The notes under the pieces were generated by a model that saw nothing but the letters and a program-made list of their open reading frames with translations, ran no database searches and was not told the DNA's origin. Positions 1 through 64,000 of a DNA stretch of 64,000 bases are shown one piece after another. Source of the stretch: Planctomycetota bacterium. Its GTDB lineage: Bacteria > Planctomycetota > Phycisphaerae > UBA1845 > UTPLA1. Made by a program: the position numbers and the translations under genes. Location: assembly GCA_003576905.1 (NCBI GenBank), contig QEVG01000028.1, positions 1-64,000 on the forward strand, read 5' to 3'. How positions within the stretch are numbered: position 1 is the stretch's first letter; each line of letters begins with the position of its first letter.

Positions 1-3000
1 CGCGCCGCACGCAGCACACGCGCGACAGCCTCGGCGTCCCGAACGTCCACCGCGAAGTAGCTCGGCATGCCGCCCGCCTCGCGGATTCGCCGGAGGTTCT
101 GCCGGATTTCCCGCGCGGCGATGCGCTCCGCGAACCGCGCCTGAAGCTGCGCCGGGGTCGGCCTCTGCCCGGCGAATTCGTGCTTCAGGATCGCCTGCTT
201 GATGTCCGCTTCGGTGTGCAGCGTCGCCAGCCACGCCGGCTCATCCTCTGGGACCTCCGTCCGGCCCAGAAGAACCAGCGTCGGGGCGTAGCGCCGCGCC
301 AGCGCGAGCGCCGATTCCGCGGTGACGCCCCGCGCCCCGCCCGTTACGACCACCACGTCGCCGGCCGCCAGCGTAGGAGCCCCGACCCCCGCAACTTCGG
401 TGGCGACTTCCAATCCGTACCGCCCGTCGGCCCGAAGTCCGATCTCCATCGGCCCGTCGCCGAAGATCGCCTCGACCGCCTCCCGCGCCGCTTCGCCTGC
501 GCTCGTCCATGCTGAGTCGATGTCAACTGTGCGGCACTTAACGTGGAGCCACTCGCACGCCGCCGCTTTTGCCAGCCCCGATAGGCCCGCCGGAATCGGA
601 TCAAAGTCCCCGCGCGAATGCCCGAACATCCCGTCCATTCGCGTAACCGTCGCGAACAACGCCGAGCCGGCGGCGGCGCTCGATGCCAGATCGCCGCCAA
701 GCGCCTTCGCCGCCATCAGTGAATCCGCCAGAAACTGCCGTCCCTCCGAAAGGCTCCCCACGCGCTCGGGCGCCACGATGATCAACCCTGCCGCCCGCGC
801 ATCGCGCCGGATTGTAGCTACCTCGGCCACACCGACCCCCCGCACCGACAGCCCGCGCTGCCGAAGATAGGCCGCAAGAGCATCGGAGAAGTTCGTCCTC
901 GGCCCGGCGACCCAGATATCACCGGCCGGTAGCGCCGTCAGTGTCGCGCCAGCGACATCAGTCAGCCGCTTAACCCGGACAACGCCACGGTGTATGCCCG
1001 TCCGCCGCCGCGAAACCGCCGAAGCGGATTTTTGAACGGCCCGCACGGCTTCGGAGCTCGGCACGCCCGGTTCTGCCGTCGTTTCCCGTGGCGTCACTTG
1101 CGAATCAACGGCGCGAAAGGGCGCGGCCGTCGCCGCCACCTCCTTCGCTTCCTCCGCGCCGCCCGCCCGCCCGCCGTAGTGCGTGACGATCTGCCGAAGC
1201 GTCCGAAGGCTGCCCATGTACTCCGGCTTGACGGGCGGAAGATTCGGCACCCGCGCCTCCACGCCCGCGAGAATCTCTACGCGCTTGATCGAGTCGATTC
1301 CCAGGTCGGCCTCGATGTCCATGTCGAGGTTGAGCATCTCCCGCGGATATCCCGTAAGTTCGGCGACGACCGACAGTAGGGTGGCGGAAAAATCACCCGC
1401 CGGTGCGCCGCCCGCGCCGTGCCGCGTGTCCGCGACGCTTGGCAATGATCCCATTCCGCCCGGCGCGTCACCCGAGACCAGTATCGTCGCCGGCGCGCGA
1501 CGCGGAGTCGCCGCGCCGGAGGGTCCGACGAGGTAGTCCACGATCTGTCCCAACGTCCGAAGGCTGCCCATGTGCTCCGGCTTCAAGGAGGGCAACCCCG
1601 GCACGCGCTCCTCAATGGCTGCGACGATTTCGACGCGCTTGATCGAGTCAATCCCCAGATCCGCCTCAATATCCATCTCAAGCGCGATCATCTCGCGCGG
1701 ATAGCCCGTCTTCTCGCCGACGATTTCCAGCACCGCCGATTCGAGCCGTTCTCGACTCGCGCCCGGCGTGTCGGATGCCAGAACATTGGCATTTACCGCA
1801 ACTGTCGCCGCGGATGTCGGCGCCAAAGCGGCCGCTGCCATCGTTTCCGGCCAGCGGGCCACCGGCAGCGGAGCGGATATCCCCGCGGCTGGCCCGTCCA
1901 CGCGCGTCGTACCGGGCAGTGCCGGTGCTGGCCGCGGCGCCGGCGCAGGTGCAGACGGGGGCAGGGAGGAAGTCGCCTGCAGTACCGCGGCCGCGTCATA
2001 CGATGCGCCATCCACCGATCGCAATACGAGCCGCTGCTGACTCTCGAGAAGCTGCTGAAACGCCCGGTGGGCCTGCTCCTGTGTCTCGAGGAATCGCTGG
2101 TGCGCCGCCGCTGTCTGTTGCTGAAGGGCCTGCATCGACCGTAGCCCTTCCTGAATCAGCCGAAGCGCCTCGGTCATTGCCGGCTGCTGCGCCGCGCCCC
2201 GTTGTTCCGGCGATTGGGTGGTCAGGCCGCCGGTCCCGGCTCCTGCTTCTGGGGCCGCACGATCGGCCAAGTGCTCCATTTCCGCGCCGTACAATCCCTG
2301 TGCGAACTTCATGTACGAACATTGATCCATCTTCGGGTTCTCAACTTCAGTGATGCACACATTGTCCAAAGTCGGCGCCACTTCGGCGACAGGCACTCCA
2401 AGGGGCACGGGCTCCGGCGCGGACTCCAATCGACCCGGCGTCTTCGCCCGGTAGTTCGCGCCCGTGAGCGGAACGGCCATGCGCGGCTTTCGAGGCTCTG
2501 CAACCGGCCGCTCCCAGTTTCGCAGGTTCACGCTCGCCCCGTCCGCCGCCAGCCGCGCCAGGACGCGTGCGAGGTCCGCGATTCCGCATCGCCGTCCTGC
2601 CGACGCGTCTACCGCCAGCGCCAGGTGCGGCCGATCTGCAAGGATCGCGCCGATCAGTCCGGTCAGCACCATTTTCGGCCCGGCCTCGACGAAGGTGCGC
2701 ACACCGGCATCATACATGCTGAGAATCTGTCCCACGAAATTTACCGGCGAACTCAGTTGTCGCGCGAGAAGCGCCTTCGCACCAGCCGCGTCCCGCGGAT
2801 ACTGGCCCGCCGTCGCGTTTGCATAAACGGGCAGGCGCCCTGTCCGAAACTCCGCGGCATCCACCGCGTTGCGGAAAGGCGTGACCGCGCTTTCCATGAG
2901 CGCGCTGTGAAAGGCGCCCGACACGGCCAGCGGAGTGCATGCGAAACCCCGCGCCTTGCACCGCTCCGACGCCGAAAGAATCGCCTGCCTTCGCCCTGAG

Positions 3001-5261
3001 AGCACCCCCTGCGCCGGCCCATTCCGATTGGCGACGACTACTTCCAGCTGGTCCTCGGCCACCATCCGGTCGATCTCCGCCAGCGGCGCCTTAACAGCTA
3101 GCATCGCGCCGCGGTCCTCGCCGTCGCCCGCCATAAGCCGCCCGCGCAAACGCGTCAGCCGAAACAGCGTGTCGTCGTCGAAGTAACCGCCGGCGCAGAG
3201 CGCCACCAGCTCTCCGTAGCTGTGACCGCACAGTGCATCCGGCGTGACACCAAACAATTCAAGAACCTTGTAAGCCCCGAGACACATCGCCCCGAGTGCG
3301 GGCTGGGCGATTTCCGTACGCGTCAGCGCCGCGGCCTGCCTTCGCTTCGCTTCCTCCTGAAAGGCCGGCGCCGGATAGATTGCCTCGGAAACGCGCCCCT
3401 CGATTCCGTCAATTCCCGCGTTCGCCCGCGAAAGCGTTTCGTGAAACGCCGGAAACACGCAAGCCAGCCGTCGCAACATCCCGACATACTGGCTCCCCTG
3501 GCCGGGCAGCACAATCGCCAGCTTGCCACGCACCGAGCCGCATCCGTATTCGATTCCCCGTGCCGAAAAGGGTTGCGGGGCGGGCATCTCAAGCAGTCGG
3601 TCCTTGGCCTGACGTAGCAGCGCGATCGGATCATCCGTCAACTCCACAACCAGAACCAGGCGGTGCCCATGCTCCGTCGAAAACTGCTCCCGCGACTTCA
3701 TGGCCCAATACGCCAACTGCGTACGGTCAAATGACGCATCCGACGCTTTCGCGTGCCACTGGTCGATCAGGTCCAGCAGCCCGCCCGCCGTTGCCGCCGA
3801 CAGGGCAATAAGCTGAACGCTTCCGTCCCACGAGGGCTCGGGCCGCGCCGCGCGATGTTCTTCAAGCACCGCGTGGAAGTTGCTCCCCCCGAATCCAAAC
3901 GAACTGACACCCGCCCGCCGCGGCACATCCCCCGGCGCGATCCACGGCCTCGCCTCCGTGTTCAAATAAAAGGGGCTTTCCTCGACTCCGAGCTTCGGAT
4001 TCGGCTCGCGAATCTTCAATGTCGGAGGCAGCGCGCGATGATGAATCGCCAGCGCCGCCTTGATCAGCCCCGCCGCACCCGCCGCCGCCTTGGTATGGCC
4101 GATCTGCGACTTAACCGAGCCGATCGCGCACCAGCTCCCGTCGGTGCGCGCTTCGCGAAAAACCGTCTTAAGCGCCTCAAACTCCGTCGCGTCGCCGACC
4201 TTCGTGCCGGTCCCATGCGCCTCGATGAGCGTCACCGTGTCCGGCTCGATCCCCGCAAGGCGGTACGCGTTTCGCAGGCACCGCGCCTGGCCTGCCGAGT
4301 GCGGCGCGTAAATGCTCTGTGATCGTCCGTCGCTCGATGTCCCAATGCCGCGGATTACGGCGTATATGCGATCGCCGTCCCGCTCCGCGTCCTCCAGCCG
4401 CTTCAGGACGAGGATTCCGATCCCCTCGCCCAGCACCGTGCCGTCCGAATCCGCCGAAAAAGGCCGCGCATCGCCCGTCGGCGACAGCGCGGGCGTCTTC
4501 GAAAAGCACATGTACATGAAAATATCGTTCAGCGTATCCGCGCCGCCGCTGACCACCATGTCCGCCCGGCCCGTGGCGAGTTCCATCATGGCGAGATGCA
4601 CCGCCCCCAGCGAGCTCGCGCACGCCGCGTCAATTACGCAGTTCGTCCCGCGGAGGTTCAGCCGGTTCGCGATGCGACCCGCCACGACGTTTCCCAGCAG
4701 CCCCGGAAACGAATTCTCCTGCCATGACACATACCCGTCGGAGATCCGTTCGATGACGCGCTCCGCCACCGACTCGGAAACGCCCGCCTCGCGAAGCGCC
4801 TTTCGCCACAGCGGGTGCCCCAGCCGCGCCGCAAGCGGGATCACCAGTTCCTGTGTACCGGTGATCCCCAGTACCACGCTCACGCGCTCCCGGTTGAACT
4901 CCCGGTCGCCCCCGTACCCGGCGTCCTCCAGGGCTGCCTTCGCCACGCAAAGGGAAAGCAGTTGTGCCGTGTCGGTCGCCTCCAGAATAGTGGGGGGGAT
5001 CCCAAACTCCGTCGGATCAAATGCGATCGGCGCAAGGAACCCGCCGCGCGTGCAGTAGGTATGGTCCGGCCGCTTCGGATCAGGATCAAAATAGTCCGCC
5101 GCGGCCCAGTGCGTCGGCGGGACATCCGTGATGCCGTCCTCTCCCCGGACAAGGCTCCGCCAATATTCCGTCAGGTTCCTCGCCCCGGGGAACATGCACT
5201 CCATGCCGATTATGGCAATGGGGCACTGCCCAGGACCCGCGCCTTGTCCTTTGCTCGCCAA
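1..5261 (-). CDS. PfaA-like type I polyketide/PUFA-type synthase (KS-AT-ACP-ACP-KR), 3' end outside window
   Basis: This is an iterative multidomain synthase that should build a polyketide or polyunsaturated acyl chain from malonyl units. A ketosynthase occupies about residues 12-440, with active Cys214 in DAACASS and the histidine motifs EAHGTGT and GHTKAA. An acyltransferase follows, with Ser681 in GHSYGE. Two acyl carrier domains carry GIDSIKR with phosphopantetheine serines at about 1206 and 1324. A ketoreductase begins at VTGGARGVT near 1640, and its catalytic Ser/Tyr lie beyond the window. The domain order and the DSIKR carrier motif match PfaA-type synthases. The reading frame opens only after TGA at 5273, and the KS motif PIAIIGM precedes every ATG, so a TTG start at 5261 with GAGG seven bases upstream is chosen (TTG 5267 is possible). 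It is transcribed after ispH and pfaD. The chemical product cannot be told from sequence. Confidence 0.93.
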   Translation of the reverse strand, partial: MASKGQGAGPGQCPIAIIGMECMFPGARNLTEYWRSLVRGEDGITDVPPTHWAAADYFDPDPKRPDHTYCTRGGFLAPIAFDPTEFGIPPTILEATDTAQLLSLCVAKAALEDAGYGGDREFNRERVSVVLGITGTQELVIPLAARLGHPLWRKALREAGVSESVAERVIERISDGYVSWQENSFPGLLGNVVAGRIANRLNLRGTNCVIDAACASSLGAVHLAMMELATGRADMVVSGGADTLNDIFMYMCFSKTPALSPTGDARPFSADSDGTVLGEGIGILVLKRLEDAERDGDRIYAVIRGIGTSSDGRSQSIYAPHSAGQARCLRNAYRLAGIEPDTVTLIEAHGTGTKVGDATEFEALKTVFREARTDGSWCAIGSVKSQIGHTKAAAGAAGLIKAALAIHHRALPPTLKIREPNPKLGVEESPFYLNTEARPWIAPGDVPRRAGVSSFGFGGSNFHAVLEEHRAARPEPSWDGSVQLIALSAATAGGLLDLIDQWHAKASDASFDRTQLAYWAMKSREQFSTEHGHRLVLVVELTDDPIALLRQAKDRLLEMPAPQPFSARGIEYGCGSVRGKLAIVLPGQGSQYVGMLRRLACVFPAFHETLSRANAGIDGIEGRVSEAIYPAPAFQEEAKRRQAAALTRTEIAQPALGAMCLGAYKVLELFGVTPDALCGHSYGELVALCAGGYFDDDTLFRLTRLRGRLMAGDGEDRGAMLAVKAPLAEIDRMVAEDQLEVVVANRNGPAQGVLSGRRQAILSASERCKARGFACTPLAVSGAFHSALMESAVTPFRNAVDAAEFRTGRLPVYANATAGQYPRDAAGAKALLARQLSSPVNFVGQILSMYDAGVRTFVEAGPKMVLTGLIGAILADRPHLALAVDASAGRRCGIADLARVLARLAADGASVNLRNWERPVAEPRKPRMAVPLTGANYRAKTPGRLESAPEPVPLGVPVAEVAPTLDNVCITEVENPKMDQCSYMKFAQGLYGAEMEHLADRAAPEAGAGTGGLTTQSPEQRGAAQQPAMTEALRLIQEGLRSMQALQQQTAAAHQRFLETQEQAHRAFQQLLESQQRLVLRSVDGASYDAAAVLQATSSLPPSAPAPAPRPAPALPGTTRVDGPAAGISAPLPVARWPETMAAAALAPTSAATVAVNANVLASDTPGASRERLESAVLEIVGEKTGYPREMIALEMDIEADLGIDSIKRVEIVAAIEERVPGLPSLKPEHMGSLRTLGQIVDYLVGPSGAATPRRAPATILVSGDAPGGMGSLPSVADTRHGAGGAPAGDFSATLLSVVAELTGYPREMLNLDMDIEADLGIDSIKRVEILAGVEARVPNLPPVKPEYMGSLRTLRQIVTHYGGRAGGAEEAKEVAATAAPFRAVDSQVTPRETTAEPGVPSSEAVRAVQKSASAVSRRRTGIHRGVVRVKRLTDVAGATLTALPAGDIWVAGPRTNFSDALAAYLRQRGLSVRGVGVAEVATIRRDARAAGLIIVAPERVGSLSEGRQFLADSLMAAKALGGDLASSAAAGSALFATVTRMDGMFGHSRGDFDPIPAGLSGLAKAAACEWLHVKCRTVDIDSAWTSAGEAAREAVEAIFGDGPMEIGLRADGRYGLEVATEVAGVGAPTLAAGDVVVVTGGARGVTAESALALARRYAPTLVLLGRTEVPEDEPAWLATLHTEADIKQAILKHEFAGQRPTPAQLQARFAERIAAREIRQNLRRIREAGGMPSYFAVDVRDAEAVARVLRAA

Positions 5262-5355
5262 TGGCAATCCTCAGCGTATTGATACGTTCTCCCGCCAGGA
5301 GAACAGTCCGCGCAGTATAGGGCAAACCGCCGGGCTTCCCAAGCAGGGTGCCGGT

Positions 5356-7257
5356 TCACCTGTCCTGTGAAATCTCTTCGGAGAGCAGTTCCGAAATCCG
5401 CTCAGGCGGCATCGGCCGTACCGCCGCAGCCGCGCCAATCTCGGCTCCCTGCATCCGCAGCCAGTTGGCCCGAACCAACGCCGCGGCTCCAAACAGAATG
5501 TTCATCGCTACGGTCACGACCCCGCGGTTTTCCGGCTTCGCAAGAAACGATTCGCGAGTCCACTCATTGAACGCCCCCATGGCCGGCCCGCACCATATCT
5601 GGTAGTCCGCCCTTCGCGTGGGCTCTCCCTTGTTTGCCCAGTCCGACGAGCGCCCAAGATACGAACGGAACACCAGCGCCATCTTGTGCTTTGAGTCCTG
5701 TTCCGCCCGCGCAATCTGGCTCGGATCGCGCTCCTCGAAAAAGCGGCGAGTGTCCTCCCACGCCTGCTCCATTGAGCACCGGAAATAGTCTCTTTCCAGC
5801 GTCGCCCGCTGTGCGGTCGGCAGCGCCTCGAGGCTTGAGTATTCCCGATACAGGTCGTACAGCTTCTTCGCCCGCACCGAGAACATCGTCCCCCATTTGA
5901 GAACCTGCACCTTGACGCCCATTTCGAACATGTCTGCCGCCGGGGCCATTGCCACGTCCGCCGGGCCCGCATGGGCCAGCATCTCCCGAACCGACTGCGA
6001 TGTTCCCGCCTCGACGCACGCTTGGTTCACCGAGCCCGTCATCACGTACGCCGCGCCCATGGAAAACGCGGCCACCGCCGATGCCGGCGTCGAAATCCCT
6101 CCCGCCGCTCCAATCCGCAGCGCCTCCGCATACCCATGCTTTGCCTGCATCTCATCCCGCAGCGCCATCATCCCCGGGAACAGTGCAATGGCCGGGCGAT
6201 TGTCCGTGTGACCGCCCGAATCCGCCTCGATCGTCAGGTCCTGAGACAGCGGTATCGCCTCCGCCATCTGCGCCTGCGCTTCAGTTATGAAGCCCCGTCG
6301 TACCAGCTCCCCGAGCAGCGCCGCCGGCGGCGGCGACATGAACTTTCGCGCCACCTCCGCTCGCGAGACCTTTGAAATCACCGCGTTCGGGCACACGACC
6401 CGTCCATCCGGACTCTGATGAATCCCCGCCACGCGGTACTTCACCAGCGGCAGCGTCAGATCGAGATACGCCGACGCATCTACCAGCCGAACGCCCCGGC
6501 GAAGGTACAAGTCAACCACTGCCGCCTCGAGGTCCGGCTCGTTGGGGCTGTGAATCAGATTGATTCCGAACGGCGCAGTCCCGAGATTTCTTTGCAGCCG
6601 GTCTATCGCCTGCTCCACGCGGGGCAGAGGCAATCCCGCGGAGCCAAAGAATCCGAGCATCCCCGCTCGGCTCATCGCTTCGACGATTTCCTCCGATCCG
6701 ATACCGTTCGCCATTGCCCCGGCGACGTACGCGTACGCCAGGCCGTGCGCCTTTCGAAAAGCCGGGTCGCCCAGCTGCGCCGGGTGCAACGCCGGCGCGA
6801 ACGCCACGAGGGGATACGACGGCTCCACGTGCAGCGACCCTGCGCCCAGAAGACTTCGCCCGCCGAGTCCCACGCCGAGCCGTCCGTCCCTCTCGATGAT
6901 GTGAATCGGTCGCGTGATCTGAAGCAGCCCCGCCCCGAGCGACGAAAAGTCCAGCGCCCCGATTTCATCGGGCAGCCACCACCCGATCTGGCCGGCCGCA
7001 CGTCCTTCCCCATCGTCTGCGTCGTTATCCGCGGCTTCCGCAATCTCTCCCGGCGCGCGTCCGTCAAGCGGAAGCCGCCGCGCCGCTTTCACCCCAAGGT
7101 CCAGAAGCAGGTTGCACCCCGCGAAAAACGTTCCGACCGCCAGCTTGGCCCCGGTCTTCGCTCCGGCGGCCGCCGCGTCAAATGCCGATCGACCGGTGTC
7201 GATCGCCGTCGCCGCCAGTGACCCGACGACCTGCTTGGGATCGATTTTTTCGCTCAT
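5356..7257 (-). CDS. pfaD: PfaD-type trans-acting enoyl reductase (FMN, 2-nitropropane dioxygenase-like)
   Basis: This protein should supply the enoyl-reduction step to the neighbouring PfaA-like synthase in trans, as PfaD proteins do. Family signatures are EADSGGHTDNRP, GAAGGISTPASAVAAF, YVMTGSVNQ and the C-terminal YQIWCGPAMGAFNEW, all on an FMN-binding TIM barrel. It is 633 residues, longer than usual, because of about 85 N-terminal residues with one hydrophobic stretch (VGTFFAGCNLLLDL). The ATG at 7257 sits one base after the ispH stop, which suggests translational coupling. A longer in-frame start at 7302 would overlap ispH and is not preferred. The gap to the synthase downstream is 94 bases, with no terminator seen. 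Confidence 0.93.
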   Translation of the reverse strand: MSEKIDPKQVVGSLAATAIDTGRSAFDAAAAGAKTGAKLAVGTFFAGCNLLLDLGVKAARRLPLDGRAPGEIAEAADNDADDGEGRAAGQIGWWLPDEIGALDFSSLGAGLLQITRPIHIIERDGRLGVGLGGRSLLGAGSLHVEPSYPLVAFAPALHPAQLGDPAFRKAHGLAYAYVAGAMANGIGSEEIVEAMSRAGMLGFFGSAGLPLPRVEQAIDRLQRNLGTAPFGINLIHSPNEPDLEAAVVDLYLRRGVRLVDASAYLDLTLPLVKYRVAGIHQSPDGRVVCPNAVISKVSRAEVARKFMSPPPAALLGELVRRGFITEAQAQMAEAIPLSQDLTIEADSGGHTDNRPAIALFPGMMALRDEMQAKHGYAEALRIGAAGGISTPASAVAAFSMGAAYVMTGSVNQACVEAGTSQSVREMLAHAGPADVAMAPAADMFEMGVKVQVLKWGTMFSVRAKKLYDLYREYSSLEALPTAQRATLERDYFRCSMEQAWEDTRRFFEERDPSQIARAEQDSKHKMALVFRSYLGRSSDWANKGEPTRRADYQIWCGPAMGAFNEWTRESFLAKPENRGVVTVAMNILFGAAALVRANWLRMQGAEIGAAAAVRPMPPERISELLSEEISQDR

Positions 7258-7258
7258 G

Positions 7259-8239
7259 TCACGATTGCCCCAGGATCTCAAGCCGAACCCCGCCGCTCGC
7301 ACGCTCCGACACCGCTTGTTTTAGGGCAGGCGGAATCTGAAACACCGTGTCCTCTTCCGCCGTGGTGCAAAGCTCAATCGAATCCGCCCCGAGTTCCCGG
7401 AGCCGGTTCAGAACACCCTGCACGACGCTCTCGGGCGTGCTCGCGCCCGCTGACACGCCGACAACCTCCACACCGCGCACCCACTCCGCACAGATCTCGG
7501 CCGCGCTGTCGATGAGAAACCCGCACACCCCGCGCGTCAGCGCGACTTCCACCAGCCGCGCCGCGTTGCTCGAATTGCGTGAGCCCACAACCAGCAGCAA
7601 CCCCATCCCGCGACGCTGCATCTCCTTGACCGCGTCCTGCCGGTTTTGCGTTGCGTAACAGATGTCGTCGGTCGGCGGAAGCTCAAGGTACGGGAATCGC
7701 TCGCGCAGCGCCGCGAGGACATGCGCCGTGTCGTCCACCCCCAGTGTCGTCTGCGTAAGCACGACAAGGCGCTCGTGCGGGGGAAGGTCGAGCGTCCGCG
7801 CCTGTGCCTCGTTCTCAACCAGCGTGATATGCTCCGGCGACTCCCCGATCGTCCCGATGACCTCGTCGTGGCCCTTGTGCCCGATCAGAACGATGTGATA
7901 GCCCTGCCGAACGAAGCGGTGCACCTCAAGATGAACCTTCGTCACCAGGGGACACGTCGCGTCGATCAGGCGCAGCTCCCGCTTCCGCGCCTCATGGAAA
8001 ACCGTCGGCGCGACGCCGTGCGCGCTGAGAATCGCCACCGCCCCACGAGGCACTTCGTCCAGTTCCTCAACAAACACCGCCCCCTTGCCGCGAAGATCCG
8101 CCACAACGTGGCTGTTGTGGACGATCTCCCGCCGGACATAAACCGGTGGGCCGAAGACCTCCAGGGCGAGATCGACGATCTTTACCGCCCGATCGACCCC
8201 CGCGCAGAATCCCCGTGGATTAGCCAGCAGTACCTTCAT
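7259..8239 (-). CDS. ispH: 4-hydroxy-3-methylbut-2-enyl diphosphate reductase
   Basis: IspH performs the last step of the MEP isoprenoid pathway, converting HMBPP to IPP and DMAPP with an iron-sulfur cluster. The 326-residue protein has the three cluster cysteines, Cys12 (RGFCAGV), Cys96 (DATCPLV) and Cys194 (DDICYATQN), plus the substrate-binding HNSHVV and SAHGV motifs and the TQTTL segment. Length and order are normal for the family. It is the first gene of a run with pfaD and the PfaA-like synthase, so an isoprenoid gene and a secondary-lipid synthase may share a transcript. Confidence 0.97.
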   Translation of the reverse strand: MKVLLANPRGFCAGVDRAVKIVDLALEVFGPPVYVRREIVHNSHVVADLRGKGAVFVEELDEVPRGAVAILSAHGVAPTVFHEARKRELRLIDATCPLVTKVHLEVHRFVRQGYHIVLIGHKGHDEVIGTIGESPEHITLVENEAQARTLDLPPHERLVVLTQTTLGVDDTAHVLAALRERFPYLELPPTDDICYATQNRQDAVKEMQRRGMGLLLVVGSRNSSNAARLVEVALTRGVCGFLIDSAAEICAEWVRGVEVVGVSAGASTPESVVQGVLNRLRELGADSIELCTTAEEDTVFQIPPALKQAVSERASGGVRLEILGQS

Positions 8240-8432
8240 TCGAAATCTCGGTCGCCGTGTGCGTTCCCGATAACCGTGTCGGGAATCATATCAGAACTCG
8301 TCGGATCCCGCCGCCGGGCGGGTTCGAATGCCGCTATTCCGTTTCAGGGCGTTTTTACCGGCCCGGATTGGAAATCGCCCCCGCAAAACCGCTAACATAG
8401 TAAGAACTGAGCCGCCAATTAAGAGGGGAATA

Positions 8433-9611
8433 ATGTCCATCTTCCGCCCGGCCCGCCGAATCCGCATTCCGTCTCTCGTGTCCGCGGTTGTTTGTGCGTC
8501 GCTGAGCTTGCCTGCGCGCGGAGGACCTGCGCCATCTTTCCTCGGCCTGGGCGATCTTCCCGACGGCGTCGGCAGCTCTGTCGCAAACAACATCTCTGCC
8601 GACGGACGCGTCGTTGTCGGTGTCGCTCAGACCACCTCGGGCTTTGAGGCCTTTCGATGGAGTCTTCCCAATGGAATGGTCGGACTCGGTGAGCTGGCCG
8701 GCGGCGCTTACGAAGGCTCCGCCTTCGGCGTCTCGGACGACGGCGCCGTCATCGTTGGCTCGTCAAACTCGGACAACGGACGTGAGGCCTTTCGATGGAC
8801 TCAGTCCGGAGGCATGGTCGGGCTCGGAGACCTGCCGGGCAGCGAATTCGATAGTTTCGCTACCGGTGTCTCCGGCGACGGCGTCGTCGCCGTTGGGGCG
8901 GGCACCGCCGGCTTCTTCCCAACCGCTTTTCGCTGGACGCAGGCCGATGGCATGGAAAACCTCGGCGATCTGCCCGGCGGCGCCCCATATGCAGTGGCCA
9001 GCAGCGTCTCGGCCGACGGCGCTGTAATCGTTGGTCAAAGCATCTCCGCGAACGGAAACGAGGGCTTCATCTGGACCCGCGATACCGGCATGCTCCCCCT
9101 CGGAGACCTTCCCGGCGGACCCTTCGCGAGCAACGCAAACCGCGTCTCCGCCGGCGGCGATGTGATCGTCGGGGTGGGTTTCATCGATGGGGGAGAGGAG
9201 GCCGTCCGCTGGACCAACGGCGGCACCGTCCTTGAGAGCCTGGGCGACCTGCCCGGCGGCCTGCATCTTAGCGCCGCCAACGATGTCTCCGCTGACGGCA
9301 ATCGGGTGGTAGGGCAGGCCACGAGCTCTCTTGGAACGGAAGCATTCATTTGGGATCCGATTGACGGCATGCGCAGCCTGCGCGAATACCTGACAACCGT
9401 CATCGGCGTCGATCTCACCGGATGGTCCCTCACCGCCGCCACGGGCATCTCCGACGACGGTACCGTCATCTGCGGCTACGGCGTCAATCCCACCGGCGAA
9501 ACGGAGGCATGGATCGCGGTCATCCCGGAACCCGCGACCGCATTGCTCCTCATCCCCGCGCCCTTCCTTGGCGCATGGCGTCGCCGCCCCCGGTCATCGT
9601 CGCGCGAATAG
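8433..9611 (+). CDS. Secreted HAF-repeat protein with PEP-CTERM tail
   Basis: This is an exported protein of unknown function. A signal peptide (about residues 1-31) is followed by seven tandem repeats of about 46 residues with the pattern GLGDLPGG...VSADG..VVG....G.EAFRW, characteristic of the extracellular HAF repeat family. It ends in IPEPATALLL, a hydrophobic stretch and an Arg-rich tail, that is, a PEP-CTERM signal cut by an exosortase in families where this is known. ATG 8433 follows AAGAGGGG; an in-frame start at 8328 would put a long unconserved leader ahead of the signal peptide. No exosortase gene lies in the window. Confidence 0.85.
   Translation: MSIFRPARRIRIPSLVSAVVCASLSLPARGGPAPSFLGLGDLPDGVGSSVANNISADGRVVVGVAQTTSGFEAFRWSLPNGMVGLGELAGGAYEGSAFGVSDDGAVIVGSSNSDNGREAFRWTQSGGMVGLGDLPGSEFDSFATGVSGDGVVAVGAGTAGFFPTAFRWTQADGMENLGDLPGGAPYAVASSVSADGAVIVGQSISANGNEGFIWTRDTGMLPLGDLPGGPFASNANRVSAGGDVIVGVGFIDGGEEAVRWTNGGTVLESLGDLPGGLHLSAANDVSADGNRVVGQATSSLGTEAFIWDPIDGMRSLREYLTTVIGVDLTGWSLTAATGISDDGTVICGYGVNPTGETEAWIAVIPEPATALLLIPAPFLGAWRRRPRSSSRE
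8544..9513 (+). repeat. Seven tandem HAF repeats (about 46 codons each)
   Basis: Repeat units begin at successive GLGDLP-type segments and share VSADG and EAFRW blocks. Units are diverged at DNA level, so they look old. The seventh unit is degenerate. Confidence 0.75.
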
Positions 9612-9644
9612 TTCGATCTACTTTCGCCAATTGCGTCCACGTGC

Positions 9645-10274
9645 TCACGCGCGCGGGGAGAGCGTGCGCAGCTGCTCACGCAGCGCCGCAAGCGCTTTGC
9701 CCCGGTGTGAAATACGATTCTTCTCCTCCGGAGAAAGTTCCGCGACAGTCTTGCCAAGCGCCGGCACCAGAAAGTAGGGGTCATACCCGAATCCCCCCCG
9801 GCCCCGCGGCTCGTCCACAATGACTCCTTCGAAGATCCCTTCCGACATGGCGAGGACGCAGTCGCCCGCCGCAAGAACGAGGACGCACCGATACCGCGCC
9901 GACCGGGTCTCCCGTCCGAGTAGCATCGCCGCAAGCTTCGCATTGTTTGCCCCGTCCCGTTGCGCGCGCGGCAAATGCGCCGAATTCCGGTCGAAATATG
10001 CCGAATGCACCCCCGGCTCGCCGCCCAGCGCATCCACCTCAAGGCCGGAATCATCCGCCAGCGCCCAGAGTCCCGTGGCCTTCGAGTAGTAGGTCGCTTT
10101 AAGTGTTGCGTTTTCAAGAAACGAGTCTCGATCCTCGACCGGTTCCGGGATCGCCTCGCCAAGGTCGGAAAGCGATTTCCACGTCACGGACTCGCCTGCG
10201 GCGTCATTGGCAGACAGCACGGCCGCAATCTCCCGCGCCTTGGCCGGGTTGTTCGTTGCAATGAGAATCGTCAT
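9645..10274 (-). CDS. rdgB: dITP/XTP pyrophosphatase (RdgB/HAM1)
   Basis: RdgB hydrolyses non-canonical purine nucleotides (ITP, dITP, XTP) to the monophosphate, keeping them out of nucleic acids. The 209-residue protein shows the N-terminal ATNNPAKAREI nucleotide loop, the catalytic LADDSGLEVDAL segment, GGFGYDPYF and SHRGKAL, all in the standard order. The ATG at 10274 gives the usual start MTILIATNN; six extra codons at 10292 are not conserved. It is the last gene of the thiL-tsaE-rph-lipoprotein-rdgB run. Confidence 0.95.
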   Translation of the reverse strand: MTILIATNNPAKAREIAAVLSANDAAGESVTWKSLSDLGEAIPEPVEDRDSFLENATLKATYYSKATGLWALADDSGLEVDALGGEPGVHSAYFDRNSAHLPRAQRDGANNAKLAAMLLGRETRSARYRCVLVLAAGDCVLAMSEGIFEGVIVDEPRGRGGFGYDPYFLVPALGKTVAELSPEEKNRISHRGKALAALREQLRTLSPRA

Positions 10275-10317
10275 TTGTAAGCCGCATGCCATCGCCAGGT
10301 GCGCACGCGGGGGGTCG

Positions 10318-11265
10318 CTACCAGCGCTGAAGCCCGCGCGGCGCCTGGCCCTTCTGGGGAATCTTGACCAGGAACGACCAGTTCGGAATCTTTACCTTTT
10401 TCCCCTTTTCGTCTGTAGCGATGCGATACACGATGTGCCCATTCTCGAGATTGTATTTCAGTTCTTCCTTCTCGCGTAGCGCCCGCACGACGCCGCTGTA
10501 CCCGCTCCGACCGCCGCCTGTGTCCTCCAGCGCCTCCGGACCGAACGTCCCCACGCAGATTGACGTCTGCGGCTTCTCCGGATCGTGGTAGTAGTACGCC
10601 TGGTACCCCCGGCTCCGGAGGTCCTTCACCCACTCGATCGCGGCATACTTGTAATCGTGCAACGTCGGTGTCGCATAGGTGACGCCGACATGAAGCGTAT
10701 ACAGCCCGCTCGCGCTCCGAAGGTCCAACTCCGGCGGCCCAACGTCCGGGCTCGGCTCCTGGATCGCCCGTGCCTGCATGAAGGGGTGCTTGTTCCCCAT
10801 CGCCAGTTTGCGGATGAACTCCATGTCCGCCTTGATCTCGTCCGAAAGCTGGATCACCACGTCGCCCTCGGCGCTGCTGAATCCCTCGACCTTGGCCTGA
10901 ACGTACTCCAGCTCGTACGTGCCGTAATACACCTTGCTGCGGTCGTCCCGGTGCTCCACGCGCACCAGGTCCGGGTTGATCCCCTGCACCCGTTTCAACG
11001 CCGTTGCCACCGTGTCCGCCGTCTCAATGTGATTCGGACCGAGGAACTCGTTGCACTCGATCGTCCAGTTTTCTTTCTGGCCGATCTTCGTGCCGCGCGC
11101 CACCGACTGCGGCCGCTTCTTGAACAGGTTGTTCCATCGCTGCATGTCCGCCTGGCTGCAACCGGTCAGGAACGGCGCGGCCACCGCCGCCACGCAGCAC
11201 ACGGCAACCACGCGCCGCGCCCGGCGCGGTGCCGATTGCTTCTGGAACCCCGAAATTGCGCTCAT
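10318..11265 (-). CDS. Putative lipoprotein of unknown function
   Basis: I do not recognise the family. The 315-residue product has an Arg-rich N-terminus, a hydrophobic core and a lipobox LTGC near residues 34-37, so it is probably a lipoprotein. The mature part has mixed alpha/beta character with no obvious enzyme motif; it includes segments such as GTFGPEALED and KVKIPNWSFLV. ATG 11265 is chosen because it places the signal peptide at the N-terminus. It lies between rph and rdgB on the same strand with short gaps, which suggests co-transcription but not a shared function. Confidence 0.75.
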   Translation of the reverse strand: MSAISGFQKQSAPRRARRVVAVCCVAAVAAPFLTGCSQADMQRWNNLFKKRPQSVARGTKIGQKENWTIECNEFLGPNHIETADTVATALKRVQGINPDLVRVEHRDDRSKVYYGTYELEYVQAKVEGFSSAEGDVVIQLSDEIKADMEFIRKLAMGNKHPFMQARAIQEPSPDVGPPELDLRSASGLYTLHVGVTYATPTLHDYKYAAIEWVKDLRSRGYQAYYYHDPEKPQTSICVGTFGPEALEDTGGGRSGYSGVVRALREKEELKYNLENGHIVYRIATDEKGKKVKIPNWSFLVKIPQKGQAPRGLQRW

Positions 11266-11357
11266 GATCGTGAAACTCTCAATCGGCAGCCTCGACCCCG
11301 CATTCCGGCGAGCCGCGGCAAGTGCCTCCCGATGATAGGCCCCCATGTCCCGAACGC

Positions 11358-12122
11358 TCAGCCTGCCTTCGCCCCTCGGCCGATGATCCGCGCCTGAACC
11401 GCGCGAAGCTCGCGGATGCCCCGCTCCGCCAGGGCCAGCATTCGGGACATCTCCTGTCGCGTGTACGGCTTGCCCTCCGCCGTCCCCTGCACTTCGATGA
11501 ACTTCCCGCGTCCCGTTTGCACAACGTTGAAGTCGACCTCGGCATCCTTGTCCTCAAGGTAATTCAGATCCAACAGCAGCCGGCCGTCCACCATCCCCAC
11601 GCTGACCGCCGCCACGCTGTCGATGATCGGGTTCTCGCGGACCAGCCCCTTTCGAAGCAGCGCGCGCACCGCATCGACGAGCGCGATGTAGGCCCCCGTG
11701 ATGCTCGCCGTCCGCGTACCGCCGTCCGCCTGAATCACGTCGCAATCGATCAGGATCGACCGCGGCCCCAGCTTGCTCATGTCCACGACCGCCCGAAGGC
11801 TCCTACCGATCAGCCGCTGGATCTCCTGCGTCCGCCCATCGATCTTTGTCCGATTGCGCGCCCGCCGCTGGCCCGTGCTGGCAGGAAGCATGTCATACTC
11901 CGCCGTGACCCAGCCCAGCCCGCTCGCCTCGCGCCATTCCGGCACGCTTTCTTCCACGCACGCCGTGCAAAGCACATGTGTATCACCCGCCCGGAAGAGC
12001 ACCGAGCCCGGGGCGTTCTTGGTAAACCCGCGGATCACCTTGACCGGCCGAAGCGCGTCGAAACGCCGCCCGTCCACGCGCCGCCCGCTGTCCCGCAATC
12101 CCCTGGAAGTCCTTTTCGCCAT
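11358..12122 (-). CDS. rph: Ribonuclease PH
   Basis: RNase PH trims tRNA 3' ends by phosphorolysis. The 254-residue protein carries the family blocks [66 protein letters not shown] and the C-terminal [18 protein letters not shown] 12122 (MAKRTSRG) is preferred over an ATG at 12170, which would overlap tsaE. It begins 10 bases after tsaE. Confidence 0.97.
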
Positions 12123-12132
12123 GCCCCGTACG

Positions 12133-12606
12133 TTACTCCGCAACCCCAAGCTTAGCCAGTCGCCCCGCACCCTTCGCTCCGTCGGCCGAAACGCGAATCA
12201 TTCGCTCACTGTCACTGGTCGCCCTGATTTCGACCCGAAACGTCGCGCCTTGCATCGCGCCCGCCACCCGATCCGCCCACTCCACGATGACCACCCCGTC
12301 CTGCGTCATCTCGTCCACCCCGAGCGCGTCGAACTCCGTGTCGCCGGCGAGTCGATATGCATCGATATGGTGAATTCGCGTCCGGCCTGTGTATTCGTTG
12401 ACCAGCACAAACGTGGGGCTGTTCACCAGCCGCTTGTCTTCCACTCCCAGCCCCAGCGCGATTCCCTTCGTTAGCTGCGTCTTGCCCGCGCCCAGCGGCC
12501 CGACCAGCCCGACCACGTCACCGGGCTCCAGCATGGACGCGATCAGCCGCCCGATTTCAATCGTGTCCTCTGGGCTTTGCGAGTTGATTTCCACCATCGC
12601 CGTCAT
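12133..12606 (-). CDS. tsaE: tRNA threonylcarbamoyladenosine ATPase TsaE
   Basis: TsaE is the small ATPase that works with TsaB/TsaD in making N6-threonylcarbamoyladenosine at tRNA position 37. The 157-residue protein has Walker A GPLGAGKT at 36-43, then [18 protein letters not shown] and VEWADRV, which are family hallmarks. The ATG at 12606 overlaps the thiL stop as ATGA, so translation is probably coupled. A second in-frame ATG lies at 12597. Confidence 0.96.
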
Positions 12607-13568
12607 GCGCGTTCCGTAAAATGCTGCCAGCCCCCGGCCTCGACGTCTCGTAGCGTTCCATCCCCGCCACGCACGCGAAGTCCCGGCTCGCCCGTCGCAA
12701 CACCAATCCGCACGAACCGCGCCGCACGCGCTCCGTCACTGTTCGGCACTGCGGGTGGCTCTCCCGCGTCGCCGGCCACCGCGAACAGCAGCTCGAAGTC
12801 CTCGCCGTCATCCAACACGTGCTTCACGATTGCCTCAAGGTCTCCCCGCGCCGCCTCTTTCGCCGCGTCAGATGCCGCCTCATGGAGTTGCCGCTCTTCC
12901 AAAATGATCCCGCATCCCGAAGCCGACGCCATGCGGTGCCCGTCCGTTGACAGTCCGTCGCTCAGGTCGAGCATCGCGTGAAGGGCATTGCCATAGTGCG
13001 CGCCCAGCGCGCGGGCCTCCCGCACGCGCGGGCGGAAGCTCATGTGGTGCCCCGAGAGGCTACCGCCCAGGGGTCCCGAGACCCAGATCGCGTCGCCGGG
13101 CCTCATCCCGCTCCGCGTCACCGGCGCGATATCCGCCCATGGCTCCGCCAGCACGGTCACGTCGATGACCAGCGGCTGCTTCCAGCTGTTCGTGTCGCCC
13201 CCCACGATCCGCACCTCAAACTCCTCCGCGAGTCTCTCAATGCCCGTATGCAGACCCCGCGCCTCCGCCATTCCCCACGCGTCCGGCAGCGCCACGCTCA
13301 CCACCGCCCAGCGCGGCCGAACCGCCATCGCGGCGCAGTCCGAAAGGCTTACCGCCAACGCCTTTCGGCCGATTTCGTCGGGCGCGTGCCGCGCTGAATC
13401 GAAATCCACCCCGTCCATCAGCATGTCCGCCGTTAACAGAACTTCCGGACCGGTGCGTACCATCGCCATGTCGTCCCCGATTCCCAGCAGAATCGACGCA
13501 TCCCGCGCAACGGACCGGGCACGAATCCACTCGATCAGGGCGTCTTCCGATTTACGGGTCTCCGCCAT
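12603..13568 (-). CDS. thiL: Thiamine-monophosphate kinase
   Basis: ThiL phosphorylates thiamine monophosphate to the active thiamine diphosphate. The 321-residue protein shows LLGIGDDMAM (residues 28-36), TADMLMDGVDF, SLSDCAAMA, GGDTN and the C-terminal ISDGL-like LDLSDGLSTDG, typical of the PurM/ThiL fold. The open frame extends to 14003, but those codons are the shadow of the phosphate transporter; ATG 13568 gives the family start. It opens the housekeeping run that continues with tsaE, with the stop and start overlapping. Confidence 0.95.
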   Translation of the reverse strand: MAETRKSEDALIEWIRARSVARDASILLGIGDDMAMVRTGPEVLLTADMLMDGVDFDSARHAPDEIGRKALAVSLSDCAAMAVRPRWAVVSVALPDAWGMAEARGLHTGIERLAEEFEVRIVGGDTNSWKQPLVIDVTVLAEPWADIAPVTRSGMRPGDAIWVSGPLGGSLSGHHMSFRPRVREARALGAHYGNALHAMLDLSDGLSTDGHRMASASGCGIILEERQLHEAASDAAKEAARGDLEAIVKHVLDDGEDFELLFAVAGDAGEPPAVPNSDGARAARFVRIGVATGEPGLRVRGGDGTLRDVEAGGWQHFTERA

Positions 13569-13651
13569 CAACTGGGATTGTATCGCCGCGCACAAGGGTT
13601 GCCCGGTGTGCGACACATACCGGACAAGCACGTGCCGGAAGCCGCCGACCA

Positions 13652-14671
13652 TCAGCCGGCGATGATTGAAATAATGAAGTACGTCAGTGCCGCCATGAGT
13701 GCCGCGGCCGGAAGGGTCAGGAGCCAGGCAGTCATGATCTCGCCGCCCACAGACCACCGCACCGCGGACATGCGCTTCGTCACACCCACGCCGAAAATGG
13801 CCCCCGTGATGGTATGCGTCGTGCTGACGGGAATACCCAGTGCCGAAAGCGCGATGATCGTCACACCGCCGCCGGTCTCGGCGCAGAAGCCCCCGATCGG
13901 CTGCAGCTTCGTCACGCGCTGGCCGAGTGTATGCACGACTTTCCAGCCGCCAAGATACGTACCCGCTGCGATTGCGCCGTGACAACTCAGAATGATCCAC
14001 CACGCAATCTTGTCCGATTGGGGGTCTCCGGTATGGGTCGCCCAGTGCGCGATCGACGGCTGGGATACAAGAAGGGCGGTGATAATGCCCATCGTCTTCT
14101 GGGCGTCATTCAGCCCGTGGCTTAGGCTGTAAACCGCAGCCGACACCAGTTGTAGATAGCGAAACCGGGCATCGACTTTCTTGGGATGACTCCGCCGACA
14201 GAGCCACAGCATCGCCACCATCAGGATCCACGCCAGGATCACGCCGAACAGCGGCGAAAAAACGATAAACATTGCAACGACGCCGATCTTTGACCAGATC
14301 AAGGCCCCGACGCCTCCCTTGACAATCGCTGCGCCCGCCATCGCGCCGATCAGCGAGTGTGATACGCTGATCGGCAGACCCTTCTGCGTGCAGAAAACCG
14401 TCCAGATGATCGCCGCCAGCAGCGTCGCAAGAATCAGGTTCGGGTCGATCACACCCGCCTTCACGAGGTCTTTGCCGATCGTCCGGGCAACGTGCGTCTC
14501 GAAGCCAAACGCCGCAATGAAGTTGAAGAACGCCGCCCAAAGCACCGCCAGCCGCGGCGAAAGCACGCGCGTGGCGACGATCGTGGCCACGGAATTCGCC
14601 GCGTCATTGAACCCGTTGGCGAAGTCGAATATCAGCGCGATGACGATTATGAGAAGTATGTACGTCAACAT
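13652..14671 (-). CDS. Inorganic phosphate transporter, Pit family (copy 1)
   Basis: This is a low-affinity phosphate/cation symporter of the inner membrane. The 339-residue protein has about ten hydrophobic segments and the inverted repeat signatures GFNDAANSVATIVATR near residue 21 and GLNDAQKTMGI in the second half. PISVSHSLIGAM and PVSTTHTITGAI are the paired family motifs. It is transcribed after the adjacent DUF47 gene with a 12-base gap, a standard Pit/DUF47 pairing. The second Pit protein at 16516 belongs to a visibly different branch. Confidence 0.95.
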   Translation of the reverse strand: MLTYILLIIVIALIFDFANGFNDAANSVATIVATRVLSPRLAVLWAAFFNFIAAFGFETHVARTIGKDLVKAGVIDPNLILATLLAAIIWTVFCTQKGLPISVSHSLIGAMAGAAIVKGGVGALIWSKIGVVAMFIVFSPLFGVILAWILMVAMLWLCRRSHPKKVDARFRYLQLVSAAVYSLSHGLNDAQKTMGIITALLVSQPSIAHWATHTGDPQSDKIAWWIILSCHGAIAAGTYLGGWKVVHTLGQRVTKLQPIGGFCAETGGGVTIIALSALGIPVSTTHTITGAIFGVGVTKRMSAVRWSVGGEIMTAWLLTLPAAALMAALTYFIISIIAG

Positions 14672-14683
14672 GACTCGCCGCCG

Positions 14684-15307
14684 TCAGGCGTTCTTGAGAA
14701 CGATTCCCTCGATCGTGTCGGCGATGTCCTCGCACCGGTCGATCGCCTTTTCGGTGCGGTCGTATATCTCTCGCCACTTCATCACGTACATGGCGTCCGT
14801 CGCGGTCGTAAAGAGCTCCGCCACCGCTGCATGGTTGTTCTCGTCGCCCACGTTCTCAAGCTGATGGATCTCGACCAGCTTGTCGTGAAGCCCCGTCTGT
14901 TTCCGAACGTCTCTCAGCCGCTTGATGGCCTCGCCGATCAGGTGCGACGCCTTGACCAGGACGTCCGTCTGCTTCACCAGCCAGACTGTTGGCTCGGGAA
15001 TCCGGTACAATGTCATTCGCTTGGCAGCCGCGTCGATTTCGTCGACGACATCGTCCATCCGCTTCAGAAGAGCCTGGATGTCCTCGCGGTCGAACGGCGT
15101 GATGAACGTCGTGTCCAGCTTGGCCAGTGCCGTGTGGACCACCTCGTCCGCCTTCTGCTCGCACTGCCGGATGTCGGCGATTAACTGCTCGCGCCGATCG
15201 TAATGCCGCGAAAGCTCAGAATATTTCTGCGCTGTCTCAATAATTACTTGCGCCGCCTGCTCGAAGAGGTTGTAGAAACCCTCATCGCGGGGAATGATGC
15301 TGAACAC
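14684..15307 (-). CDS. DUF47/PhoU-like Pit accessory protein (copy 1)
   Basis: This is an all-helical PhoU-like protein of 207 residues, the usual partner encoded beside Pit transporters and thought to modulate phosphate uptake. Segments FSIIPRDEGFYNLFEQAA, DRREQLIADIRQCEQKAD, TPFDREDIQAL and LENVGDENNHAAV match the family. The GTG at 15307 directly before FSIIPRDEG is chosen, with AAGGGA upstream. The frame stays open to 15736, but no conserved residues are found upstream of the GTG. Confidence 0.92.
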   Translation of the reverse strand: MFSIIPRDEGFYNLFEQAAQVIIETAQKYSELSRHYDRREQLIADIRQCEQKADEVVHTALAKLDTTFITPFDREDIQALLKRMDDVVDEIDAAAKRMTLYRIPEPTVWLVKQTDVLVKASHLIGEAIKRLRDVRKQTGLHDKLVEIHQLENVGDENNHAAVAELFTTATDAMYVMKWREIYDRTEKAIDRCEDIADTIEGIVLKNA

Positions 15308-15725
15308 TGCGCCGTCCCTTTCGTCCTGCCTCGAGATCGTCTGCTGATTACGTCGGACAAGATGGCGGATCACCCGCCCGTGGCATATTCGTTTGGGCGA
15401 TGGCCCATCGCCACTCCGGTCGCCATGTTGCTGCAAGTCGCCTCCCTTGTCCAGACCGCAATCCGCTTGCGGAAAGGCGCTTTTTCGCGCGTCTTTTCGC
15501 CTCGCGCGCGGAAGGACGCCTTGCGTCTCCTCCGCCTTGAACCTCCTGCAAAAATAGCTCGAAATGTACCTTAATGATATCTTAACACGGCAGTACGTTG
15601 CGGCGCGGTGGACGCGCCGGTATGTCTGACTCGTCACCAGCGGCGGGCCCGGTTCACGCCGCGCATGTAGGCGCACGCGCCGCCCGCGCCCTTCGGGGAG
15701 GTCGCATGTGCATGGGAGGTGCCGT
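15308..15725. other. Intergenic region between divergent DUF47 genes
   Basis: No credible gene is seen here. It holds the divergent control region for the two Pit/DUF47 units, with an AT-rich patch near 15550-15590 that contains the Pho-box-like repeat listed separately, and the ribosome-binding sites at both edges. Confidence 0.6.
15570..15587. promoter_or_regulatory. Candidate Pho-box-like 11-bp direct repeat
   Basis: CTTAA occurs at 15570-15574 and again at 15581-15585, an exact 11-base period, in an AT-rich patch of otherwise GC-rich DNA. PhoB/PhoP-class regulators bind direct repeats with this spacing. The site lies between two Pit/DUF47 units and near a PhoB-like gene. Binding is inferred, not shown. 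Confidence 0.4.
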
Positions 15726-16397
15726 GTGGCACTCATCGCCGAGTTGTTCCAGCATTCGCCCTTCGAACCTCTGCTGCATCACCTGAAGATCGTCCGGCAA
15801 TGCGTGACCCTGGTCCGTCCGATGTTCGAGGCTGTCCGTGACGAAAACGATGGCGAGCTCGACGAGCTCGTTAAGCGCGTGTTCAAAACCGAGCATGAGG
15901 CCGACACCATCAAGGACGAAATCCGCCAGGTCATTCCGCGGACATTCTTCCTCCCGGTTTACCGCGGCGACCTTCTCGGCTACCTGAAGCTCCAGGACGA
16001 CATGGCCGATTCCGTCGAGGACATCGCTATACTCCTGACCATAAAAAAACTGCGAATGCCCCCGTCGCTCGTGACGCAGGTATTCAGCTACGTGGAAACC
16101 GTGCTCCGCGCCTGCGACAAGAACCATGAGATGAACGAACGCCTGCCGGACCTTGTCGCCCGCGGCTTTGTCGCAGAGCAGGCGACCGGGCTCATGGATC
16201 TGATACGCACCGTCGAAAAGGCCGAGTGGGAGGCCGACAAGGCCCAGTACAGCTTGTCCAAGGCCCTGTTCGCCATGGAGGACGAACTCAAGCCCTCCGA
16301 CCTCATGCTCTGGTGGCGGGCCTTTCTTGAGCTCGGCCAGCTCGCCAATCACGCGGAAAAAATGGCCGAGCGGCTGCGCAGAATGTTGTCTCAATGA
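15726..16397 (+). CDS. DUF47/PhoU-like Pit accessory protein (copy 2)
   Basis: This 223-residue helical PhoU-like protein is distinct from the copy on the other strand. Family segments are TEHEADTIKDEIRQVIPRTF, PVYRGDLLGYLKLQDDMAD, ILLTIKKLRMP and EKAEWEADKAQYSLSKALF. A GTG start at 15726 is chosen because GGGAGG lies six bases upstream; an in-frame GTG at 15708 has no such site. The following Pit gene starts about 120 bases later on the same strand, so the pair probably acts together in phosphate uptake. Confidence 0.93.
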   Translation: MALIAELFQHSPFEPLLHHLKIVRQCVTLVRPMFEAVRDENDGELDELVKRVFKTEHEADTIKDEIRQVIPRTFFLPVYRGDLLGYLKLQDDMADSVEDIAILLTIKKLRMPPSLVTQVFSYVETVLRACDKNHEMNERLPDLVARGFVAEQATGLMDLIRTVEKAEWEADKAQYSLSKALFAMEDELKPSDLMLWWRAFLELGQLANHAEKMAERLRRMLSQ

Positions 16398-16515
16398 GGT
16401 GCCGATTCGACCGTGGTTTGCGGGAAGCGTCACAGCGTTCCCGCGGCCGCGCTCCCGGCGCCTCCGTGCCGTCGGCTGCAGAAACGATTCCTGTATCCAA
16501 ACGCTTCGATATCCA

Positions 16516-18147
16516 ATGATGATCCTCGCAAGTCCCCCGATGTATACGCTCGCTCAGACCGCCGACGCACCGACGCTGTCCGCGTTCATGATGCTGGCCG
16601 TGGCCCTCGCCGTTGTCATGCTCATTTGGGACACCGTCGAAGTGGGGCGCAACGACGCCGCCAACATCGTCAACGCCGTTTTCGGATCCCGGATCCTCTC
16701 CCGCCGCGCCGCCGTCCGCGTCGCGGCCGTCGGCGTGATCCTCGGCGCGAGCATGTCGTCCGATGTCATCGAAACGGCACAAAAGGGCATCTTCGACCCG
16801 CACACCTTCACCTTCGAGGAAGCCCTCGCAATTTTCACGTCTGTCTACATCGTTGATACCGTGCTGCTCTACAGCTATTCGGCCTTTGGAATGCCCGTCA
16901 GCACCACGGCGGCCCTTGTCTTCGAGCTTGTGGGCGCGTCCCTCTTTCTCGGCATCATGCGCTCGCCCGAGTCCTTCCGGGCCGTCGAGTGGGCCGGCGT
17001 CGGCCGCGTCATGCTTACGATCGTCTGCTCCATCGGCCTGTCGGGATTCATGGGCTTCTTCCTCCAGCGCATCATCCGCGCCGCCATCGGCGACAAATGG
17101 TCCAGTCTACCCGCGCTCCTGCTTCACGGCGGATGGGCCGGCGGTGGTCTCATGGCCGGCCTTGCCTATTTCATGCTCGTCAAGGGAATGAAGAACCTGG
17201 AACTGGTCAGACCGGTCACCCGCGCCGTCCGCGATAATCCGTTTTACGGTCCCATGGTCGCCGTCACTGTCTTGTGGATCTTCTTCGCCATGCTCATCCA
17301 CCTGTCCCTCATCATCTTTCGTAAGCGCGCCGCCGAGCTGCTCTTTCCCGCGCTCACCATCCTCGGCATGTTTGGAATGGCCTTCGCCTTCGGCCAGAAC
17401 GACCTTGCCAACTGCGCCGCGCCCGGACTCGCCGTCATCAAGCTCGTTCAGCTTCATGCCGCAAATGCCTCCATGGCCGATTTCGTTCGTGCCGAGATTC
17501 CAAGGTGGGCCCTCTTCGGCTGCGGCGTCCTTCTCGTCGCCGGAATGATGACCGAGTACGCCCAGCGCGTTACCCGCGCCGAGGTGCGCACCGGCAGCGC
17601 GGGCCATCACGTCAAGCTGTGGGCCCCGAAATGGTGCATTGCCCTTGCCGTCCGTGTGCTGGAACGCCGCCGTCGCGAGCAGGTGATGCCCTCGTTGGCG
17701 CCCATCGTCACGAAGAACATCCGCGGCAAGACGATGCACTACGACCCGCTCCGCGCCTGCGTCATCATGTGCGTCTCCGCGTCGGTCATTGCCACTGCCT
17801 CCGCGATGGGGATGCCTGTCTCCACAACCTACGTCGCCTTCGCCTGTGTGGTCGCGACGGGCATCGCCGATCGAATATTCGTTCGTGGCGATGCCGCCTT
17901 GAAACTCGGCCGCGCTATCTGGGTCGTATCCAGTTGGGTCCTGTCGGGGCTTATCGCGATGGTCGCGACAGGCCTCGTCTGCCTGGCCGTCTTTTACCTC
18001 GGCATCTTCGGGATGGCTGGTACCTTGGTGACAAACCTCTTCGTCCGAGCCGTTGTGAAGCGCCGCTCCGACGCGCAGGAAGAGCGAATCCGCCTCGAAG
18101 CCCGCGAGCGAATGCACCCGGAGGAGTTCTCGCTCGAAGAAGAATGA
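16516..18147 (+). CDS. Inorganic phosphate transporter, Pit family (copy 2, long form)
   Basis: This is a second Pit-type phosphate permease of 543 residues with many membrane segments. The two signature halves are VGRNDAANIVNAVFGSR near residue 38 and AFGQNDLANCAAPGLAVI near 292; GMPVSTTAALV and GMPVSTTYVAF are the paired STT motifs. It is about 200 residues longer than copy 1, with a large hydrophilic loop (about residues 350-405). The ATG at 16516 is the best available start, but 16519 or 16540 are possible. The Pho-box-like repeat at 18164 lies directly after its stop. Confidence 0.92.
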   Translation: MMILASPPMYTLAQTADAPTLSAFMMLAVALAVVMLIWDTVEVGRNDAANIVNAVFGSRILSRRAAVRVAAVGVILGASMSSDVIETAQKGIFDPHTFTFEEALAIFTSVYIVDTVLLYSYSAFGMPVSTTAALVFELVGASLFLGIMRSPESFRAVEWAGVGRVMLTIVCSIGLSGFMGFFLQRIIRAAIGDKWSSLPALLLHGGWAGGGLMAGLAYFMLVKGMKNLELVRPVTRAVRDNPFYGPMVAVTVLWIFFAMLIHLSLIIFRKRAAELLFPALTILGMFGMAFAFGQNDLANCAAPGLAVIKLVQLHAANASMADFVRAEIPRWALFGCGVLLVAGMMTEYAQRVTRAEVRTGSAGHHVKLWAPKWCIALAVRVLERRRREQVMPSLAPIVTKNIRGKTMHYDPLRACVIMCVSASVIATASAMGMPVSTTYVAFACVVATGIADRIFVRGDAALKLGRAIWVVSSWVLSGLIAMVATGLVCLAVFYLGIFGMAGTLVTNLFVRAVVKRRSDAQEERIRLEARERMHPEEFSLEEE

Positions 18148-18163
18148 AGATTCCGCGCGCAGG

Positions 18164-18181
18164 CCGTTAAGATTCCGTTAA
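18164..18181 (+). promoter_or_regulatory. Candidate Pho box upstream of phoB-like gene
   Basis: CCGTTAA is repeated exactly at 18164-18170 and 18175-18181, an 11-base period. GATAAT, one base off the consensus -10, lies at 18217-18222. The position upstream of a PhoB-like regulator suggests autoregulation, as is known for pho regulons elsewhere. Confidence 0.45.
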
Positions 18182-18363
18182 CTCCAGCCTTCATCCGCGA
18201 ATCCCCGATTTTCCTCGATAATCCTCGCATTTTCCGTCGGCCGGCGCCCCGAAGCCCGAGGTTTTGCGCGTGAAGTCGCATCATGCCCGCCTTATAATCG
18301 CCCCAAATGGTGATGCAGATTTACCCGAATCCCGATGTCAAGAACCCGCGCCGGGCCCCATCC

Positions 18364-19074
18364 ATGGCGAACGAAAAGATCCTTGTCGTGGACGATGAAC
18401 AGGACCTTCTTGAGGCACTTCGCTTCAACCTCGAACGCAAGCACTACAAAGTCTTGACCGCCGCCGACGGCGAATCCGCCATCGACCTCGCCAACCGCGA
18501 AAAACCCGACCTGATCCTTCTCGACATCATGCTGCCCCGAGTCAACGGACGCGATGTCACCCTGGCTCTCAAGAACAACTCCGCGACGCGGAACATCCCA
18601 ATCATCATGCTGACGGCCCTGACCAGCGAGAACGACGTCGTGCTTGGCCTTCAGATCGGTGCCGACGATTACGTCACCAAGCCCTTCTCCATGGACGTCA
18701 TGCTTGCCCGCGTCGCCGCCGTCCTTCGGAGGCGGTCGGCCGGAGCTGAGAAGGACAGTGTCCTCCGTGCCGGCCCTGTCATCATCGATCGCGCCCGACA
18801 CATCGTCGAAGTCGACAATGTGGTGATCCCCGTCACTTTGACCGAGTTTCGCCTTCTCGAAGCGCTCGTCTCCGCCCGATCGCGGGTTCTCTCGCGCGAT
18901 CAACTCATGGCCAGGGCCATGGGCCCCGATATCGCCGTTACCGACCGTACCATCGACGTCCACATCACGTCCCTTCGCCGCAAGATGGGGGCCCATCGCG
19001 ATCTTGTCGAAACCGTCCGGGGTGTCGGGTACCGATTTGCGGACGTTTGGCAGGGCGAATCCCTTTCCGCGTAA
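18364..19074 (+). CDS. PhoB-type response regulator
   Basis: This is an OmpR/PhoB-class transcription factor of 236 residues. The receiver domain (1-120) has the acidic pair at 10-11, phosphoacceptor Asp54 in LLDIMLP, Thr in MLTAL and Lys in TKPF. The winged helix (about 135-230) has LTEFRLLEAL, DRTIDVHITSLRRKMG and VRGVGYRF. ATG 18364 starts at the family-typical MANEKILVVDD; an in-frame ATG at 18307 adds an unlikely 19 residues. It sits between the Pit block and a PhoR-like kinase, so phosphate signalling is the likely role. Confidence 0.92.
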   Translation: MANEKILVVDDEQDLLEALRFNLERKHYKVLTAADGESAIDLANREKPDLILLDIMLPRVNGRDVTLALKNNSATRNIPIIMLTALTSENDVVLGLQIGADDYVTKPFSMDVMLARVAAVLRRRSAGAEKDSVLRAGPVIIDRARHIVEVDNVVIPVTLTEFRLLEALVSARSRVLSRDQLMARAMGPDIAVTDRTIDVHITSLRRKMGAHRDLVETVRGVGYRFADVWQGESLSA

Positions 19075-19282
19075 CAATGTCCGTTCCCGCAGCCACGAGC
19101 CGGCTCCGCCGTGGGAATCGCCTCCGCGGGGTGTCCCGCGCCAGAGACCTTCGGAACGGCTGCCGCCGTGTTAGACTGTTCAACGGCGGCAGCATGCGCC
19201 GGGCCATCTTGGTTTTCTCCGGTATTTGCTCGCCGGCGGCCCTCGACGCGATGAGCGTTGAATCGATCAGGTGGGGCGTCAC

Positions 19283-21103
19283 ATGACGCAGGACGGCACA
19301 GTTCGCTGGCGGGGGCGATTCTTCAACCGCGTCTTCACGCGCCTGGGCCTTCTGCTTTCAGCCGGAATGCTGGTGGTTGGCGGCTTTGCCTGGCAGATCA
19401 TGCAGCAGTGGCTCCGCGATTACATCATCGAGCAGCTGACCAACAGCGCTCATCTCGCGCGCATCGCCGTCGAACACGAATGGCCCTTCGAGGCGCCGGC
19501 GAAGATCCAGGAGGAATGTCGGCGGGTTCGACAGGAAACCGGCCTGCGCATGACCGTCTTAGCCCCCGACGGCCGCGTCCTTGGAGACTCCGACGCCGAT
19601 CCCGCCGGCATGGAAAACCACGCCAACCGGCCGGAAGTTGTCGAAGCCCTGAAAGGCCGGGTCGGACTAAACCGCCGAACCAGTGCCTCTGTCGGGCATC
19701 CCTTCGTCTACATCGCCGAGCCGATCCATATCGACGGCCGTCTCGTGGCCGTTGTCCGCATGGCCGCGCCTGCCGAGGACATCGAAAGACGCGAAACGGC
19801 CTTCAAGCAGCTTATCGTCACCGGCCTCGCCGTCGCGCTCCCGCTCGCGCTTCTGCTCGCGTGGTTTCTCTCCCGCGCATTGGCCGAGCCGATTCAAAAA
19901 GTCAGCGACTGGGCACGCCAGCTCGCCACCGGCGACCTCACCACCCATCTTGAAGTAGGCGGTAACGACGAAATCAAGCAGGTCGCCGACGCCCTGGAAC
20001 GCATGCGCCGCGGCCTCGCCGCCCGCATCCGCGAGGCCCAGCAACAGCGCCAGGATCTTGAAATCACCGTCGGCAGCCTCGAAGAGGGTGTCATCGCCGT
20101 AAATCGCGAGGGGATCGTTCTGTTGGCCAACAGCGCCGCTCGCCGGTTTCTCGGTGTCGGCCATTCACTCGTCGGCGGGCCGCTTGCCGAACAGTTGCCC
20201 CAGCGTGCCCTCCGCCGCGTCTGGGACGAAGCCCGAAGCGCCGGCGTCCGCGAACTTCGTCGCGAACTTGTCCTCGAAGCCGGCGGAGTGACCCGCACGA
20301 TTGACGTATCCCTGCTCCATGTCACCCAGGTTGAAACGCCCATCGCCTGGCTGCTTTGTCTGCGTGACATCACCGCAATCGCCCGGTCCGCCGCCATGAA
20401 AACCGACTTCGTCGCCAACGCCTCCCACGAACTCCGCACGCCGGTAGCCTCCATCCGCGCTGCCGTAGATACCCTTCGCGAAGAGGGCCTCGACGACGAC
20501 GCCCGCAGCCGGTTCCTCGCCATGATCGACCGCAACGTCGAACGACTGCAAAGCCTTACCGAAGACCTCATGTACCTCAATAAGGTCGAATCCGTCGCCG
20601 TCGAGCTTGACTGCACGACCTTCGATCCCGCCGGGGTCTTCGCATCAATTCAGAACATGTTCGCCGAAGCCCTCCGTGCCAAGAACGCCCGCCTCCAGTG
20701 CACCTCCGAAGTCACTGAAGTCTTTACCGACCAGCGATGGCTCGAGCTGATCCTGAAAAACCTCGTCGATAACGCCGTGAAGTTCATCCAGACCGGAGGC
20801 CGGATCAGCCTCCGCTGCGCCGCCCAGGGAGACCGCGTCCTCTTCGAGGTCGAGGACAACGGCTGCGGCATTCCCCCGGAGGACCTCGACCGAGTGTTCG
20901 AACGCTTCTATCAGGTCGACAAGTCCCGCGCGATGAACCAGGGCGGGACCGGCCTCGGTCTCGCCATCGTCAAGCACGCCCTCCACGCCATGCGCGGCGA
21001 AGTCCGGATTTCCAGCTCCGTCGGCGTCGGCACGACTGTCCGATTCACGCTCCCCACGAATCCCCATGCCACCCGATTGGAAAAAAAGCCCGTGCCCGGA
21101 TAA
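19283..21103 (+). CDS. PhoR-type sensor histidine kinase
   Basis: This is a membrane-bound sensor kinase of 606 residues and the likely partner of the PhoB-like regulator just upstream. Two membrane helices (about 15-40 and 178-198) flank a periplasmic domain. Then come HAMP (LAEPIQKVSDWARQLATGD), a PAS-like domain (about 255-370), the H box with His382 in ASHELRTPVAS, and the ATPase boxes NLVDNAVKF, EDNGCGIPPEDL and GGTGLGLAIVKH. ATG 19283 has AGGTGGGG six bases upstream; GTG 19271 is a weaker choice. Upstream, 19075-19282 holds no gene. Confidence 0.92.
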   Translation: MTQDGTVRWRGRFFNRVFTRLGLLLSAGMLVVGGFAWQIMQQWLRDYIIEQLTNSAHLARIAVEHEWPFEAPAKIQEECRRVRQETGLRMTVLAPDGRVLGDSDADPAGMENHANRPEVVEALKGRVGLNRRTSASVGHPFVYIAEPIHIDGRLVAVVRMAAPAEDIERRETAFKQLIVTGLAVALPLALLLAWFLSRALAEPIQKVSDWARQLATGDLTTHLEVGGNDEIKQVADALERMRRGLAARIREAQQQRQDLEITVGSLEEGVIAVNREGIVLLANSAARRFLGVGHSLVGGPLAEQLPQRALRRVWDEARSAGVRELRRELVLEAGGVTRTIDVSLLHVTQVETPIAWLLCLRDITAIARSAAMKTDFVANASHELRTPVASIRAAVDTLREEGLDDDARSRFLAMIDRNVERLQSLTEDLMYLNKVESVAVELDCTTFDPAGVFASIQNMFAEALRAKNARLQCTSEVTEVFTDQRWLELILKNLVDNAVKFIQTGGRISLRCAAQGDRVLFEVEDNGCGIPPEDLDRVFERFYQVDKSRAMNQGGTGLGLAIVKHALHAMRGEVRISSSVGVGTTVRFTLPTNPHATRLEKKPVPG

Positions 21104-21159
21104 GGTACCTGCGTAAAGAAGACGGCTTCGCCTGCCGAAAAAGCGCGACCCGAAACACC

Positions 21160-21654
21160 ATGCCCACCGCAGCCGTGATCACCGTCTCTGACAGTCGCTC
21201 CAAAGGCGGCGCTCCAGACACCGGCGGACCCCTTGCCGAAGAGGAACTGCGCGCCTTGGGCTTTGAAGTCACCCGGCGCCAAGTCGTCCCCGATGAGATC
21301 TCCGCAATCCGCGGTGCCGTTTCCGCCTGCCGCGATGCCGTCGACGTCATCGTCACCACTGGCGGAACCGGCGTGGCCCCGCGTGACGTCACTCCCGAGG
21401 CCGTCACGCCGCTTTGCGATCGGCTCCTCCCCGGATTCGGCGAGATCATGCGAACCGGCAGCTTCTCGAAGACGCCGCTGTCCATCATTTCCCGCGGCGG
21501 AGCGGGCGTCATCGGTCGGACGCTCGTCGTCATGCTCCCCGGCAGCCCAAAAGGCGTGAAGGATTGCCTTCAACTTGTCGGCCCCGCAATGAAACACGTG
21601 GTAAAGGCCCTTGCAGGCCAGCCCATGAACTGCCAGGGACAGCCCATGATCTGA
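21160..21654 (+). CDS. MogA/MoaB-family molybdenum cofactor protein
   Basis: This 164-residue protein belongs to the MoCF-binding fold that adenylylates molybdopterin (MogA) or its MoaB relatives. The motifs AAVITVSDSRSKGG, VDVIVTTGGTGVAPRDVTPEA, SIISRGGAGVIGRTLVVMLPG and SPKGVKDCL are all present. No other molybdenum cofactor gene is nearby. The rhomboid gene begins 45 bases after it on the same strand. Confidence 0.93.
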   Translation: MPTAAVITVSDSRSKGGAPDTGGPLAEEELRALGFEVTRRQVVPDEISAIRGAVSACRDAVDVIVTTGGTGVAPRDVTPEAVTPLCDRLLPGFGEIMRTGSFSKTPLSIISRGGAGVIGRTLVVMLPGSPKGVKDCLQLVGPAMKHVVKALAGQPMNCQGQPMI

Positions 21655-21698
21655 AGCGCGATTGGTCCCGCGCGCGCCGCTCCGCCGATTCATACCTG

Positions 21699-22514
21699 AT
21701 GATCCCGATTCGAGACGACAACCCGACGCATCACACCCCGGTCGTCACGATCGGACTCATCGTCATTAATTCGGCCGTCTTTCTCTTTCAGGCGACCCTC
21801 TCCGAACCCAGGTCCGAGGCATTCATCTACCGTTTCGGCTTTGTTCCCGCCCGGCTGACCCAGTCCCCGGACGAGTTTCGCGAAGGCCTGCGCAAGTCCG
21901 AGTTGGTGCCGGTGCGGGATCGGTTCGGACGCGTCTTGGTCGTGCGCCGCGAAATCCCCATCGACTCCGCCCTGAGCCTGCCCGCCGGGCTCACCGTCTT
22001 TACCGCCATGTTCCTTCACGGCGGTTGGATGCATCTCATCGGAAACATGCTGTTCCTGTGGATTTTCGGAAACAACATTGAGGATCGCCTCGGCCCGCTC
22101 CTCTACGTCGTCTTCTATCTCGGTACCGGCATCATGGGCAACCTGACCCATGCGTTCTTCAGCGCGGGCTACGTACCGCTCGTCGGCGCAAGCGGCGCGA
22201 TCAGCGGCGTGATGGGGGGGTACATGGTCCTCTTTACGCACTCGCGCATTCTGGCCATCGTACCCTTGGGATGGTACTTCTTCACCGTGAAGCTCCCCGC
22301 CTGGATGTACTTCGTATTTTACATCGGCGTGCAGAATCTCTTCCCCGCCTACTTCGGCGGGCAGGGCAGTGTCGCCTACTGGGCACACATCGGCGGTTTC
22401 GCGTCCGGCCTCGCGATGATCCTCTTCTTTCCCCGGCGCCGCCCGCCGGCCTTCGCCCGCCCGGCCTACCCCGCCCGGCCCGTAGACGACGACGATGCTG
22501 ATTTCGTTCTCTGA
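21699..22514 (+). CDS. Rhomboid family intramembrane serine protease
   Basis: This is an intramembrane protease of 271 residues. The catalytic dyad is visible as Ser165 in GASGAISG and His230 in YWAHIGGFASG; HGGWMHLIGNMLFLW supplies the oxyanion-region His/Asn. About six membrane helices surround these, and the tail is hydrophilic and acidic (DDDDAD). ATG 21699 gives the family N-terminus MIPIRDDNPT; the frame is open further upstream, but that part overlaps mogA. Substrates are unknown. Possible cleavage of exported proteins is inference only. Confidence 0.93.
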   Translation: MIPIRDDNPTHHTPVVTIGLIVINSAVFLFQATLSEPRSEAFIYRFGFVPARLTQSPDEFREGLRKSELVPVRDRFGRVLVVRREIPIDSALSLPAGLTVFTAMFLHGGWMHLIGNMLFLWIFGNNIEDRLGPLLYVVFYLGTGIMGNLTHAFFSAGYVPLVGASGAISGVMGGYMVLFTHSRILAIVPLGWYFFTVKLPAWMYFVFYIGVQNLFPAYFGGQGSVAYWAHIGGFASGLAMILFFPRRRPPAFARPAYPARPVDDDDADFVL

Positions 22515-22551
22515 AATGATCCGCGCGCCGGGCGGCGTCCCTGATCACCGC

Positions 22552-22671
22552 TCAGAAAAATGACGCGCCGATTACCGCGAGCATCGTCTGGATGCATCCA
22601 AACTGCCAGCAGCAGCCCGTCGTGATCACGGCCAGTGCGGCCATCCGCCGTCGGCTTCGCTTTCGATTCAT
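22552..22671 (-). CDS. 39-residue small membrane or exported protein
   Basis: This very short gene has an ATG at 22671 preceded by GGGAGG at ideal spacing. The product starts MNRKRSRRRMAALAV, basic then hydrophobic, followed by a Cys-rich middle (GCCWQFGC) and a hydrophobic end. It may be a small lipoprotein or a single-pass membrane peptide. I do not recognise a family with certainty. It lies just past the stop of the Wzt-like gene on the same strand. Confidence 0.5.
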   Translation of the reverse strand: MNRKRSRRRMAALAVITTGCCWQFGCIQTMLAVIGASFF

Positions 22672-22702
22672 CTTCTGCCTCCCGATGGGTGTTGCGATCT
22701 TT

Positions 22703-23989
22703 TTATTCGAAACTGTGAACGGAAAAGGACGCTTCATCATGCCGTCCGGCCTCTGCCGCGACCAGTGCCCCCGGCCGCTCAAGGCCGTGCACCAGCGCCT
22801 CTACCTTTACGGCGGGCGCGACGTACGCCACACCGCCGCTTTGATCCTGCCGCCCGACCATGACCCGCGCCGCGTAAGGCTCGTGCGCGACATAGTTCAG
22901 CGAGTTCCGGTCTCGAACATGGTACCCGATCACGTATTCACCGGGTTGTACGTTCATCAGAAACGAGTACCGCACGCGCTGCCGGCTGCCGGGCCGCGCC
23001 GCCTCCGCGCAATGCCCGAGCCGCGTGCTGCTCGTTTCGAACACTGTAAGGTGATCCTCAACCCGTACGATGGAGAGCCCGTACGACGGCTCCGGCACCT
23101 CTGCCTCGAACTCCGCATCGAACATCAACGCCAGCCGTTCGCCCGGAAGCGCATGCGCCGTATCGACTCCTTCTGCGTCCACCAGCCGCAGGTTTGCAAC
23201 CTTGACCGGCACGCTCCCGTCCGGCCGTCGACGAATCAGCGCCTCTGAACATGCGTCGTAATATTTGGCGATCGCCTCCGACGACGGCCCCTTGAAGACC
23301 TCCCGCCCGCGATCCAGGACCAGCGTTCGCCCGCAGAACCGCGCCACCGATCCCAGGTCGTGCGACACGAACACCACGGCTGCCCCGTCCTTCAGAAACC
23401 GGTTCATCCGGTCCATGCACTTCGCCCGAAAGACGCGGTCTCCCACCGACAGCACTTCATCAACCAGCAGCACCTGCGGCGCCACGTGCGCCGCGATCGC
23501 GAAACCCAGCCGCGCGTGCATCCCGCTGCTGTACCGCTTCACTGGCGTGTCCAGGAACTCACCCACGCCCGCGAACTCTACGATCTCATCAAAACACTTC
23601 CGCGCTTCCCGCCGGCTCATCCCCAGGATGCTCGCGTTCAGGAAGATGTTCTCGCGCCCCGTCAGGTCCCCGTGAAACCCCGCCCCCAGCTCGATCAGCG
23701 CCGATACCCGCCCGCACACCGCGATTTCTCCGCGCGTGGGTCGCATGATCCCCGCCAGCAGCTTCAGGAGCGTGCTCTTGCCCGCCCCATTGGGCCCGAT
23801 GATGCCCAGCGCCTCGCCGCGCCCGACCACGAAGCCCACGTCGTGGACCGCCCAGAACGAATCCGCGTGTCGCTGATCCCCGCACCCCATCCCCAGCATC
23901 GACGCCGCAAGATCGCGCAGCGAGTCATGGTTCGCCCGCCGGCGAAACTGCTTGCTAACTCCCCGGACTTGTACGAGCGGCTCCGTCAT
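22703..23989 (-). CDS. Wzt-type polysaccharide ABC transporter ATPase
   Basis: This is the ATPase of an O-antigen/teichoic-type polysaccharide exporter. The 428-residue protein has Walker A GPNGAGKST near residue 65, GENI-type Q-loop region GRENIFLNA, signature RYSSGMHARLGFAIA, Walker B LLVDEVLSVGD and the H-loop SHDL. About residues 255-428 form a C-terminal beta domain like the glycan-binding domain of Wzt. No Wzm permease or glycosyltransferase is adjacent, which is unusual; the permease must be elsewhere if this is functional. Confidence 0.9.
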   Translation of the reverse strand: MTEPLVQVRGVSKQFRRRANHDSLRDLAASMLGMGCGDQRHADSFWAVHDVGFVVGRGEALGIIGPNGAGKSTLLKLLAGIMRPTRGEIAVCGRVSALIELGAGFHGDLTGRENIFLNASILGMSRREARKCFDEIVEFAGVGEFLDTPVKRYSSGMHARLGFAIAAHVAPQVLLVDEVLSVGDRVFRAKCMDRMNRFLKDGAAVVFVSHDLGSVARFCGRTLVLDRGREVFKGPSSEAIAKYYDACSEALIRRRPDGSVPVKVANLRLVDAEGVDTAHALPGERLALMFDAEFEAEVPEPSYGLSIVRVEDHLTVFETSSTRLGHCAEAARPGSRQRVRYSFLMNVQPGEYVIGYHVRDRNSLNYVAHEPYAARVMVGRQDQSGGVAYVAPAVKVEALVHGLERPGALVAAEAGRHDEASFSVHSFE

Positions 23990-24160
23990 GGCATCCCGGC
24001 TCTGAACGACCGGGCGTCCTCACGGCGCGGTGTCTGCGCAGCACGACCGGCATCCCTTCGTGTTTATCGGTAGGATTTTCCCGCCCGCTTCTGCCCGAAT
24101 TGAATCCCGGGCGGCCCGGCAGCCTTCCCGTAGGATGTTTCCCGCCCCGAACGCGGCCTG

Positions 24161-25978
24161 TCAGCCCTCGTGCAGCCGGTCAAGGCCCAGTTCCTTGAGC
24201 TGCTCGTTCGTCACTTCAGACGGTGCCTCCGTCAACGGACACGCCGCCCGCGCATTTTTCGGAAACGCAATCACGTCGCGAATTGACGAAAACCCGCCGA
24301 ACAGCATCACCATGCGGTCCAGGCCAAGCGCGATCCCGCCGTGGGGCGGCGCGCCATATTGAAGCGCCTCCAGCAGAAACTGAAACTTCTTCCGGGCGTC
24401 CTCCTCCGTCAGTCCGAGGATGCGGAACACCTTTGACTGCACGTCGCTGCGATGAATTCGGATCGACCCGCCGCCCAGCTCGATGCCGTTCAGCACAACG
24501 TCGTAGGCCTTCGCTCGGATCTTCAGCAGGTCCTCCTTCGGCGGAATCGTGTCGCTTCCCAGTTGCATCAGGTGCACGTCCTCGTCCTTCGGGCTGGTGA
24601 ACGGATGGTGCATCGGGAAGACGGCCTTCGTCTCTTCGTCGTAGCCGAACATCGGAAAATCGACGACCCAGCAAAACGACCACGTATCCTTGGGGATCAT
24701 GCCGCGCCGCTCCGCTACCGTGCTGCGCAGCCAGCCGAGGTGCTTGCAGACATTCGCCTCCGTTCCCGCCGCGAAAAGGATCAGGTCGCCCGGCTTGGCC
24801 CCCGTCGCCCGGAGCAGTTCCGCCTTCACCGCCTCGTTTTCGAGAAACTTCGCGATTCCCGTCTGAAAGACGACCTTTCCGCCTTCTTCCGCCACTTTCA
24901 CCAGCGGCAGCCCGCCTGCCCCGATCCCCTTGATCTCCTCGGTCAGCCCGTCGGTCTCCTTGCGGGTCATCTCCGCGCCGCCCGGAACCACGATGCACCG
25001 TGCCACTCCGCCGGCATCAACCGGCTCACGGAATACCTTGAAGTCGGTCATCTTCGCGGCGGCCGTCACGTCCTTGATGGTCATCTCGTAGCGCAGGTCC
25101 GGCGCGTCGCGGCCGTACTTCTCCATCGCGTCCGCGTAGCTGATCCGCGGAAGCGGCAGCTTCACGTCGATGCCCCGGGCGGCGTCCGCCACTTCCGAAA
25201 GGCATCGCTCGATGTGCTGCATGATGTTCTCAGGCTGGATGAACGCCATCTCCACGTCCACCTGCGTAAACTCCGGCTGCCGGTCCGCGCGCAGGTCCTC
25301 ATCGCGGAAGCACCGGGCAATCTGCATGTACTTGTCCAGACCCGCGATCATCAGGAGCTGTTTGAAAAGCTGCGGAGACTGCGGCAGCGCGTAGAACGAC
25401 CCGTGCTGAAGCCGTGACGGCACCAGGTAGTCCCGCGCGCCCTCCGGCGTCGACTTCGTGAGAATTGGCGTTTCAATGTCGAGAAATCCGTTCCGGTCGA
25501 AGTAATCCCGGATCGTCTTCGTGATCCGGTGCCGAAGCATCAACGCCCTCCGCATCGGCGTCCGCCGGATATCGAGGTACCGGGTCTCCAGCCGAAGGTC
25601 CTCGTTTGTCTCGATGTCGTCCGCGATCTGAAACGGCGGCGTCTTCGACTTCGAAAGCAGGTCGATCTCGTGAACCTTCACTTCGATCTCGCCCGTCGGC
25701 AGGTTCGCATTGACCTTGTCCCCGCGGTGAACGACCTCGCCCCGAACGCAGATCACGTATTCGCTGCGCAGCCCTCGGGCCACTTCATGTGCCTTCGGAT
25801 CCGTCGTCGGGTCGAATCGGAGTTGCGTGATCCCGCCCCGGTCGCGCAGGTCAATAAACACCATACCCCCCAGGTCGCGGAAGTTGTCCACCCACCCGGC
25901 AAGGAGCACCGACTGTCCTACGTTCGCGGCGCGCAAGGCCCCGCAGTCATGCGTTCGCTCGTTGTATGGCAATGCCAC
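24161..25978 (-). CDS. aspS: Aspartyl-tRNA synthetase
   Basis: AspRS charges tRNA with aspartate. The 605-residue bacterial-type class II enzyme has an N-terminal OB-fold (about 1-110), motif 2 ARCFRDEDLRADRQPEFTQ, the bacterial insertion (about 290-420) and motif 3 GIALGLDRMVMLFGG. The GTG at 25978 is chosen because GGGAGG lies six bases before it; an ATG at 26002 would place that site inside the coding region. Whether it also charges tRNA-Asn cannot be decided here. Confidence 0.96.
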   Translation of the reverse strand: MALPYNERTHDCGALRAANVGQSVLLAGWVDNFRDLGGMVFIDLRDRGGITQLRFDPTTDPKAHEVARGLRSEYVICVRGEVVHRGDKVNANLPTGEIEVKVHEIDLLSKSKTPPFQIADDIETNEDLRLETRYLDIRRTPMRRALMLRHRITKTIRDYFDRNGFLDIETPILTKSTPEGARDYLVPSRLQHGSFYALPQSPQLFKQLLMIAGLDKYMQIARCFRDEDLRADRQPEFTQVDVEMAFIQPENIMQHIERCLSEVADAARGIDVKLPLPRISYADAMEKYGRDAPDLRYEMTIKDVTAAAKMTDFKVFREPVDAGGVARCIVVPGGAEMTRKETDGLTEEIKGIGAGGLPLVKVAEEGGKVVFQTGIAKFLENEAVKAELLRATGAKPGDLILFAAGTEANVCKHLGWLRSTVAERRGMIPKDTWSFCWVVDFPMFGYDEETKAVFPMHHPFTSPKDEDVHLMQLGSDTIPPKEDLLKIRAKAYDVVLNGIELGGGSIRIHRSDVQSKVFRILGLTEEDARKKFQFLLEALQYGAPPHGGIALGLDRMVMLFGGFSSIRDVIAFPKNARAACPLTEAPSEVTNEQLKELGLDRLHEG

Positions 25979-26349
25979 GAAAAACCTCCCACGATGGCTC
26001 AAAGACTGGCCATCATCGGGCGTAAGGCCGTTGCCTGCAAGGGATAGCCGTCATTCGACGGGTCCGCATTTCCAACCGTCGCCGAGGGCCGAAGCGTCTC
26101 CCGCCCAGGTTCTCAAGAGGGTCCGCACAGATCGCCTCAAGGTGGTCCCCAGGGCAAGCGCCTCAACGTGCCTCCAAAAACGCAGACGGGCACAATCAAG
26201 GGAGCGGTCGCTCGAAATCTGAAAAAGGGCACAAAATCCATCACAGTGCGAAGGCCCGCGCGGGTAGGATTGCGGCAACTCCCGGCGATTGAGCCGGCGC
26301 TCGTCTTTGCGATGTGTCTCGCTCGGCAACTCTGAAAAACAGGTGCGAT
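25979..26349. other. Divergent intergenic region aspS / secreted protein
   Basis: No gene, RNA or clear repeat is seen. It presumably holds promoters for both flanking genes, but no convincing -35/-10 pair was found. Confidence 0.5.
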
Positions 26350-28311
26350 ATGGAGCTTGGAATCGTTCGCCATGGGCGGTCTGTGCGATGCCGGTCTGTC
26401 ATATGCGGATCGTTGGTTGTCAGCGCGCTGTTTGCTTCTCTAACCCAGCCTGAGGCGGCTGTCGCCGATGCCCCCAAACCGGTCATCCCGCTTCGCGTGA
26501 CGATCGAGCAGATGCAGGAGCGGGATCGCCAATTCCCCGGGTCGCCGGTCGCGCAGCTGCCCGCGAACAACCGCCCTCACCCGCAACGTGTGAATGTCGA
26601 AAAGACGCACGCGCCTCCATTGACGATCTCTCATGCCGGGTCAGTCCCCGCTGGGCAGCCCGCGGCTCCGCGTGCGACACTCAACCCCGTGCGCAGCTTT
26701 AACGCTCAAAGGGACGACGGTACGCGCTATCCGCCGGATAGCGACGGCGCGATCGGACCGGCGCACGCCGTTACCCTGCTCAGTTCCGGGTTCACGGTGA
26801 AGAACAAGTACGGCGGCCACGTTCTCTCGCAGATTAGCCTGGCCTCTTTTTTCTTCAGCCCGAATCCGCCGATCAACTTCCCGTACCTTCCACGAATTCA
26901 ATACGATCAGTACGCCCACCGCTGGGTCGCCACCTGCGGCACCAATCCCTACAACAACGACGGTTCATTTGCCTCGTATCTCTGCCTCGCCGTCTCGGAG
27001 ACGTCGGACCCCACGATGGCGTGGAACCGATACGTCTTCGAAGTTTTCGCCCCTGGCCACTCTGGCGAGTGGATGGACCTGCCCACGCTCGGAATCGACG
27101 AGAACAATATCATCATTTGTGGCGACATGTACGACTACAACGGCCCATTCCGCCACGCAGACGTCTATATCTTTGACAAGAACCCGCTGCTCGCCGGCTC
27201 GGCGGTAACCCTCGGAATTGACTACACCATCATCCACAACCCCTGCGGCGTACTGGGGTCCTCCTATCAATCCTGCCATGCTTACGAGTCAGCGCCGGAC
27301 CCGGGCAATCCTGATCTTCGCAATTACATTCTCAGCGAAGGCTGGTACGACTTCACCGGAATCCGGCGCTTCATCCGCATCAATGCCGTGCGGGGGATCG
27401 GCGCGGCCGCCTTTATCGACTGCCCGCCGGGGGACGCCGACCTCGTCGAAGTGCCTTGTTACAACTTCAATCAGGCCGACGCCCCCCAGAAGTCCTGCCA
27501 GCCGCTGGACACCCTCGACACCCGACTCACCAGCACCGCCGTCCTTCGCGTCGACAACTCCGGCGTTCCGCACCTCTGGGTCGCCCATTCAGTCGGCGCT
27601 ATCACCGCAGGCTGCCCGAACCCCGCAGCGCCGAACTCGCGAACCGAAGTCGCCTGGTACGAGTTCTCACCCGTGCCCACGCCCACCCTGGTTCAGGCCG
27701 GGCGTGTAAACCAGGGGCTGCTGCCGTACTACTACCCCTCGATCGCGGTCACAAGAGAACGATGCGTTCTTCTCGGCTTCAGCACGTCAAATCCCGACAC
27801 GCTCAGTGGCTACTATGGCAGCGCCGGCTACACCACGCGCCAGCCGACCGACCCGCCGGGCGTGATGGAGCCGATTTACGTTTACAAGTTCGGCATCAGC
27901 CCCTACCAGAGGGTCGACAACGTCCTGCGCAATCGCTGGGGCAACTACAGCACCGCCTGCGCCGATCCCTCCGACGGCGAAATGCTCTGGACCATCCAGG
28001 AACACACCGACCAGAACCTCCCCCAGTTCGGAACCTGTACAGATGCCTCGTCCCGCTGGTCTACCTGGTGGGTCGCCGTCCGTTGCAGCCCCAGTCCGTT
28101 TTGTGCCTGCCCTGGCCAGGTCATTCCGGGACCCGTGAACGGGGGCCAGATCGGCCCGTGCATCAACTGTCTGCTTGTCTCCCCGTTTGAAACCGACGCC
28201 CGCGGCATCCTGAACTGCGGTTGCGCCGACCTGGACTCGAACGGTCTGGTTGAACTCGACGACATCCCGCTCTTTGTTGACCTGCTCCTGAACGACTCAG
28301 GCTGCCAGTAA
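26350..28311 (+). CDS. Secreted protein with C-terminal dockerin-like repeat
   Basis: The 653-residue product starts with a signal peptide (hydrophobic core CGSLVVSALFASL, cut near AVADA). The large middle part, rich in Tyr, Asn and Pro, looks like a beta-propeller or other extracellular fold (for example PRIQYDQYAHRWVATCGTNP and YYPSIAVTRERCVLLG); I do not recognise the family. The end has CADLDSNGLVELDDIPLFVD, half of a dockerin type I EF-hand pair, then a Cys close to the C-terminus. ATG 26350 is preferred over GTG 26314. It shares the dockerin feature with the genes at 33262, 38498 and 49776. Confidence 0.85.
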   Translation: MELGIVRHGRSVRCRSVICGSLVVSALFASLTQPEAAVADAPKPVIPLRVTIEQMQERDRQFPGSPVAQLPANNRPHPQRVNVEKTHAPPLTISHAGSVPAGQPAAPRATLNPVRSFNAQRDDGTRYPPDSDGAIGPAHAVTLLSSGFTVKNKYGGHVLSQISLASFFFSPNPPINFPYLPRIQYDQYAHRWVATCGTNPYNNDGSFASYLCLAVSETSDPTMAWNRYVFEVFAPGHSGEWMDLPTLGIDENNIIICGDMYDYNGPFRHADVYIFDKNPLLAGSAVTLGIDYTIIHNPCGVLGSSYQSCHAYESAPDPGNPDLRNYILSEGWYDFTGIRRFIRINAVRGIGAAAFIDCPPGDADLVEVPCYNFNQADAPQKSCQPLDTLDTRLTSTAVLRVDNSGVPHLWVAHSVGAITAGCPNPAAPNSRTEVAWYEFSPVPTPTLVQAGRVNQGLLPYYYPSIAVTRERCVLLGFSTSNPDTLSGYYGSAGYTTRQPTDPPGVMEPIYVYKFGISPYQRVDNVLRNRWGNYSTACADPSDGEMLWTIQEHTDQNLPQFGTCTDASSRWSTWWVAVRCSPSPFCACPGQVIPGPVNGGQIGPCINCLLVSPFETDARGILNCGCADLDSNGLVELDDIPLFVDLLLNDSGCQ

Positions 28312-28656
28312 GGCTGGGGAGAGACGCGAAATCGAACCCGGTCCCTCGTTGGAAACGGAGCGCCCGGTTTCCTCCCCCGTGTACGAACTGAGTTGGGCGG
28401 CAGCACCCTCGTCCCCAATCGACACCGGGAACTCCGCCGCCATGTCAATCTCGGGTTTGACGCCCCGCAAGCGCGCACGGTGAGCCAGTATTAAAGTCAC
28501 CCCAGGGAATTGGTAGCGCATTCAGAGACGCAACCCGCCGTTCCAACCTGATTCGGGGGTCTTCGGCTGATTTCTTGGCAATTCGCGTTTCTTCTTAAAA
28601 CACCCACGATCGCCATGATGGCGCGCTGCGACGACGAAGACGCTATTTTTGTGCCC
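28312..28656. other. Intergenic region with a degenerate tRNA-like stretch
   Basis: No open frame here looks real. On the minus strand, about 28320-28397 resembles parts of a tRNA (CTCAGTTCGTA, TTTCCAA, CGGGTTCGATT), but stems do not pair properly. A short palindrome CGCCATGATGGCG is at 28611-28623. Confidence 0.4.
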
Positions 28657-29781
28657 TCATCGACCCGCCCCCGGTAACGCGCCGGTCGTCAGCGGTGGCG
28701 CCGACTCCGCGAACCATTTCCGCAGAACCTCCTCCGCGGGCTTGCCGCGCGGCGTGTAGTTGTAGTCGCCGGGCCCACCCATGCTGGTGTTCCATTCCCA
28801 CCAGATGATCCCGCCGATCCCCGGCTCCCGGTCCCACGCCCGGAGGAATGCCTCGTAAAGAAGCGCCTGTTCCCTGTGTCCGGCCTCGGTCGCCTTCTGG
28901 TTGGCGTAGTAGTTCCAGCCCTCATGCGCCGCTCCCTCCTGGCTGCACCACCCGACCTCTGTGAAGATGATCGGCTTCTTCACCTCCGCCTGGAAAGCGA
29001 GGATTTCCTTCTTGAATGCTCCCCAGTTTTCATCCACTTCCTCAGCCGACGGGTTCGGCCCGTCCGCAAGCTCGTAGTAGCTCGTCATGCCCACATAGTC
29101 GAGCTGCGGCCAGAACCCGATCTTCGTCGTCTGGTAGTGGTCCCAGTTCGCCGAATAACCCAGCGCCCCCCGGTAGTTCTGACGGACCTCCTCGATCACC
29201 TTGAGCCATCGGTCCGTGTAGGTCTCCGTCTTGATCAGTTCCGAGCCGACCATCAGCACGGCCACCTTGTGCCTCTCTGCGATCCGCGCGAAGTGCACGA
29301 TGAACCGCGTGTACCGCTTGAACCAGGTGTCCCAGTCGTGACCCTCCGGGATGATCTTTCCGCGCCACTCCTTGTTTCGCGGATTCTCAAGCAGCACGAT
29401 CGGCATGAGGATCACACGCAGACCGTTTGCCGTCGCAAGGTCGCACAACCTCCCCAGCGCTTCCGGGCTTGCCGTCTTCCGTGCGTCGATGTGCAGGTCC
29501 AGGCTTCCCCCGTGATCCTGCCAGCCGTGCACCACGAACAGCACGGTATCGGCCCCGAGCCGCGCCACCTCCGGTATCAGCTCGCGATAGTGGTCATAAA
29601 CATCCTCGCCTCCGTGAAGCTGAATCGCCATCCCGCGAAACCGCCCGCCCACGGGCGCGGGGGGGGCCGCCGGCCCATCAACGGCTGGCGCGGTGGGGGA
29701 CTTGGCGGGTTCAGGGCGACCAGCCTGCCAGGCTATGGCCAGGGCCGAAACAAGTACTGCGATGCGGAGAGTCAGTTCCAT
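28657..29781 (-). CDS. GH113-like glycoside hydrolase, exported
   Basis: This is a probable TIM-barrel glycosidase of 374 residues. After a signal peptide (MELTLRIAVLVSALAIAW) and a Pro/Ala linker, the catalytic domain runs from about residue 45. FRGMAIQLHGG opens the barrel, VGSELIKTE carries the likely acid/base Glu and IIFTEVGW the likely nucleophile, as in family GH113 beta-mannanases and relatives. Substrate is not predictable. ATG 29781 places the signal peptide at the start; the frame is open to 29847. It is divergent from the lipoprotein gene at 29902. Confidence 0.8.
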   Translation of the reverse strand: MELTLRIAVLVSALAIAWQAGRPEPAKSPTAPAVDGPAAPPAPVGGRFRGMAIQLHGGEDVYDHYRELIPEVARLGADTVLFVVHGWQDHGGSLDLHIDARKTASPEALGRLCDLATANGLRVILMPIVLLENPRNKEWRGKIIPEGHDWDTWFKRYTRFIVHFARIAERHKVAVLMVGSELIKTETYTDRWLKVIEEVRQNYRGALGYSANWDHYQTTKIGFWPQLDYVGMTSYYELADGPNPSAEEVDENWGAFKKEILAFQAEVKKPIIFTEVGWCSQEGAAHEGWNYYANQKATEAGHREQALLYEAFLRAWDREPGIGGIIWWEWNTSMGGPGDYNYTPRGKPAEEVLRKWFAESAPPLTTGALPGAGR

Positions 29782-29901
29782 GGTCGGTTTGGGGCGGCAT
29801 GGTATACGACCGGGCAGGGGGGTGTCGATGCCGCTCGCACGAACCAAGGCGGCGCGGGTTTCGCGTCAGCGGGAAAAGCCCGCCGCCCGATATTAAAGAT
29901 T

Positions 29902-30606
29902 ATGCGCAGTCAATCACCCCCAGCTGTCCTTTGCGTCATATACGGCCTGTCGGTCCTTGTACCGGGGTGTCGGCCTGCAACGCAGCCTGACCGCGCAAGA
30001 AAGGGGGAAGGAGCCGCCCCGACCGCGCGGCGCGAGGCGACACCTGCCGAAGTGGCCAGGTCGCTTCACGACCACTTCCAGCGACGGGACATCGCCGCGA
30101 TCGGCCCGCACCTCGTTCCCGATCGCCGCGAAGCCACCTTGACCATTCTCCAGGCGATCTCCGACGTGCTCGCGGCGAACCTGGAGCTTCGAGAGGCGGT
30201 CGGCGATTACTATCACCTGCCGGCCACCGACACCTGGGACCTGGCCTTCATCGAGAACAACCTCGGCCCGTTTTCGGCGCGCATGCATCTGATCAATCAG
30301 AAGTATCGTGGCGATGAGGCGTTTGTAACCCTTCAGGAAGGCGAGAACGTGCCCCTGTTTCACGCGCGGTTCGTCCTGGAGGATGGTCGCTGGCTCTTCG
30401 AGCCGGAGCCGCCGCCGCCCGGCATGGCCCAAGAATTGCACGGCCTGGCCGAATCGCTGCGCGACGTGGCCGGAATGGTGCGCGGCGGCGCGGAATACGA
30501 AGCCTACCTTGCGACCTTCTTCACAAAGGCGCTGCCCCGAATACGCCGCGTGCTGAATACGCCGCCTCCCGGTGCCGTGGCCGCCGGAACCGCGGACGAA
30601 CCCTAG
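29902..30606 (+). CDS. Putative lipoprotein of unknown function
   Basis: The 234-residue product has a signal peptide ending in the lipobox-like VPGC (Cys near residue 23). The mature part is helix-rich, starts ATPAEVARSLHDHFQRRDIAAI and contains ARFVLEDGRWLFEP, a pattern seen in small accessory domains with an NTF2-like flavour; this is only a suggestion. The open frame begins far upstream at 28876, but that part is the shadow of the glycosidase gene, so ATG 29902 is the real start. It is convergent with plsC, three bases apart at the stops. Confidence 0.75.
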   Translation: MRSQSPPAVLCVIYGLSVLVPGCRPATQPDRARKGEGAAPTARREATPAEVARSLHDHFQRRDIAAIGPHLVPDRREATLTILQAISDVLAANLELREAVGDYYHLPATDTWDLAFIENNLGPFSARMHLINQKYRGDEAFVTLQEGENVPLFHARFVLEDGRWLFEPEPPPPGMAQELHGLAESLRDVAGMVRGGAEYEAYLATFFTKALPRIRRVLNTPPPGAVAAGTADEP

Positions 30607-31245
30607 TCACGCCCCGAAGTTCATCGCGTTCCGCCGCATCCGCCGCGAACGCTCCATCGCCTCATGCAGCCGCTGCGTCACCGTCTCGGTGATCTTCTCC
30701 AACGGCCATGCTTCGACTTCCTGAGGTGTGATCGCCGGCGCATACGTTACGTACATCCGTCCCGGTCGCGGAAACTTCCGGGTGCGGGGCCACGCCTCAA
30801 ACGCCCCGTCCACCACGGTTGGGACGATCGCGATGCATGTCTTCTTTGCAATGGCCAGCGAGTTGGCGTTGATCTGCCCGATGCTGCCGTCGTGCGTCCG
30901 CGTCGCTTCCGGAAAGACCACCACGATCCGGCCGTCGCGCAGCCGGCGCATGATCTCTTTCACCGCCGCGATGTCCGCCGCGCCGCGCCGAACGGGGAAT
31001 GCGTTGAGCGATTCAATCAGCCGTCGAAACCACGGATTGAGAAAAAGCGTGTCCCGCGCCATGTAATTGCCCTCGCGGTGCAGGGCCAGCGTTGTGGCAA
31101 CGGGATCGAAAAAACACTGGTGATTGCTCGCAAGGAGCACGCCGCCGCTCTGCGGCACATTCCGAAGACCGAACACGCGCCCCCGGAAGTAGAAGACGTA
31201 GAACCCGTGTGCCAGCAGCCGGAGAAAGCGGTAGTAAAGTCGCAT
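30607..31245 (-). CDS. plsC: 1-acyl-glycerol-3-phosphate acyltransferase
   Basis: PlsC-family enzymes add the second acyl chain to lysophosphatidic acid. The 212-residue protein has the HX4D motif at His42-Asp47 (NHQCFFDP) and the glycerophosphate-binding FPEATR at 111-116, after an N-terminal hydrophobic segment. The ATG at 31245 starts just inside the end of cmk, which ends at 31250. The cmk-plsC order is common in bacteria. Confidence 0.92.
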   Translation of the reverse strand: MRLYYRFLRLLAHGFYVFYFRGRVFGLRNVPQSGGVLLASNHQCFFDPVATTLALHREGNYMARDTLFLNPWFRRLIESLNAFPVRRGAADIAAVKEIMRRLRDGRIVVVFPEATRTHDGSIGQINANSLAIAKKTCIAIVPTVVDGAFEAWPRTRKFPRPGRMYVTYAPAITPQEVEAWPLEKITETVTQRLHEAMERSRRMRRNAMNFGA

Positions 31246-31249
31246 GCGA

Positions 31250-31933
31250 TTACGCGGGTGAGGCGACCAGGTGCTTCTTACGCACCTCTTCAAGCAGCCG
31301 TTCAACCACTTCGTGTATGGTCATCTGCGTCGTGTCGATGTGAATCGCAGTGGCAGGTTCGAGAAGGGGGGCCCACTGCTTCCGGTCGTTGCCATCCCGC
31401 TCGCGCAGGTTGTCGAGTATTAGTTCGTACGACGCCTCTTCGCCGTCCGCCGTCAGTTCCTGGTAGCGCCGCATCGCCCGCTTCTCGATGCTCGCGTCCA
31501 GGAAGAACTTCAGGTCCGCGTCAGGAAAAACCACGCTTCCCTGGTCGCGCCCCTCGGTTACCAGCGAGCCCAGCCGCCGGCCGATCTCCCGCTGCTTCTC
31601 GACCAGCATTTCGCGGATTTCCTTGATTCGGGCCACGAACGGCGTCGCCTGGTTTACCGCCATCGACCGGATCGCTTCGCTTACGTCGACCTCGCCCAGT
31701 GTTACCCGTGTGTGAGTCGGCCCGCAGTCGACGTTGATCTGCGCCCCCCGAGCTACCCGCACGATTCCCGCGTCGTCCTTGAGGTGGATGCCCGCCTGGA
31801 GCGCCGCGAGCGCGATGGCCCGGTACATGGCCCCCGTGTCGAGATAGGCGATGCCCAGTTTGGCGGCAAGTTTCCGGGCGGCGGTGCTCTTCCCTGATCC
31901 GGCGGGTCCGTCAATGGTGATGATCATGTCCAT
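31250..31933 (-). CDS. cmk: Cytidylate kinase
   Basis: Cmk phosphorylates CMP and dCMP. The 227-residue protein shows MIITIDGPAGSGKSTAARK (Walker A 9-17), YLDTGAMYRAIALAAL, VTEGRDQGSVVFPDADLKFF and the C-terminal IHIDTTQMT. GRDQGS replaces the more usual GRDIGT. Two ATGs are possible, 31933 and 31927; the second has CAGGG at better spacing. The upstream open frame to 32260 is noise. It is divergent from the DUF6599-like gene. Confidence 0.95.
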   Translation of the reverse strand: MDMIITIDGPAGSGKSTAARKLAAKLGIAYLDTGAMYRAIALAALQAGIHLKDDAGIVRVARGAQINVDCGPTHTRVTLGEVDVSEAIRSMAVNQATPFVARIKEIREMLVEKQREIGRRLGSLVTEGRDQGSVVFPDADLKFFLDASIEKRAMRRYQELTADGEEASYELILDNLRERDGNDRKQWAPLLEPATAIHIDTTQMTIHEVVERLLEEVRKKHLVASPA

Positions 31934-32091
31934 CCCTGCATGCACTCGAACGGCGAAAATTGCGCCCGCGATTATAAGAATGGGGCGGCGGGCCGTCAAA
32001 ATCCGAATTGATCGAAGGGGGATTGCGTTTACAATCCGCGCGCCGCTCGCGCAGGAAGGAGTCCGGCGACGTGCTCCGTTTAAGTCCATCC

Positions 32092-33153
32092 ATGGTGACC
32101 GCCCGCGCGGCGTGGCTCCGCCTGTGTGCTGCCGGGCTGGGCCTCGCGCTTGGTGCAGGCTGCAAGCAAGAGCCTGAACCCTCGGCCGCGACGGCCCCGT
32201 CGTCGCCGCAGGACACCACTGCGGTGAGCCGCATCGACACCGAGCCAATCGCGAAGACACCGCTCACGGCTGTCGACGCCGGCGACGCACCGAATGCCCC
32301 CGAATGCATGCCCGCGGCCGATGCCGTTCCCGGATGGAAAAAGACCGAACCGATCCGGGTCTTCATGACCGGTGAACTGGCAGGAGCCGTGACGCCCGCC
32401 GAAGTCATTCAGCTGGGCTATTTCCGTGTACTTTCCGCCGCGACGTCCGTCTATGCATCGAAAACAAGCGCCGGGTCCGATTGTCGCGCCCGCGTGCTCC
32501 TCATCGAGACCGAATCGCCAATTGACGCATACGGAATACTCACGTGCCAGAGCGCATCGCAGGAACTGGTGAAAGTCGGCGGCGAGACCCGCGTCGATCG
32601 CACGGACGGCATGCACCTGCACTGCTGGCAGGGAAAGAACTACGTGCGAATTTCCTCCGATTGCGGCAGCACCGAGACCACCGACCAGCTCATCCGCCTC
32701 CTCTTTCACATTACCGGGCACATCCCGCGCGAAGATCGTCCGGCCATGGTGGACGCCCTCCCCGCCGATGCGGAACTGCTCGAGGGCCGGTGGCTAGTCC
32801 GTCACATGGGAAGCCTGCCTCCCAGAGCCATTGACATCGCCAACCCTCCGGACCTCATGAAGACGAGCGAATTGCTCGGCCTGGGCGAGAAGGCCGTCAT
32901 GTGCGTCGGCCGCTACAAAGTGCCGGAAGGCCGCGGCGCGAACGTTGTATGGGTCGTGCAGTACCCCGCCAACAAAGCCGCCTATGACGCGCATGCCCGC
33001 TACACGCAGCTTCTCATGCGTCAGAAGGACGCCGTTTCGCAGTCCACCAATCTCCTTCCGCCGCACGGCCCCTATCTCATCGGGACCTGGACCGCCGAGG
33101 AAGAGGCTCTTCAGTACATGATGCCGCGCATCGCCAAGTTACTGCCTTTCTGA
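32092..33153 (+). CDS. DUF6599-like lipoprotein
   Basis: The 353-residue product has a signal peptide (MVTARAAWLRLCAAGLGLAL) ending in lipobox GAGC, then a low-complexity linker to about residue 60. The remainder contains GYFRVLSAATSVYASKTS, IDAYGILTC, GKNYVRIS and LEGRWLVRHMGSLPPRA, a pattern like DUF6599 proteins of planctomycetes, whose function is unknown. ATG 32092 is chosen for the signal peptide; the frame is open to 32008. It ends at a shared terminator with the convergent nuclease gene. Confidence 0.7.
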   Translation: MVTARAAWLRLCAAGLGLALGAGCKQEPEPSAATAPSSPQDTTAVSRIDTEPIAKTPLTAVDAGDAPNAPECMPAADAVPGWKKTEPIRVFMTGELAGAVTPAEVIQLGYFRVLSAATSVYASKTSAGSDCRARVLLIETESPIDAYGILTCQSASQELVKVGGETRVDRTDGMHLHCWQGKNYVRISSDCGSTETTDQLIRLLFHITGHIPREDRPAMVDALPADAELLEGRWLVRHMGSLPPRAIDIANPPDLMKTSELLGLGEKAVMCVGRYKVPEGRGANVVWVVQYPANKAAYDAHARYTQLLMRQKDAVSQSTNLLPPHGPYLIGTWTAEEEALQYMMPRIAKLLPF

Positions 33154-33190
33154 TGCCGCTCTCCCGCCGCGTCTCCTGTAAAAATGAAAG

Positions 33191-33227
33191 AACCCGGAGC
33201 TATCGAAGCCCCGGGTCCTCTCTTTTC
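33191..33227. terminator. Bidirectional intrinsic terminator
   Basis: ACCCGG (33192-33197) pairs with CCGGGT (33211-33216), followed by TCCTCTCTTTT on the plus strand; the minus strand is also T-rich after the hairpin. It sits between two convergent genes (ends 33153 and 33262). Confidence 0.75.
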
Positions 33228-33261
33228 CTGAAAACCCAATCAACGTATCGTGATCGATCAA

Positions 33262-36200
33262 TCACGGCGCAGAGATCAGGTTGAGCTCCATGACGACCGG
33301 CAGGTGGTCCGACGATGAATGCAGCGCGTCGGCGATGAACAGGCCCTGCGGAATCGTCGGCGGATCGTTTATGTCCGCGTTGAAGTGGTTCCCGTCGTTG
33401 CCAAACGCCCGGTAGGAGTTTGTCACGTACGTCAGTCCCACGTTGTCGCGCAGCGTGTCGGAGATCAGGATGAAGTCGAACCGGTCATCCAGTCCTCCGT
33501 TTGAACCGCCCGCCGGCGACCCGGCGTTGTCCTGATGCGGCGACTGGGTGTGAATGCCCGCGAATGCCGAGCTCTCGCTCCAATTGCCGGCCGCATTGAT
33601 GGGGTCAAACGCCTGGCCATCGTTGTCACCGGTCGAACCCGTCAGCTGGGTCCAGGCGCCCTCGCTGCTCGTATAGAGATTAAGGTCGCCCGCGTAGATG
33701 AGCTGACTGCCGGTAGTCAGGGCGTTGGCATCCGCGCGAATCACGGCCGCCGCCGCGGCGCGGTCGATCGGATTCTGCGGGTCCTCCATGGCCGAACCGG
33801 CCTTCAGGTGCATGGCGTACACGTAGAACTGTCCGCCGGCCGGGCTCCCGACGTGATCAAGCAGCCAGCGGTCCGTCCAGCGCGGCGTCGTCGACAACGT
33901 CACGTGATTGCCGTTGGTGTACACAATCTTGTCGGTGCGATAGTAAAGGGCGTTGTCGCTGTCCGGGCCGTTTGTGAACTCGGCCAGGGCATATCCGCCC
34001 GGTCCATCCGCCGCGTTCAGGATTGACGTCAGGAAATCGTTGGCGCCGGTCGTACCCTCGACCTCCTGAGCGATGATGATGTCGGCGTTCAGGTAGTTGA
34101 CGATCCGTTTGTAGGCGTCCTTCCGCGTGCTGGATGCGCCGCCGTTGTAGGCCAGCAGGTTCCAGGTCACGATTCGGGTGCCGAACGCCCGTGCGAGTCC
34201 GCACGACGGCGCAGCCAGTATGCGATCGACAAACGGAAGGATGTCATCCGTATCGACGACCGCATCCTGATTGATGTCGGCGCAGCCGTTGCCGGCCATT
34301 GACATGAGAACGTCGACAAAGCCCTGAATGTCGAGAGCATTCAGGAAGCCGTTTTCGTCCATATCTCCCAGGCAGCCCGCACAGCCGCAGGTGGCCGGGT
34401 TTGCCTCACCGGCGGTGTCATCGCCAAACGATGGATCGAACGCCTCGATGCGCCATTCCGGAGGCATCGAGGGGCACAGTGCAATATGACCCGGGCTGCT
34501 GCCCGCGACGGGACCGACCACCGGAGGCCCGTAATGCCATTCGGTGTTGATCGGCGGGTTCTGCTCGCTGATGAGCGCCACCCGGTCCAGCTCCAGCGCC
34601 CACGGCGTCGTATCGAAGACGCCGTCGTCGTTGGTGTCGAGGTCATTCGCAAGAGCTCCGGTGAAACCCTTGACGAGCATGTGCGTCACGTTGTCGTCGT
34701 TCTCGAAATTGAGCGTCGTTACAAGATCGATTGACGCACCCAGCGCATTGGTTTCCTCTGCCGCAAGGAAGTACCCGTCGGCGGGGATCTTCTGGCCGGT
34801 GAGCGGAATGACGGCCTCGATGATGCCGCTGTTGAGGTCCGGACCGTCGCCGATGACGAGGTAGGTGAGATCGCCGATCGGAACATTGGGCGTACCCTTG
34901 AGCTCGAAATACTCATCGGTGTCGTCGCCCGGCTGGTCGATCCGGATTTCATTGAGCCGCGTGTCAAGGTTGTCCGGGCAAGGCGGCGTCGGAGGACACG
35001 TCAACTGGCCGGGGTGGAAGATTCCGCCCAGACCGTTGCACAGGTTCTCCGGCAGATCGGCGCGGCAACTCGGGCCGGGCAGACAGCACGCCGCCGGATC
35101 GCCGCAGAACGGAGTCGTATCGATATCCGCTATCGTGCGGAGTTGCAGCTGATAGCCGCTGTCCCGCGGATCGGTCGAATCGAACTGGCTGTGAATGCCA
35201 GTCAGCGTCACCGGTCCTGTCGGAATCGGCTGGCCGATGATGTCCGTCTGGAAAAGCGTCGAAACGCGAACGGTCACGGTGTACGTGCCGTCCGAGACGG
35301 TGTAGTTCGTCGCCCCGGCAAACGTTCCCGCCTGCTGGAACACGACACACGGAAGGCGAACGATCTCGCTCTCGTAGTTTTCCGCGGTCGGGCTGCCCGG
35401 CGCAAACTCGGCGCCCGTGACAACGACGGGAGCCGGAACGCCCGAGGGACCGTCATCTCGCGAAAGTCCGAGAGCCTTGGGCGCGCCGTTCTGAAGTTGG
35501 ATCAGGCCGTTGAAGACGCCGGTCGTGCCCTGGATGTCGATCTGATTGCCCTCGGCTACGCTGCCGAATTCACCATTGATGATCGCCGTCGCGCTGAAGA
35601 CGGTCAGGGCGGACTGGCCGTCCATGCCGCTCGAATCCTGAATCTGAAGCGACGCGGACGAAGCAGAGTTGATCAGGTTCGTCTTCGAACTGAGGATTAC
35701 GTTGCAGATGCGGACCGGCGTTCCCGGAGGAAGCGCTCGCGCCTCGGCAATCGTCTTGCATTCGGCACAGGCGCCGGCGGCCGGCGGGTCGACGCACGTC
35801 GTCAACGCGCCCTGATAGACACCGCCCATGCCGTCGCAGGTTACCGAATCCGTGACGGAACACGTGAAGGTGGTGCAGTCCGGGGCGTTCGTGCACACGC
35901 AGCACGCGCCCTGACACTGGGCTCCGTTGACCGCGCACGTAGTGGCCCGTCCCAGCCAGAGGCTCGCCAGCGCCTCGACGCACTCCTGACGCTCGATGTC
36001 GTCTAGACATCCGCCCGCACCGGCGCAGCACGCCCCGGTTGACAATGCATTCGCGCCGCCCGGTGTGTCATCCCCCCGTGTGACGTCGAATGGCCCGACG
36101 CGCCAATCCTCGAATCCGGTGTTGGATCCGTCGGGCAGCCGGAACACATGGCCGGGATTGAAAGCGCCGTCCGTGAACGTATCCACGAACGGGTCGCCGG

Positions 36201-37821
36201 ATGCATAGTGACACTCCGTACTGGCCGGCGGCTGATTGATGCCGTTGTCGTCTTCAATCAGGGCGACCACGTCGAGCACATCAATCCACAGCGGATTGTC
36301 GATCAAACAGTTGTCGTCGGTGTCGATGTCGTCGGCGACCTGCCCGCGGAAGCCGGAAACCAGCATATGCGTGGTGTTGTCGCTGAAGCAGTGGAACATT
36401 TCTCCGGGACCTTCCTGCACAGTTCCCGTAACGATCAGGTCGGGCGTAGCCGGGAAGCCGGGGATCGCAAGTGTCGCACGGCCTGCAAGAAAGTGTTCGC
36501 CGGGACCGAGCACAAAGCCGTCGAGATCGACGACCAGCTGAACAAGGCCCGAGTTGGTCCGTGCGGGGTTGTTGGTGAACGTCCCCTCGTCGCCGATCAC
36601 AATATACGAAAGGCCGCTCAGGCTTCGCGTCTGGTTACTCGTGTTGATAATCTCGAAGTACTCGTGCAGATCGGAGCCGGCCATCTCCTGGCGGATTTCG
36701 TTAATCAGCAGACCTTCGTAACTGGGCGGGCAGCCGCCGGCGCACGAGCTGGCGTCGCCAAGATAGATGCCCATCGTGTTGAGTTCGCAGTCGGCCTCGG
36801 TGCGGATCGAACAGGTGGCCCCGCCGCCTTCGCAGCACGCGCCGACGCAGGGGTTGTTGACGCAGTCCGTTCCGTCGCCCTTGTAGATCCCGTTCGCGGC
36901 AAGGCAGTCCGCCTCGGTGAGAAGCGTGCAGACTCCGTTCTGGTCGCAGCACGCGCCCTTGCACGGGTTCGGTGAGCAGGTGGTGTTGTCGCCTCGATAG
37001 GTGCCCATGACCACGTTCAGGCAGTCGGCCTCCGTGGCGATGGTGCAGTCGCCGACCGAGTCGCAGCATGCGCCCGTTGGCTGAGGACAGGGATTCGGCT
37101 CGCATACGGTGCCATTCCCCTGAAACACTCCGCCGGCAGTGTCGCAGTCCACCTCGGAAACAAGCGTGCAGTCGCCGCTTGCGAAACAGCAGGCGCCGGC
37201 GTCCGAACCCACGGCGGCGATCACCACGTCATCCACCCGGTTGGTTCCGGCTGATGCCGTCGTCGCCTGGGAAACAAGTCGGAAATAGACAACCGGCTGG
37301 TTGTTCAGTGCGGGAGGAGCAAGGATCGGGCCGAAACACGTCGTTGGGTCCGGAGTCGTGCTGCTCCAGTTTACCTGCAGGACCGTGTAGTCGTTTACGA
37401 GAGTAGTGAAGTTGGTTCCGTCGGTGCTCCATTCGAGATCAAACGTCGATGGTCCGGTACTGCTACGAGTCTGGCACCAACTGATCGTGATCGCGGACTG
37501 GCCCGTCGTGCTGGTGGCAAACTGGTAATAGTCACCCGTTGACCAGTTGTTTGAGCTGAACGATTCCGTCGAGCCGTTACCCGTGGGATTACTGTAGGCT
37601 GTGGCGCCGACCACATGAAATCCGGTCGCCGGCGACCCTGCCCCGGCATTCAGACCGCCTTCGGCGGCATGCGGTCCGGCCGTGGTTGGGACGCTGACTT
37701 GAAACGTCCATCGCGCGAGTTCCGTCGTACCGGCATGGACGGGGGCCGTCGCCAAACCGAGCAGCACGGCAAGGCTGCAACAGAACACCAGGGCCGTCCG
37801 AATTCCCACTCTCGTAAACAT
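33262..37821 (-). CDS. Large extracellular nuclease: Cys-rich repeats, two lamin-tail domains, OB-fold, dockerin, EEP nuclease
   Basis: This 1519-residue exported protein is related to the ExeM/NucH extracellular DNases. In order: signal peptide (to about 31), a beta-sandwich region, four Cys-rich repeats (about 209-365), lamin-tail domain 1 (from about 369, LLINEIRQ), further Cys-rich repeats, an OB-fold of YhcR type (from about 685), another Cys-rich repeat, lamin-tail domain 2 (from about 955, RLNEIRIDQ), a dockerin-like EF-hand pair (about 1145-1200), and an endonuclease/exonuclease/phosphatase domain (1214-1519). The last has catalytic motifs TWNLLAYN, IAQEVEG, YAMHLKAG, AGDLNLY, DDRFDFIL and SSDHLPV. 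ATG 37821 has AGGAGA upstream. It likely digests DNA outside the cell for phosphate or nutrients, which is inference. Confidence 0.9.
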   Translation of the reverse strand: MFTRVGIRTALVFCCSLAVLLGLATAPVHAGTTELARWTFQVSVPTTAGPHAAEGGLNAGAGSPATGFHVVGATAYSNPTGNGSTESFSSNNWSTGDYYQFATSTTGQSAITISWCQTRSSTGPSTFDLEWSTDGTNFTTLVNDYTVLQVNWSSTTPDPTTCFGPILAPPALNNQPVVYFRLVSQATTASAGTNRVDDVVIAAVGSDAGACCFASGDCTLVSEVDCDTAGGVFQGNGTVCEPNPCPQPTGACCDSVGDCTIATEADCLNVVMGTYRGDNTTCSPNPCKGACCDQNGVCTLLTEADCLAANGIYKGDGTDCVNNPCVGACCEGGGATCSIRTEADCELNTMGIYLGDASSCAGGCPPSYEGLLINEIRQEMAGSDLHEYFEIINTSNQTRSLSGLSYIVIGDEGTFTNNPARTNSGLVQLVVDLDGFVLGPGEHFLAGRATLAIPGFPATPDLIVTGTVQEGPGEMFHCFSDNTTHMLVSGFRGQVADDIDTDDNCLIDNPLWIDVLDVVALIEDDNGINQPPASTECHYASGDPFVDTFTDGAFNPGHVFRLPDGSNTGFEDWRVGPFDVTRGDDTPGGANALSTGACCAGAGGCLDDIERQECVEALASLWLGRATTCAVNGAQCQGACCVCTNAPDCTTFTCSVTDSVTCDGMGGVYQGALTTCVDPPAAGACAECKTIAEARALPPGTPVRICNVILSSKTNLINSASSASLQIQDSSGMDGQSALTVFSATAIINGEFGSVAEGNQIDIQGTTGVFNGLIQLQNGAPKALGLSRDDGPSGVPAPVVVTGAEFAPGSPTAENYESEIVRLPCVVFQQAGTFAGATNYTVSDGTYTVTVRVSTLFQTDIIGQPIPTGPVTLTGIHSQFDSTDPRDSGYQLQLRTIADIDTTPFCGDPAACCLPGPSCRADLPENLCNGLGGIFHPGQLTCPPTPPCPDNLDTRLNEIRIDQPGDDTDEYFELKGTPNVPIGDLTYLVIGDGPDLNSGIIEAVIPLTGQKIPADGYFLAAEETNALGASIDLVTTLNFENDDNVTHMLVKGFTGALANDLDTNDDGVFDTTPWALELDRVALISEQNPPINTEWHYGPPVVGPVAGSSPGHIALCPSMPPEWRIEAFDPSFGDDTAGEANPATCGCAGCLGDMDENGFLNALDIQGFVDVLMSMAGNGCADINQDAVVDTDDILPFVDRILAAPSCGLARAFGTRIVTWNLLAYNGGASSTRKDAYKRIVNYLNADIIIAQEVEGTTGANDFLTSILNAADGPGGYALAEFTNGPDSDNALYYRTDKIVYTNGNHVTLSTTPRWTDRWLLDHVGSPAGGQFYVYAMHLKAGSAMEDPQNPIDRAAAAAVIRADANALTTGSQLIYAGDLNLYTSSEGAWTQLTGSTGDNDGQAFDPINAAGNWSESSAFAGIHTQSPHQDNAGSPAGGSNGGLDDRFDFILISDTLRDNVGLTYVTNSYRAFGNDGNHFNADINDPPTIPQGLFIADALHSSSDHLPVVMELNLISAP
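36735..37203 (-). repeat. Four tandem Cys-rich repeats inside the nuclease gene
   Basis: Units of about 38-41 codons share GACC...G.C...TEADC...G.Y.GD.T.C..NPC. Three more diverged copies occur in the same protein near residues 600-680 and 930. The fixed Cys spacing suggests disulfide-bonded extracellular modules. Confidence 0.8.
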
Positions 37822-38380
37822 AACGTCGTTTCTCCTGTCTCTTGCTGCGCTCCGAGGTACTTCGCTCATGTTCGATTAACGGATCTTCAAGGGGCGCATA
37901 ATCGCGCCCGCCTTTGGTCTTGACATCGGGGGGAAGAGGTTCGCGAAATTCCACCCTCTCGGCTCGCGAAATTATTCGTGCACGTTTAAGGACGACGCAG
38001 TTCGTCATCCGCTGGGGTTTGCGACAAGGGGCGGTTGTCGTTACCTGCAATTTCGGAAGCGAGTTGGGGATCCCTCCAGAAGCATTCCTCATCCAGTGAT
38101 GAAACACACTCTCGACTCTGACATTCTATCAGTATCCCGTCACAAAATGAAGCGTTTCCCGTCATCTTTTCGGACGATGGGCTGGCGATTGGCCGCGGAA
38201 TCGTCCGGCCGCTAAACCGGGCTTGCGCGTAAGCTTGCACGCCGATAAGAACAGTCCCGCCGTTAACCCGGTTTGTGAATATTGTGCGAAGGCGGTGTCG
38301 GCGTCCGTGCAGCCGATATTACTGCCGCGCCCGCATTGAAACCCGCGCGGCGCGGCATCACAATGCCCGGCAGCACGTGA
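37822..38380. other. Intergenic region between nuclease gene and tRNA-Leu
   Basis: No coding frame with support is seen. It contains the upstream regions of the nuclease gene (minus) and of tRNA-Leu (plus); neither promoter could be fixed with confidence. Confidence 0.5.
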
Positions 38381-38464
38381 GCCGAAGTGGCGGAATTGGC
38401 AGACGCGACGGATTCAAAATCCGTTTCCCGCAAGGGAGTGAGGGTTCGAGTCCCTCCTTCGGCA
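38381..38464 (+). tRNA. tRNA-Leu (CAA)
   Basis: The 84-base class II tRNA has acceptor GCCGAAG pairing with CTTCGGC, the D-arm with AATTGGCAGAC, an anticodon loop TTCAAAA within GACGGATTCAAAATCCGT, a long variable arm (TTTCCCGCAAGGGAG) and the T-arm AGGGTTCGAGTCCCT. The CCA end is not encoded. Confidence 0.97.
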
Positions 38465-38497
38465 TCCTCCCTTTAGCAACCCACCGCGACTCGCCCG

Positions 38498-39904
38498 TCA
38501 GGGTGCCAGCAGCAGTCCCACCAAATCCTCGAGGTCCGTCAGGTCGACGTCCCCGTCGCCGTCCAGGTCGCAGCGGCAGGACGCCTCGCCGGCCGGGCCG
38601 GGCATAAGCGTCGCGTCGATGCACCCCTGCAGATCCAATCCGTCAAGCAGAGTGTCGGCATTCGAGTCTCCGCCGCCACTCGTAAAGACCTCGACAAGGA
38701 CAGGGTCGGTCGCTTCGGAACCACAGCTGTTTGAAACGACGCAAGTGTACATGCCGGTGTCGGTTGCCGCCGAGGGACCGATGACGAGCGTATCCGATTG
38801 TGAGCCGCTTACCGCGCCGCCATCGACCAGCGGCGCGTCGTCCTTCCGCCACTCATAGCTCAGATTCGAACCGGTCGCCGACACCGATAGGACGATCGAC
38901 ACGCCGGCACACTGGGCCAGTCCGCCCGGCGAATTTTCGATGACCGGACCCCCCGGCGTGTCGCAGGAGTCCCCGATTCCGTCACTGTCGCAATCCTCCT
39001 GCCCCGCATTCGGTTCTGACGGGCAATTATCGACGCAGTCGAGGACGCCGTCCGAATCGGTGTCAGGTCCGGCTGCAAGCACCTCAATAAGCTGTTCGCA
39101 GTCAGCCGCGTTTCCGCAGGCGTCCACCGCGTTCCAGAAGCGATGAATCGTATAGAGCGGGGATCCCGCGCCGGGCTCGACCACATCGTGAAACGTCAAT
39201 ATCGCGCTGCTGCAATTGTCCTCCGCAAGTGCGGTCCCCGTCGCATTCGGATCACTCGGCTGATCGCAATCGATCACCAGGTCGTCCGGGCAGGTCACCA
39301 CGGGCGGAACTGCGTCGAATATAAACGGCCCCGTCCCGACGAGGTTTGTTTCGATGGGAAACCCCTGGAAGCTCAATTCCGAAGTAAGCGTTCCAAACAT
39401 CCGGAAATCGACCGAGGAAGTTCCGCAATCAAGACCGGAGCTTACCTGAAACACGAGTATCGCCACCAGGCCGTCCGCTTGGGTCGGCGCTGCGCATGGC
39501 CCGGTGAACGCCGTGATGCCCGAGAAGTTCAACTCGCCCGGCATCGCGCCGGGGAAGTTGTCTGCATTGTCAATGTTTGCGGGGATAAAGGTCTGGAATG
39601 GCCCGCTGCCGCACGGAGGCTCAAGTGCGCCGGTGCATTTGGCATAACAGCTTTCAGCGCCGAGAAAGGTCAGCGCGGCGGGGTCGAACTGCACGAAGGC
39701 CTGAAAGCCGGTGACCGGCTCCTGCAAGTTGCGCACCCAAACTTCAACATGAAACGTGTTGTCCACGCATGCGGTCGTTTCGAGAACCATCGCGTTGGGC
39801 GGAGTTCCCCTGGGCGACGCACCGGAAGCCGAGGCCGCGGCAAAGGCCAGCCATGCGATGGAGAGTGGGAGACAACAAGGCCGACTCGACGTGCAGAAGT
39901 TCAT
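38498..39904 (-). CDS. Secreted cohesin-like, TSP3, Ig-like and dockerin protein
   Basis: This is a 468-residue exported modular protein. A signal peptide (1-29) is followed by a cohesin-like beta domain (about 40-205; FHVEVWVRNLQEPVTGFQAF, QFDPAALTFLGAE). A HYR-type segment (VTCPDDLVIDC) and a thrombospondin type 3 Ca-binding repeat (DTDSDGVLDCVDNCP) come next. An Ig-like domain (about 335-420, YEWRKDDAPLVDGG, MYTCVVSN) and a terminal dockerin-like repeat (RCDLDGDGDVDLTDLEDLV) close the protein. Having a cohesin-like and a dockerin-like module in one protein is notable. It ends 33 bases after tRNA-Leu on the opposite strand. Confidence 0.85.
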   Translation of the reverse strand: MNFCTSSRPCCLPLSIAWLAFAAASASGASPRGTPPNAMVLETTACVDNTFHVEVWVRNLQEPVTGFQAFVQFDPAALTFLGAESCYAKCTGALEPPCGSGPFQTFIPANIDNADNFPGAMPGELNFSGITAFTGPCAAPTQADGLVAILVFQVSSGLDCGTSSVDFRMFGTLTSELSFQGFPIETNLVGTGPFIFDAVPPVVTCPDDLVIDCDQPSDPNATGTALAEDNCSSAILTFHDVVEPGAGSPLYTIHRFWNAVDACGNAADCEQLIEVLAAGPDTDSDGVLDCVDNCPSEPNAGQEDCDSDGIGDSCDTPGGPVIENSPGGLAQCAGVSIVLSVSATGSNLSYEWRKDDAPLVDGGAVSGSQSDTLVIGPSAATDTGMYTCVVSNSCGSEATDPVLVEVFTSGGGDSNADTLLDGLDLQGCIDATLMPGPAGEASCRCDLDGDGDVDLTDLEDLVGLLLAP

Positions 39905-40060
39905 CGTGATTCCGTTTAGATTGCCCGATCAGGGTTTGGCAGGTCGCCCAACCGCCTGCCTCGACCATTCTATGCACGTGAACTTCAAGGCAAGGTATGG
40001 GACGTGGAAAGAATTGTTTTCAGGCAGCGCGGCATCGCGTGATCGCACGCGCAGTGTGCG

Positions 40061-40528
40061 TTATCGCACTGGAGGAGTAATCGAAAGCAGGACGGCCATC
40101 GCGGCAAGGGCGAGCAGGCTGAGCACGACCGCGGCGACGATCTGTCTCCTGCGATTTGCGGTGCGCCATTTTTTGAGACTTCGATAAGTCTCACGAACGC
40201 AGCCCCGCCATGCGTCACGGTCGGCTGCCGGTGGTTCGACCACGTGAATCTCAACCCCCGCCGCCTCCCATGCGTCCAGGTCTGCCTCGCCTTTCCATAC
40301 AGCCTCCCAGAGCGCGTCAAGGTTCAGGAACGCCGCGTGCCGAAACCGCCCGGCGGCCAGCGCGGTGTTCATCTCGTCGTCGTCCTTGGGAAGAAAATAC
40401 TCCGCGCGCCAGCCTTGCCGCGCATCCAGGTCCGCGCGAAGGCGGCGGTCGCCTTCCGGATCGGCGGCGCGCCGCGCGGCACACCGGACGGCGGCCGGGA
40501 CTTCGGTTCCGGGCGATGCCTTATTCAT
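40061..40528 (-). CDS. Unknown protein with C-terminal membrane helix
   Basis: The 155-residue product is not recognised. It is hydrophilic with Ala/Arg-rich helices (RRLRADLDARQGWRAEYFL, DEMNTALAAGRFRHAAFL), then a Lys/Arg-rich stretch and a C-terminal hydrophobic helix (IVAAVVLSLLALAAMAVLLS), suggesting a tail-anchored protein. Its ATG at 40528 overlaps the stop of the CPBP protease gene as ATGA, so the two are probably made together. The open frame runs to 41623, but that upstream part is the shadow of the CPBP and acyltransferase genes. Confidence 0.7.
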   Translation of the reverse strand: MNKASPGTEVPAAVRCAARRAADPEGDRRLRADLDARQGWRAEYFLPKDDDEMNTALAAGRFRHAAFLNLDALWEAVWKGEADLDAWEAAGVEIHVVEPPAADRDAWRGCVRETYRSLKKWRTANRRRQIVAAVVLSLLALAAMAVLLSITPPVR

Positions 40529-41322
40529 GGCACTCCGTACTGACGGACGACAAAGCCGGTGAGCACGGCCAGCCCGAGCAGGCCGATGACGCCGGCAAAT
40601 GGAAAAATGCTCGCGCCCGTGACCCATGCCGGCCCGCGATAACGCACGAACGGGCGAAAGCCCATGATCATGAAGATCCCCCCGGCATGCAACCCCATGG
40701 GAAGCCACAGCGCGCCGGTCTCGGCGAACGCGACGCAAAGCAGCACACCAAGCACAACGTGGCCGGGGAATGTCCATCGCCGCTTGACGGTTCGTACATA
40801 ATGCGCAACGGCGAAGACCATCGCGCCGATCGCGATCGCCGCCCCGTGCGGCAGGCGCTCGGCCTCCAGCAGGTCGGCCAGCACGACCCCGCGAAAAAGG
40901 ACTTCTTCGACGACCGCGCCGAACACTGTGGTGGGGATGAGCAGGACCAGCCGACGGATCCACTTCTTTCGCGAGTGATGAACGTCGACCTGAAGACGAC
41001 CGGTCGCCAGCCAGGCCGCAAAAAGCAGGCAGAGAAACAGCGTTGATACGGCGAATCCCTGGGCGAACTGGAGCGCGGTCCGGTCTCGCGGGAGAAGTGA
41101 TGCATAGTACTCCAGTGCCCCGCGGCCCCGCGTCAGCGGGTAGACCATGACGACGCCAAGGAGGCTGAGCTGCGTCGCGATTCGGCCGCCGGTCCGCACG
41201 ATCGTCGGCGCCGCCCGCGAATCGAGCCGCCATCGAACCGGATGCCCCTGCAGCGTGAGCAGCGCGGTCTGAATCAGCCACATGACGCACGGAATCGCTG
41301 CGAGCAGGAGCAGTGCGATCAT
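40525..41322 (-). CDS. CPBP family intramembrane metalloprotease
   Basis: This is a membrane protease-like protein of 265 residues with about eight hydrophobic segments. The CPBP (Abi) motifs are AVVEEVLFRGVV (EExxxR), VFAVAHY and GLHAGG, which supply the predicted metal ligands. ATG 41322 overlaps the stop of the acyltransferase gene as ATGA. Members process prenylated or other membrane proteins, or act in immunity; which applies here is unknown. Confidence 0.87.
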   Translation of the reverse strand: MIALLLLAAIPCVMWLIQTALLTLQGHPVRWRLDSRAAPTIVRTGGRIATQLSLLGVVMVYPLTRGRGALEYYASLLPRDRTALQFAQGFAVSTLFLCLLFAAWLATGRLQVDVHHSRKKWIRRLVLLIPTTVFGAVVEEVLFRGVVLADLLEAERLPHGAAIAIGAMVFAVAHYVRTVKRRWTFPGHVVLGVLLCVAFAETGALWLPMGLHAGGIFMIMGFRPFVRYRGPAWVTGASIFPFAGVIGLLGLAVLTGFVVRQYGVP

Positions 41323-42401
41323 GCCGTCTCCAGGGCACTTTGCGAACTCGTTGCCGGGCTTCCGCCTTCGGAAGGTCCCGGCAGCTCGCCAAGATAGCGG
41401 ATGTCGCCGCCGAACACGCGCGTCCATCGGCTGTCGGCCCAGAGAAACCATGCCTGCGGAAAAGCGGCCAGAAACTCCGCGAATCCGTCGGCCCAGATTT
41501 GCATGGCCCGGTGAAGCGCCATTCTGCGTCCGCCTTCGGCGCGGGAAAGTGATTGCACAAAGATCGGCGGCGCCACGGTAATGACATGCCGCCGGCCCTC
41601 AAGTCGCCCGAATACCGGAACAATCGGAGCTTCCGCCAGCATCGCGATCGACGCCGGACCGCTCGGGAGGCAGGGCTTTCGGCCGAGCAGCCGCACCGGC
41701 ACGCCCTTGTCGCTGTCTTTCTGGGCGATATCCGGCGTCATCACGAGCGCCGCGCCGTAGTGCAGCGCCTCGACGCAGGCCGCCGCCCGCGCCGCCGGGT
41801 TGGCCGCGTCAGGCGCTTCGAGAATGACGGGCAGCCCCGCCGCTCTGCACCAGGCGTGCTTGAGTTCGCGCTTGCGCTCGTCGCTCGACCAGCGGAGATA
41901 CACGGTGATGGGGATTTCCTGGTTGAGCCGCACCAGCGTCAGAACATAATTGCAGACGTGCGGCGCGGCGACGATCGCTCCCCGCCCGGCGGCGAGCGCG
42001 TCGCGAAGTTGTGTTATCGATGCATCCACAGCGATCTGCGCGCGGGCCAGTTCCGAGACGCGCTCAGGCCGCGATTGAAACTTCAGGATCCTCAGCGCAT
42101 TGGCCAGGTGCACGCCGACCTGCTCGAAATACGCCTTATGCACATCAGGCGTAAAAAGTCCCGCGGCGCGCAGGTTTGCACGGACATGCGCGCCCAGGAC
42201 CGGCAGCCTTCCGCCGACGATCGCCATGAATCGCTCCAGGGCGGCGGCCCCGGCCATGGGCATGGTGGGGGCGGCTGCACAGAAGGCTCCGGAAGCCTTT
42301 GCGGTGAACCATCTTCTGAATTCGCGGGCATTCAACGTCCGTTCTCTCAGGCCGATTGTCACCTCTCGTGCCGGTCGTCGATGGGCGTGAGGCGGCGTCA
42401 A
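41319..42401 (-). CDS. LpxL/HtrB-like acyltransferase
   Basis: The 360-residue protein is related to the lauroyl/myristoyl acyltransferases that finish lipid A. Recognisable parts are LRAAGLFTPDVHKAYFEQVG, GRGAIVAAPHVCNYVLT, the segment GVPVRLLGRKPCLPSGPASI, PIVPVFG and the C-terminal FPQAWFLWADSRW. The catalytic His is in APHVCNYVL, but the acidic residue expected five positions later is Val, so activity is uncertain. The start is uncertain: ATG 42401 or GTG 42362. It heads a three-gene unit with CPBP protease and the unknown tail-anchored protein. Confidence 0.82.
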   Translation of the reverse strand: MTPPHAHRRPAREVTIGLRERTLNAREFRRWFTAKASGAFCAAAPTMPMAGAAALERFMAIVGGRLPVLGAHVRANLRAAGLFTPDVHKAYFEQVGVHLANALRILKFQSRPERVSELARAQIAVDASITQLRDALAAGRGAIVAAPHVCNYVLTLVRLNQEIPITVYLRWSSDERKRELKHAWCRAAGLPVILEAPDAANPAARAAACVEALHYGAALVMTPDIAQKDSDKGVPVRLLGRKPCLPSGPASIAMLAEAPIVPVFGRLEGRRHVITVAPPIFVQSLSRAEGGRRMALHRAMQIWADGFAEFLAAFPQAWFLWADSRWTRVFGGDIRYLGELPGPSEGGSPATSSQSALETA

Positions 42402-42517
42402 TCGGCCTTCACTTTAGGCGCGACATGCCGGATGGACAACGACGGTGGAGTGTGTGGCCGCAGACGGTAAGATGCTCACCTTTTCCGGCAGCGTCTGGTG
42501 GTCACGATGGGAGAAAC

Positions 42518-44566
<2,049 letters not shown>

Positions 44567-44650
44567 CGAAGTCACATGAGGACTCGGTGAACTGACGAAG
44601 GGGCGACGCAGCTGCGCATCACCCCAACCGGCGCACGTGGCGGACGACCG

Positions 44651-45343
44651 TTACACTGCAATGCAGCATTGCACAACAAACACAAGTGACTTGGTCAGAA
44701 TGTGAAACTCGCAAGGCGCAAAGACCCGTCGGATCGGCACCCGTCGCGTTTCTTTCATGCCCGCTTCAACCGCCTCACGCAGCAGCGTCGAGGTGTCGAC
44801 GGCGATGGCAACGGGGTTTCGGCGGCGCACCGCCGTCGAGATCCACCGCACCGCGCGGATCCAGGTCGGGGCCGTCAGACATGAAATAACCACGTACCTC
44901 CTGCTGATCCGACGCAGCTCCGCCAGAATACTGCGGCGGTCGTCAGCATCCTGGACATGATTGAGAAGCCGGTGGCAGAAGACCAGTTCGGCGCAATTGT
45001 CCGCCAGCGGCAGGCGCCGGGCATCCGCCTGGATGTACGCGCCCGAGTCTTCCGGGAGTGAAAATCCCTCGCGGCTGACATCCAGCATTTGCTTCGAAAA
45101 GTCAATCTGAATGAGCCGTTTCGCGTGACCCCTTAGCACGGGGGCGAACCGGCCGGTGCCGCTGCCCACATCGACGATTGTCCGAACGGAATCGCCGACG
45201 GCGGCCAGAGCTCTTTCAAGCGCCCGAACTTCGCAGCGGTGTGCCCACTTGCGTGTCCCGGACTTGAAGCGGTCGCGGTAGCGCTCCGCATCCTCTCGAT
45301 TGGAAAAGCGGGAACCAATGTCGCGTTTGGATTGGTTTCGCAA
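44651..45343 (-). CDS. Class I SAM-dependent methyltransferase
   Basis: This is a 230-residue methyltransferase of the Methyltransf_11 type. Motif I is TIVDVGSGTGRFAPVL (residues about 55-70), followed by LIQIDFSKQML, DARRLPLADNCAELVFCHR and the post-motif region FAPCEFHIL. The substrate is unknown. No functionally linked neighbour is obvious; the convergent S9 peptidase ends 84 bases away. Confidence 0.85.
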   Translation of the reverse strand: MRNQSKRDIGSRFSNREDAERYRDRFKSGTRKWAHRCEVRALERALAAVGDSVRTIVDVGSGTGRFAPVLRGHAKRLIQIDFSKQMLDVSREGFSLPEDSGAYIQADARRLPLADNCAELVFCHRLLNHVQDADDRRSILAELRRISRRYVVISCLTAPTWIRAVRWISTAVRRRNPVAIAVDTSTLLREAVEAGMKETRRVPIRRVFAPCEFHILTKSLVFVVQCCIAV

Positions 45344-45572
45344 ATCGCCGAGACCCTCCGCGCCTCAAACCATTAGCATTTCGGTTGAGCCCCGTCACGA
45401 AAACTGTCGATTCGATAGGGCCCGTCTTGAATCATCCCGTCCGCCGATCAAGCAAAGTCCGGCGAACGCGGAAAGTATAGCCTTTGCCGCTTGAGGTGCG
45501 AGGTCTCCTCCGTTACGCTCATCCACCGGTGAAAATCGTGACAGCCGTTCGGGCCGGGCGGCGGGGTATGCC

Positions 45573-46022
45573 ATGAGCCAATCCTACGAGTCCATCATCA
45601 TGCAATTCCCACTGTTTCAGGGATACACCGCGCCGGGCGCGCGCATGCTGCTGGAACGCGGAGAGGTAAAGGAGTACGAGCCCGGAGAAGTTCTCTTCCG
45701 CGAGGGCGATGAACCGCGGTTTGTCATCCTGCTGCTCACCGGCCGCCTTCAGGTCTTCGTGGAGCGCAACGGCAAGGACATGGTTCTCATCGATGCCATG
45801 CCGGGCACGATCGTCGGCGAGCTCGCGGTGCTCTGCGGCATTCCCCGTTCCGCATCGGTTCGAGCGTCCGAGCGGTCGGCGGCGCTGAAGCTGACGTCCC
45901 AGGCGTTCCGGAGCCTGCTCCTCGGAGATGCATTCCTCTCGGAACGAATCTTCCGGCAATCGCTGCGGACCCTGATCGAAAAGGAACGCTCTCTGATCGA
46001 TTCGCTGAACCCTGCCATTTAG
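45573..46022 (+). CDS. Stand-alone cyclic nucleotide-binding domain protein
   Basis: This 149-residue protein is essentially one CNMP-binding domain. It has KEYEPGEVLFREGDEPRFVI, LTGRLQVFV and the phosphate-binding cassette GTIVGELAVLCGIPRSASVRA. There is no helix-turn-helix, kinase or channel part, so it is not a Crp-type regulator by itself. It could sense a nucleotide for a partner protein, which is inference. Confidence 0.85.
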   Translation: MSQSYESIIMQFPLFQGYTAPGARMLLERGEVKEYEPGEVLFREGDEPRFVILLLTGRLQVFVERNGKDMVLIDAMPGTIVGELAVLCGIPRSASVRASERSAALKLTSQAFRSLLLGDAFLSERIFRQSLRTLIEKERSLIDSLNPAI

Positions 46023-46172
46023 ACGAGCACACACCCGACGCGCCTCGGATCCGCGGCGCAAAAATCGCCTCGAACGCGATCGCTATCGCTAACTGTTTGC
46101 GGATGCACACCGCATGTCACCGGCCGCACCGCGCCTGGAGCACCCCGTAACGCGCGCCCTCATCCCGGCCGA

Positions 46173-46201
46173 TTGACTCGGCCGATTTACGATTACTAAA
46201 G
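46173..46201 (+). promoter_or_regulatory. Possible promoter of PEP-CTERM gene at 46308
   Basis: TTGACT at 46173-46178 begins a 12-base string TTGACTCGGCCG that also occurs at 56165 before another PEP-CTERM gene. The -10 (CTAAAG at 46196) is weak. Confidence 0.3.
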
Positions 46202-46307
46202 TCCATTACCTCGCCAGGGGAAAAAGGGGCATTGGTTCGTAACTCAGGACGCTGATCCGATTCGCCTCCATATCCCGAGCCACACCATCAATCGTGGGAG
46301 TTTTCGT

Positions 46308-47045
46308 ATGCGCACACCGCTTGTCGCTTCGGCCATCGCCCTGGCACTTTTTTCCGCCGTCCCGGCCCGCGCGGGCACGATCAGCGCCGATTACCTGCCG
46401 CTTTTCGGGACGGCCATCTACTACTCCACCAACCTGCCCGGCCACATCGGCCCCAAGACGACCAACAGCGGGATCTTCCTTGCCTTCCGCGATGATCTGC
46501 CCGCCGGGCCCGGCGTGGACGACAAGGTTCCGTTCTTTTTCCGAGCATCGTGCGTCGAGATCGGCGAGCCCTTGCAGCTTCCGAACAACAACGCTCATGC
46601 GACGGTCACGCACCTGCTCAACGCAACGACAAACGCCGGTGGAATCAGCGGACCGGTGACTTTCGATGCCCAGCGAAACGAGCGCGCCGAAAAGCTCTGG
46701 GGGGCCTTTCTGGCCGGCGTCGGAAATCAGTTGCAGGCCGCCGCCTTTCAGCTTGCCCTGTGGGAAATTTCGTTTGACGATGACATGACGCTGGCAGGGC
46801 CGGGCACGCCGTTCTACGTTGGCGCCGCCCAGTTTCAGCCCGGCATCACCGATCTCGCTGAATCGTGGCTTTCCCAGATATTCTCCGATGACGCCACCGA
46901 TCTGTTGCCCGAAACTCGGCTGCTCCTGCTGAGTGCCCCGGGCGTACAGGACGTCGTAACGCCTGTTCCGGAGCCTGCGACAGCAGGACTCGTTCTGCTG
47001 GCCGGTGCCCTTTCGGCCGCGCGGCGCGTGCGCCCAAGGCCGTAA
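46308..47045 (+). CDS. PEP-CTERM secreted protein
   Basis: This exported protein has 245 residues: signal peptide 1-22 (cut after ARA), a body containing the block AAFQLALWEISFDDDMT seen in other PEP-CTERM proteins, and the tail VPEPATAGLVLLAGAL with a final Arg-rich end. It is expected to be sorted to the cell surface by an exosortase encoded elsewhere. Function unknown. It stands alone between the CNMP-domain gene and frr, both on the same strand but separated by sizeable gaps. Confidence 0.85.
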   Translation: MRTPLVASAIALALFSAVPARAGTISADYLPLFGTAIYYSTNLPGHIGPKTTNSGIFLAFRDDLPAGPGVDDKVPFFFRASCVEIGEPLQLPNNNAHATVTHLLNATTNAGGISGPVTFDAQRNERAEKLWGAFLAGVGNQLQAAAFQLALWEISFDDDMTLAGPGTPFYVGAAQFQPGITDLAESWLSQIFSDDATDLLPETRLLLLSAPGVQDVVTPVPEPATAGLVLLAGALSAARRVRPRP

Positions 47046-47181
47046 GCGAAAGCGTCCAGCGTATGACAGAGAGGGCCACGCGCCGTATCGCGCGCGGCTC
47101 CCACTGCTTTGGAGGGGCCTGTCTGTATGCGCCGTTCCTGGCTAGAATGCCCGCCTTGGAACACCAGGGAGGTATTCTGCA

Positions 47182-47751
47182 ATGCCTTACGACGAAATCG
47201 AGTTTGAAGCCGAAGAGGCGATGGAGAAGTCGGTCAAGTTTCTCAAGGACGAGTTTCGCGGTGTGCGAACAGGTCGGGCCTCGCCGGGACTCGTCGAACA
47301 TATAAAAATCAAGGTCCCGGCATACGGCGAAGCCCCGATGGATCTCAAGGCGCTCGCCACGATCACCACGCCGGACGCCAGCATGATTCTCGTCAAGCCG
47401 TTCGACCCGACCACGCTCAAGGACATCGAGCGCGGGCTCCAGGAAGCGTCAATCGGTATCAATCCCCAGTCCGACGGCAAGGTCATTCGCCTCCCAGTGC
47501 CCCCGCTTTCGGGCGAGCGCCGCCAGCAGATCGCATCGCAAGTCCGCAAGATGGCGGAACAGCAGAAGATCGTGCTGCGAAACGCGCGGCGAGACGCCAT
47601 TCAGAAAATCGACGCGGAAAAAAAGGCCGGCACGATGCCCGAGGACGACGCCAAGCGCGGGCACGAGTCGATCGACAAGCTGACCAAGAAATACGAAGCC
47701 GCGATTGACGATCTTGTCGAGGCAAAGTCCAAGGAAGTCATGGCGGTTTAG
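47182..47751 (+). CDS. frr: Ribosome recycling factor
   Basis: RRF splits the post-termination ribosome together with EF-G. The 189-residue length and the segments FRGVRTGRASPGLVEHI, YGEAPMDLKALATITTPDA, NPQSDGKVIRLPVPPLSGER and RDAIQKIDAEKKAGTMPED are standard. The usual neighbour pyrH is not in the window. GGGAGG lies upstream of ATG 47182. Confidence 0.97.
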   Translation: MPYDEIEFEAEEAMEKSVKFLKDEFRGVRTGRASPGLVEHIKIKVPAYGEAPMDLKALATITTPDASMILVKPFDPTTLKDIERGLQEASIGINPQSDGKVIRLPVPPLSGERRQQIASQVRKMAEQQKIVLRNARRDAIQKIDAEKKAGTMPEDDAKRGHESIDKLTKKYEAAIDDLVEAKSKEVMAV

Positions 47752-47906
47752 AGCCGCGCCGCTCGCCCCGCCTCAGGCCGCGGTGTTTGTTACCCGTCGC
47801 GGGCCGTTATGAATTCCGATTCGCATTAGAATGGGAACGCGGAGCTTCCGCGCTATGATTTTCACAGCCGTCGGATAGTCCGGCGCGCGTTGAGGGCTTG
47901 CTTGTC

Positions 47907-48602
47907 ATGATGCCTCTGTTTGATCCCATGTACCTCGTCTTTATGCTGCCGGGTCTGCTGCTGGCCATGTGGGCCCAGCATCGGGTCAAGTCCGCCTATG
48001 CGGAGGGAAGCCGAATCGCCGCGATGAGCGGGCTGACCGGCGCGGCCACCGCCCAACGAATCCTCGATCGTTTCGGGATTCGTGATGTCCGGATCGAAGG
48101 GATTCAATCCATGTTGGGGGACCACTACGACCCGCGGGCCAAAGTCCTGAGGCTCAGCCCGGACGTTTACAGCGGCCGGTCCCTTGCGGCCCTCGGAATC
48201 GCGGCACACGAAGTAGGGCACGCAATTCAGCACGCCACGCAGTACGGGCCGCTGGCTCTTCGCAGCGGGTTTCTGCCCGTGGCGGCCTTCGGGTCGCAGT
48301 TTGCATTCGCCTTCATCCTGGGCGGCCTGTTATTGGCCCCGTTCCGCTGGCTTGCGTGGGTCGGAGTGGCACTATTCGCCGCGACTGTCCTGTTTCAGCT
48401 CGTGACCCTGCCCGTGGAGTTCGATGCGTCCCGACGGGCAAGGGAAATCCTGCTTTCCTCGGGAATGGTGGCTCCGACCGAGGATGCCATTGTCGGAAGG
48501 GTCCTGAATGCGGCGGCGCTAACCTATGTCGCCGCGGCGGTCACGGCGATTCTGCAACTTCTTTACTTCGCTTCACTTGTGTCTGGACGCCGAAACAACT
48601 GA
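47907..48602 (+). CDS. YugP-like zinc metallopeptidase
   Basis: This is a membrane-embedded predicted zinc protease of 231 residues. HEVGHAIQHA gives the metal motif, with membrane helices before it (PMYLVFMLPGLLLAMWAQ) and after it. Family features also include SAYAEGSRIAAMSGLTGAA and LPVEFDASRRA. ATG 47907 (MMPLFDP) is preferred; TTG 47898 is too close to the GAGGG site. The function of YugP proteins is unknown. Confidence 0.9.
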   Translation: MMPLFDPMYLVFMLPGLLLAMWAQHRVKSAYAEGSRIAAMSGLTGAATAQRILDRFGIRDVRIEGIQSMLGDHYDPRAKVLRLSPDVYSGRSLAALGIAAHEVGHAIQHATQYGPLALRSGFLPVAAFGSQFAFAFILGGLLLAPFRWLAWVGVALFAATVLFQLVTLPVEFDASRRAREILLSSGMVAPTEDAIVGRVLNAAALTYVAAAVTAILQLLYFASLVSGRRNN

Positions 48603-48702
48603 CCACGCTGGCGCATTCGGACCTGGGCCGCTCCATATTTATAGGTATCGTGAAAACCGCGAGTTATGGCTACCCAAGGGAAGATTTAATACGCCCGAAG
48701 TC

Positions 48703-48731
48703 TTGACCTTGCTGCGAGAATCGGTTATAAA
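48703..48731 (+). promoter_or_regulatory. Sigma70-type promoter
   Basis: TTGACC (48703-48708) and TATAAA (48726-48731) are 17 bases apart, close to the housekeeping consensus. The expected start of transcription leaves a leader of about 100 bases before the PEP-CTERM gene at 48844. Confidence 0.75.
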
Positions 48732-48741
48732 AGTCTGATCA

Positions 48742-48778
48742 GCGGGCGAGCTGCGCCGACAGAGTGCGCTCCGCCCGC
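48742..48778 (+). other. Hairpin in the 5' leader of the PEP-CTERM gene
   Basis: GCGGGCG (48742-48748) pairs with CGCCCGC (48772-48778), extended by AGC/GCT after a bulge. No T-tract follows, so it is not a terminator; it may shape translation or mRNA stability. Confidence 0.5.
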
Positions 48779-48843
48779 AGGGGAAATAGGCGCTTGCACC
48801 GCACTCGCACCGGCGGTCAGGCTGAGAGGCAAGAGGGAGCCAT

Positions 48844-49554
48844 ATGAAGCGATTTACGACATGCCTGGCAATTGCAGCGGCGGCCGTAGTGCTGACTGCG
48901 GGATCTGCCCAGGCGGGACCCGTCTTCTTCGAGAATTACGAAGGCTCAGTGTTCTTCACCAGCGATCTCGAATCGCCGAAGACGATCACCCTGCCCAAGT
49001 TTGACAACATGGGCGGCCTGAGAACGTTGCTCGATGTTCAGGTCACCGTCTGCCATGAAGGCAGCGTGGACATGGCCGGCGACAACGACGACGAGTTTCA
49101 GGGCGCGACGGTCCGCGGCCGGATGATCCGGAGCTATTTCCTTTCCGGCGCCGGCGTCGCCTCAACCGACACCGAAACCGTCAACACAGCCTTCGTCAAC
49201 CTCTCTGCCGACGATGGTGACGGCGGCGACAACGACATCTTCGACCCGACCGGTCCCGACGGTCATGACTTCGGGACGATTTTCTACGGGAAGACCGAGG
49301 ACGGCGTCAGCCCCCATCTTCCAAGCGAGCTGCTCTACGACAGCAACGGCCCCGGCTCCGTCATGTACAACGTCCTGCCGGTGCTGATGGTCAACGACCT
49401 TCAGTTCGAGGTTAACCCCGACGCCTGGCAGCTCGAAGTTGAGAACCCGCTGATGGTCGTCAAGGTCCGTCTTCAGTACACCTACGTGCCGGAGCCGGCC
49501 ACGGCAGGACTGCTCGGCCTCGGCGGCCTGATGTTCATCCGCCGGAAGCGATAG
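48844..49554 (+). CDS. PEP-CTERM protein, choice-of-anchor E-like
   Basis: The 236-residue exported protein has a signal peptide (1-24, ending AQA), a body with ITLPKFDNMGGLRTLLDVQV, the hallmark of choice-of-anchor E type proteins, and the tail VPEPATAGLLGLGGLMFIRR. AAGAGGGAG lies upstream of ATG 48844, with a strong promoter farther up and a strong terminator after. It is related in layout to the pair at 56281 and 57338. Function unknown; probably surface displayed. Confidence 0.88.
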   Translation: MKRFTTCLAIAAAAVVLTAGSAQAGPVFFENYEGSVFFTSDLESPKTITLPKFDNMGGLRTLLDVQVTVCHEGSVDMAGDNDDEFQGATVRGRMIRSYFLSGAGVASTDTETVNTAFVNLSADDGDGGDNDIFDPTGPDGHDFGTIFYGKTEDGVSPHLPSELLYDSNGPGSVMYNVLPVLMVNDLQFEVNPDAWQLEVENPLMVVKVRLQYTYVPEPATAGLLGLGGLMFIRRKR

Positions 49555-49608
49555 GCAATCAGTGTTTGCGACCGGCGAAAGAGGCTTCGCCGATCAAGGA
49601 TAATCCCG

Positions 49609-49649
49609 AACGGGCCGTCTCTCCTTGCGAAAGACGGCCCGTTTTCTTT
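49609..49649 (+). terminator. Intrinsic terminator after PEP-CTERM gene
   Basis: A 12-base stem (AACGGGCCGTCT with AGACGGCCCGTT) encloses an 11-base loop and is followed by TTCTTT. It lies 55 bases after the stop at 49554. Confidence 0.9.
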
Positions 49650-49775
49650 ATGCATGGAGGCGCGTCGATGGTGCGTGGGCTGCCGGAAGGAGATTGCAAC
49701 GGTTTCCGGGCGGGCGGCGGGACCTCAGACAAGCTCCGATTGAATTGCTCGCGGGCCGGAGGAAGAGCGGTTTGA

Positions 49776-51569
49776 ATGGCTTGTCGCGGTGCCATCGCCA
49801 TTTGTGCCGTTGTTGCGATGCTGCATTCGTGCCCCCGTGTTCAGGCATTCGAGCCTGGTCCCCTGATTCTGCATGTCGATCCCGACTCGCCCGCGCCTCT
49901 CAATGGACAAACCTGGGATACAGCCTATCACCGGCTGGAGGACGCGATCTTCGCCGCGCCGGCGGGTGTCGAGATCCGCGTCGCCGAGGGGGTCTACAGG
50001 CCCGACGGCGGCACCAATGACCGCGCGGCCTCGTTCCAGCTGAAATCGAATCTGTCGATCTACGGCGGGTACGCGGGTTTTGGAGCTGGCAATCCCGACG
50101 CCCGTGACCCGGACAACTACGAATGCATCCTGAGCGGCGACATCGGGCTGGCCAACGACAACACCGACAATTCCTTTCACGTCGTGACCACCGTGAGCGG
50201 GGTCAGCAATTCGATCCTGAACGGGTTCACCATCACCTTCGGGCATGCCGACGGCCCGGGGACCTTTGATCGCGGCGGGGGGCTTTACGTCGCGAGCGGA
50301 ACGCCCACAATCGAGAGTTGCGTGTTCAACTTCAACTTCGCCGGGCAGGGGGGCGCGCTGGATGTAGGCGCTTCGGCGGCGCCGGTGTTTCTGCAATGCG
50401 TGTTCGCGGACAACGCATCGAGCGGAAACGGTGGGGCGGTCAGCACGTTTTTTGCGAATCCCAGCTTCGTGGCCTGTTCGTTTGCGGGAAACAACGCCGA
50501 AGTGTCGGGCGGAGCTGCCAGTTTTTTTGGCGGCTCCCCGATCGTGGCGGCCTGTCAGTTCGTGGACAACGCGAGCCTGATTTTCGGCGGCGCTGTTTAT
50601 GAGTCATTCGGCCAGCTTTCGCTCGGCGATTGCCTCTTTGATGGAAATTTCGTGGTCAACAGCCTGGCCGTGTCGTCCGACGGCGGGGCGGCGTTCCACA
50701 ACGACTCCGGGGACGTGCTCTTCTACGCGTGCAATTTTACGGACAACCTGACCAGCGACGACGGCGGGGCGATTTTTCAGCGCGACGGGTCGATGCAGCT
50801 CGAGCGGTGCGTGATGCGCAACAACTTCGCCGGTGAGCGCGGCGGCGCGATCTACAGCACCAACTCATCCATCGAGATTCGAACGTGCAGCATCCTCGGC
50901 AATTCCGCCACACAGAACGGCGGAGCGCTGTGCAACGTGAACGGTCCGGTGACAATGCTCCGGTCCACGATCGTAAACAACCGCGCCACCCTCCTGGGAG
51001 GCGGCATTCACTCAACCGGGGTAACGGTCTCGCTCAACAGCAACATCTTCTGGGGAAACCTCGACGCGATGGGAACAAATGAGAACTCGCAACTCCGCCT
51101 TGCAAGCGGGTCCGCGGTGTTCGATTTCTGCTGCGTCATGGGCTGGACCGGCGCACATCCCGGCGGGGGGAATATCGCCGGGCCGCCCATGATGGTGGAC
51201 GCGGACGGCCCCGATAACATCGCCGGCACCGCCGATGACAACGTTCGGCTCAAGCCCACCTCCCTCTGTATCAACGGGGGCGATCCGTCGAACGCACCGC
51301 CGCCGTCCGAGCCGGCCGATCTGGACGGACTGCCGCGGATCATGGGATGCGTCGTCGACATCGGGGCTTATGAGTTTTACACGGGCATCGCCCATTCGGG
51401 CGATCTCGATGGCAACGGTGCCGTCAACGGGCTCGACGCCTCGCTCTTTACCAATGCGATGCTCGGGATAGGCCCTCCGGCCTTTTTCTGCGTCGCCGAT
51501 ATCAATGCCGACAGCAGCGTCGACTTTCTCGACCTGGACCTTTTTCTGGGGCTCGCCCTCGCCCCATAG
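49776..51569 (+). CDS. Secreted right-handed beta-helix protein with dockerin end
   Basis: This 597-residue exported protein has a signal peptide (about 1-24) and many short repeats of the type GGAV...F..CSF.GN.A..GGA, as in Pmp-like/choice-of-anchor Q right-handed beta-helices. The beta-helix ends near residue 520 with DIGAYEFYTG. A complete dockerin-like pair follows: SGDLDGNGAVNGLDASLF and ADINADSSVDFLDLDLF. Such folds often bind or cut polysaccharide, but no catalytic residues can be assigned. The ATG has AGGAAGAG upstream. Confidence 0.87.
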   Translation: MACRGAIAICAVVAMLHSCPRVQAFEPGPLILHVDPDSPAPLNGQTWDTAYHRLEDAIFAAPAGVEIRVAEGVYRPDGGTNDRAASFQLKSNLSIYGGYAGFGAGNPDARDPDNYECILSGDIGLANDNTDNSFHVVTTVSGVSNSILNGFTITFGHADGPGTFDRGGGLYVASGTPTIESCVFNFNFAGQGGALDVGASAAPVFLQCVFADNASSGNGGAVSTFFANPSFVACSFAGNNAEVSGGAASFFGGSPIVAACQFVDNASLIFGGAVYESFGQLSLGDCLFDGNFVVNSLAVSSDGGAAFHNDSGDVLFYACNFTDNLTSDDGGAIFQRDGSMQLERCVMRNNFAGERGGAIYSTNSSIEIRTCSILGNSATQNGGALCNVNGPVTMLRSTIVNNRATLLGGGIHSTGVTVSLNSNIFWGNLDAMGTNENSQLRLASGSAVFDFCCVMGWTGAHPGGGNIAGPPMMVDADGPDNIAGTADDNVRLKPTSLCINGGDPSNAPPPSEPADLDGLPRIMGCVVDIGAYEFYTGIAHSGDLDGNGAVNGLDASLFTNAMLGIGPPAFFCVADINADSSVDFLDLDLFLGLALAP

Positions 51570-51590
51570 CGCCCGCCGCGCGATCCGATC

Positions 51591-53387
51591 TCATTTCACC
51601 CGGGTCACGACGAGCGTAATATCGTCGAGGACCTTGGCAAGGCCGACAAAACGCCGCACATCCCAAAGGAGCTGTTTGGCAATCATCTCGACGGGCAGGT
51701 CGGGAGCCATGGCGCCATGAAGCTTGACGGAGGCGTGAAGGCGCTCGCGGCCGTATCCCTCGCCGCTGTAGTTCAGGGCCTCGAGCATCCCGTCGGTGAA
51801 GGCCACGAGAACGTCGCCCGGTTCGAGCGCCTCGGTGGCGCTTTCATAAACCGCGTTCTCCTGGATTCCGAGTGCCAATCCGCCGACATCAAGCTCGTGA
51901 ATCCGGCCCTGCCGCAGCAGCAGGAGCGGTTCATGACCCGCGTTGCAGTAGGTCATCCTTCGCCCCTCGGCGGAAAGCTCCATGTAGAACGCCGTAGCGA
52001 ACTCGTTGGCGAGCGTGTCGTGTTCGAGCCGGTTGTTTACCGACCGGATGATCTCGCCGATATCCGTCACCCGCCGCGCGTTCGACCGCAGGGCTGAACG
52101 CACGCTGGCCATCATCAGCGATGCGGGAATGCCTTTGCCCACGACGTCTGCAATGACGACGCCGATGTCTCCATTGTCAAAACGGATGAAGTCGTAAAAG
52201 TCGCCCGCCAGTTCGGTGCTTGGCTCGTAAATGCAGCCGAACTCATACCAGGGGCCTTCGGGCGGGCGCGCCGGAATCATGCGGCGCTGCACGTCGGCGG
52301 CCTGCCGAATCTGCCGGTCAAGGCGCTCCGCCTCCACGCGGTCACGCCGCAAGCGGGCGTTGACGATCGCCGTGGCGACCTGGGAGGCAATGGCCTCCAG
52401 CAGGGACACTTCGAAATCCGAAAACCGGTGCTTCTTCCCCATGTAGGCGCGGAGGACGCCGAGCGTCTCGCCGCCGCTTGAAACGCCCGTTACCAGCGCG
52501 CTGACGAGCCCTTCCTCTCTGGCCTTGTCCTTGTAGAAGACGCGCGGGTCGGTGCGAAGGTCCTCGATATAAACGGTGCCTCCCGAGAGCGCCTCCTGGT
52601 CGATGGGACTGTCCATCGCCAGAATCTGCCCCTTGTCGAGGTAGCCCCGTGAGAGGTTCGCCACGGAAGCCAGCCGAAGCACACCCGTGTCCTCGTCGAA
52701 CAGCCTCAGCACCGACGCGCGCAGGCCCATCCGGGCGACAAGCTGCTGCGTCGCCGTATCGAGAATCTCCTGAAGGTCGGTGTGTTCGGCGAGCGCCGCC
52801 GCCACTTCGCGAACCACGGCGAGCTCGTCCACACGCTGCCGCAACTGGTGCGACTGGTAACAGAGCCGCGCGATCGTGTTGGCCAACTGCTGCACGAACG
52901 CCGTCGCGCCGGCCATCTGTTCCTCGGACCACGGCGGAAGCTGCCCGGCGGCCGCGGCCAGTGCCGCGGGATCAAGTGCGTAGCGGCCGGCCAAAAGCGC
53001 GATCTGCTCGGGAGTGAGATGCACGCGCGGCCGATCGCCCACGATGATCATGCCCAGGGTCCGGCCCGACACGATGATCGGCGCGACATACTGCGATAGC
53101 CCGGCGTGGCATTCATTGGGCTGAGAGACCGGGAGCGAACCGGTCGTGCACACCCGCGCGGCGGCGTCGGAGTGGCTTCGCCGGCAGGCCGTCACGCCCG
53201 ACGGCGTCGATTGCATGTACGCGCAAAACGCCTGCTGCTGCGCCGGCTGGGTGATGGCCGCGCCCTGGGCGTCGCGGATGCTCGTGGAGATGCCCGTCAG
53301 CCGTGCAAAGCCGTCCTGAAGAGACTGCAGCGTCTCGACATCTACGAAATCTGTCAGCCTGGTTTCGCCCGGCACCCGAGGATTCAT
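51591..53387 (-). CDS. PocR-GAF-PP2C (SpoIIE) sensor phosphatase
   Basis: The 598-residue cytosolic protein has three parts. A PocR-type ligand-binding domain (about 14-170) has Cys55, Cys68, Cys80 and Cys93 spaced as in that family and ends at LGMIIVGDRPRV. A GAF domain follows (about 200-365). The SpoIIE/RsbU-type PP2C phosphatase (about 385-598) has DFYDFIRF, IADVVGKGIPASLMM and VAFTDGMLEA. Such proteins dephosphorylate anti-sigma antagonists; no anti-sigma gene is adjacent. It is divergent from the radical SAM gene. Confidence 0.92.
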   Translation of the reverse strand: MNPRVPGETRLTDFVDVETLQSLQDGFARLTGISTSIRDAQGAAITQPAQQQAFCAYMQSTPSGVTACRRSHSDAAARVCTTGSLPVSQPNECHAGLSQYVAPIIVSGRTLGMIIVGDRPRVHLTPEQIALLAGRYALDPAALAAAAGQLPPWSEEQMAGATAFVQQLANTIARLCYQSHQLRQRVDELAVVREVAAALAEHTDLQEILDTATQQLVARMGLRASVLRLFDEDTGVLRLASVANLSRGYLDKGQILAMDSPIDQEALSGGTVYIEDLRTDPRVFYKDKAREEGLVSALVTGVSSGGETLGVLRAYMGKKHRFSDFEVSLLEAIASQVATAIVNARLRRDRVEAERLDRQIRQAADVQRRMIPARPPEGPWYEFGCIYEPSTELAGDFYDFIRFDNGDIGVVIADVVGKGIPASLMMASVRSALRSNARRVTDIGEIIRSVNNRLEHDTLANEFATAFYMELSAEGRRMTYCNAGHEPLLLLRQGRIHELDVGGLALGIQENAVYESATEALEPGDVLVAFTDGMLEALNYSGEGYGRERLHASVKLHGAMAPDLPVEMIAKQLLWDVRRFVGLAKVLDDITLVVTRVK

Positions 53388-53527
53388 CTTTCATCGCCGA
53401 TCCGATCGGCGGCTTCATGCCTGCGAACCGGCCTTTCCCGGGTCGGTCGCGCGACCCTCGGACAGCCGCATCCGGCCTCGAACGACCGAGCTTGGGACGT
53501 TCCGCACGGCTGCATATCATAGTTTGC

Positions 53528-54247
53528 ATGGAACTGCCCCGCTACCCGGCGCCGAGGCTTGTGCGGTACGCGAAGTACCGCGGGAATAATCCGCGCGAGG
53601 TCGTCCTTCTCAAGGGCTTACCCTGCGTATGGAGCCGGTGCAGCTTCTGCGATTACATCGATGACAACACCCGCGACACGGCGGAGATCCGGCGGGTCGC
53701 CGACGACGAACTCGCCAAGGTCACGGGCGAATTCGGGCGGCTCCAGGTCATCAACAGCGGCTCGATCCAGGAACTCCCGATCGATGTGCAAAGCCGGATT
53801 CGCGAACTGCTCGCGCGGCGGGGCATTCGCGACTTCTGGACCGAGTCGTACTGGGCCTATCGCAAAGATTACGAGGCGACGCGCCGTTTCTTTGGCGTCG
53901 AGACGCACCTTTTCCTGGGCGTCGAAACTTTTGATGACGCGCTGCGAAACGACGTCCTCAACAAATCGATGCACTGGAAAAGCCCCGATGAGGTCGCGCA
54001 GGCCACCGATTCAATCTGCCTGCTCATTGGTTTCCGCGGGCAGACCCGGGACATCATCCGCCGAGATATCGACTTGCTGCTCGGGAAGTTTCGATACGGG
54101 ATTGTCAACCTCTTCACCGAGAATCGCCTCAGCGACGGGCTTCTTGACCGCGACATCCAGGCTTGGTTCAGGGAGGAGTACGCCTGGCTGGAACAGCAGC
54201 CGAACGTCGATGTCCTCTGGAACAATACGGATTTCGGCGTTGGCTGA
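53528..54247 (+). CDS. Radical SAM-type protein with CX4CX2C motif
   Basis: The 239-residue protein has Cys33, Cys38 and Cys41 in LPCVWSRCSFCDYIDD, which looks like the radical SAM iron-sulfur motif but with four rather than three residues between the first two cysteines. Downstream blocks QVINSGSIQELP, THLFLGVETFDDALR and GIVNLFTENRLSDG fit the beta-strands of a partial radical SAM barrel. The family and reaction are unknown. ATG 53528 is chosen, since the upstream frame (from 53303) has no similarity to this fold. Confidence 0.75.
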   Translation: MELPRYPAPRLVRYAKYRGNNPREVVLLKGLPCVWSRCSFCDYIDDNTRDTAEIRRVADDELAKVTGEFGRLQVINSGSIQELPIDVQSRIRELLARRGIRDFWTESYWAYRKDYEATRRFFGVETHLFLGVETFDDALRNDVLNKSMHWKSPDEVAQATDSICLLIGFRGQTRDIIRRDIDLLLGKFRYGIVNLFTENRLSDGLLDRDIQAWFREEYAWLEQQPNVDVLWNNTDFGVG

Positions 54248-54466
54248 TTCATTGGTTGTCTTCTTGTGTCCTTCGGGCCGGCGGGAGTATTCCCTTTTTT
54301 GAACGGCTTCCGGTAGAATCCGGCTAGCCGGTCGGGGTCGCCTCCGCCGGAAAAGGAGTGGGCGGTCCCAGGTCTTTGCCCTTTCGAAGGAATCAGCCGG
54401 AATCGCGCCTGCGCGTCGAGTCCGGGGTTGCCCGACGACAAATGCACGCCCTCGGAGTCAAGTTTC

Positions 54467-55816
54467 ATGACAACCGTGACACACGCATCGGAGCCTTCCG
54501 TCAAGTCCGCGTCGCCTGTTCGATCGGGCAGTCCGGCGGACTCCGCTGCATCCCGGCCGCAGAAGGTCAGCCTGTTCGAAAACGTCATCAGGCAGTTCAA
54601 CAAGGCCACAACCTTGATGGGCCTGGATCCCAACATCGGGAAGATCCTGTCCAAGCCGCAGAATGAGATCACCGTGAACTTCCCGGTAAAGATGGACGAC
54701 GGCCGCGTGGAAGTCTTCACCGGTTACCGCGTGCAGCACAACAGCGCCCTCGGGCCGTTCAAGGGCGGCCTGCGCTATCACCCCTCGGTGGATATCGACG
54801 AGGTTCGCGCCCTGGCGGCGTGGATGACCTGGAAAACCGCTCTTACGCATATTCCGTTCGGCGGCGCCAAGGGCGGCATTCAGATCGATCCATCCAGGTA
54901 CTCGAGCGATGAGTTGCAGCGCATCAGCCGCAGATTCACCTATGCGCTGGGCGACAACATCGGGCCCGAATATGACATCCCCGCTCCGGACGTCAACACG
55001 AATCCGCAGATAATGGCGTGGATTCTCGACACCTACCTTTCGACCATCCCGCCTCATGCCCGGCAGAATTGCACGCACGTTGTCACAGGCAAACCGGTCG
55101 TTTCCGGTGGCAGCCTCGGACGCGACAAGGCCACCGGCCAGGGCATCGTCTTTCTGATCGAGCAATGGGCCGAAGACAAGGGGCTCGATCTCTCCAATGC
55201 CACGTACACCCTTCAAGGGTACGGAAACGTCGGGTCCTGGGCCGCCCGCCTTCTAAAGCCGCATGGGTCCCGGCTCATCGCCGTCGAAGATCACACCGGG
55301 GCCGTCGCCAATCCGGCGGGCATCGACGCCGATCACCTCTATGAACATGTCCGGGCGAAGGGAGGCGTTCGCGGATACCCCTCAGCGACTCCCATCGATC
55401 ACGTGGCGCTCCTGAAGACCAAGGCCGACATCTTTATTCCGGCGGCCATGGAAAGCCAGATCACGGCCGTCACCGCTCCGCTCCTCGACGTGAAGCTCGT
55501 CGCCGAGGGAGCGAACGGGCCGACCGACATCGAAGGCGATAACCTGCTCCAGCAGCGCCGTATTGACGTCCTGCCCGATTTCCTCTGCAACTCCGGCGGC
55601 GTCATCGTCAGCTACTTCGAGTGGCTCCAGAACAAGCGAAGCGAATACTGGGATCTCGACGAGGTCGACGCCAAGCTCAAGAAGCAGATCCTCAAGGCGT
55701 ATCGGGCGGTCCGCGACGCAGCGGGTCAGTTCCAGACAGACTGGCGAACCGCGGCGTACATTGTGGCGATCCGCCACATCGAAACGGTGTACAAGGAACG
55801 CGGTATTTTCCCGTAA
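54467..55816 (+). CDS. Glu/Leu/Phe/Val dehydrogenase (glutamate dehydrogenase)
   Basis: This is an amino acid dehydrogenase of 449 residues linking glutamate and 2-oxoglutarate. It shows PFKGGLRYHPSV, the catalytic-lysine segment PFGGAKGGIQID, PAPDVNTNPQIMAW, the dinucleotide fold LQGYGNVGSWAA and EGANGPTDIEGD. There are about 33 extra, Ser/Pro-rich residues at the N-terminus ahead of SLFENVI. ATG 54467 is preferred; an ATG at 54428 adds 13 residues. It is followed by a 464-base gap. Confidence 0.95.
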   Translation: MTTVTHASEPSVKSASPVRSGSPADSAASRPQKVSLFENVIRQFNKATTLMGLDPNIGKILSKPQNEITVNFPVKMDDGRVEVFTGYRVQHNSALGPFKGGLRYHPSVDIDEVRALAAWMTWKTALTHIPFGGAKGGIQIDPSRYSSDELQRISRRFTYALGDNIGPEYDIPAPDVNTNPQIMAWILDTYLSTIPPHARQNCTHVVTGKPVVSGGSLGRDKATGQGIVFLIEQWAEDKGLDLSNATYTLQGYGNVGSWAARLLKPHGSRLIAVEDHTGAVANPAGIDADHLYEHVRAKGGVRGYPSATPIDHVALLKTKADIFIPAAMESQITAVTAPLLDVKLVAEGANGPTDIEGDNLLQQRRIDVLPDFLCNSGGVIVSYFEWLQNKRSEYWDLDEVDAKLKKQILKAYRAVRDAAGQFQTDWRTAAYIVAIRHIETVYKERGIFP

Positions 55817-56280
55817 GCCGAAGGCTCACCCAGGCGCCGCGGCCGGCACACGCACAGAGCAACGTTTCATGCCGCCCGGTGGGAATCCGTCCACAGGTCG
55901 TCACAGGCGGCACAGCCCGCGCTGCCCGACCCGCCCGAAAAAGCGGCGAGTGGCGCAGGGCGCAGGCCCGCCGCGCGCCCCATAACCCCGCAGTTCTCCT
56001 TCTCCCGCCGATCAACCCTCCCTCGGCGCTGATCGTGCCAGGTGATCCCCGGCAGCCGCGCCGCTCAACGCCGAGACTGGGGGTGGCGTCACGCGATCTG
56101 CGGCTGCCATCTTGGGGACGCAACGCCGAGGCATGCGGCGAACCGCGGCCTGACGCGGCTCAGCTTGACTCGGCCGGACGGTCGGAGAATAAAAGAGAAG
56201 ACGCGAAACACTGCGGTTCGCCGCATGGTTCCGGCCCGAATGGCTGCCGCCTTCGGGGTTCACAAATGGGGGGTTCATTC
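55817..56280. other. Intergenic region before PEP-CTERM gene
   Basis: No supported gene is seen. It holds a candidate TTGACT promoter at 56165. The rest is GC-rich without clear structure. Confidence 0.5.
56165..56193 (+). promoter_or_regulatory. Possible promoter of PEP-CTERM gene at 56281
   Basis: TTGACT at 56165-56170 with AATAAA at 56188-56193, 17 bases between. The -35 string TTGACTCGGCCG is shared with the region before 46308. Confidence 0.4.
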
Positions 56281-56952
56281 ATGCGTTCGAAAATCATCTG
56301 TGCGGCATTTGTCCTGGCTGGAGCCTTTTCGACGTCGGTCGCGCGGGCCGACATCATCGTCGTCGATGCATCCGTGCCGCTTCAGCCGACCAACTTCACT
56401 ACGTCGGTGAGCATTCCCAAGTTCGATACCAACCTGGGCATCTTGAACTCCGTGACCTTCGTCCTGGGCGGGCACGTCGAGGGTTCGGCGCGATTCGAGA
56501 GCCTCGACAGCGAGCCGGCAACGATCGACATGGAACTTGCCGCACAGATCACGCTCCAGCGACCGGACATGAGCACCCTCGTCGTCGCGCTGCCCCTGGT
56601 CATGACCAGTGACAATGCCACGGCCTTTGACCTCGTGATCGACTTCGGCGGCACCTCGGGCAAGTCCTACGACAACCTCACCGCCGATGACCTTGAGATG
56701 TTCACCACGATGGCGCCGGCCGATCTGCTCCTCTTCTCCGGCCCCGGTTCGATCCTGCTGCCCGTCCTCGGCGAAGGCGCTTCGACCGGAAGCGGTGCGG
56801 GCAATCTCCTCCTGCAATTCGCGACGTCGGCCTCGGCGGATGTCCGCGTGATCTATGACTACACGGTGCCCGAGCCTGCGACCGCCGGTTTGATGGGCCT
56901 CGGACTTCTGGGCTTCGTGCGGCGCACGCGCCGCAACAGGGTTGCCGCGTAA
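56281..56952 (+). CDS. PEP-CTERM protein, choice-of-anchor E-like (tandem copy 1)
   Basis: This 223-residue exported protein has a signal peptide (1-23, ending ARA), then SVSIPKFDTNLGILNSVTF, SARFESLDSEPATID, VIDFGGTSGKSYDNL, STGSGAGNLLLQFATSAS and the tail VPEPATAGLMGLGLLGFVRR. The same blocks occur in order in the next gene, so the two are tandem paralogs. ATG 56281 is chosen with a G-rich site eight bases up; ATG 56266 is possible. A long hairpin terminator follows. Confidence 0.87.
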   Translation: MRSKIICAAFVLAGAFSTSVARADIIVVDASVPLQPTNFTTSVSIPKFDTNLGILNSVTFVLGGHVEGSARFESLDSEPATIDMELAAQITLQRPDMSTLVVALPLVMTSDNATAFDLVIDFGGTSGKSYDNLTADDLEMFTTMAPADLLLFSGPGSILLPVLGEGASTGSGAGNLLLQFATSASADVRVIYDYTVPEPATAGLMGLGLLGFVRRTRRNRVAA

Positions 56953-57038
56953 GTCGGTGCCCGAAGAATCCGTTCGCCGCAACATTTCCGTGAAAGCCGG
57001 CGGGCGGAAACGACCGAAAAAAGGGAGAGTCACCTGAA

Positions 57039-57102
57039 GGCTCCGCCGTCGGGATTCTGTCCACCAGCAGGTGGCCATCCCGGCCGCGGAGTCTTCTCTT
57101 TT
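57039..57102 (+). terminator. Long hairpin terminator
   Basis: A 17-position stem with one mismatch (57039-57055 against 57077-57093) encloses an inner CCACC/GGTGG stem and is followed by TTCTCTTTT. Confidence 0.75.
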
Positions 57103-57228
57103 GCACCTTGTTCCGGCAATGTGCCGATAAAACCGGTCCACGGCCTCGGTCGATTGGGCCAGCGAAGCCCCACGCCGCCGCAGTCGGCCGATAAACCCGT
57201 CACGACGCGTCCCTTCGCCAAAGCCAGG

Positions 57229-57258
57229 TTGACCTTTCAGTCGATAACCTCATACAAT
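57229..57258 (+). promoter_or_regulatory. Sigma70-type promoter
   Basis: TTGACC (57229-57234) and TACAAT (57253-57258) are 18 bases apart. The gene at 57338 begins 79 bases downstream. Confidence 0.7.
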
Positions 57259-57337
57259 ACATGACGTTGCGATATACGGCGCGTGGCCGCGCAATGTCAA
57301 CTCTCCCGCATTTCCTCATGCAAGAGGGGTAGGCACG

Positions 57338-58021
57338 ATGAAACCAAGATGTCTGTCCATTGCGATGTTCTTCTGCGCGCTGGGATTCGGCGGCGTCCAG
57401 GTCCACGGGGCGACAATTACCTATTTCGACGAAATCAACGCGACAATCACGAATTGGACCGCAAACGTCGAATTGCCCAAGTTCGACCCGGCCCTGGGCG
57501 TCCTCAACAAGGTCATCCTCGAAATGGACGCGGGTGTTAAAGGTGTGGCACGATTCGAGAGCCTCGACCCGCAGCCCTCGACCGTCTCGACAAATTTCGC
57601 CGCAAGCATTCGCCTGCGACGCCCGGACCTCACCGATCTGCTGGTCGCATGGCCGAAGGCCCATCTCTCCGAGTCGATTTCCGCCTACGACGGCGTTCTC
57701 GACTTCGGCGGCGCGTCGGGACGCACCCATGACAACCTTGCCGCGAGCGAGTTCGCCTCAACAGAGCTGGTTGGACCCTTGGCGCCGTCGGACGAGGATC
57801 TCTTCGTCGGCGCGGGCGAGATGGTCACGCTGAACGTCCGGGCCCGCGGTGAATCGCGCGGCAGCGGGGCCGGAAATCTCTATCTGCTGTTCAACACGTA
57901 TGCCGCCGCGACCGTGTACATAACGTACGACTACACGCCAATCCCCGAGCCGGCGACGATCGCGCTGCTGGGCGCGGCGGGCATCCTCGTCCGGCCGCGG
58001 CGCCGCTTCGCGCGGCGCTGA
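57338..58021 (+). CDS. PEP-CTERM protein, choice-of-anchor E-like (tandem copy 2)
   Basis: This 227-residue exported paralog of the preceding gene has a signal peptide (1-26), NVELPKFDPALGVLNKVILE, VARFESLDPQPSTVS, VLDFGGASGRTHDNL, SRGSGAGNLYLLFNTYAAA and the tail IPEPATIALLGAAGILV with an Arg-rich end. AGAGGGG lies before ATG 57338. It has its own promoter. It is convergent with the M28 peptidase gene (15-base gap). Confidence 0.88.
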   Translation: MKPRCLSIAMFFCALGFGGVQVHGATITYFDEINATITNWTANVELPKFDPALGVLNKVILEMDAGVKGVARFESLDPQPSTVSTNFAASIRLRRPDLTDLLVAWPKAHLSESISAYDGVLDFGGASGRTHDNLAASEFASTELVGPLAPSDEDLFVGAGEMVTLNVRARGESRGSGAGNLYLLFNTYAAATVYITYDYTPIPEPATIALLGAAGILVRPRRRFARR

Positions 58022-58035
58022 TCGCCGCGATTCGG

Positions 58036-59409
58036 TTACTCGTTCGCGGGACGCGGCCACGCCACGACGCTCCGATGGCCCGACGTGTCCACCGAGCGTA
58101 CCCCGAACAGAAAATTGTCCTTGGACAGGGGGTGCTCAAACTCCGTCACCAGGCCCACGGACTGAGCGTTCTGCCACACCGGCGACGTCGTCTCGCGCCA
58201 GACGATTTCGAAGCCCGCCAAGTCCCTCTCCGGCGGCTTTTCCCATTTCAGAGTGGTCGTATTTTCCAGTTTCGCGGTGATCACACGCAGGTTGGCCGGG
58301 GGGGCGGGCGCCCGGGCCAATGACGCCAGGGCAGCCGCATTCGTCTGCGCAACCTTCGCGATATAGCCGAAGTCCACGAATTCAATCAGGTCGCCGTACT
58401 GCACGCCGTTCTCCATGCGAACGTTCTGATGCTGATGGCGATAGTCCTCGTTCGCCTCCGTGAACCGAATCGCGGGGTAGCCCTGCTCGCTGAAGGCGGT
58501 ATGGTCGCCTCCGCGCAGGAAGCGATCGCGCCGCCAGATCAAGGTCACGTCGAAACCAGGCACGTACCGGTCGCACGCTTCGTCCACATAGCGCGCGAGC
58601 TGCCGGGAGGGAGAATCGTTCTCGTTTCCTGTCGCCAGACGCTCCCGCTTCTGTTCTTCGGTCGACTCCGTCACCGGCACGCCCTCGGAAAAGACGCGCA
58701 CGTGCGACCGGTCGCGAACGCCATTGCCTCCGAGTGAGTTTCCCACAATGTCATTCGTGAACATGCCTGCAATGTCCACACCTTTTTCACGGTAACGGCG
58801 GGCCATGTACCGCGAGCCGAACAGCCCCTGTTCTTCACCGGCCACGGCGGCAAAGACGATCGTGGCGTCGAAGCGGCGCTTGGACATGACCCGCGCCATC
58901 TCGAGGACGGCCGCCACCCCGCTCGCGTCGTCGTTTGCACCGGGCGCGTCGCATTCGGCGTCGATCGGATCGGAACAGATCGAGTCGTAGTGACCGCTGA
59001 CCGCGTACACGCGCTGGGCCGCCGCGGGATCATTACCCGGCAGCGTCGCGATCACGTTTACGATCTCGACGTCGCGGGTAATCCGGCGACCGTCCGGGGG
59101 CTGGACGTAGGATTGGTACACGACGTTCAGTCGCCCGCCGGAGGCTGCGGCGATGTCATCGAACTGCGCCTTGATCCAGCGTCGCGCCGCCCCGATTCCC
59201 CGCGTTTCGCTGTCGGTGCGGCTGAGCGTGTGCCTCGTGCCGAAGGAGACGAGTTTTTCGACGTCCCTCCGGATGCGGTCCTCGGAGATTTCCTGCACGA
59301 TCTCGTGAATCTCCGGGTCGCCTCCCGGGGCGCACCCCGCGCCGCAGATCAGCAAGCCCGCTACCGTTCCGAAGCCCGCTCCTGCCAACTTGAATCGGGT
59401 GGTCCACAT
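58036..59409 (-). CDS. M28 family metallopeptidase lipoprotein
   Basis: This is an exported zinc aminopeptidase-like enzyme of 457 residues with a lipobox ICGAGC near residues 21-26. The M28 metal ligands appear as VSGHYDS, GANDDASG, AGEEQGLFG, TNDIVGN and NVRMENGVQYGDL. A fibronectin type III-like domain ends the protein (about 370-457; LKWEKPPERDLAGFEIVWRE). It is last in a minus-strand run after rsmD and cca, with a 24-base gap. Confidence 0.93.
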   Translation of the reverse strand: MWTTRFKLAGAGFGTVAGLLICGAGCAPGGDPEIHEIVQEISEDRIRRDVEKLVSFGTRHTLSRTDSETRGIGAARRWIKAQFDDIAAASGGRLNVVYQSYVQPPDGRRITRDVEIVNVIATLPGNDPAAAQRVYAVSGHYDSICSDPIDAECDAPGANDDASGVAAVLEMARVMSKRRFDATIVFAAVAGEEQGLFGSRYMARRYREKGVDIAGMFTNDIVGNSLGGNGVRDRSHVRVFSEGVPVTESTEEQKRERLATGNENDSPSRQLARYVDEACDRYVPGFDVTLIWRRDRFLRGGDHTAFSEQGYPAIRFTEANEDYRHQHQNVRMENGVQYGDLIEFVDFGYIAKVAQTNAAALASLARAPAPPANLRVITAKLENTTTLKWEKPPERDLAGFEIVWRETTSPVWQNAQSVGLVTEFEHPLSKDNFLFGVRSVDTSGHRSVVAWPRPANE

Positions 59410-59433
59410 GTCGAATCCCTCGCTCCGCTCCCG

Positions 59434-60708
59434 TCACGCCTGTTGGCCAAGTTCGTCCGCCAGCCGCCGGGCCATTTGCAGCGCCGCCGGCGCGTCCGCG
59501 ATGTCCCCGTTGAGCTGCGCATAGTACACCCGGTCGAGAATCTTCTTATAAATGGGTCCCTGACCGACACCCATGGCCGCGAGGTCATTGCCGGTAACAA
59601 GCGGCGGGGGGGCGACGTCCTGCGGCAAAACAGCCTCCGCCCGACGGCTTACTTCCTCAAACGCGGTGGGGGGGTAGCCGAGGGCGCGGAGCTTCGCACC
59701 GAACAGCGCCAGCAGGTCCGGGAACGCGGCGTTCGCCATCAGCAGTTTCAGGTCCGCAAGGCGGACCCGCGCGGGGTCATCCAGGTCGCATTCGTGCGCG
59801 ACCAGCCACGCCACGTCACGCTTGGTGTCGTTGCTGCACCTCAAACTATCACATGCTTCCTCGACATAGGCCCGGTGCGTCCCATGAAGGATTGCGGCAA
59901 GGGCCGCCTCGAACCGTGCGTTTGCCGGCAGGGCCTCCAGCATGGCATGGGACCGATCGGCGCTCGCGAGAATCTCCTTCGCGGTCGGCCAGAGGTAGCC
60001 GAGCAGCCCGGATTCGCGCAGCTCGCCGAACGCGCGCGCGCGGCCGGAATGCGAGAGCATCCGATCCAGCTCCTCGCGGATGCGCTCCGGGCTGATCCGC
60101 GCGATTTCCGGTGCGTGTTCCTTCATCGCCGCCCAGGTCACCGGCTCGATCGTGAAATCCAGTTTCGCCGCAAGGCGGACACCCCGAAGCAGCCGCAGGT
60201 GATCCTCGGAAAATCGGCGCTCCGGGTCGCCGATCGCCCGAATGATGCCGGCCCTCAGGTCGGTCTGCCCGCCGACATAGTCGACGACTTCAGACCGGAT
60301 GGGATCGAAAAACATCCCGTTGACGGTGAAGTCCCGCCGAATGGCGTCCTCACGTGCATCGGTGAACTCGACGGCGACAGGGCGGCGACCGTCCGCGTAA
60401 TCAAGATCGCGCCGGAACGTCGCGACTTCAATCGGCCGCCCGCCGACGTGAACGATGATCACGCCGAACTTCGCGCCGACCTGTTCCGAACGCGGAAAGA
60501 GCTTTTGCACCGCCGGCGGGGGGGCTGACGTCGCCACGTCGTAGTCCTCCGGCTCCGCCCCGCGCAGCATGTCTCGAACACACCCTCCCGCGAAAAGAGC
60601 CGTATGCCCGGCATCCTGAAGCGTACGGACGACCGTGGTCGCCGCCTCGAGCGGAGACACGGATGCGCGGCGCGACCGGGGTTTGGCGTGGCGGTTGGGC
60701 GGACTCAA
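59434..60708 (-). CDS. cca: CCA tRNA nucleotidyltransferase / poly(A) polymerase family
   Basis: This enzyme adds or repairs the CCA end of tRNA, or adds poly(A). The 424-residue protein has FAGGCVRDMLRGAEPEDYDVA, the metal-binding aspartates in PEDYDVATSA, TFRRDLDYADGRRP, RRDFTVNGMFFDP and RFSEDHLRLLRGVRLAAKL. tRNA-Leu here lacks an encoded CCA, so this activity is needed. The start at 60708 is TTG, overlapping the rsmD stop as TTGA; GTG 60660 is an alternative. Confidence 0.92.
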   Translation of the reverse strand: MSPPNRHAKPRSRRASVSPLEAATTVVRTLQDAGHTALFAGGCVRDMLRGAEPEDYDVATSAPPPAVQKLFPRSEQVGAKFGVIIVHVGGRPIEVATFRRDLDYADGRRPVAVEFTDAREDAIRRDFTVNGMFFDPIRSEVVDYVGGQTDLRAGIIRAIGDPERRFSEDHLRLLRGVRLAAKLDFTIEPVTWAAMKEHAPEIARISPERIREELDRMLSHSGRARAFGELRESGLLGYLWPTAKEILASADRSHAMLEALPANARFEAALAAILHGTHRAYVEEACDSLRCSNDTKRDVAWLVAHECDLDDPARVRLADLKLLMANAAFPDLLALFGAKLRALGYPPTAFEEVSRRAEAVLPQDVAPPPLVTGNDLAAMGVGQGPIYKKILDRVYYAQLNGDIADAPAALQMARRLADELGQQA

Positions 60709-61316
60709 GTCGACACCTGTGCTGATCGGGTGAGCATCGTGACGGCCATGCTACCCCAGACGCGCCGCTGCGACGAACACCAGCCGCCAGGTAGAATCTC
60801 CGGTATCACGACCTTGGCGTCGTGCCGCCACAGCATCATTGCGTCGCGGACGACCGGCACGGAACCGCCCAGTCGCTCGATGATCCGCCAAAGCATCGTG
60901 CCCGGGGCGAAGTCTTCGCTGAGGCAATAGGGCGGATCGAGAAAAACAAGCGCGTAGCCCTCGAACAGGCCGGGCGGCTCCTGCCGAACGCGCTCGGCGC
61001 TTTCGCAACATACGCGCGCCGCGCCGGCCGGCACCCTGAGCGACGCGAGGTTCTCACGCAGACACCGGGCGGCTTCGCGATCCTGCTCGACGAACGTGCA
61101 GTGGGCCGCGCCGCGCGACAGGGCCTCGATACCCAGACTCCCGCCCCCGCAAAAAAGGTCCAGCACGGCGATCGGCGGAAGCGAACCGGGCAGAGCCAGC
61201 ATCGACCCGAGCCAGTCGAACAGCGACACCTTGATGCGATCAAGAATCGGGCGGGTTCCGCTGCCCGAAGGAGCCAGCAGATTGCGTCCCCGATAGACTC
61301 CGGCGATCACGCGCAT
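60705..61316 (-). CDS. rsmD: 16S rRNA guanine-966 N2-methyltransferase RsmD
   Basis: RsmD methylates G966 of 16S rRNA. The 203-residue protein starts MRVIAGVYRGRNLLAP, has the TRPILDRIKVSLFDWL block, SAM motif VLDLFCGGGSLGIEALSRGA and catalytic LVFLDPPY. The stop overlaps the next gene's TTG. It is divergent from hisS. Confidence 0.94.
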   Translation of the reverse strand: MRVIAGVYRGRNLLAPSGSGTRPILDRIKVSLFDWLGSMLALPGSLPPIAVLDLFCGGGSLGIEALSRGAAHCTFVEQDREAARCLRENLASLRVPAGAARVCCESAERVRQEPPGLFEGYALVFLDPPYCLSEDFAPGTMLWRIIERLGGSVPVVRDAMMLWRHDAKVVIPEILPGGWCSSQRRVWGSMAVTMLTRSAQVST

Positions 61317-61384
61317 GCGGGCACTATAGCGTCAACCCGCCGCGTTTTGACCCGGCGGCGGGCGATTCATAGAATCGCCGGGCC

Positions 61385-62719
61385 ATGAAAATACCCGCTG
61401 TCAAAGGCACGCGCGACCTGTATCCCGATTTGCTCGCCCCGATTCGTCGAATCTTCGATGTCTGGCGCGCGGTGTCGATCCGCCACGGTTTCGAGGAGTT
61501 CGAGGGCCCGACGCTGGAGTACCTCGACCTCTACCGCGAAAAGAGCGGCGACGAACTCGTGGGGCAGCTCTACCGACTGACCGACAGTGGGGGGCGGGAG
61601 CTGGCCCTTCGTCCGGAGATGACTCCCACGCTGGCCCGCATGGTGGCGGCGCAGATCAGTTCGCTGCCCAAGCCGATCAAGTGGTTTTCGATTCCGACGC
61701 TTTTTCGCGGGGAGAACGTCCAGCGCGGACGCCTTCGGGAGTTCTACCAGTGGAACGTCGACGTCATCGGCGCGGCCGACGTCGTCGCCGATGCCGAAGT
61801 CATCCTCGTTGGCGTCGAGGCGCTTCGCGAGATGGGCCTTCGCGAAGCCGACTTCGCGGTCCATATCAGCAATCGGCGGATGATCGCGGCCATGCTCCAG
61901 GCGGCAGGAATCGCCCCGGAAAGGCTTTCCGGGGCCTACGCGCTGATGGACAAGTCCGGCAAACTGGAGGCCGCGGAGTTCGACCGTCGGTGGGACGCGG
62001 CCTACGGCGCTCACCTGCCCAGCGCCCGCTTGCGGGCGCTGCTCGCGTCAACGGACCTGAACGGCTTGGAACGGGAGATGAGGAGGATCGCCGGCGGCTC
62101 GAAGCATGCCGACGCCGCGGCGGAACTGGAGGCGGCGGTGGCGGAAACCGCGCGGCTGATGGCGATTCTCTCTGATTTTGGAATTACAGAATACTGTAAA
62201 CTCGACCTTCGCGTCGTCCGCGGGCTGGCCTACTATACCGGACCGGTGTTCGAGTTCTACGACCGCTCTGAGAAGGAACGGGCCATCTGCGGCGGGGGGA
62301 GATACGACGACCTTCTCGGAAAACTCGGAAAATCCCGCGAGCCCGCCGTCGGCTTCGGAATGGGTGACGTTGTACTGGCACTCCTGCTCGAGGAGAAGAG
62401 CCTCCGGGGACCCGCGCGCCGCACCGCGGGTGTCTACGTCATCGACGCCGATCCCGCCGCCCGGCCCATCGTGCACCGGGTCGTCGCGGCCCTTCGGCGA
62501 GCGGGACTCTGCGCCGATTTCGGCTACGCCGCCCAGCCGATCGGCAAGCAGCTCAAAAGCGCAGACAAGAAGGGCGCCCGCTTCGCCGTGATCCTCGGGA
62601 TCGACCCGGCCGACGCGGGGCGGGTGCGGATCAGGGACATGGCGGGGGGGCACGAACGCGACGCGACACTGGCGAACCTGCTCGAGGACCCGAAAAAGAT
62701 GATCGGGATCGACACATGA
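61385..62719 (+). CDS. hisS: Histidyl-tRNA synthetase
   Basis: HisRS charges tRNA-His. The 444-residue class II enzyme has PAVKGTRDLYPD, motif 1 region, TPTLARMVA, motif 2 LFRGENVQRGRLREFYQWN, the histidine-binding VRGLAYYTGPVFEFYD, AICGGGRYDDLLG, motif 3 PAVGFGMGDVVLALLL and a C-terminal anticodon-binding domain (about 340-440). Its stop overlaps the next ATG as ATGA. Confidence 0.96.
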   Translation: MKIPAVKGTRDLYPDLLAPIRRIFDVWRAVSIRHGFEEFEGPTLEYLDLYREKSGDELVGQLYRLTDSGGRELALRPEMTPTLARMVAAQISSLPKPIKWFSIPTLFRGENVQRGRLREFYQWNVDVIGAADVVADAEVILVGVEALREMGLREADFAVHISNRRMIAAMLQAAGIAPERLSGAYALMDKSGKLEAAEFDRRWDAAYGAHLPSARLRALLASTDLNGLEREMRRIAGGSKHADAAAELEAAVAETARLMAILSDFGITEYCKLDLRVVRGLAYYTGPVFEFYDRSEKERAICGGGRYDDLLGKLGKSREPAVGFGMGDVVLALLLEEKSLRGPARRTAGVYVIDADPAARPIVHRVVAALRRAGLCADFGYAAQPIGKQLKSADKKGARFAVILGIDPADAGRVRIRDMAGGHERDATLANLLEDPKKMIGIDT

Positions 62720-63303
62720 TTGCACGGCGCAGTCATTACGAAATCGCCTTCGAGCGCTACCTTGACCTTCGCGGCACGCCCTATGTTCCAGTGGAAGACA
62801 TCCGCCGCCGCCTCCGGGGCTCGATCGGCGCGAAATCCTTTGATTACATCGTGTATCCGCCCGGCGGCCCGGCCTGTCTCGTCGACGTAAAGGGCAGGAA
62901 GACCAGCCACCTTGCGGACGACGGTGACTGCCGGCAGAAGACCTGGGTCACCCGGGCGGACGCAAGCGACCTCTCGGAGTGGCAGAGGATCTTCGGCGCG
63001 GGCTTCGTCGGCATGTTCGCTTTTGGCTATTGGATCGCCGATCCCCGTGCGAGCGATATGCTCAAGACGCGCGGCGACGTGTTCGATTTCGGCGGGCGCT
63101 TGTACAGTTTCTGGCTGGTCGCCGTGGACGATTATGCCCGCCACCAGAAACAGCTCTCCAGGAGTTGGGAAACCGTCTCGATACCGCGCTCGGTGTTTCA
63201 GCGGATCAGCCGCCGTCTCGAGTCGTGCTGGAGCGCGGCCCCATGTGGACTTCGAACGGTTGGGCGGCCGGCCGGCTCCGTTTGCGGCCCATGCGGCATG
63301 TGA
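62716..63303 (+). CDS. HYExAFE family protein, possible PD-(D/E)XK-like fold
   Basis: The 195-residue protein opens with SHYEIAFERYLDLRGTPYV, the signature of the planctomycete HYExAFE family. KSFDYIVYPPGGPACLVDVKGRK has the D...DxK layout of restriction-like nucleases, although catalysis is not established. The last 30 residues are Cys-rich. ATG 62716 overlaps the hisS stop, suggesting a joint role or at least joint expression with translation genes. Confidence 0.8.
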   Translation: MIARRSHYEIAFERYLDLRGTPYVPVEDIRRRLRGSIGAKSFDYIVYPPGGPACLVDVKGRKTSHLADDGDCRQKTWVTRADASDLSEWQRIFGAGFVGMFAFGYWIADPRASDMLKTRGDVFDFGGRLYSFWLVAVDDYARHQKQLSRSWETVSIPRSVFQRISRRLESCWSAAPCGLRTVGRPAGSVCGPCGM

Positions 63304-63308
63304 TTAGA

Positions 63309-63575
63309 ATGACATCCATGAGTCTGAAGGGAATGTTTGGTTCGCGGCTGAAGCGTCTGACAGACGCGTGGGTGGTTCTCGGTGTGCTCCTTGTAATGGC
63401 CTGTCCCGTCGCCGGGCAGATAAACGATCCAAGCGTTGCGCCGGAGAATATCGACAAGCTGCCAGCCAAACAGCCCATCGTGGAATACGCCCTGGGAGGG
63501 GCATTCCTGCTGGCGGCACTGGCAATCGGCTTCAAACCCAGCCCCCGCGTCGCTCGGGAAAAAAAGGCCAAGTGA
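63309..63575 (+). CDS. Small membrane protein, 88 residues
   Basis: This is an unrecognised short protein with a first hydrophobic segment (AWVVLGVLLVMACPVAG), a polar stretch with PENIDKLPAKQPIV and a second hydrophobic segment (ALGGAFLLAALAIGF), ending in a Lys-rich tail. ATG 63309 (or 63318) follows the HYExAFE gene by five bases. It is probably an inner-membrane protein or an exported one. Confidence 0.65.
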   Translation: MTSMSLKGMFGSRLKRLTDAWVVLGVLLVMACPVAGQINDPSVAPENIDKLPAKQPIVEYALGGAFLLAALAIGFKPSPRVAREKKAK

Positions 63576-63654
63576 TTGCGGCCGTGCGCCGGAGCGATGT
63601 CGGGTTGCGGCAACGCCCCGAAAGTTCACCGCTCAGAATGGCCGAAGGAACTTC

Positions 63655-63945
63655 ATGTCCAAGCAATCGATCATCGTTCTGCTCGTGGGCCTTAACCTGA
63701 TTCTGCTCGCCACCCTCATTCTGTTCACCTACGCGCCGCCGCAGGCAATGGCCCAGGCCGCCCCCCTCGGCCAGAATTACGTCATGGTTGCCGGACAGAT
63801 TCGCTCGGGAATGGACGCGCTGTACGTGATCGACCTGGCCCACCGGCGACTGCACGTGTTCCTGCCGAACCGCGACCAGGCCAATCGGCGCATCTTTTAC
63901 GAGGGCTATCGCGATCTTCAGAAAGAGTTTCGAGGCGGTCGCTGA
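63655..63945 (+). CDS. Small single-pass membrane protein, 96 residues
   Basis: The short protein begins MSKQSIIVLLVGLNLILLAT, one membrane helix or uncleaved signal, then a soluble part with QNYVMVAGQIRSGMDALYVID and RRLHVFLPNRDQANRRIF, which looks beta-rich. AAGGAA lies upstream of ATG 63655. Family unknown. It lies in a run with the small membrane gene before it and the truncated gene after it. Confidence 0.7.
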   Translation: MSKQSIIVLLVGLNLILLATLILFTYAPPQAMAQAAPLGQNYVMVAGQIRSGMDALYVIDLAHRRLHVFLPNRDQANRRIFYEGYRDLQKEFRGGR

Positions 63946-63966
63946 CGCCGGAGGGAACCTACCATC

Positions 63967-64000
63967 ATGAATGACTCAAAAAACCTTGCCATCGGCGTGC
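63967..64000 (+). CDS. Start of a gene cut by the window edge
   Basis: GGAGGGAA followed by ATG at 63967 begins MNDSKNLAIGV and runs off the window. Nothing can be said of its function. Confidence 0.55.
   Translation, partial: MNDSKNLAIGV

Follow-up and report, generated by a model that had tools for sequence, protein, structure and literature searches.

A predicted secreted nuclease of a planctomycete, apparently formed by gene fusion, carries cysteine-rich repeats that resemble a module of the iRhom IRHD

Analysis of a 64,000-nucleotide stretch of planctomycete DNA (the window) indicates that a predicted secreted multidomain nuclease of 1519 aa, encoded on the minus strand at 33262–37821, is a fusion of an LTD-OB-LTD-dockerin gene (LTD, lamin-tail-like domain) with an adjoining EEP-nuclease gene, and that the cysteine-rich GACC repeats interspersed among its domains are probably akin, in fold and by descent, to part of the animal iRhom homology domain (IRHD). 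The reading frame is open across 1519 codons from an ATG at 37821 (an alternative in-frame ATG at 37869 would give 1535 aa), and there are full-length orthologs (L031, G124), the best segment of L031 being 54% identical to the 1519-aa ORF.

The protein starts with a putative signal peptide read from the sequence by eye (MFTRVG...APVHA; aa 1–30, 37732–37821). There follow, from N to C terminus and all on the minus strand, an unnamed domain (aa 31–207, 37201–37731; an LTD occupies the same position in four orthologs), four GACC repeats (37084–37197, 36961–37074, 36847–36957 and 36727–36843), a first LTD-like domain (36046–36726), two further GACC repeats (35914–36036 and, with an insertion, 35758–35910), an OB-like domain (DUF5689; 35110–35763), another GACC repeat (34975–35091), a second LTD-like domain (34396–34968), a dockerin-like pair of Ca-binding motifs at the fusion junction (aa 1145–1207, 34201–34389), and an EEP nuclease domain (33283–34182). 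A preliminary description of this DNA had claimed at least seven interspersed repeats; we locate exactly seven among the LTD and OB domains, beginning at aa 209, 250, 289, 327, 596, 638 and 911 and having six cysteines each. A loose six-cysteine pattern occurs five times in the protein, versus a mean of 0.005 and a maximum of 1 in 1000 shuffles of it. The first LTD-like domain scores 18.3 bits against Pfam LTD, below the cut-off of 34.3 (26.6 bits at this position in L031), and the second is its paralog, matching it as a query at E 6e-25. In the orthologs L118 and L119, LTD is above the Pfam cut-off, the best stretch there being an additional N-terminal LTD, and profiles made from the LTD-like domains of the window match that accepted N-terminal LTD (L118, 33–154, E 6e-15; L119, 35–133, E 1e-17). 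The OB-like domain scores 26.4 bits against DUF5689, below the cut-off of 28.6, which three orthologs (L031, L118 and L119) pass with 33.2–38.9 bits; the OB label comes from a weak PF01336 match in L148 (16.3 bits, below cut-off) and from likeness to ExeM.

The indication of gene fusion comes from the arrangement of the two halves in related genomes. Of 298 genomes of the class, 95 contain relatives of a dockerin-nuclease query at E ≤ 1e-5, a few of them weak matches, and a family search for the LTD part took in 17 genomes. In seven family genomes (that of the window, G124, G130, G059, G002, G038 and G200), the fused order GACC-LTD-GACC-OB-GACC-LTD-dockerin-nuclease is kept, with four to seven repeats each. 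In six family genomes (G212, G052, G293, G298, G287 and G296), the two parts are separate: an ORF with LTD and GACC immediately precedes a nuclease ORF on one strand, and the stop-to-stop ORFs either overlap or are no more than about 320 bases apart. Among these pairs, the nuclease ORF of G212 and the LTD ORF of G287 are each cut by a contig end, the domains of the G052 and G293 partners stand in a different order, and the G296 partner is detected with a refined profile only, with no OB found in it. In G160 and G208 the nuclease has no LTD/GACC neighbour within the fetched stretch; in G136 an LTD fragment and the nuclease are on separate contigs; and G299 (75% complete), which lay outside the dockerin-nuclease search, gives no match to the LTD-part query. 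In a tree of 24 rows, a single branch divides the fused sequences from all others with support 84/81 (81% of 200 bootstraps). Because the unfused halves adjoin on one strand and the fused proteins form one clade, we conclude from these comparisons that the window protein arose by gene fusion. That seven genomes have the fused ORF speaks, so far, against an assembly error as its source. GACC repeats are absent from 19 other annotated nuclease ORFs.

Gene fusion also accounts for the place of the dockerin-like pair: it stands ahead of the nuclease as a result of the joining of two genes at this point. The dockerin that the preliminary description had put just before the nuclease is thus present at that place, but below the Pfam cut-off, and its position reflects gene joining. 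The pair scores 12.3 bits against PF00404 (cut-off 22.9; 9.3, 14.8 and 22.7 bits in orthologs), contains two Ca-binding motifs read by eye, and is 47% identical to C62:130180–130374 of the same genome, which overlaps a dockerin accepted by Pfam (25.7 bits). The unfused partner in G212 ends with LTD-dockerin and about 120 residues, like the fused protein up to the junction, and in the fused proteins of G002, G038 and G200 the dockerin and the nuclease are separated by about 120 residues; both observations fit a formerly near-terminal dockerin. Of the six unfused partners, G212 alone has a dockerin after the last LTD near the C terminus, as in the fused protein. The dockerin of the partner is internal in G052, G293 and G296 and is followed by two GACC repeats in G298, so a mid-protein dockerin is also seen without fusion; none was found in the G287 partner ORF as far as the contig end that cuts it. 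A second dockerin match is C-terminal in all five split-pair nuclease ORFs with an intact end, and nothing follows the nuclease in the fused proteins. Counting dockerin positions by regular expression (34 of 94 GACC ORFs with the pattern, 18 of them within 80 aa of the end) was too crude to use.

The nuclease domain matches Exo_endo_phos (PF03372) at aa 1218–1466 with 26.5 bits, above the Pfam gathering cut-off of 24.5, and has all EEP motifs: TWNLL at 1219, QEV at 1252, MHLK at 1337, GDLN at 1378, DDRFDF at 1445 and SDH at 1504, which we take to be the catalytic motifs of the family (N, E, H, D-x-N, D-H). In 20 aligned sequences, that of the window included, E1253, H1338, D1379, N1381 and H1506 are invariant and D1505 is nearly so. 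As a single-sequence query against the PDB, the domain gave no match to E 0.01; with a 20-row profile of the domain, the nearest solved sequence is nocturnin (6mal, E 1.1e-6), which shares the motif residues and the EEP fold family, in a match that spans only profile positions 1–180 of 296.

The preliminary description had called the enzyme ExeM/NucH-like, and we find that the likeness is supported for the architecture, on scores partly below cut-off, and fails for family membership. ExeM of Shewanella has a signal peptide, an LTD, an OB-like region that is crucial for activity, and an EEP domain (PMC6085458, partial text). The window protein, predicted to be secreted, has a signal-peptide-like start, LTD-like and OB-like domains and a C-terminal EEP domain in the same order, with LTD and DUF5689 scores below cut-off and with nuclease motifs that look intact. 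Against NF033681, however, the whole protein scores 23.1 bits and the nuclease domain 25 bits, versus a curated cut-off of 300, and ExeM_NucH, below cut-off, is the sole match in an NCBIfam scan of the whole protein. The window protein further differs from ExeM/NucH in its two LTD-like domains, its seven GACC repeats, its dockerin-like pair preceding the nuclease and its apparent origin by fusion with an adjacent nuclease gene. A search of 72,556 plasmid records with the whole protein matched no plasmid-borne copy. By analogy with ExeM, the likeliest role of the protein is that of an extracellular DNase.

The GACC repeat is a module of many proteins in this lineage. Searched with a profile of the seven repeats, the 4.7-Mb genome yields 53 matches at E ≤ 1, spread over 18 ORFs (weakest ORF, on C32, E 0.42). 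Pfam partners, from a scan of 15 of the 17 other GACC ORFs, four of which have no Pfam match at E ≤ 1e-3, include multicopper oxidase, dockerin, FG-GAP, RCC1, TSP3, PA14, P-domain, CHRD and DUF11, and the C25 protein consists almost entirely of GACC repeats with a dockerin-like end. The profile search across planctomycetes that had been proposed finds GACC at E ≤ 1e-3 in 97 of the 298 class genomes; in a broader sampling of the phylum, 13 of the 294 genomes have it at E ≤ 1e-4. Within the class, by the matches listed in order of kinship, the 97 comprise at least 62 of the 65 genomes in the order to which the window belongs, the balance being 35 of the 233 others. From 269 distinct repeat rows, 64 were set aside for a gap at cysteine columns; all six cysteines are kept in 201 of the other 205, and the remaining four lose one each. 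Disulfide pairing could not be read from co-lost cysteines, since no repeat among the 205 rows lost more than one of the six. The commonest cysteine spacing is 0,5,7,13,4 (108 of 250 near-complete matches, overlapping-locus copies included); apart from cysteines and glycines, the sequence varies among repeats, with a mean column identity of 34%. Pfam has no family for GACC: the first repeat of the window matches none, and a scan of 82 repeats touches six families with one member each (best E 0.021). We therefore consider that the repeat, which Pfam lacks, merits a family entry. In the open-licence literature we found no paper on cysteine-rich extracellular repeats of this kind in planctomycetes.

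Sequence searches with GACC profiles point to iRhoms. Against 177,635 distinct PDB sequences, the seven-repeat profile matches four iRhom1/iRhom2 sequences alone at E ≤ 1 (E 0.014–0.18). Against the same set, the 82-repeat profile matches only four iRhom1/iRhom2 sequences at E < 0.01 (E 1.2e-4 to 4e-3), the same four; as far as E 10, a defensin-like peptide (E 0.42) is the sole addition. Solved iRhom1/iRhom2 entries are 9xy4, 9q7y, 9o58 and 8snl. Taken by itself, the strongest stretch of profile match in iRhom is weaker (i-Evalue 0.0085–0.032). The matched segment holds all six cysteines, with a spacing of 0,6,7,13,4 versus the commonest GACC spacing of 0,5,7,13,4. With cysteine-preserving shuffles of this second module of iRhom1 and iRhom2, 0 of 2000 equal the real score with either of two profiles, the closest (iRhom1, one profile) coming within 0.2 bits of it; with the non-cysteine columns of the profile permuted, 0 of 200 reach the real iRhom score. 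With the first CC module, the score is matched by 0 or 5 of 2000 shuffles for iRhom1 and by 80 or 146 of 2000 for iRhom2, according to profile, and this weak match makes a second GACC-type copy in the IRHD only possible. Alignment of GACC with iRhom by hhalign gives P 1.2e-5 and a probability of 81.5%. In reciprocal searches of a GACC-enriched set of 3608 ORFs and their reversals, the iRhom2 module finds 11 GACC-ORF hits ahead of the first other hit, a reversed decoy (several of the 11 being one repeat from overlapping loci), and the iRhom1 module finds three; the best E of a reciprocal single-sequence search in the enriched set is 0.029. The likeness is confined to the 38-residue module, the whole IRHD being unmatched.

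Structure prediction of one repeat, likewise proposed in the preliminary description, points to the same segment. AlphaFold2 with 14 rows gives a model with pLDDT 94.8 and pTM 0.65, whose secondary structure comprises two strands and a helix plus one more short bridge. A Foldseek search of 350,542 PDB chains with this model returns three matches headed by iRhom1 (rmsd 1.0 over 26 columns, TMq 0.59, E 4.5) and iRhom2 (rmsd 1.8 over 32 columns, TMq 0.67, E 6.0), neither E being significant alone. VIA superimposes 38 of 38 repeat residues on iRhom2 (8snl_B) 569–607 with rmsd 1.9 and Z 3.7, a range that agrees with the 571–606 named by the sequence search; the VIA single-repeat alignment with iRhom1 is loose (range 500–593, Z 2.3). 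With a four-repeat model (pLDDT 76.3), four iRhom chains rank 1–4 of 12 in Foldseek (E 0.44–2.2), the whole-length superposition being poor (15.5–17.8 angstrom), and these chains alone among 19 have Z ≥ 2 (3.8–4.4, first repeat only). Values of Z of 3.7–4.4 are also attainable by unrelated folds, and Foldseek scores amino acids too, so that the sequence and structure evidence are partly dependent. With a module of 38 residues, each structural score is weak when taken singly.

GACC and the IRHD share the pattern CC-x5/6-C-x7-C-x13-C-x4-C and common non-cysteine positions, and the predicted structure of the one superimposes, with weak scores, on the solved structure of the other over 38 residues. 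They differ in setting: the IRHD is one domain of about 230 aa with 16 cysteines between TM1 and TM2 of a rhomboid-like membrane protein, whereas GACC is a free-standing repeat of about 38 aa in secreted bacterial proteins. The main rival to homology is convergence, in which an unrelated bacterial six-cysteine domain in the same spacer role would have come to the same cysteine spacing and turn residues because few disulfide topologies are available. The small module with its low structural scores, the weak fit of the first iRhom module, the conservation of iRhoms in metazoans (PMC6451368, partial text) and a search scope without intermediate lineages all speak for convergence, and we regard it as a real possibility, if a less than likely one. 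Against convergence, non-cysteine positions carry much of the score, none of the 2000 shuffled or 200 permuted controls reaches it, and other disulfide-rich PDB proteins, bar the defensin-like peptide, are absent to E 10. Because sequence, cysteine pattern, register and structure point to the same short segment, we favour kinship, and the results suggest that the GACC repeat probably shares fold and descent with the iRhom module. The fuller account, that with this shared ancestry the animal IRHD was built from GACC-type modules, at least one clear and a second possible, of the type still present as a widespread secreted repeat of planctomycetes, and that a bacterial repeat thereby supplied the ADAM17 regulatory domain, is one that we put forward tentatively, as plausible and somewhat short of probable.

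In the published record the IRHD stands alone. It is called unprecedented, with similar structures absent from the PDB and the AlphaFold human proteome (PMC11248996, partial text), a unique fold by a study that searched the PDB and the AlphaFold database with Foldseek and Dali (PMC10148629, partial text), and unique among all known structural domains (PMC8233286, partial text). Searches with the whole domain could have overlooked a 38-residue match. The preliminary description had named, as a refutation, the repeats matching a well-described domain of different role, and this has partly come about: the repeats resemble a module of the IRHD, a domain that is solved yet described as without relatives. 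Among incidental mentions in the open-licence literature, judged by title and abstract start, we found no paper tying iRhom or IRHD to planctomycete or other bacterial repeats.

We consider it reasonably likely that the fused protein is a secreted nuclease in which iRhom-related, disulfide-stapled GACC repeats serve as rigid joints and which degrades environmental DNA. The protein would be exported by means of its signal-peptide-like start, and its GACC modules, once oxidised, would form disulfide-stapled, protease-resistant, stiff joints, a role suggested because the repeats bracket globular domains (GACCn-LTD-GACC-GACC-OB-GACC-LTD). From their position, these joints would space the LTD, OB-like and catalytic domains outside the cell. 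The LTDs would attach to envelope or matrix, by analogy with ExeM and with PMC6461901 (partial text); the OB-like domain, as in ExeM, would bind DNA; the nuclease would degrade environmental DNA for phosphorus and nitrogen; and the dockerin-like pair may have a scaffold role via a weakly cohesin-like upstream neighbour.

Two other readings bear on this mechanism. In one, the GACC repeats are binding modules, not spacers, that tether varied secreted proteins to one target, such as a sugar, the matrix or a partner protein. The diversity of partner domains, the C25 protein made nearly throughout of repeats, and the protein-binding surface that the related IRHD offers ADAM17 (PMC11248996, partial text) would suit such a role; we nevertheless consider it unlikely, as the positions outside cysteine and glycine vary, with no conserved surface motif noticed, and the repeats of the window protein stand between domains singly, paired or four in a row. 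In the other reading, which we consider improbable, the protein belongs to a cohesin scaffold as one of its dockerin-bearing enzymes, docking on the N terminus of the adjacent gene product or on another scaffold. LTD-anchored complexes of cohesin, dockerin and HYR have been proposed for planctomycetes as the 'planctosome' (PMC6461901, partial text), and LTD, dockerin, HYR and cohesin-like parts likewise occur in one lineage here; the window enzyme is a nuclease rather than a peptidase, and no cohesin is over cut-off. The neighbour, a possible adaptor of 468 aa on the minus strand at 38498–39904, has TSP3 and Ig matches and weak matches to cohesin (N-terminal, 14.4 bits), HYR (14.5 bits) and dockerin (C-terminal, 15.9 bits), and keeps its place in three of three genus genomes examined (window, G124 and G130; loci window, L068 and L031). 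Against a scaffold, the genome (97% complete) has 96 dockerin matches at E ≤ 0.1 versus no cohesin above the Pfam cut-off and four weak matches, and the dockerin-like pair is itself under its cut-off. A profile of the neighbour's N terminus matches nothing in the PDB up to E 1, and the neighbour was not seen beside the nuclease at four more distant fused loci (L070, L118, L119 and L120), where the fetched flanks are perhaps too short. With no accepted cohesin and no PDB match for the neighbour profile, we reject a cellulosome-type scaffold. The surface-bound DNase assembled on a scaffold that had been proposed at the outset thus loses ground genome-wide, and the weakly cohesin-like neighbour keeps the idea alive.

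Gene fusion bears on how these organisms may use nucleic acids. The merging of two neighbours into a single protein is a good sign that they act jointly, and the fused proteins and unfused pairs suggest that an LTD/OB/GACC protein and a nuclease probably cooperate in extracellular nucleic-acid use in a little-studied lineage. The kinship of GACC with iRhom bears on animal biology, in which the IRHD governs the ADAM17 sheddase, which releases TNF and EGF-receptor ligands. If that kinship is true, a free-standing bacterial relative would give the question of the origin of the IRHD a testable answer and would provide a minimal model of the module.

The N-terminal domain of the nuclease ORF (37201-37731, minus strand) is unnamed and varies between orthologs: it is a lamin-tail domain (LTD) in G124, G059, G002, and G038, and an unnamed domain other than LTD in the window, G130, and G200. 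The N-terminal domain differs between orthologs, and we therefore conclude that the N-terminus of the fused nuclease was swapped. GACC repeats also occur elsewhere: locus L051 of the window's own genome (G000 C25:72441-73904) contains a 620-aa ORF comprising nearly exclusively GACC repeats (12 matches) and a dockerin-like C-terminus, and a 692-aa ORF from a different family of the same phylum (G301:C226:73711-75600) contains 15 GACC matches and is perhaps a transferred copy.

The upstream neighbour of the nuclease gene (38498-39904, minus strand; equivalent position occupied in G124, L068:2-1417, and G130, L031:4162-5262) has a weakly cohesin-like N-terminus, HYR-like, TSP3, and Ig segments, and a dockerin-like C-terminus, and is reminiscent of the putative adaptor in the planctosome, a planctomycete cohesin/dockerin/HYR complex proposed in PMC6461901. 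Another window ORF (49776-51566, plus strand) combines Chlamydia-PMP-type repeats with a dockerin above cut-off. The genome that contains the window yields 96 dockerin matches (E<=0.1) vs. zero cohesins above cut-off, so that cohesin docking may not be what dockerins do in this lineage.
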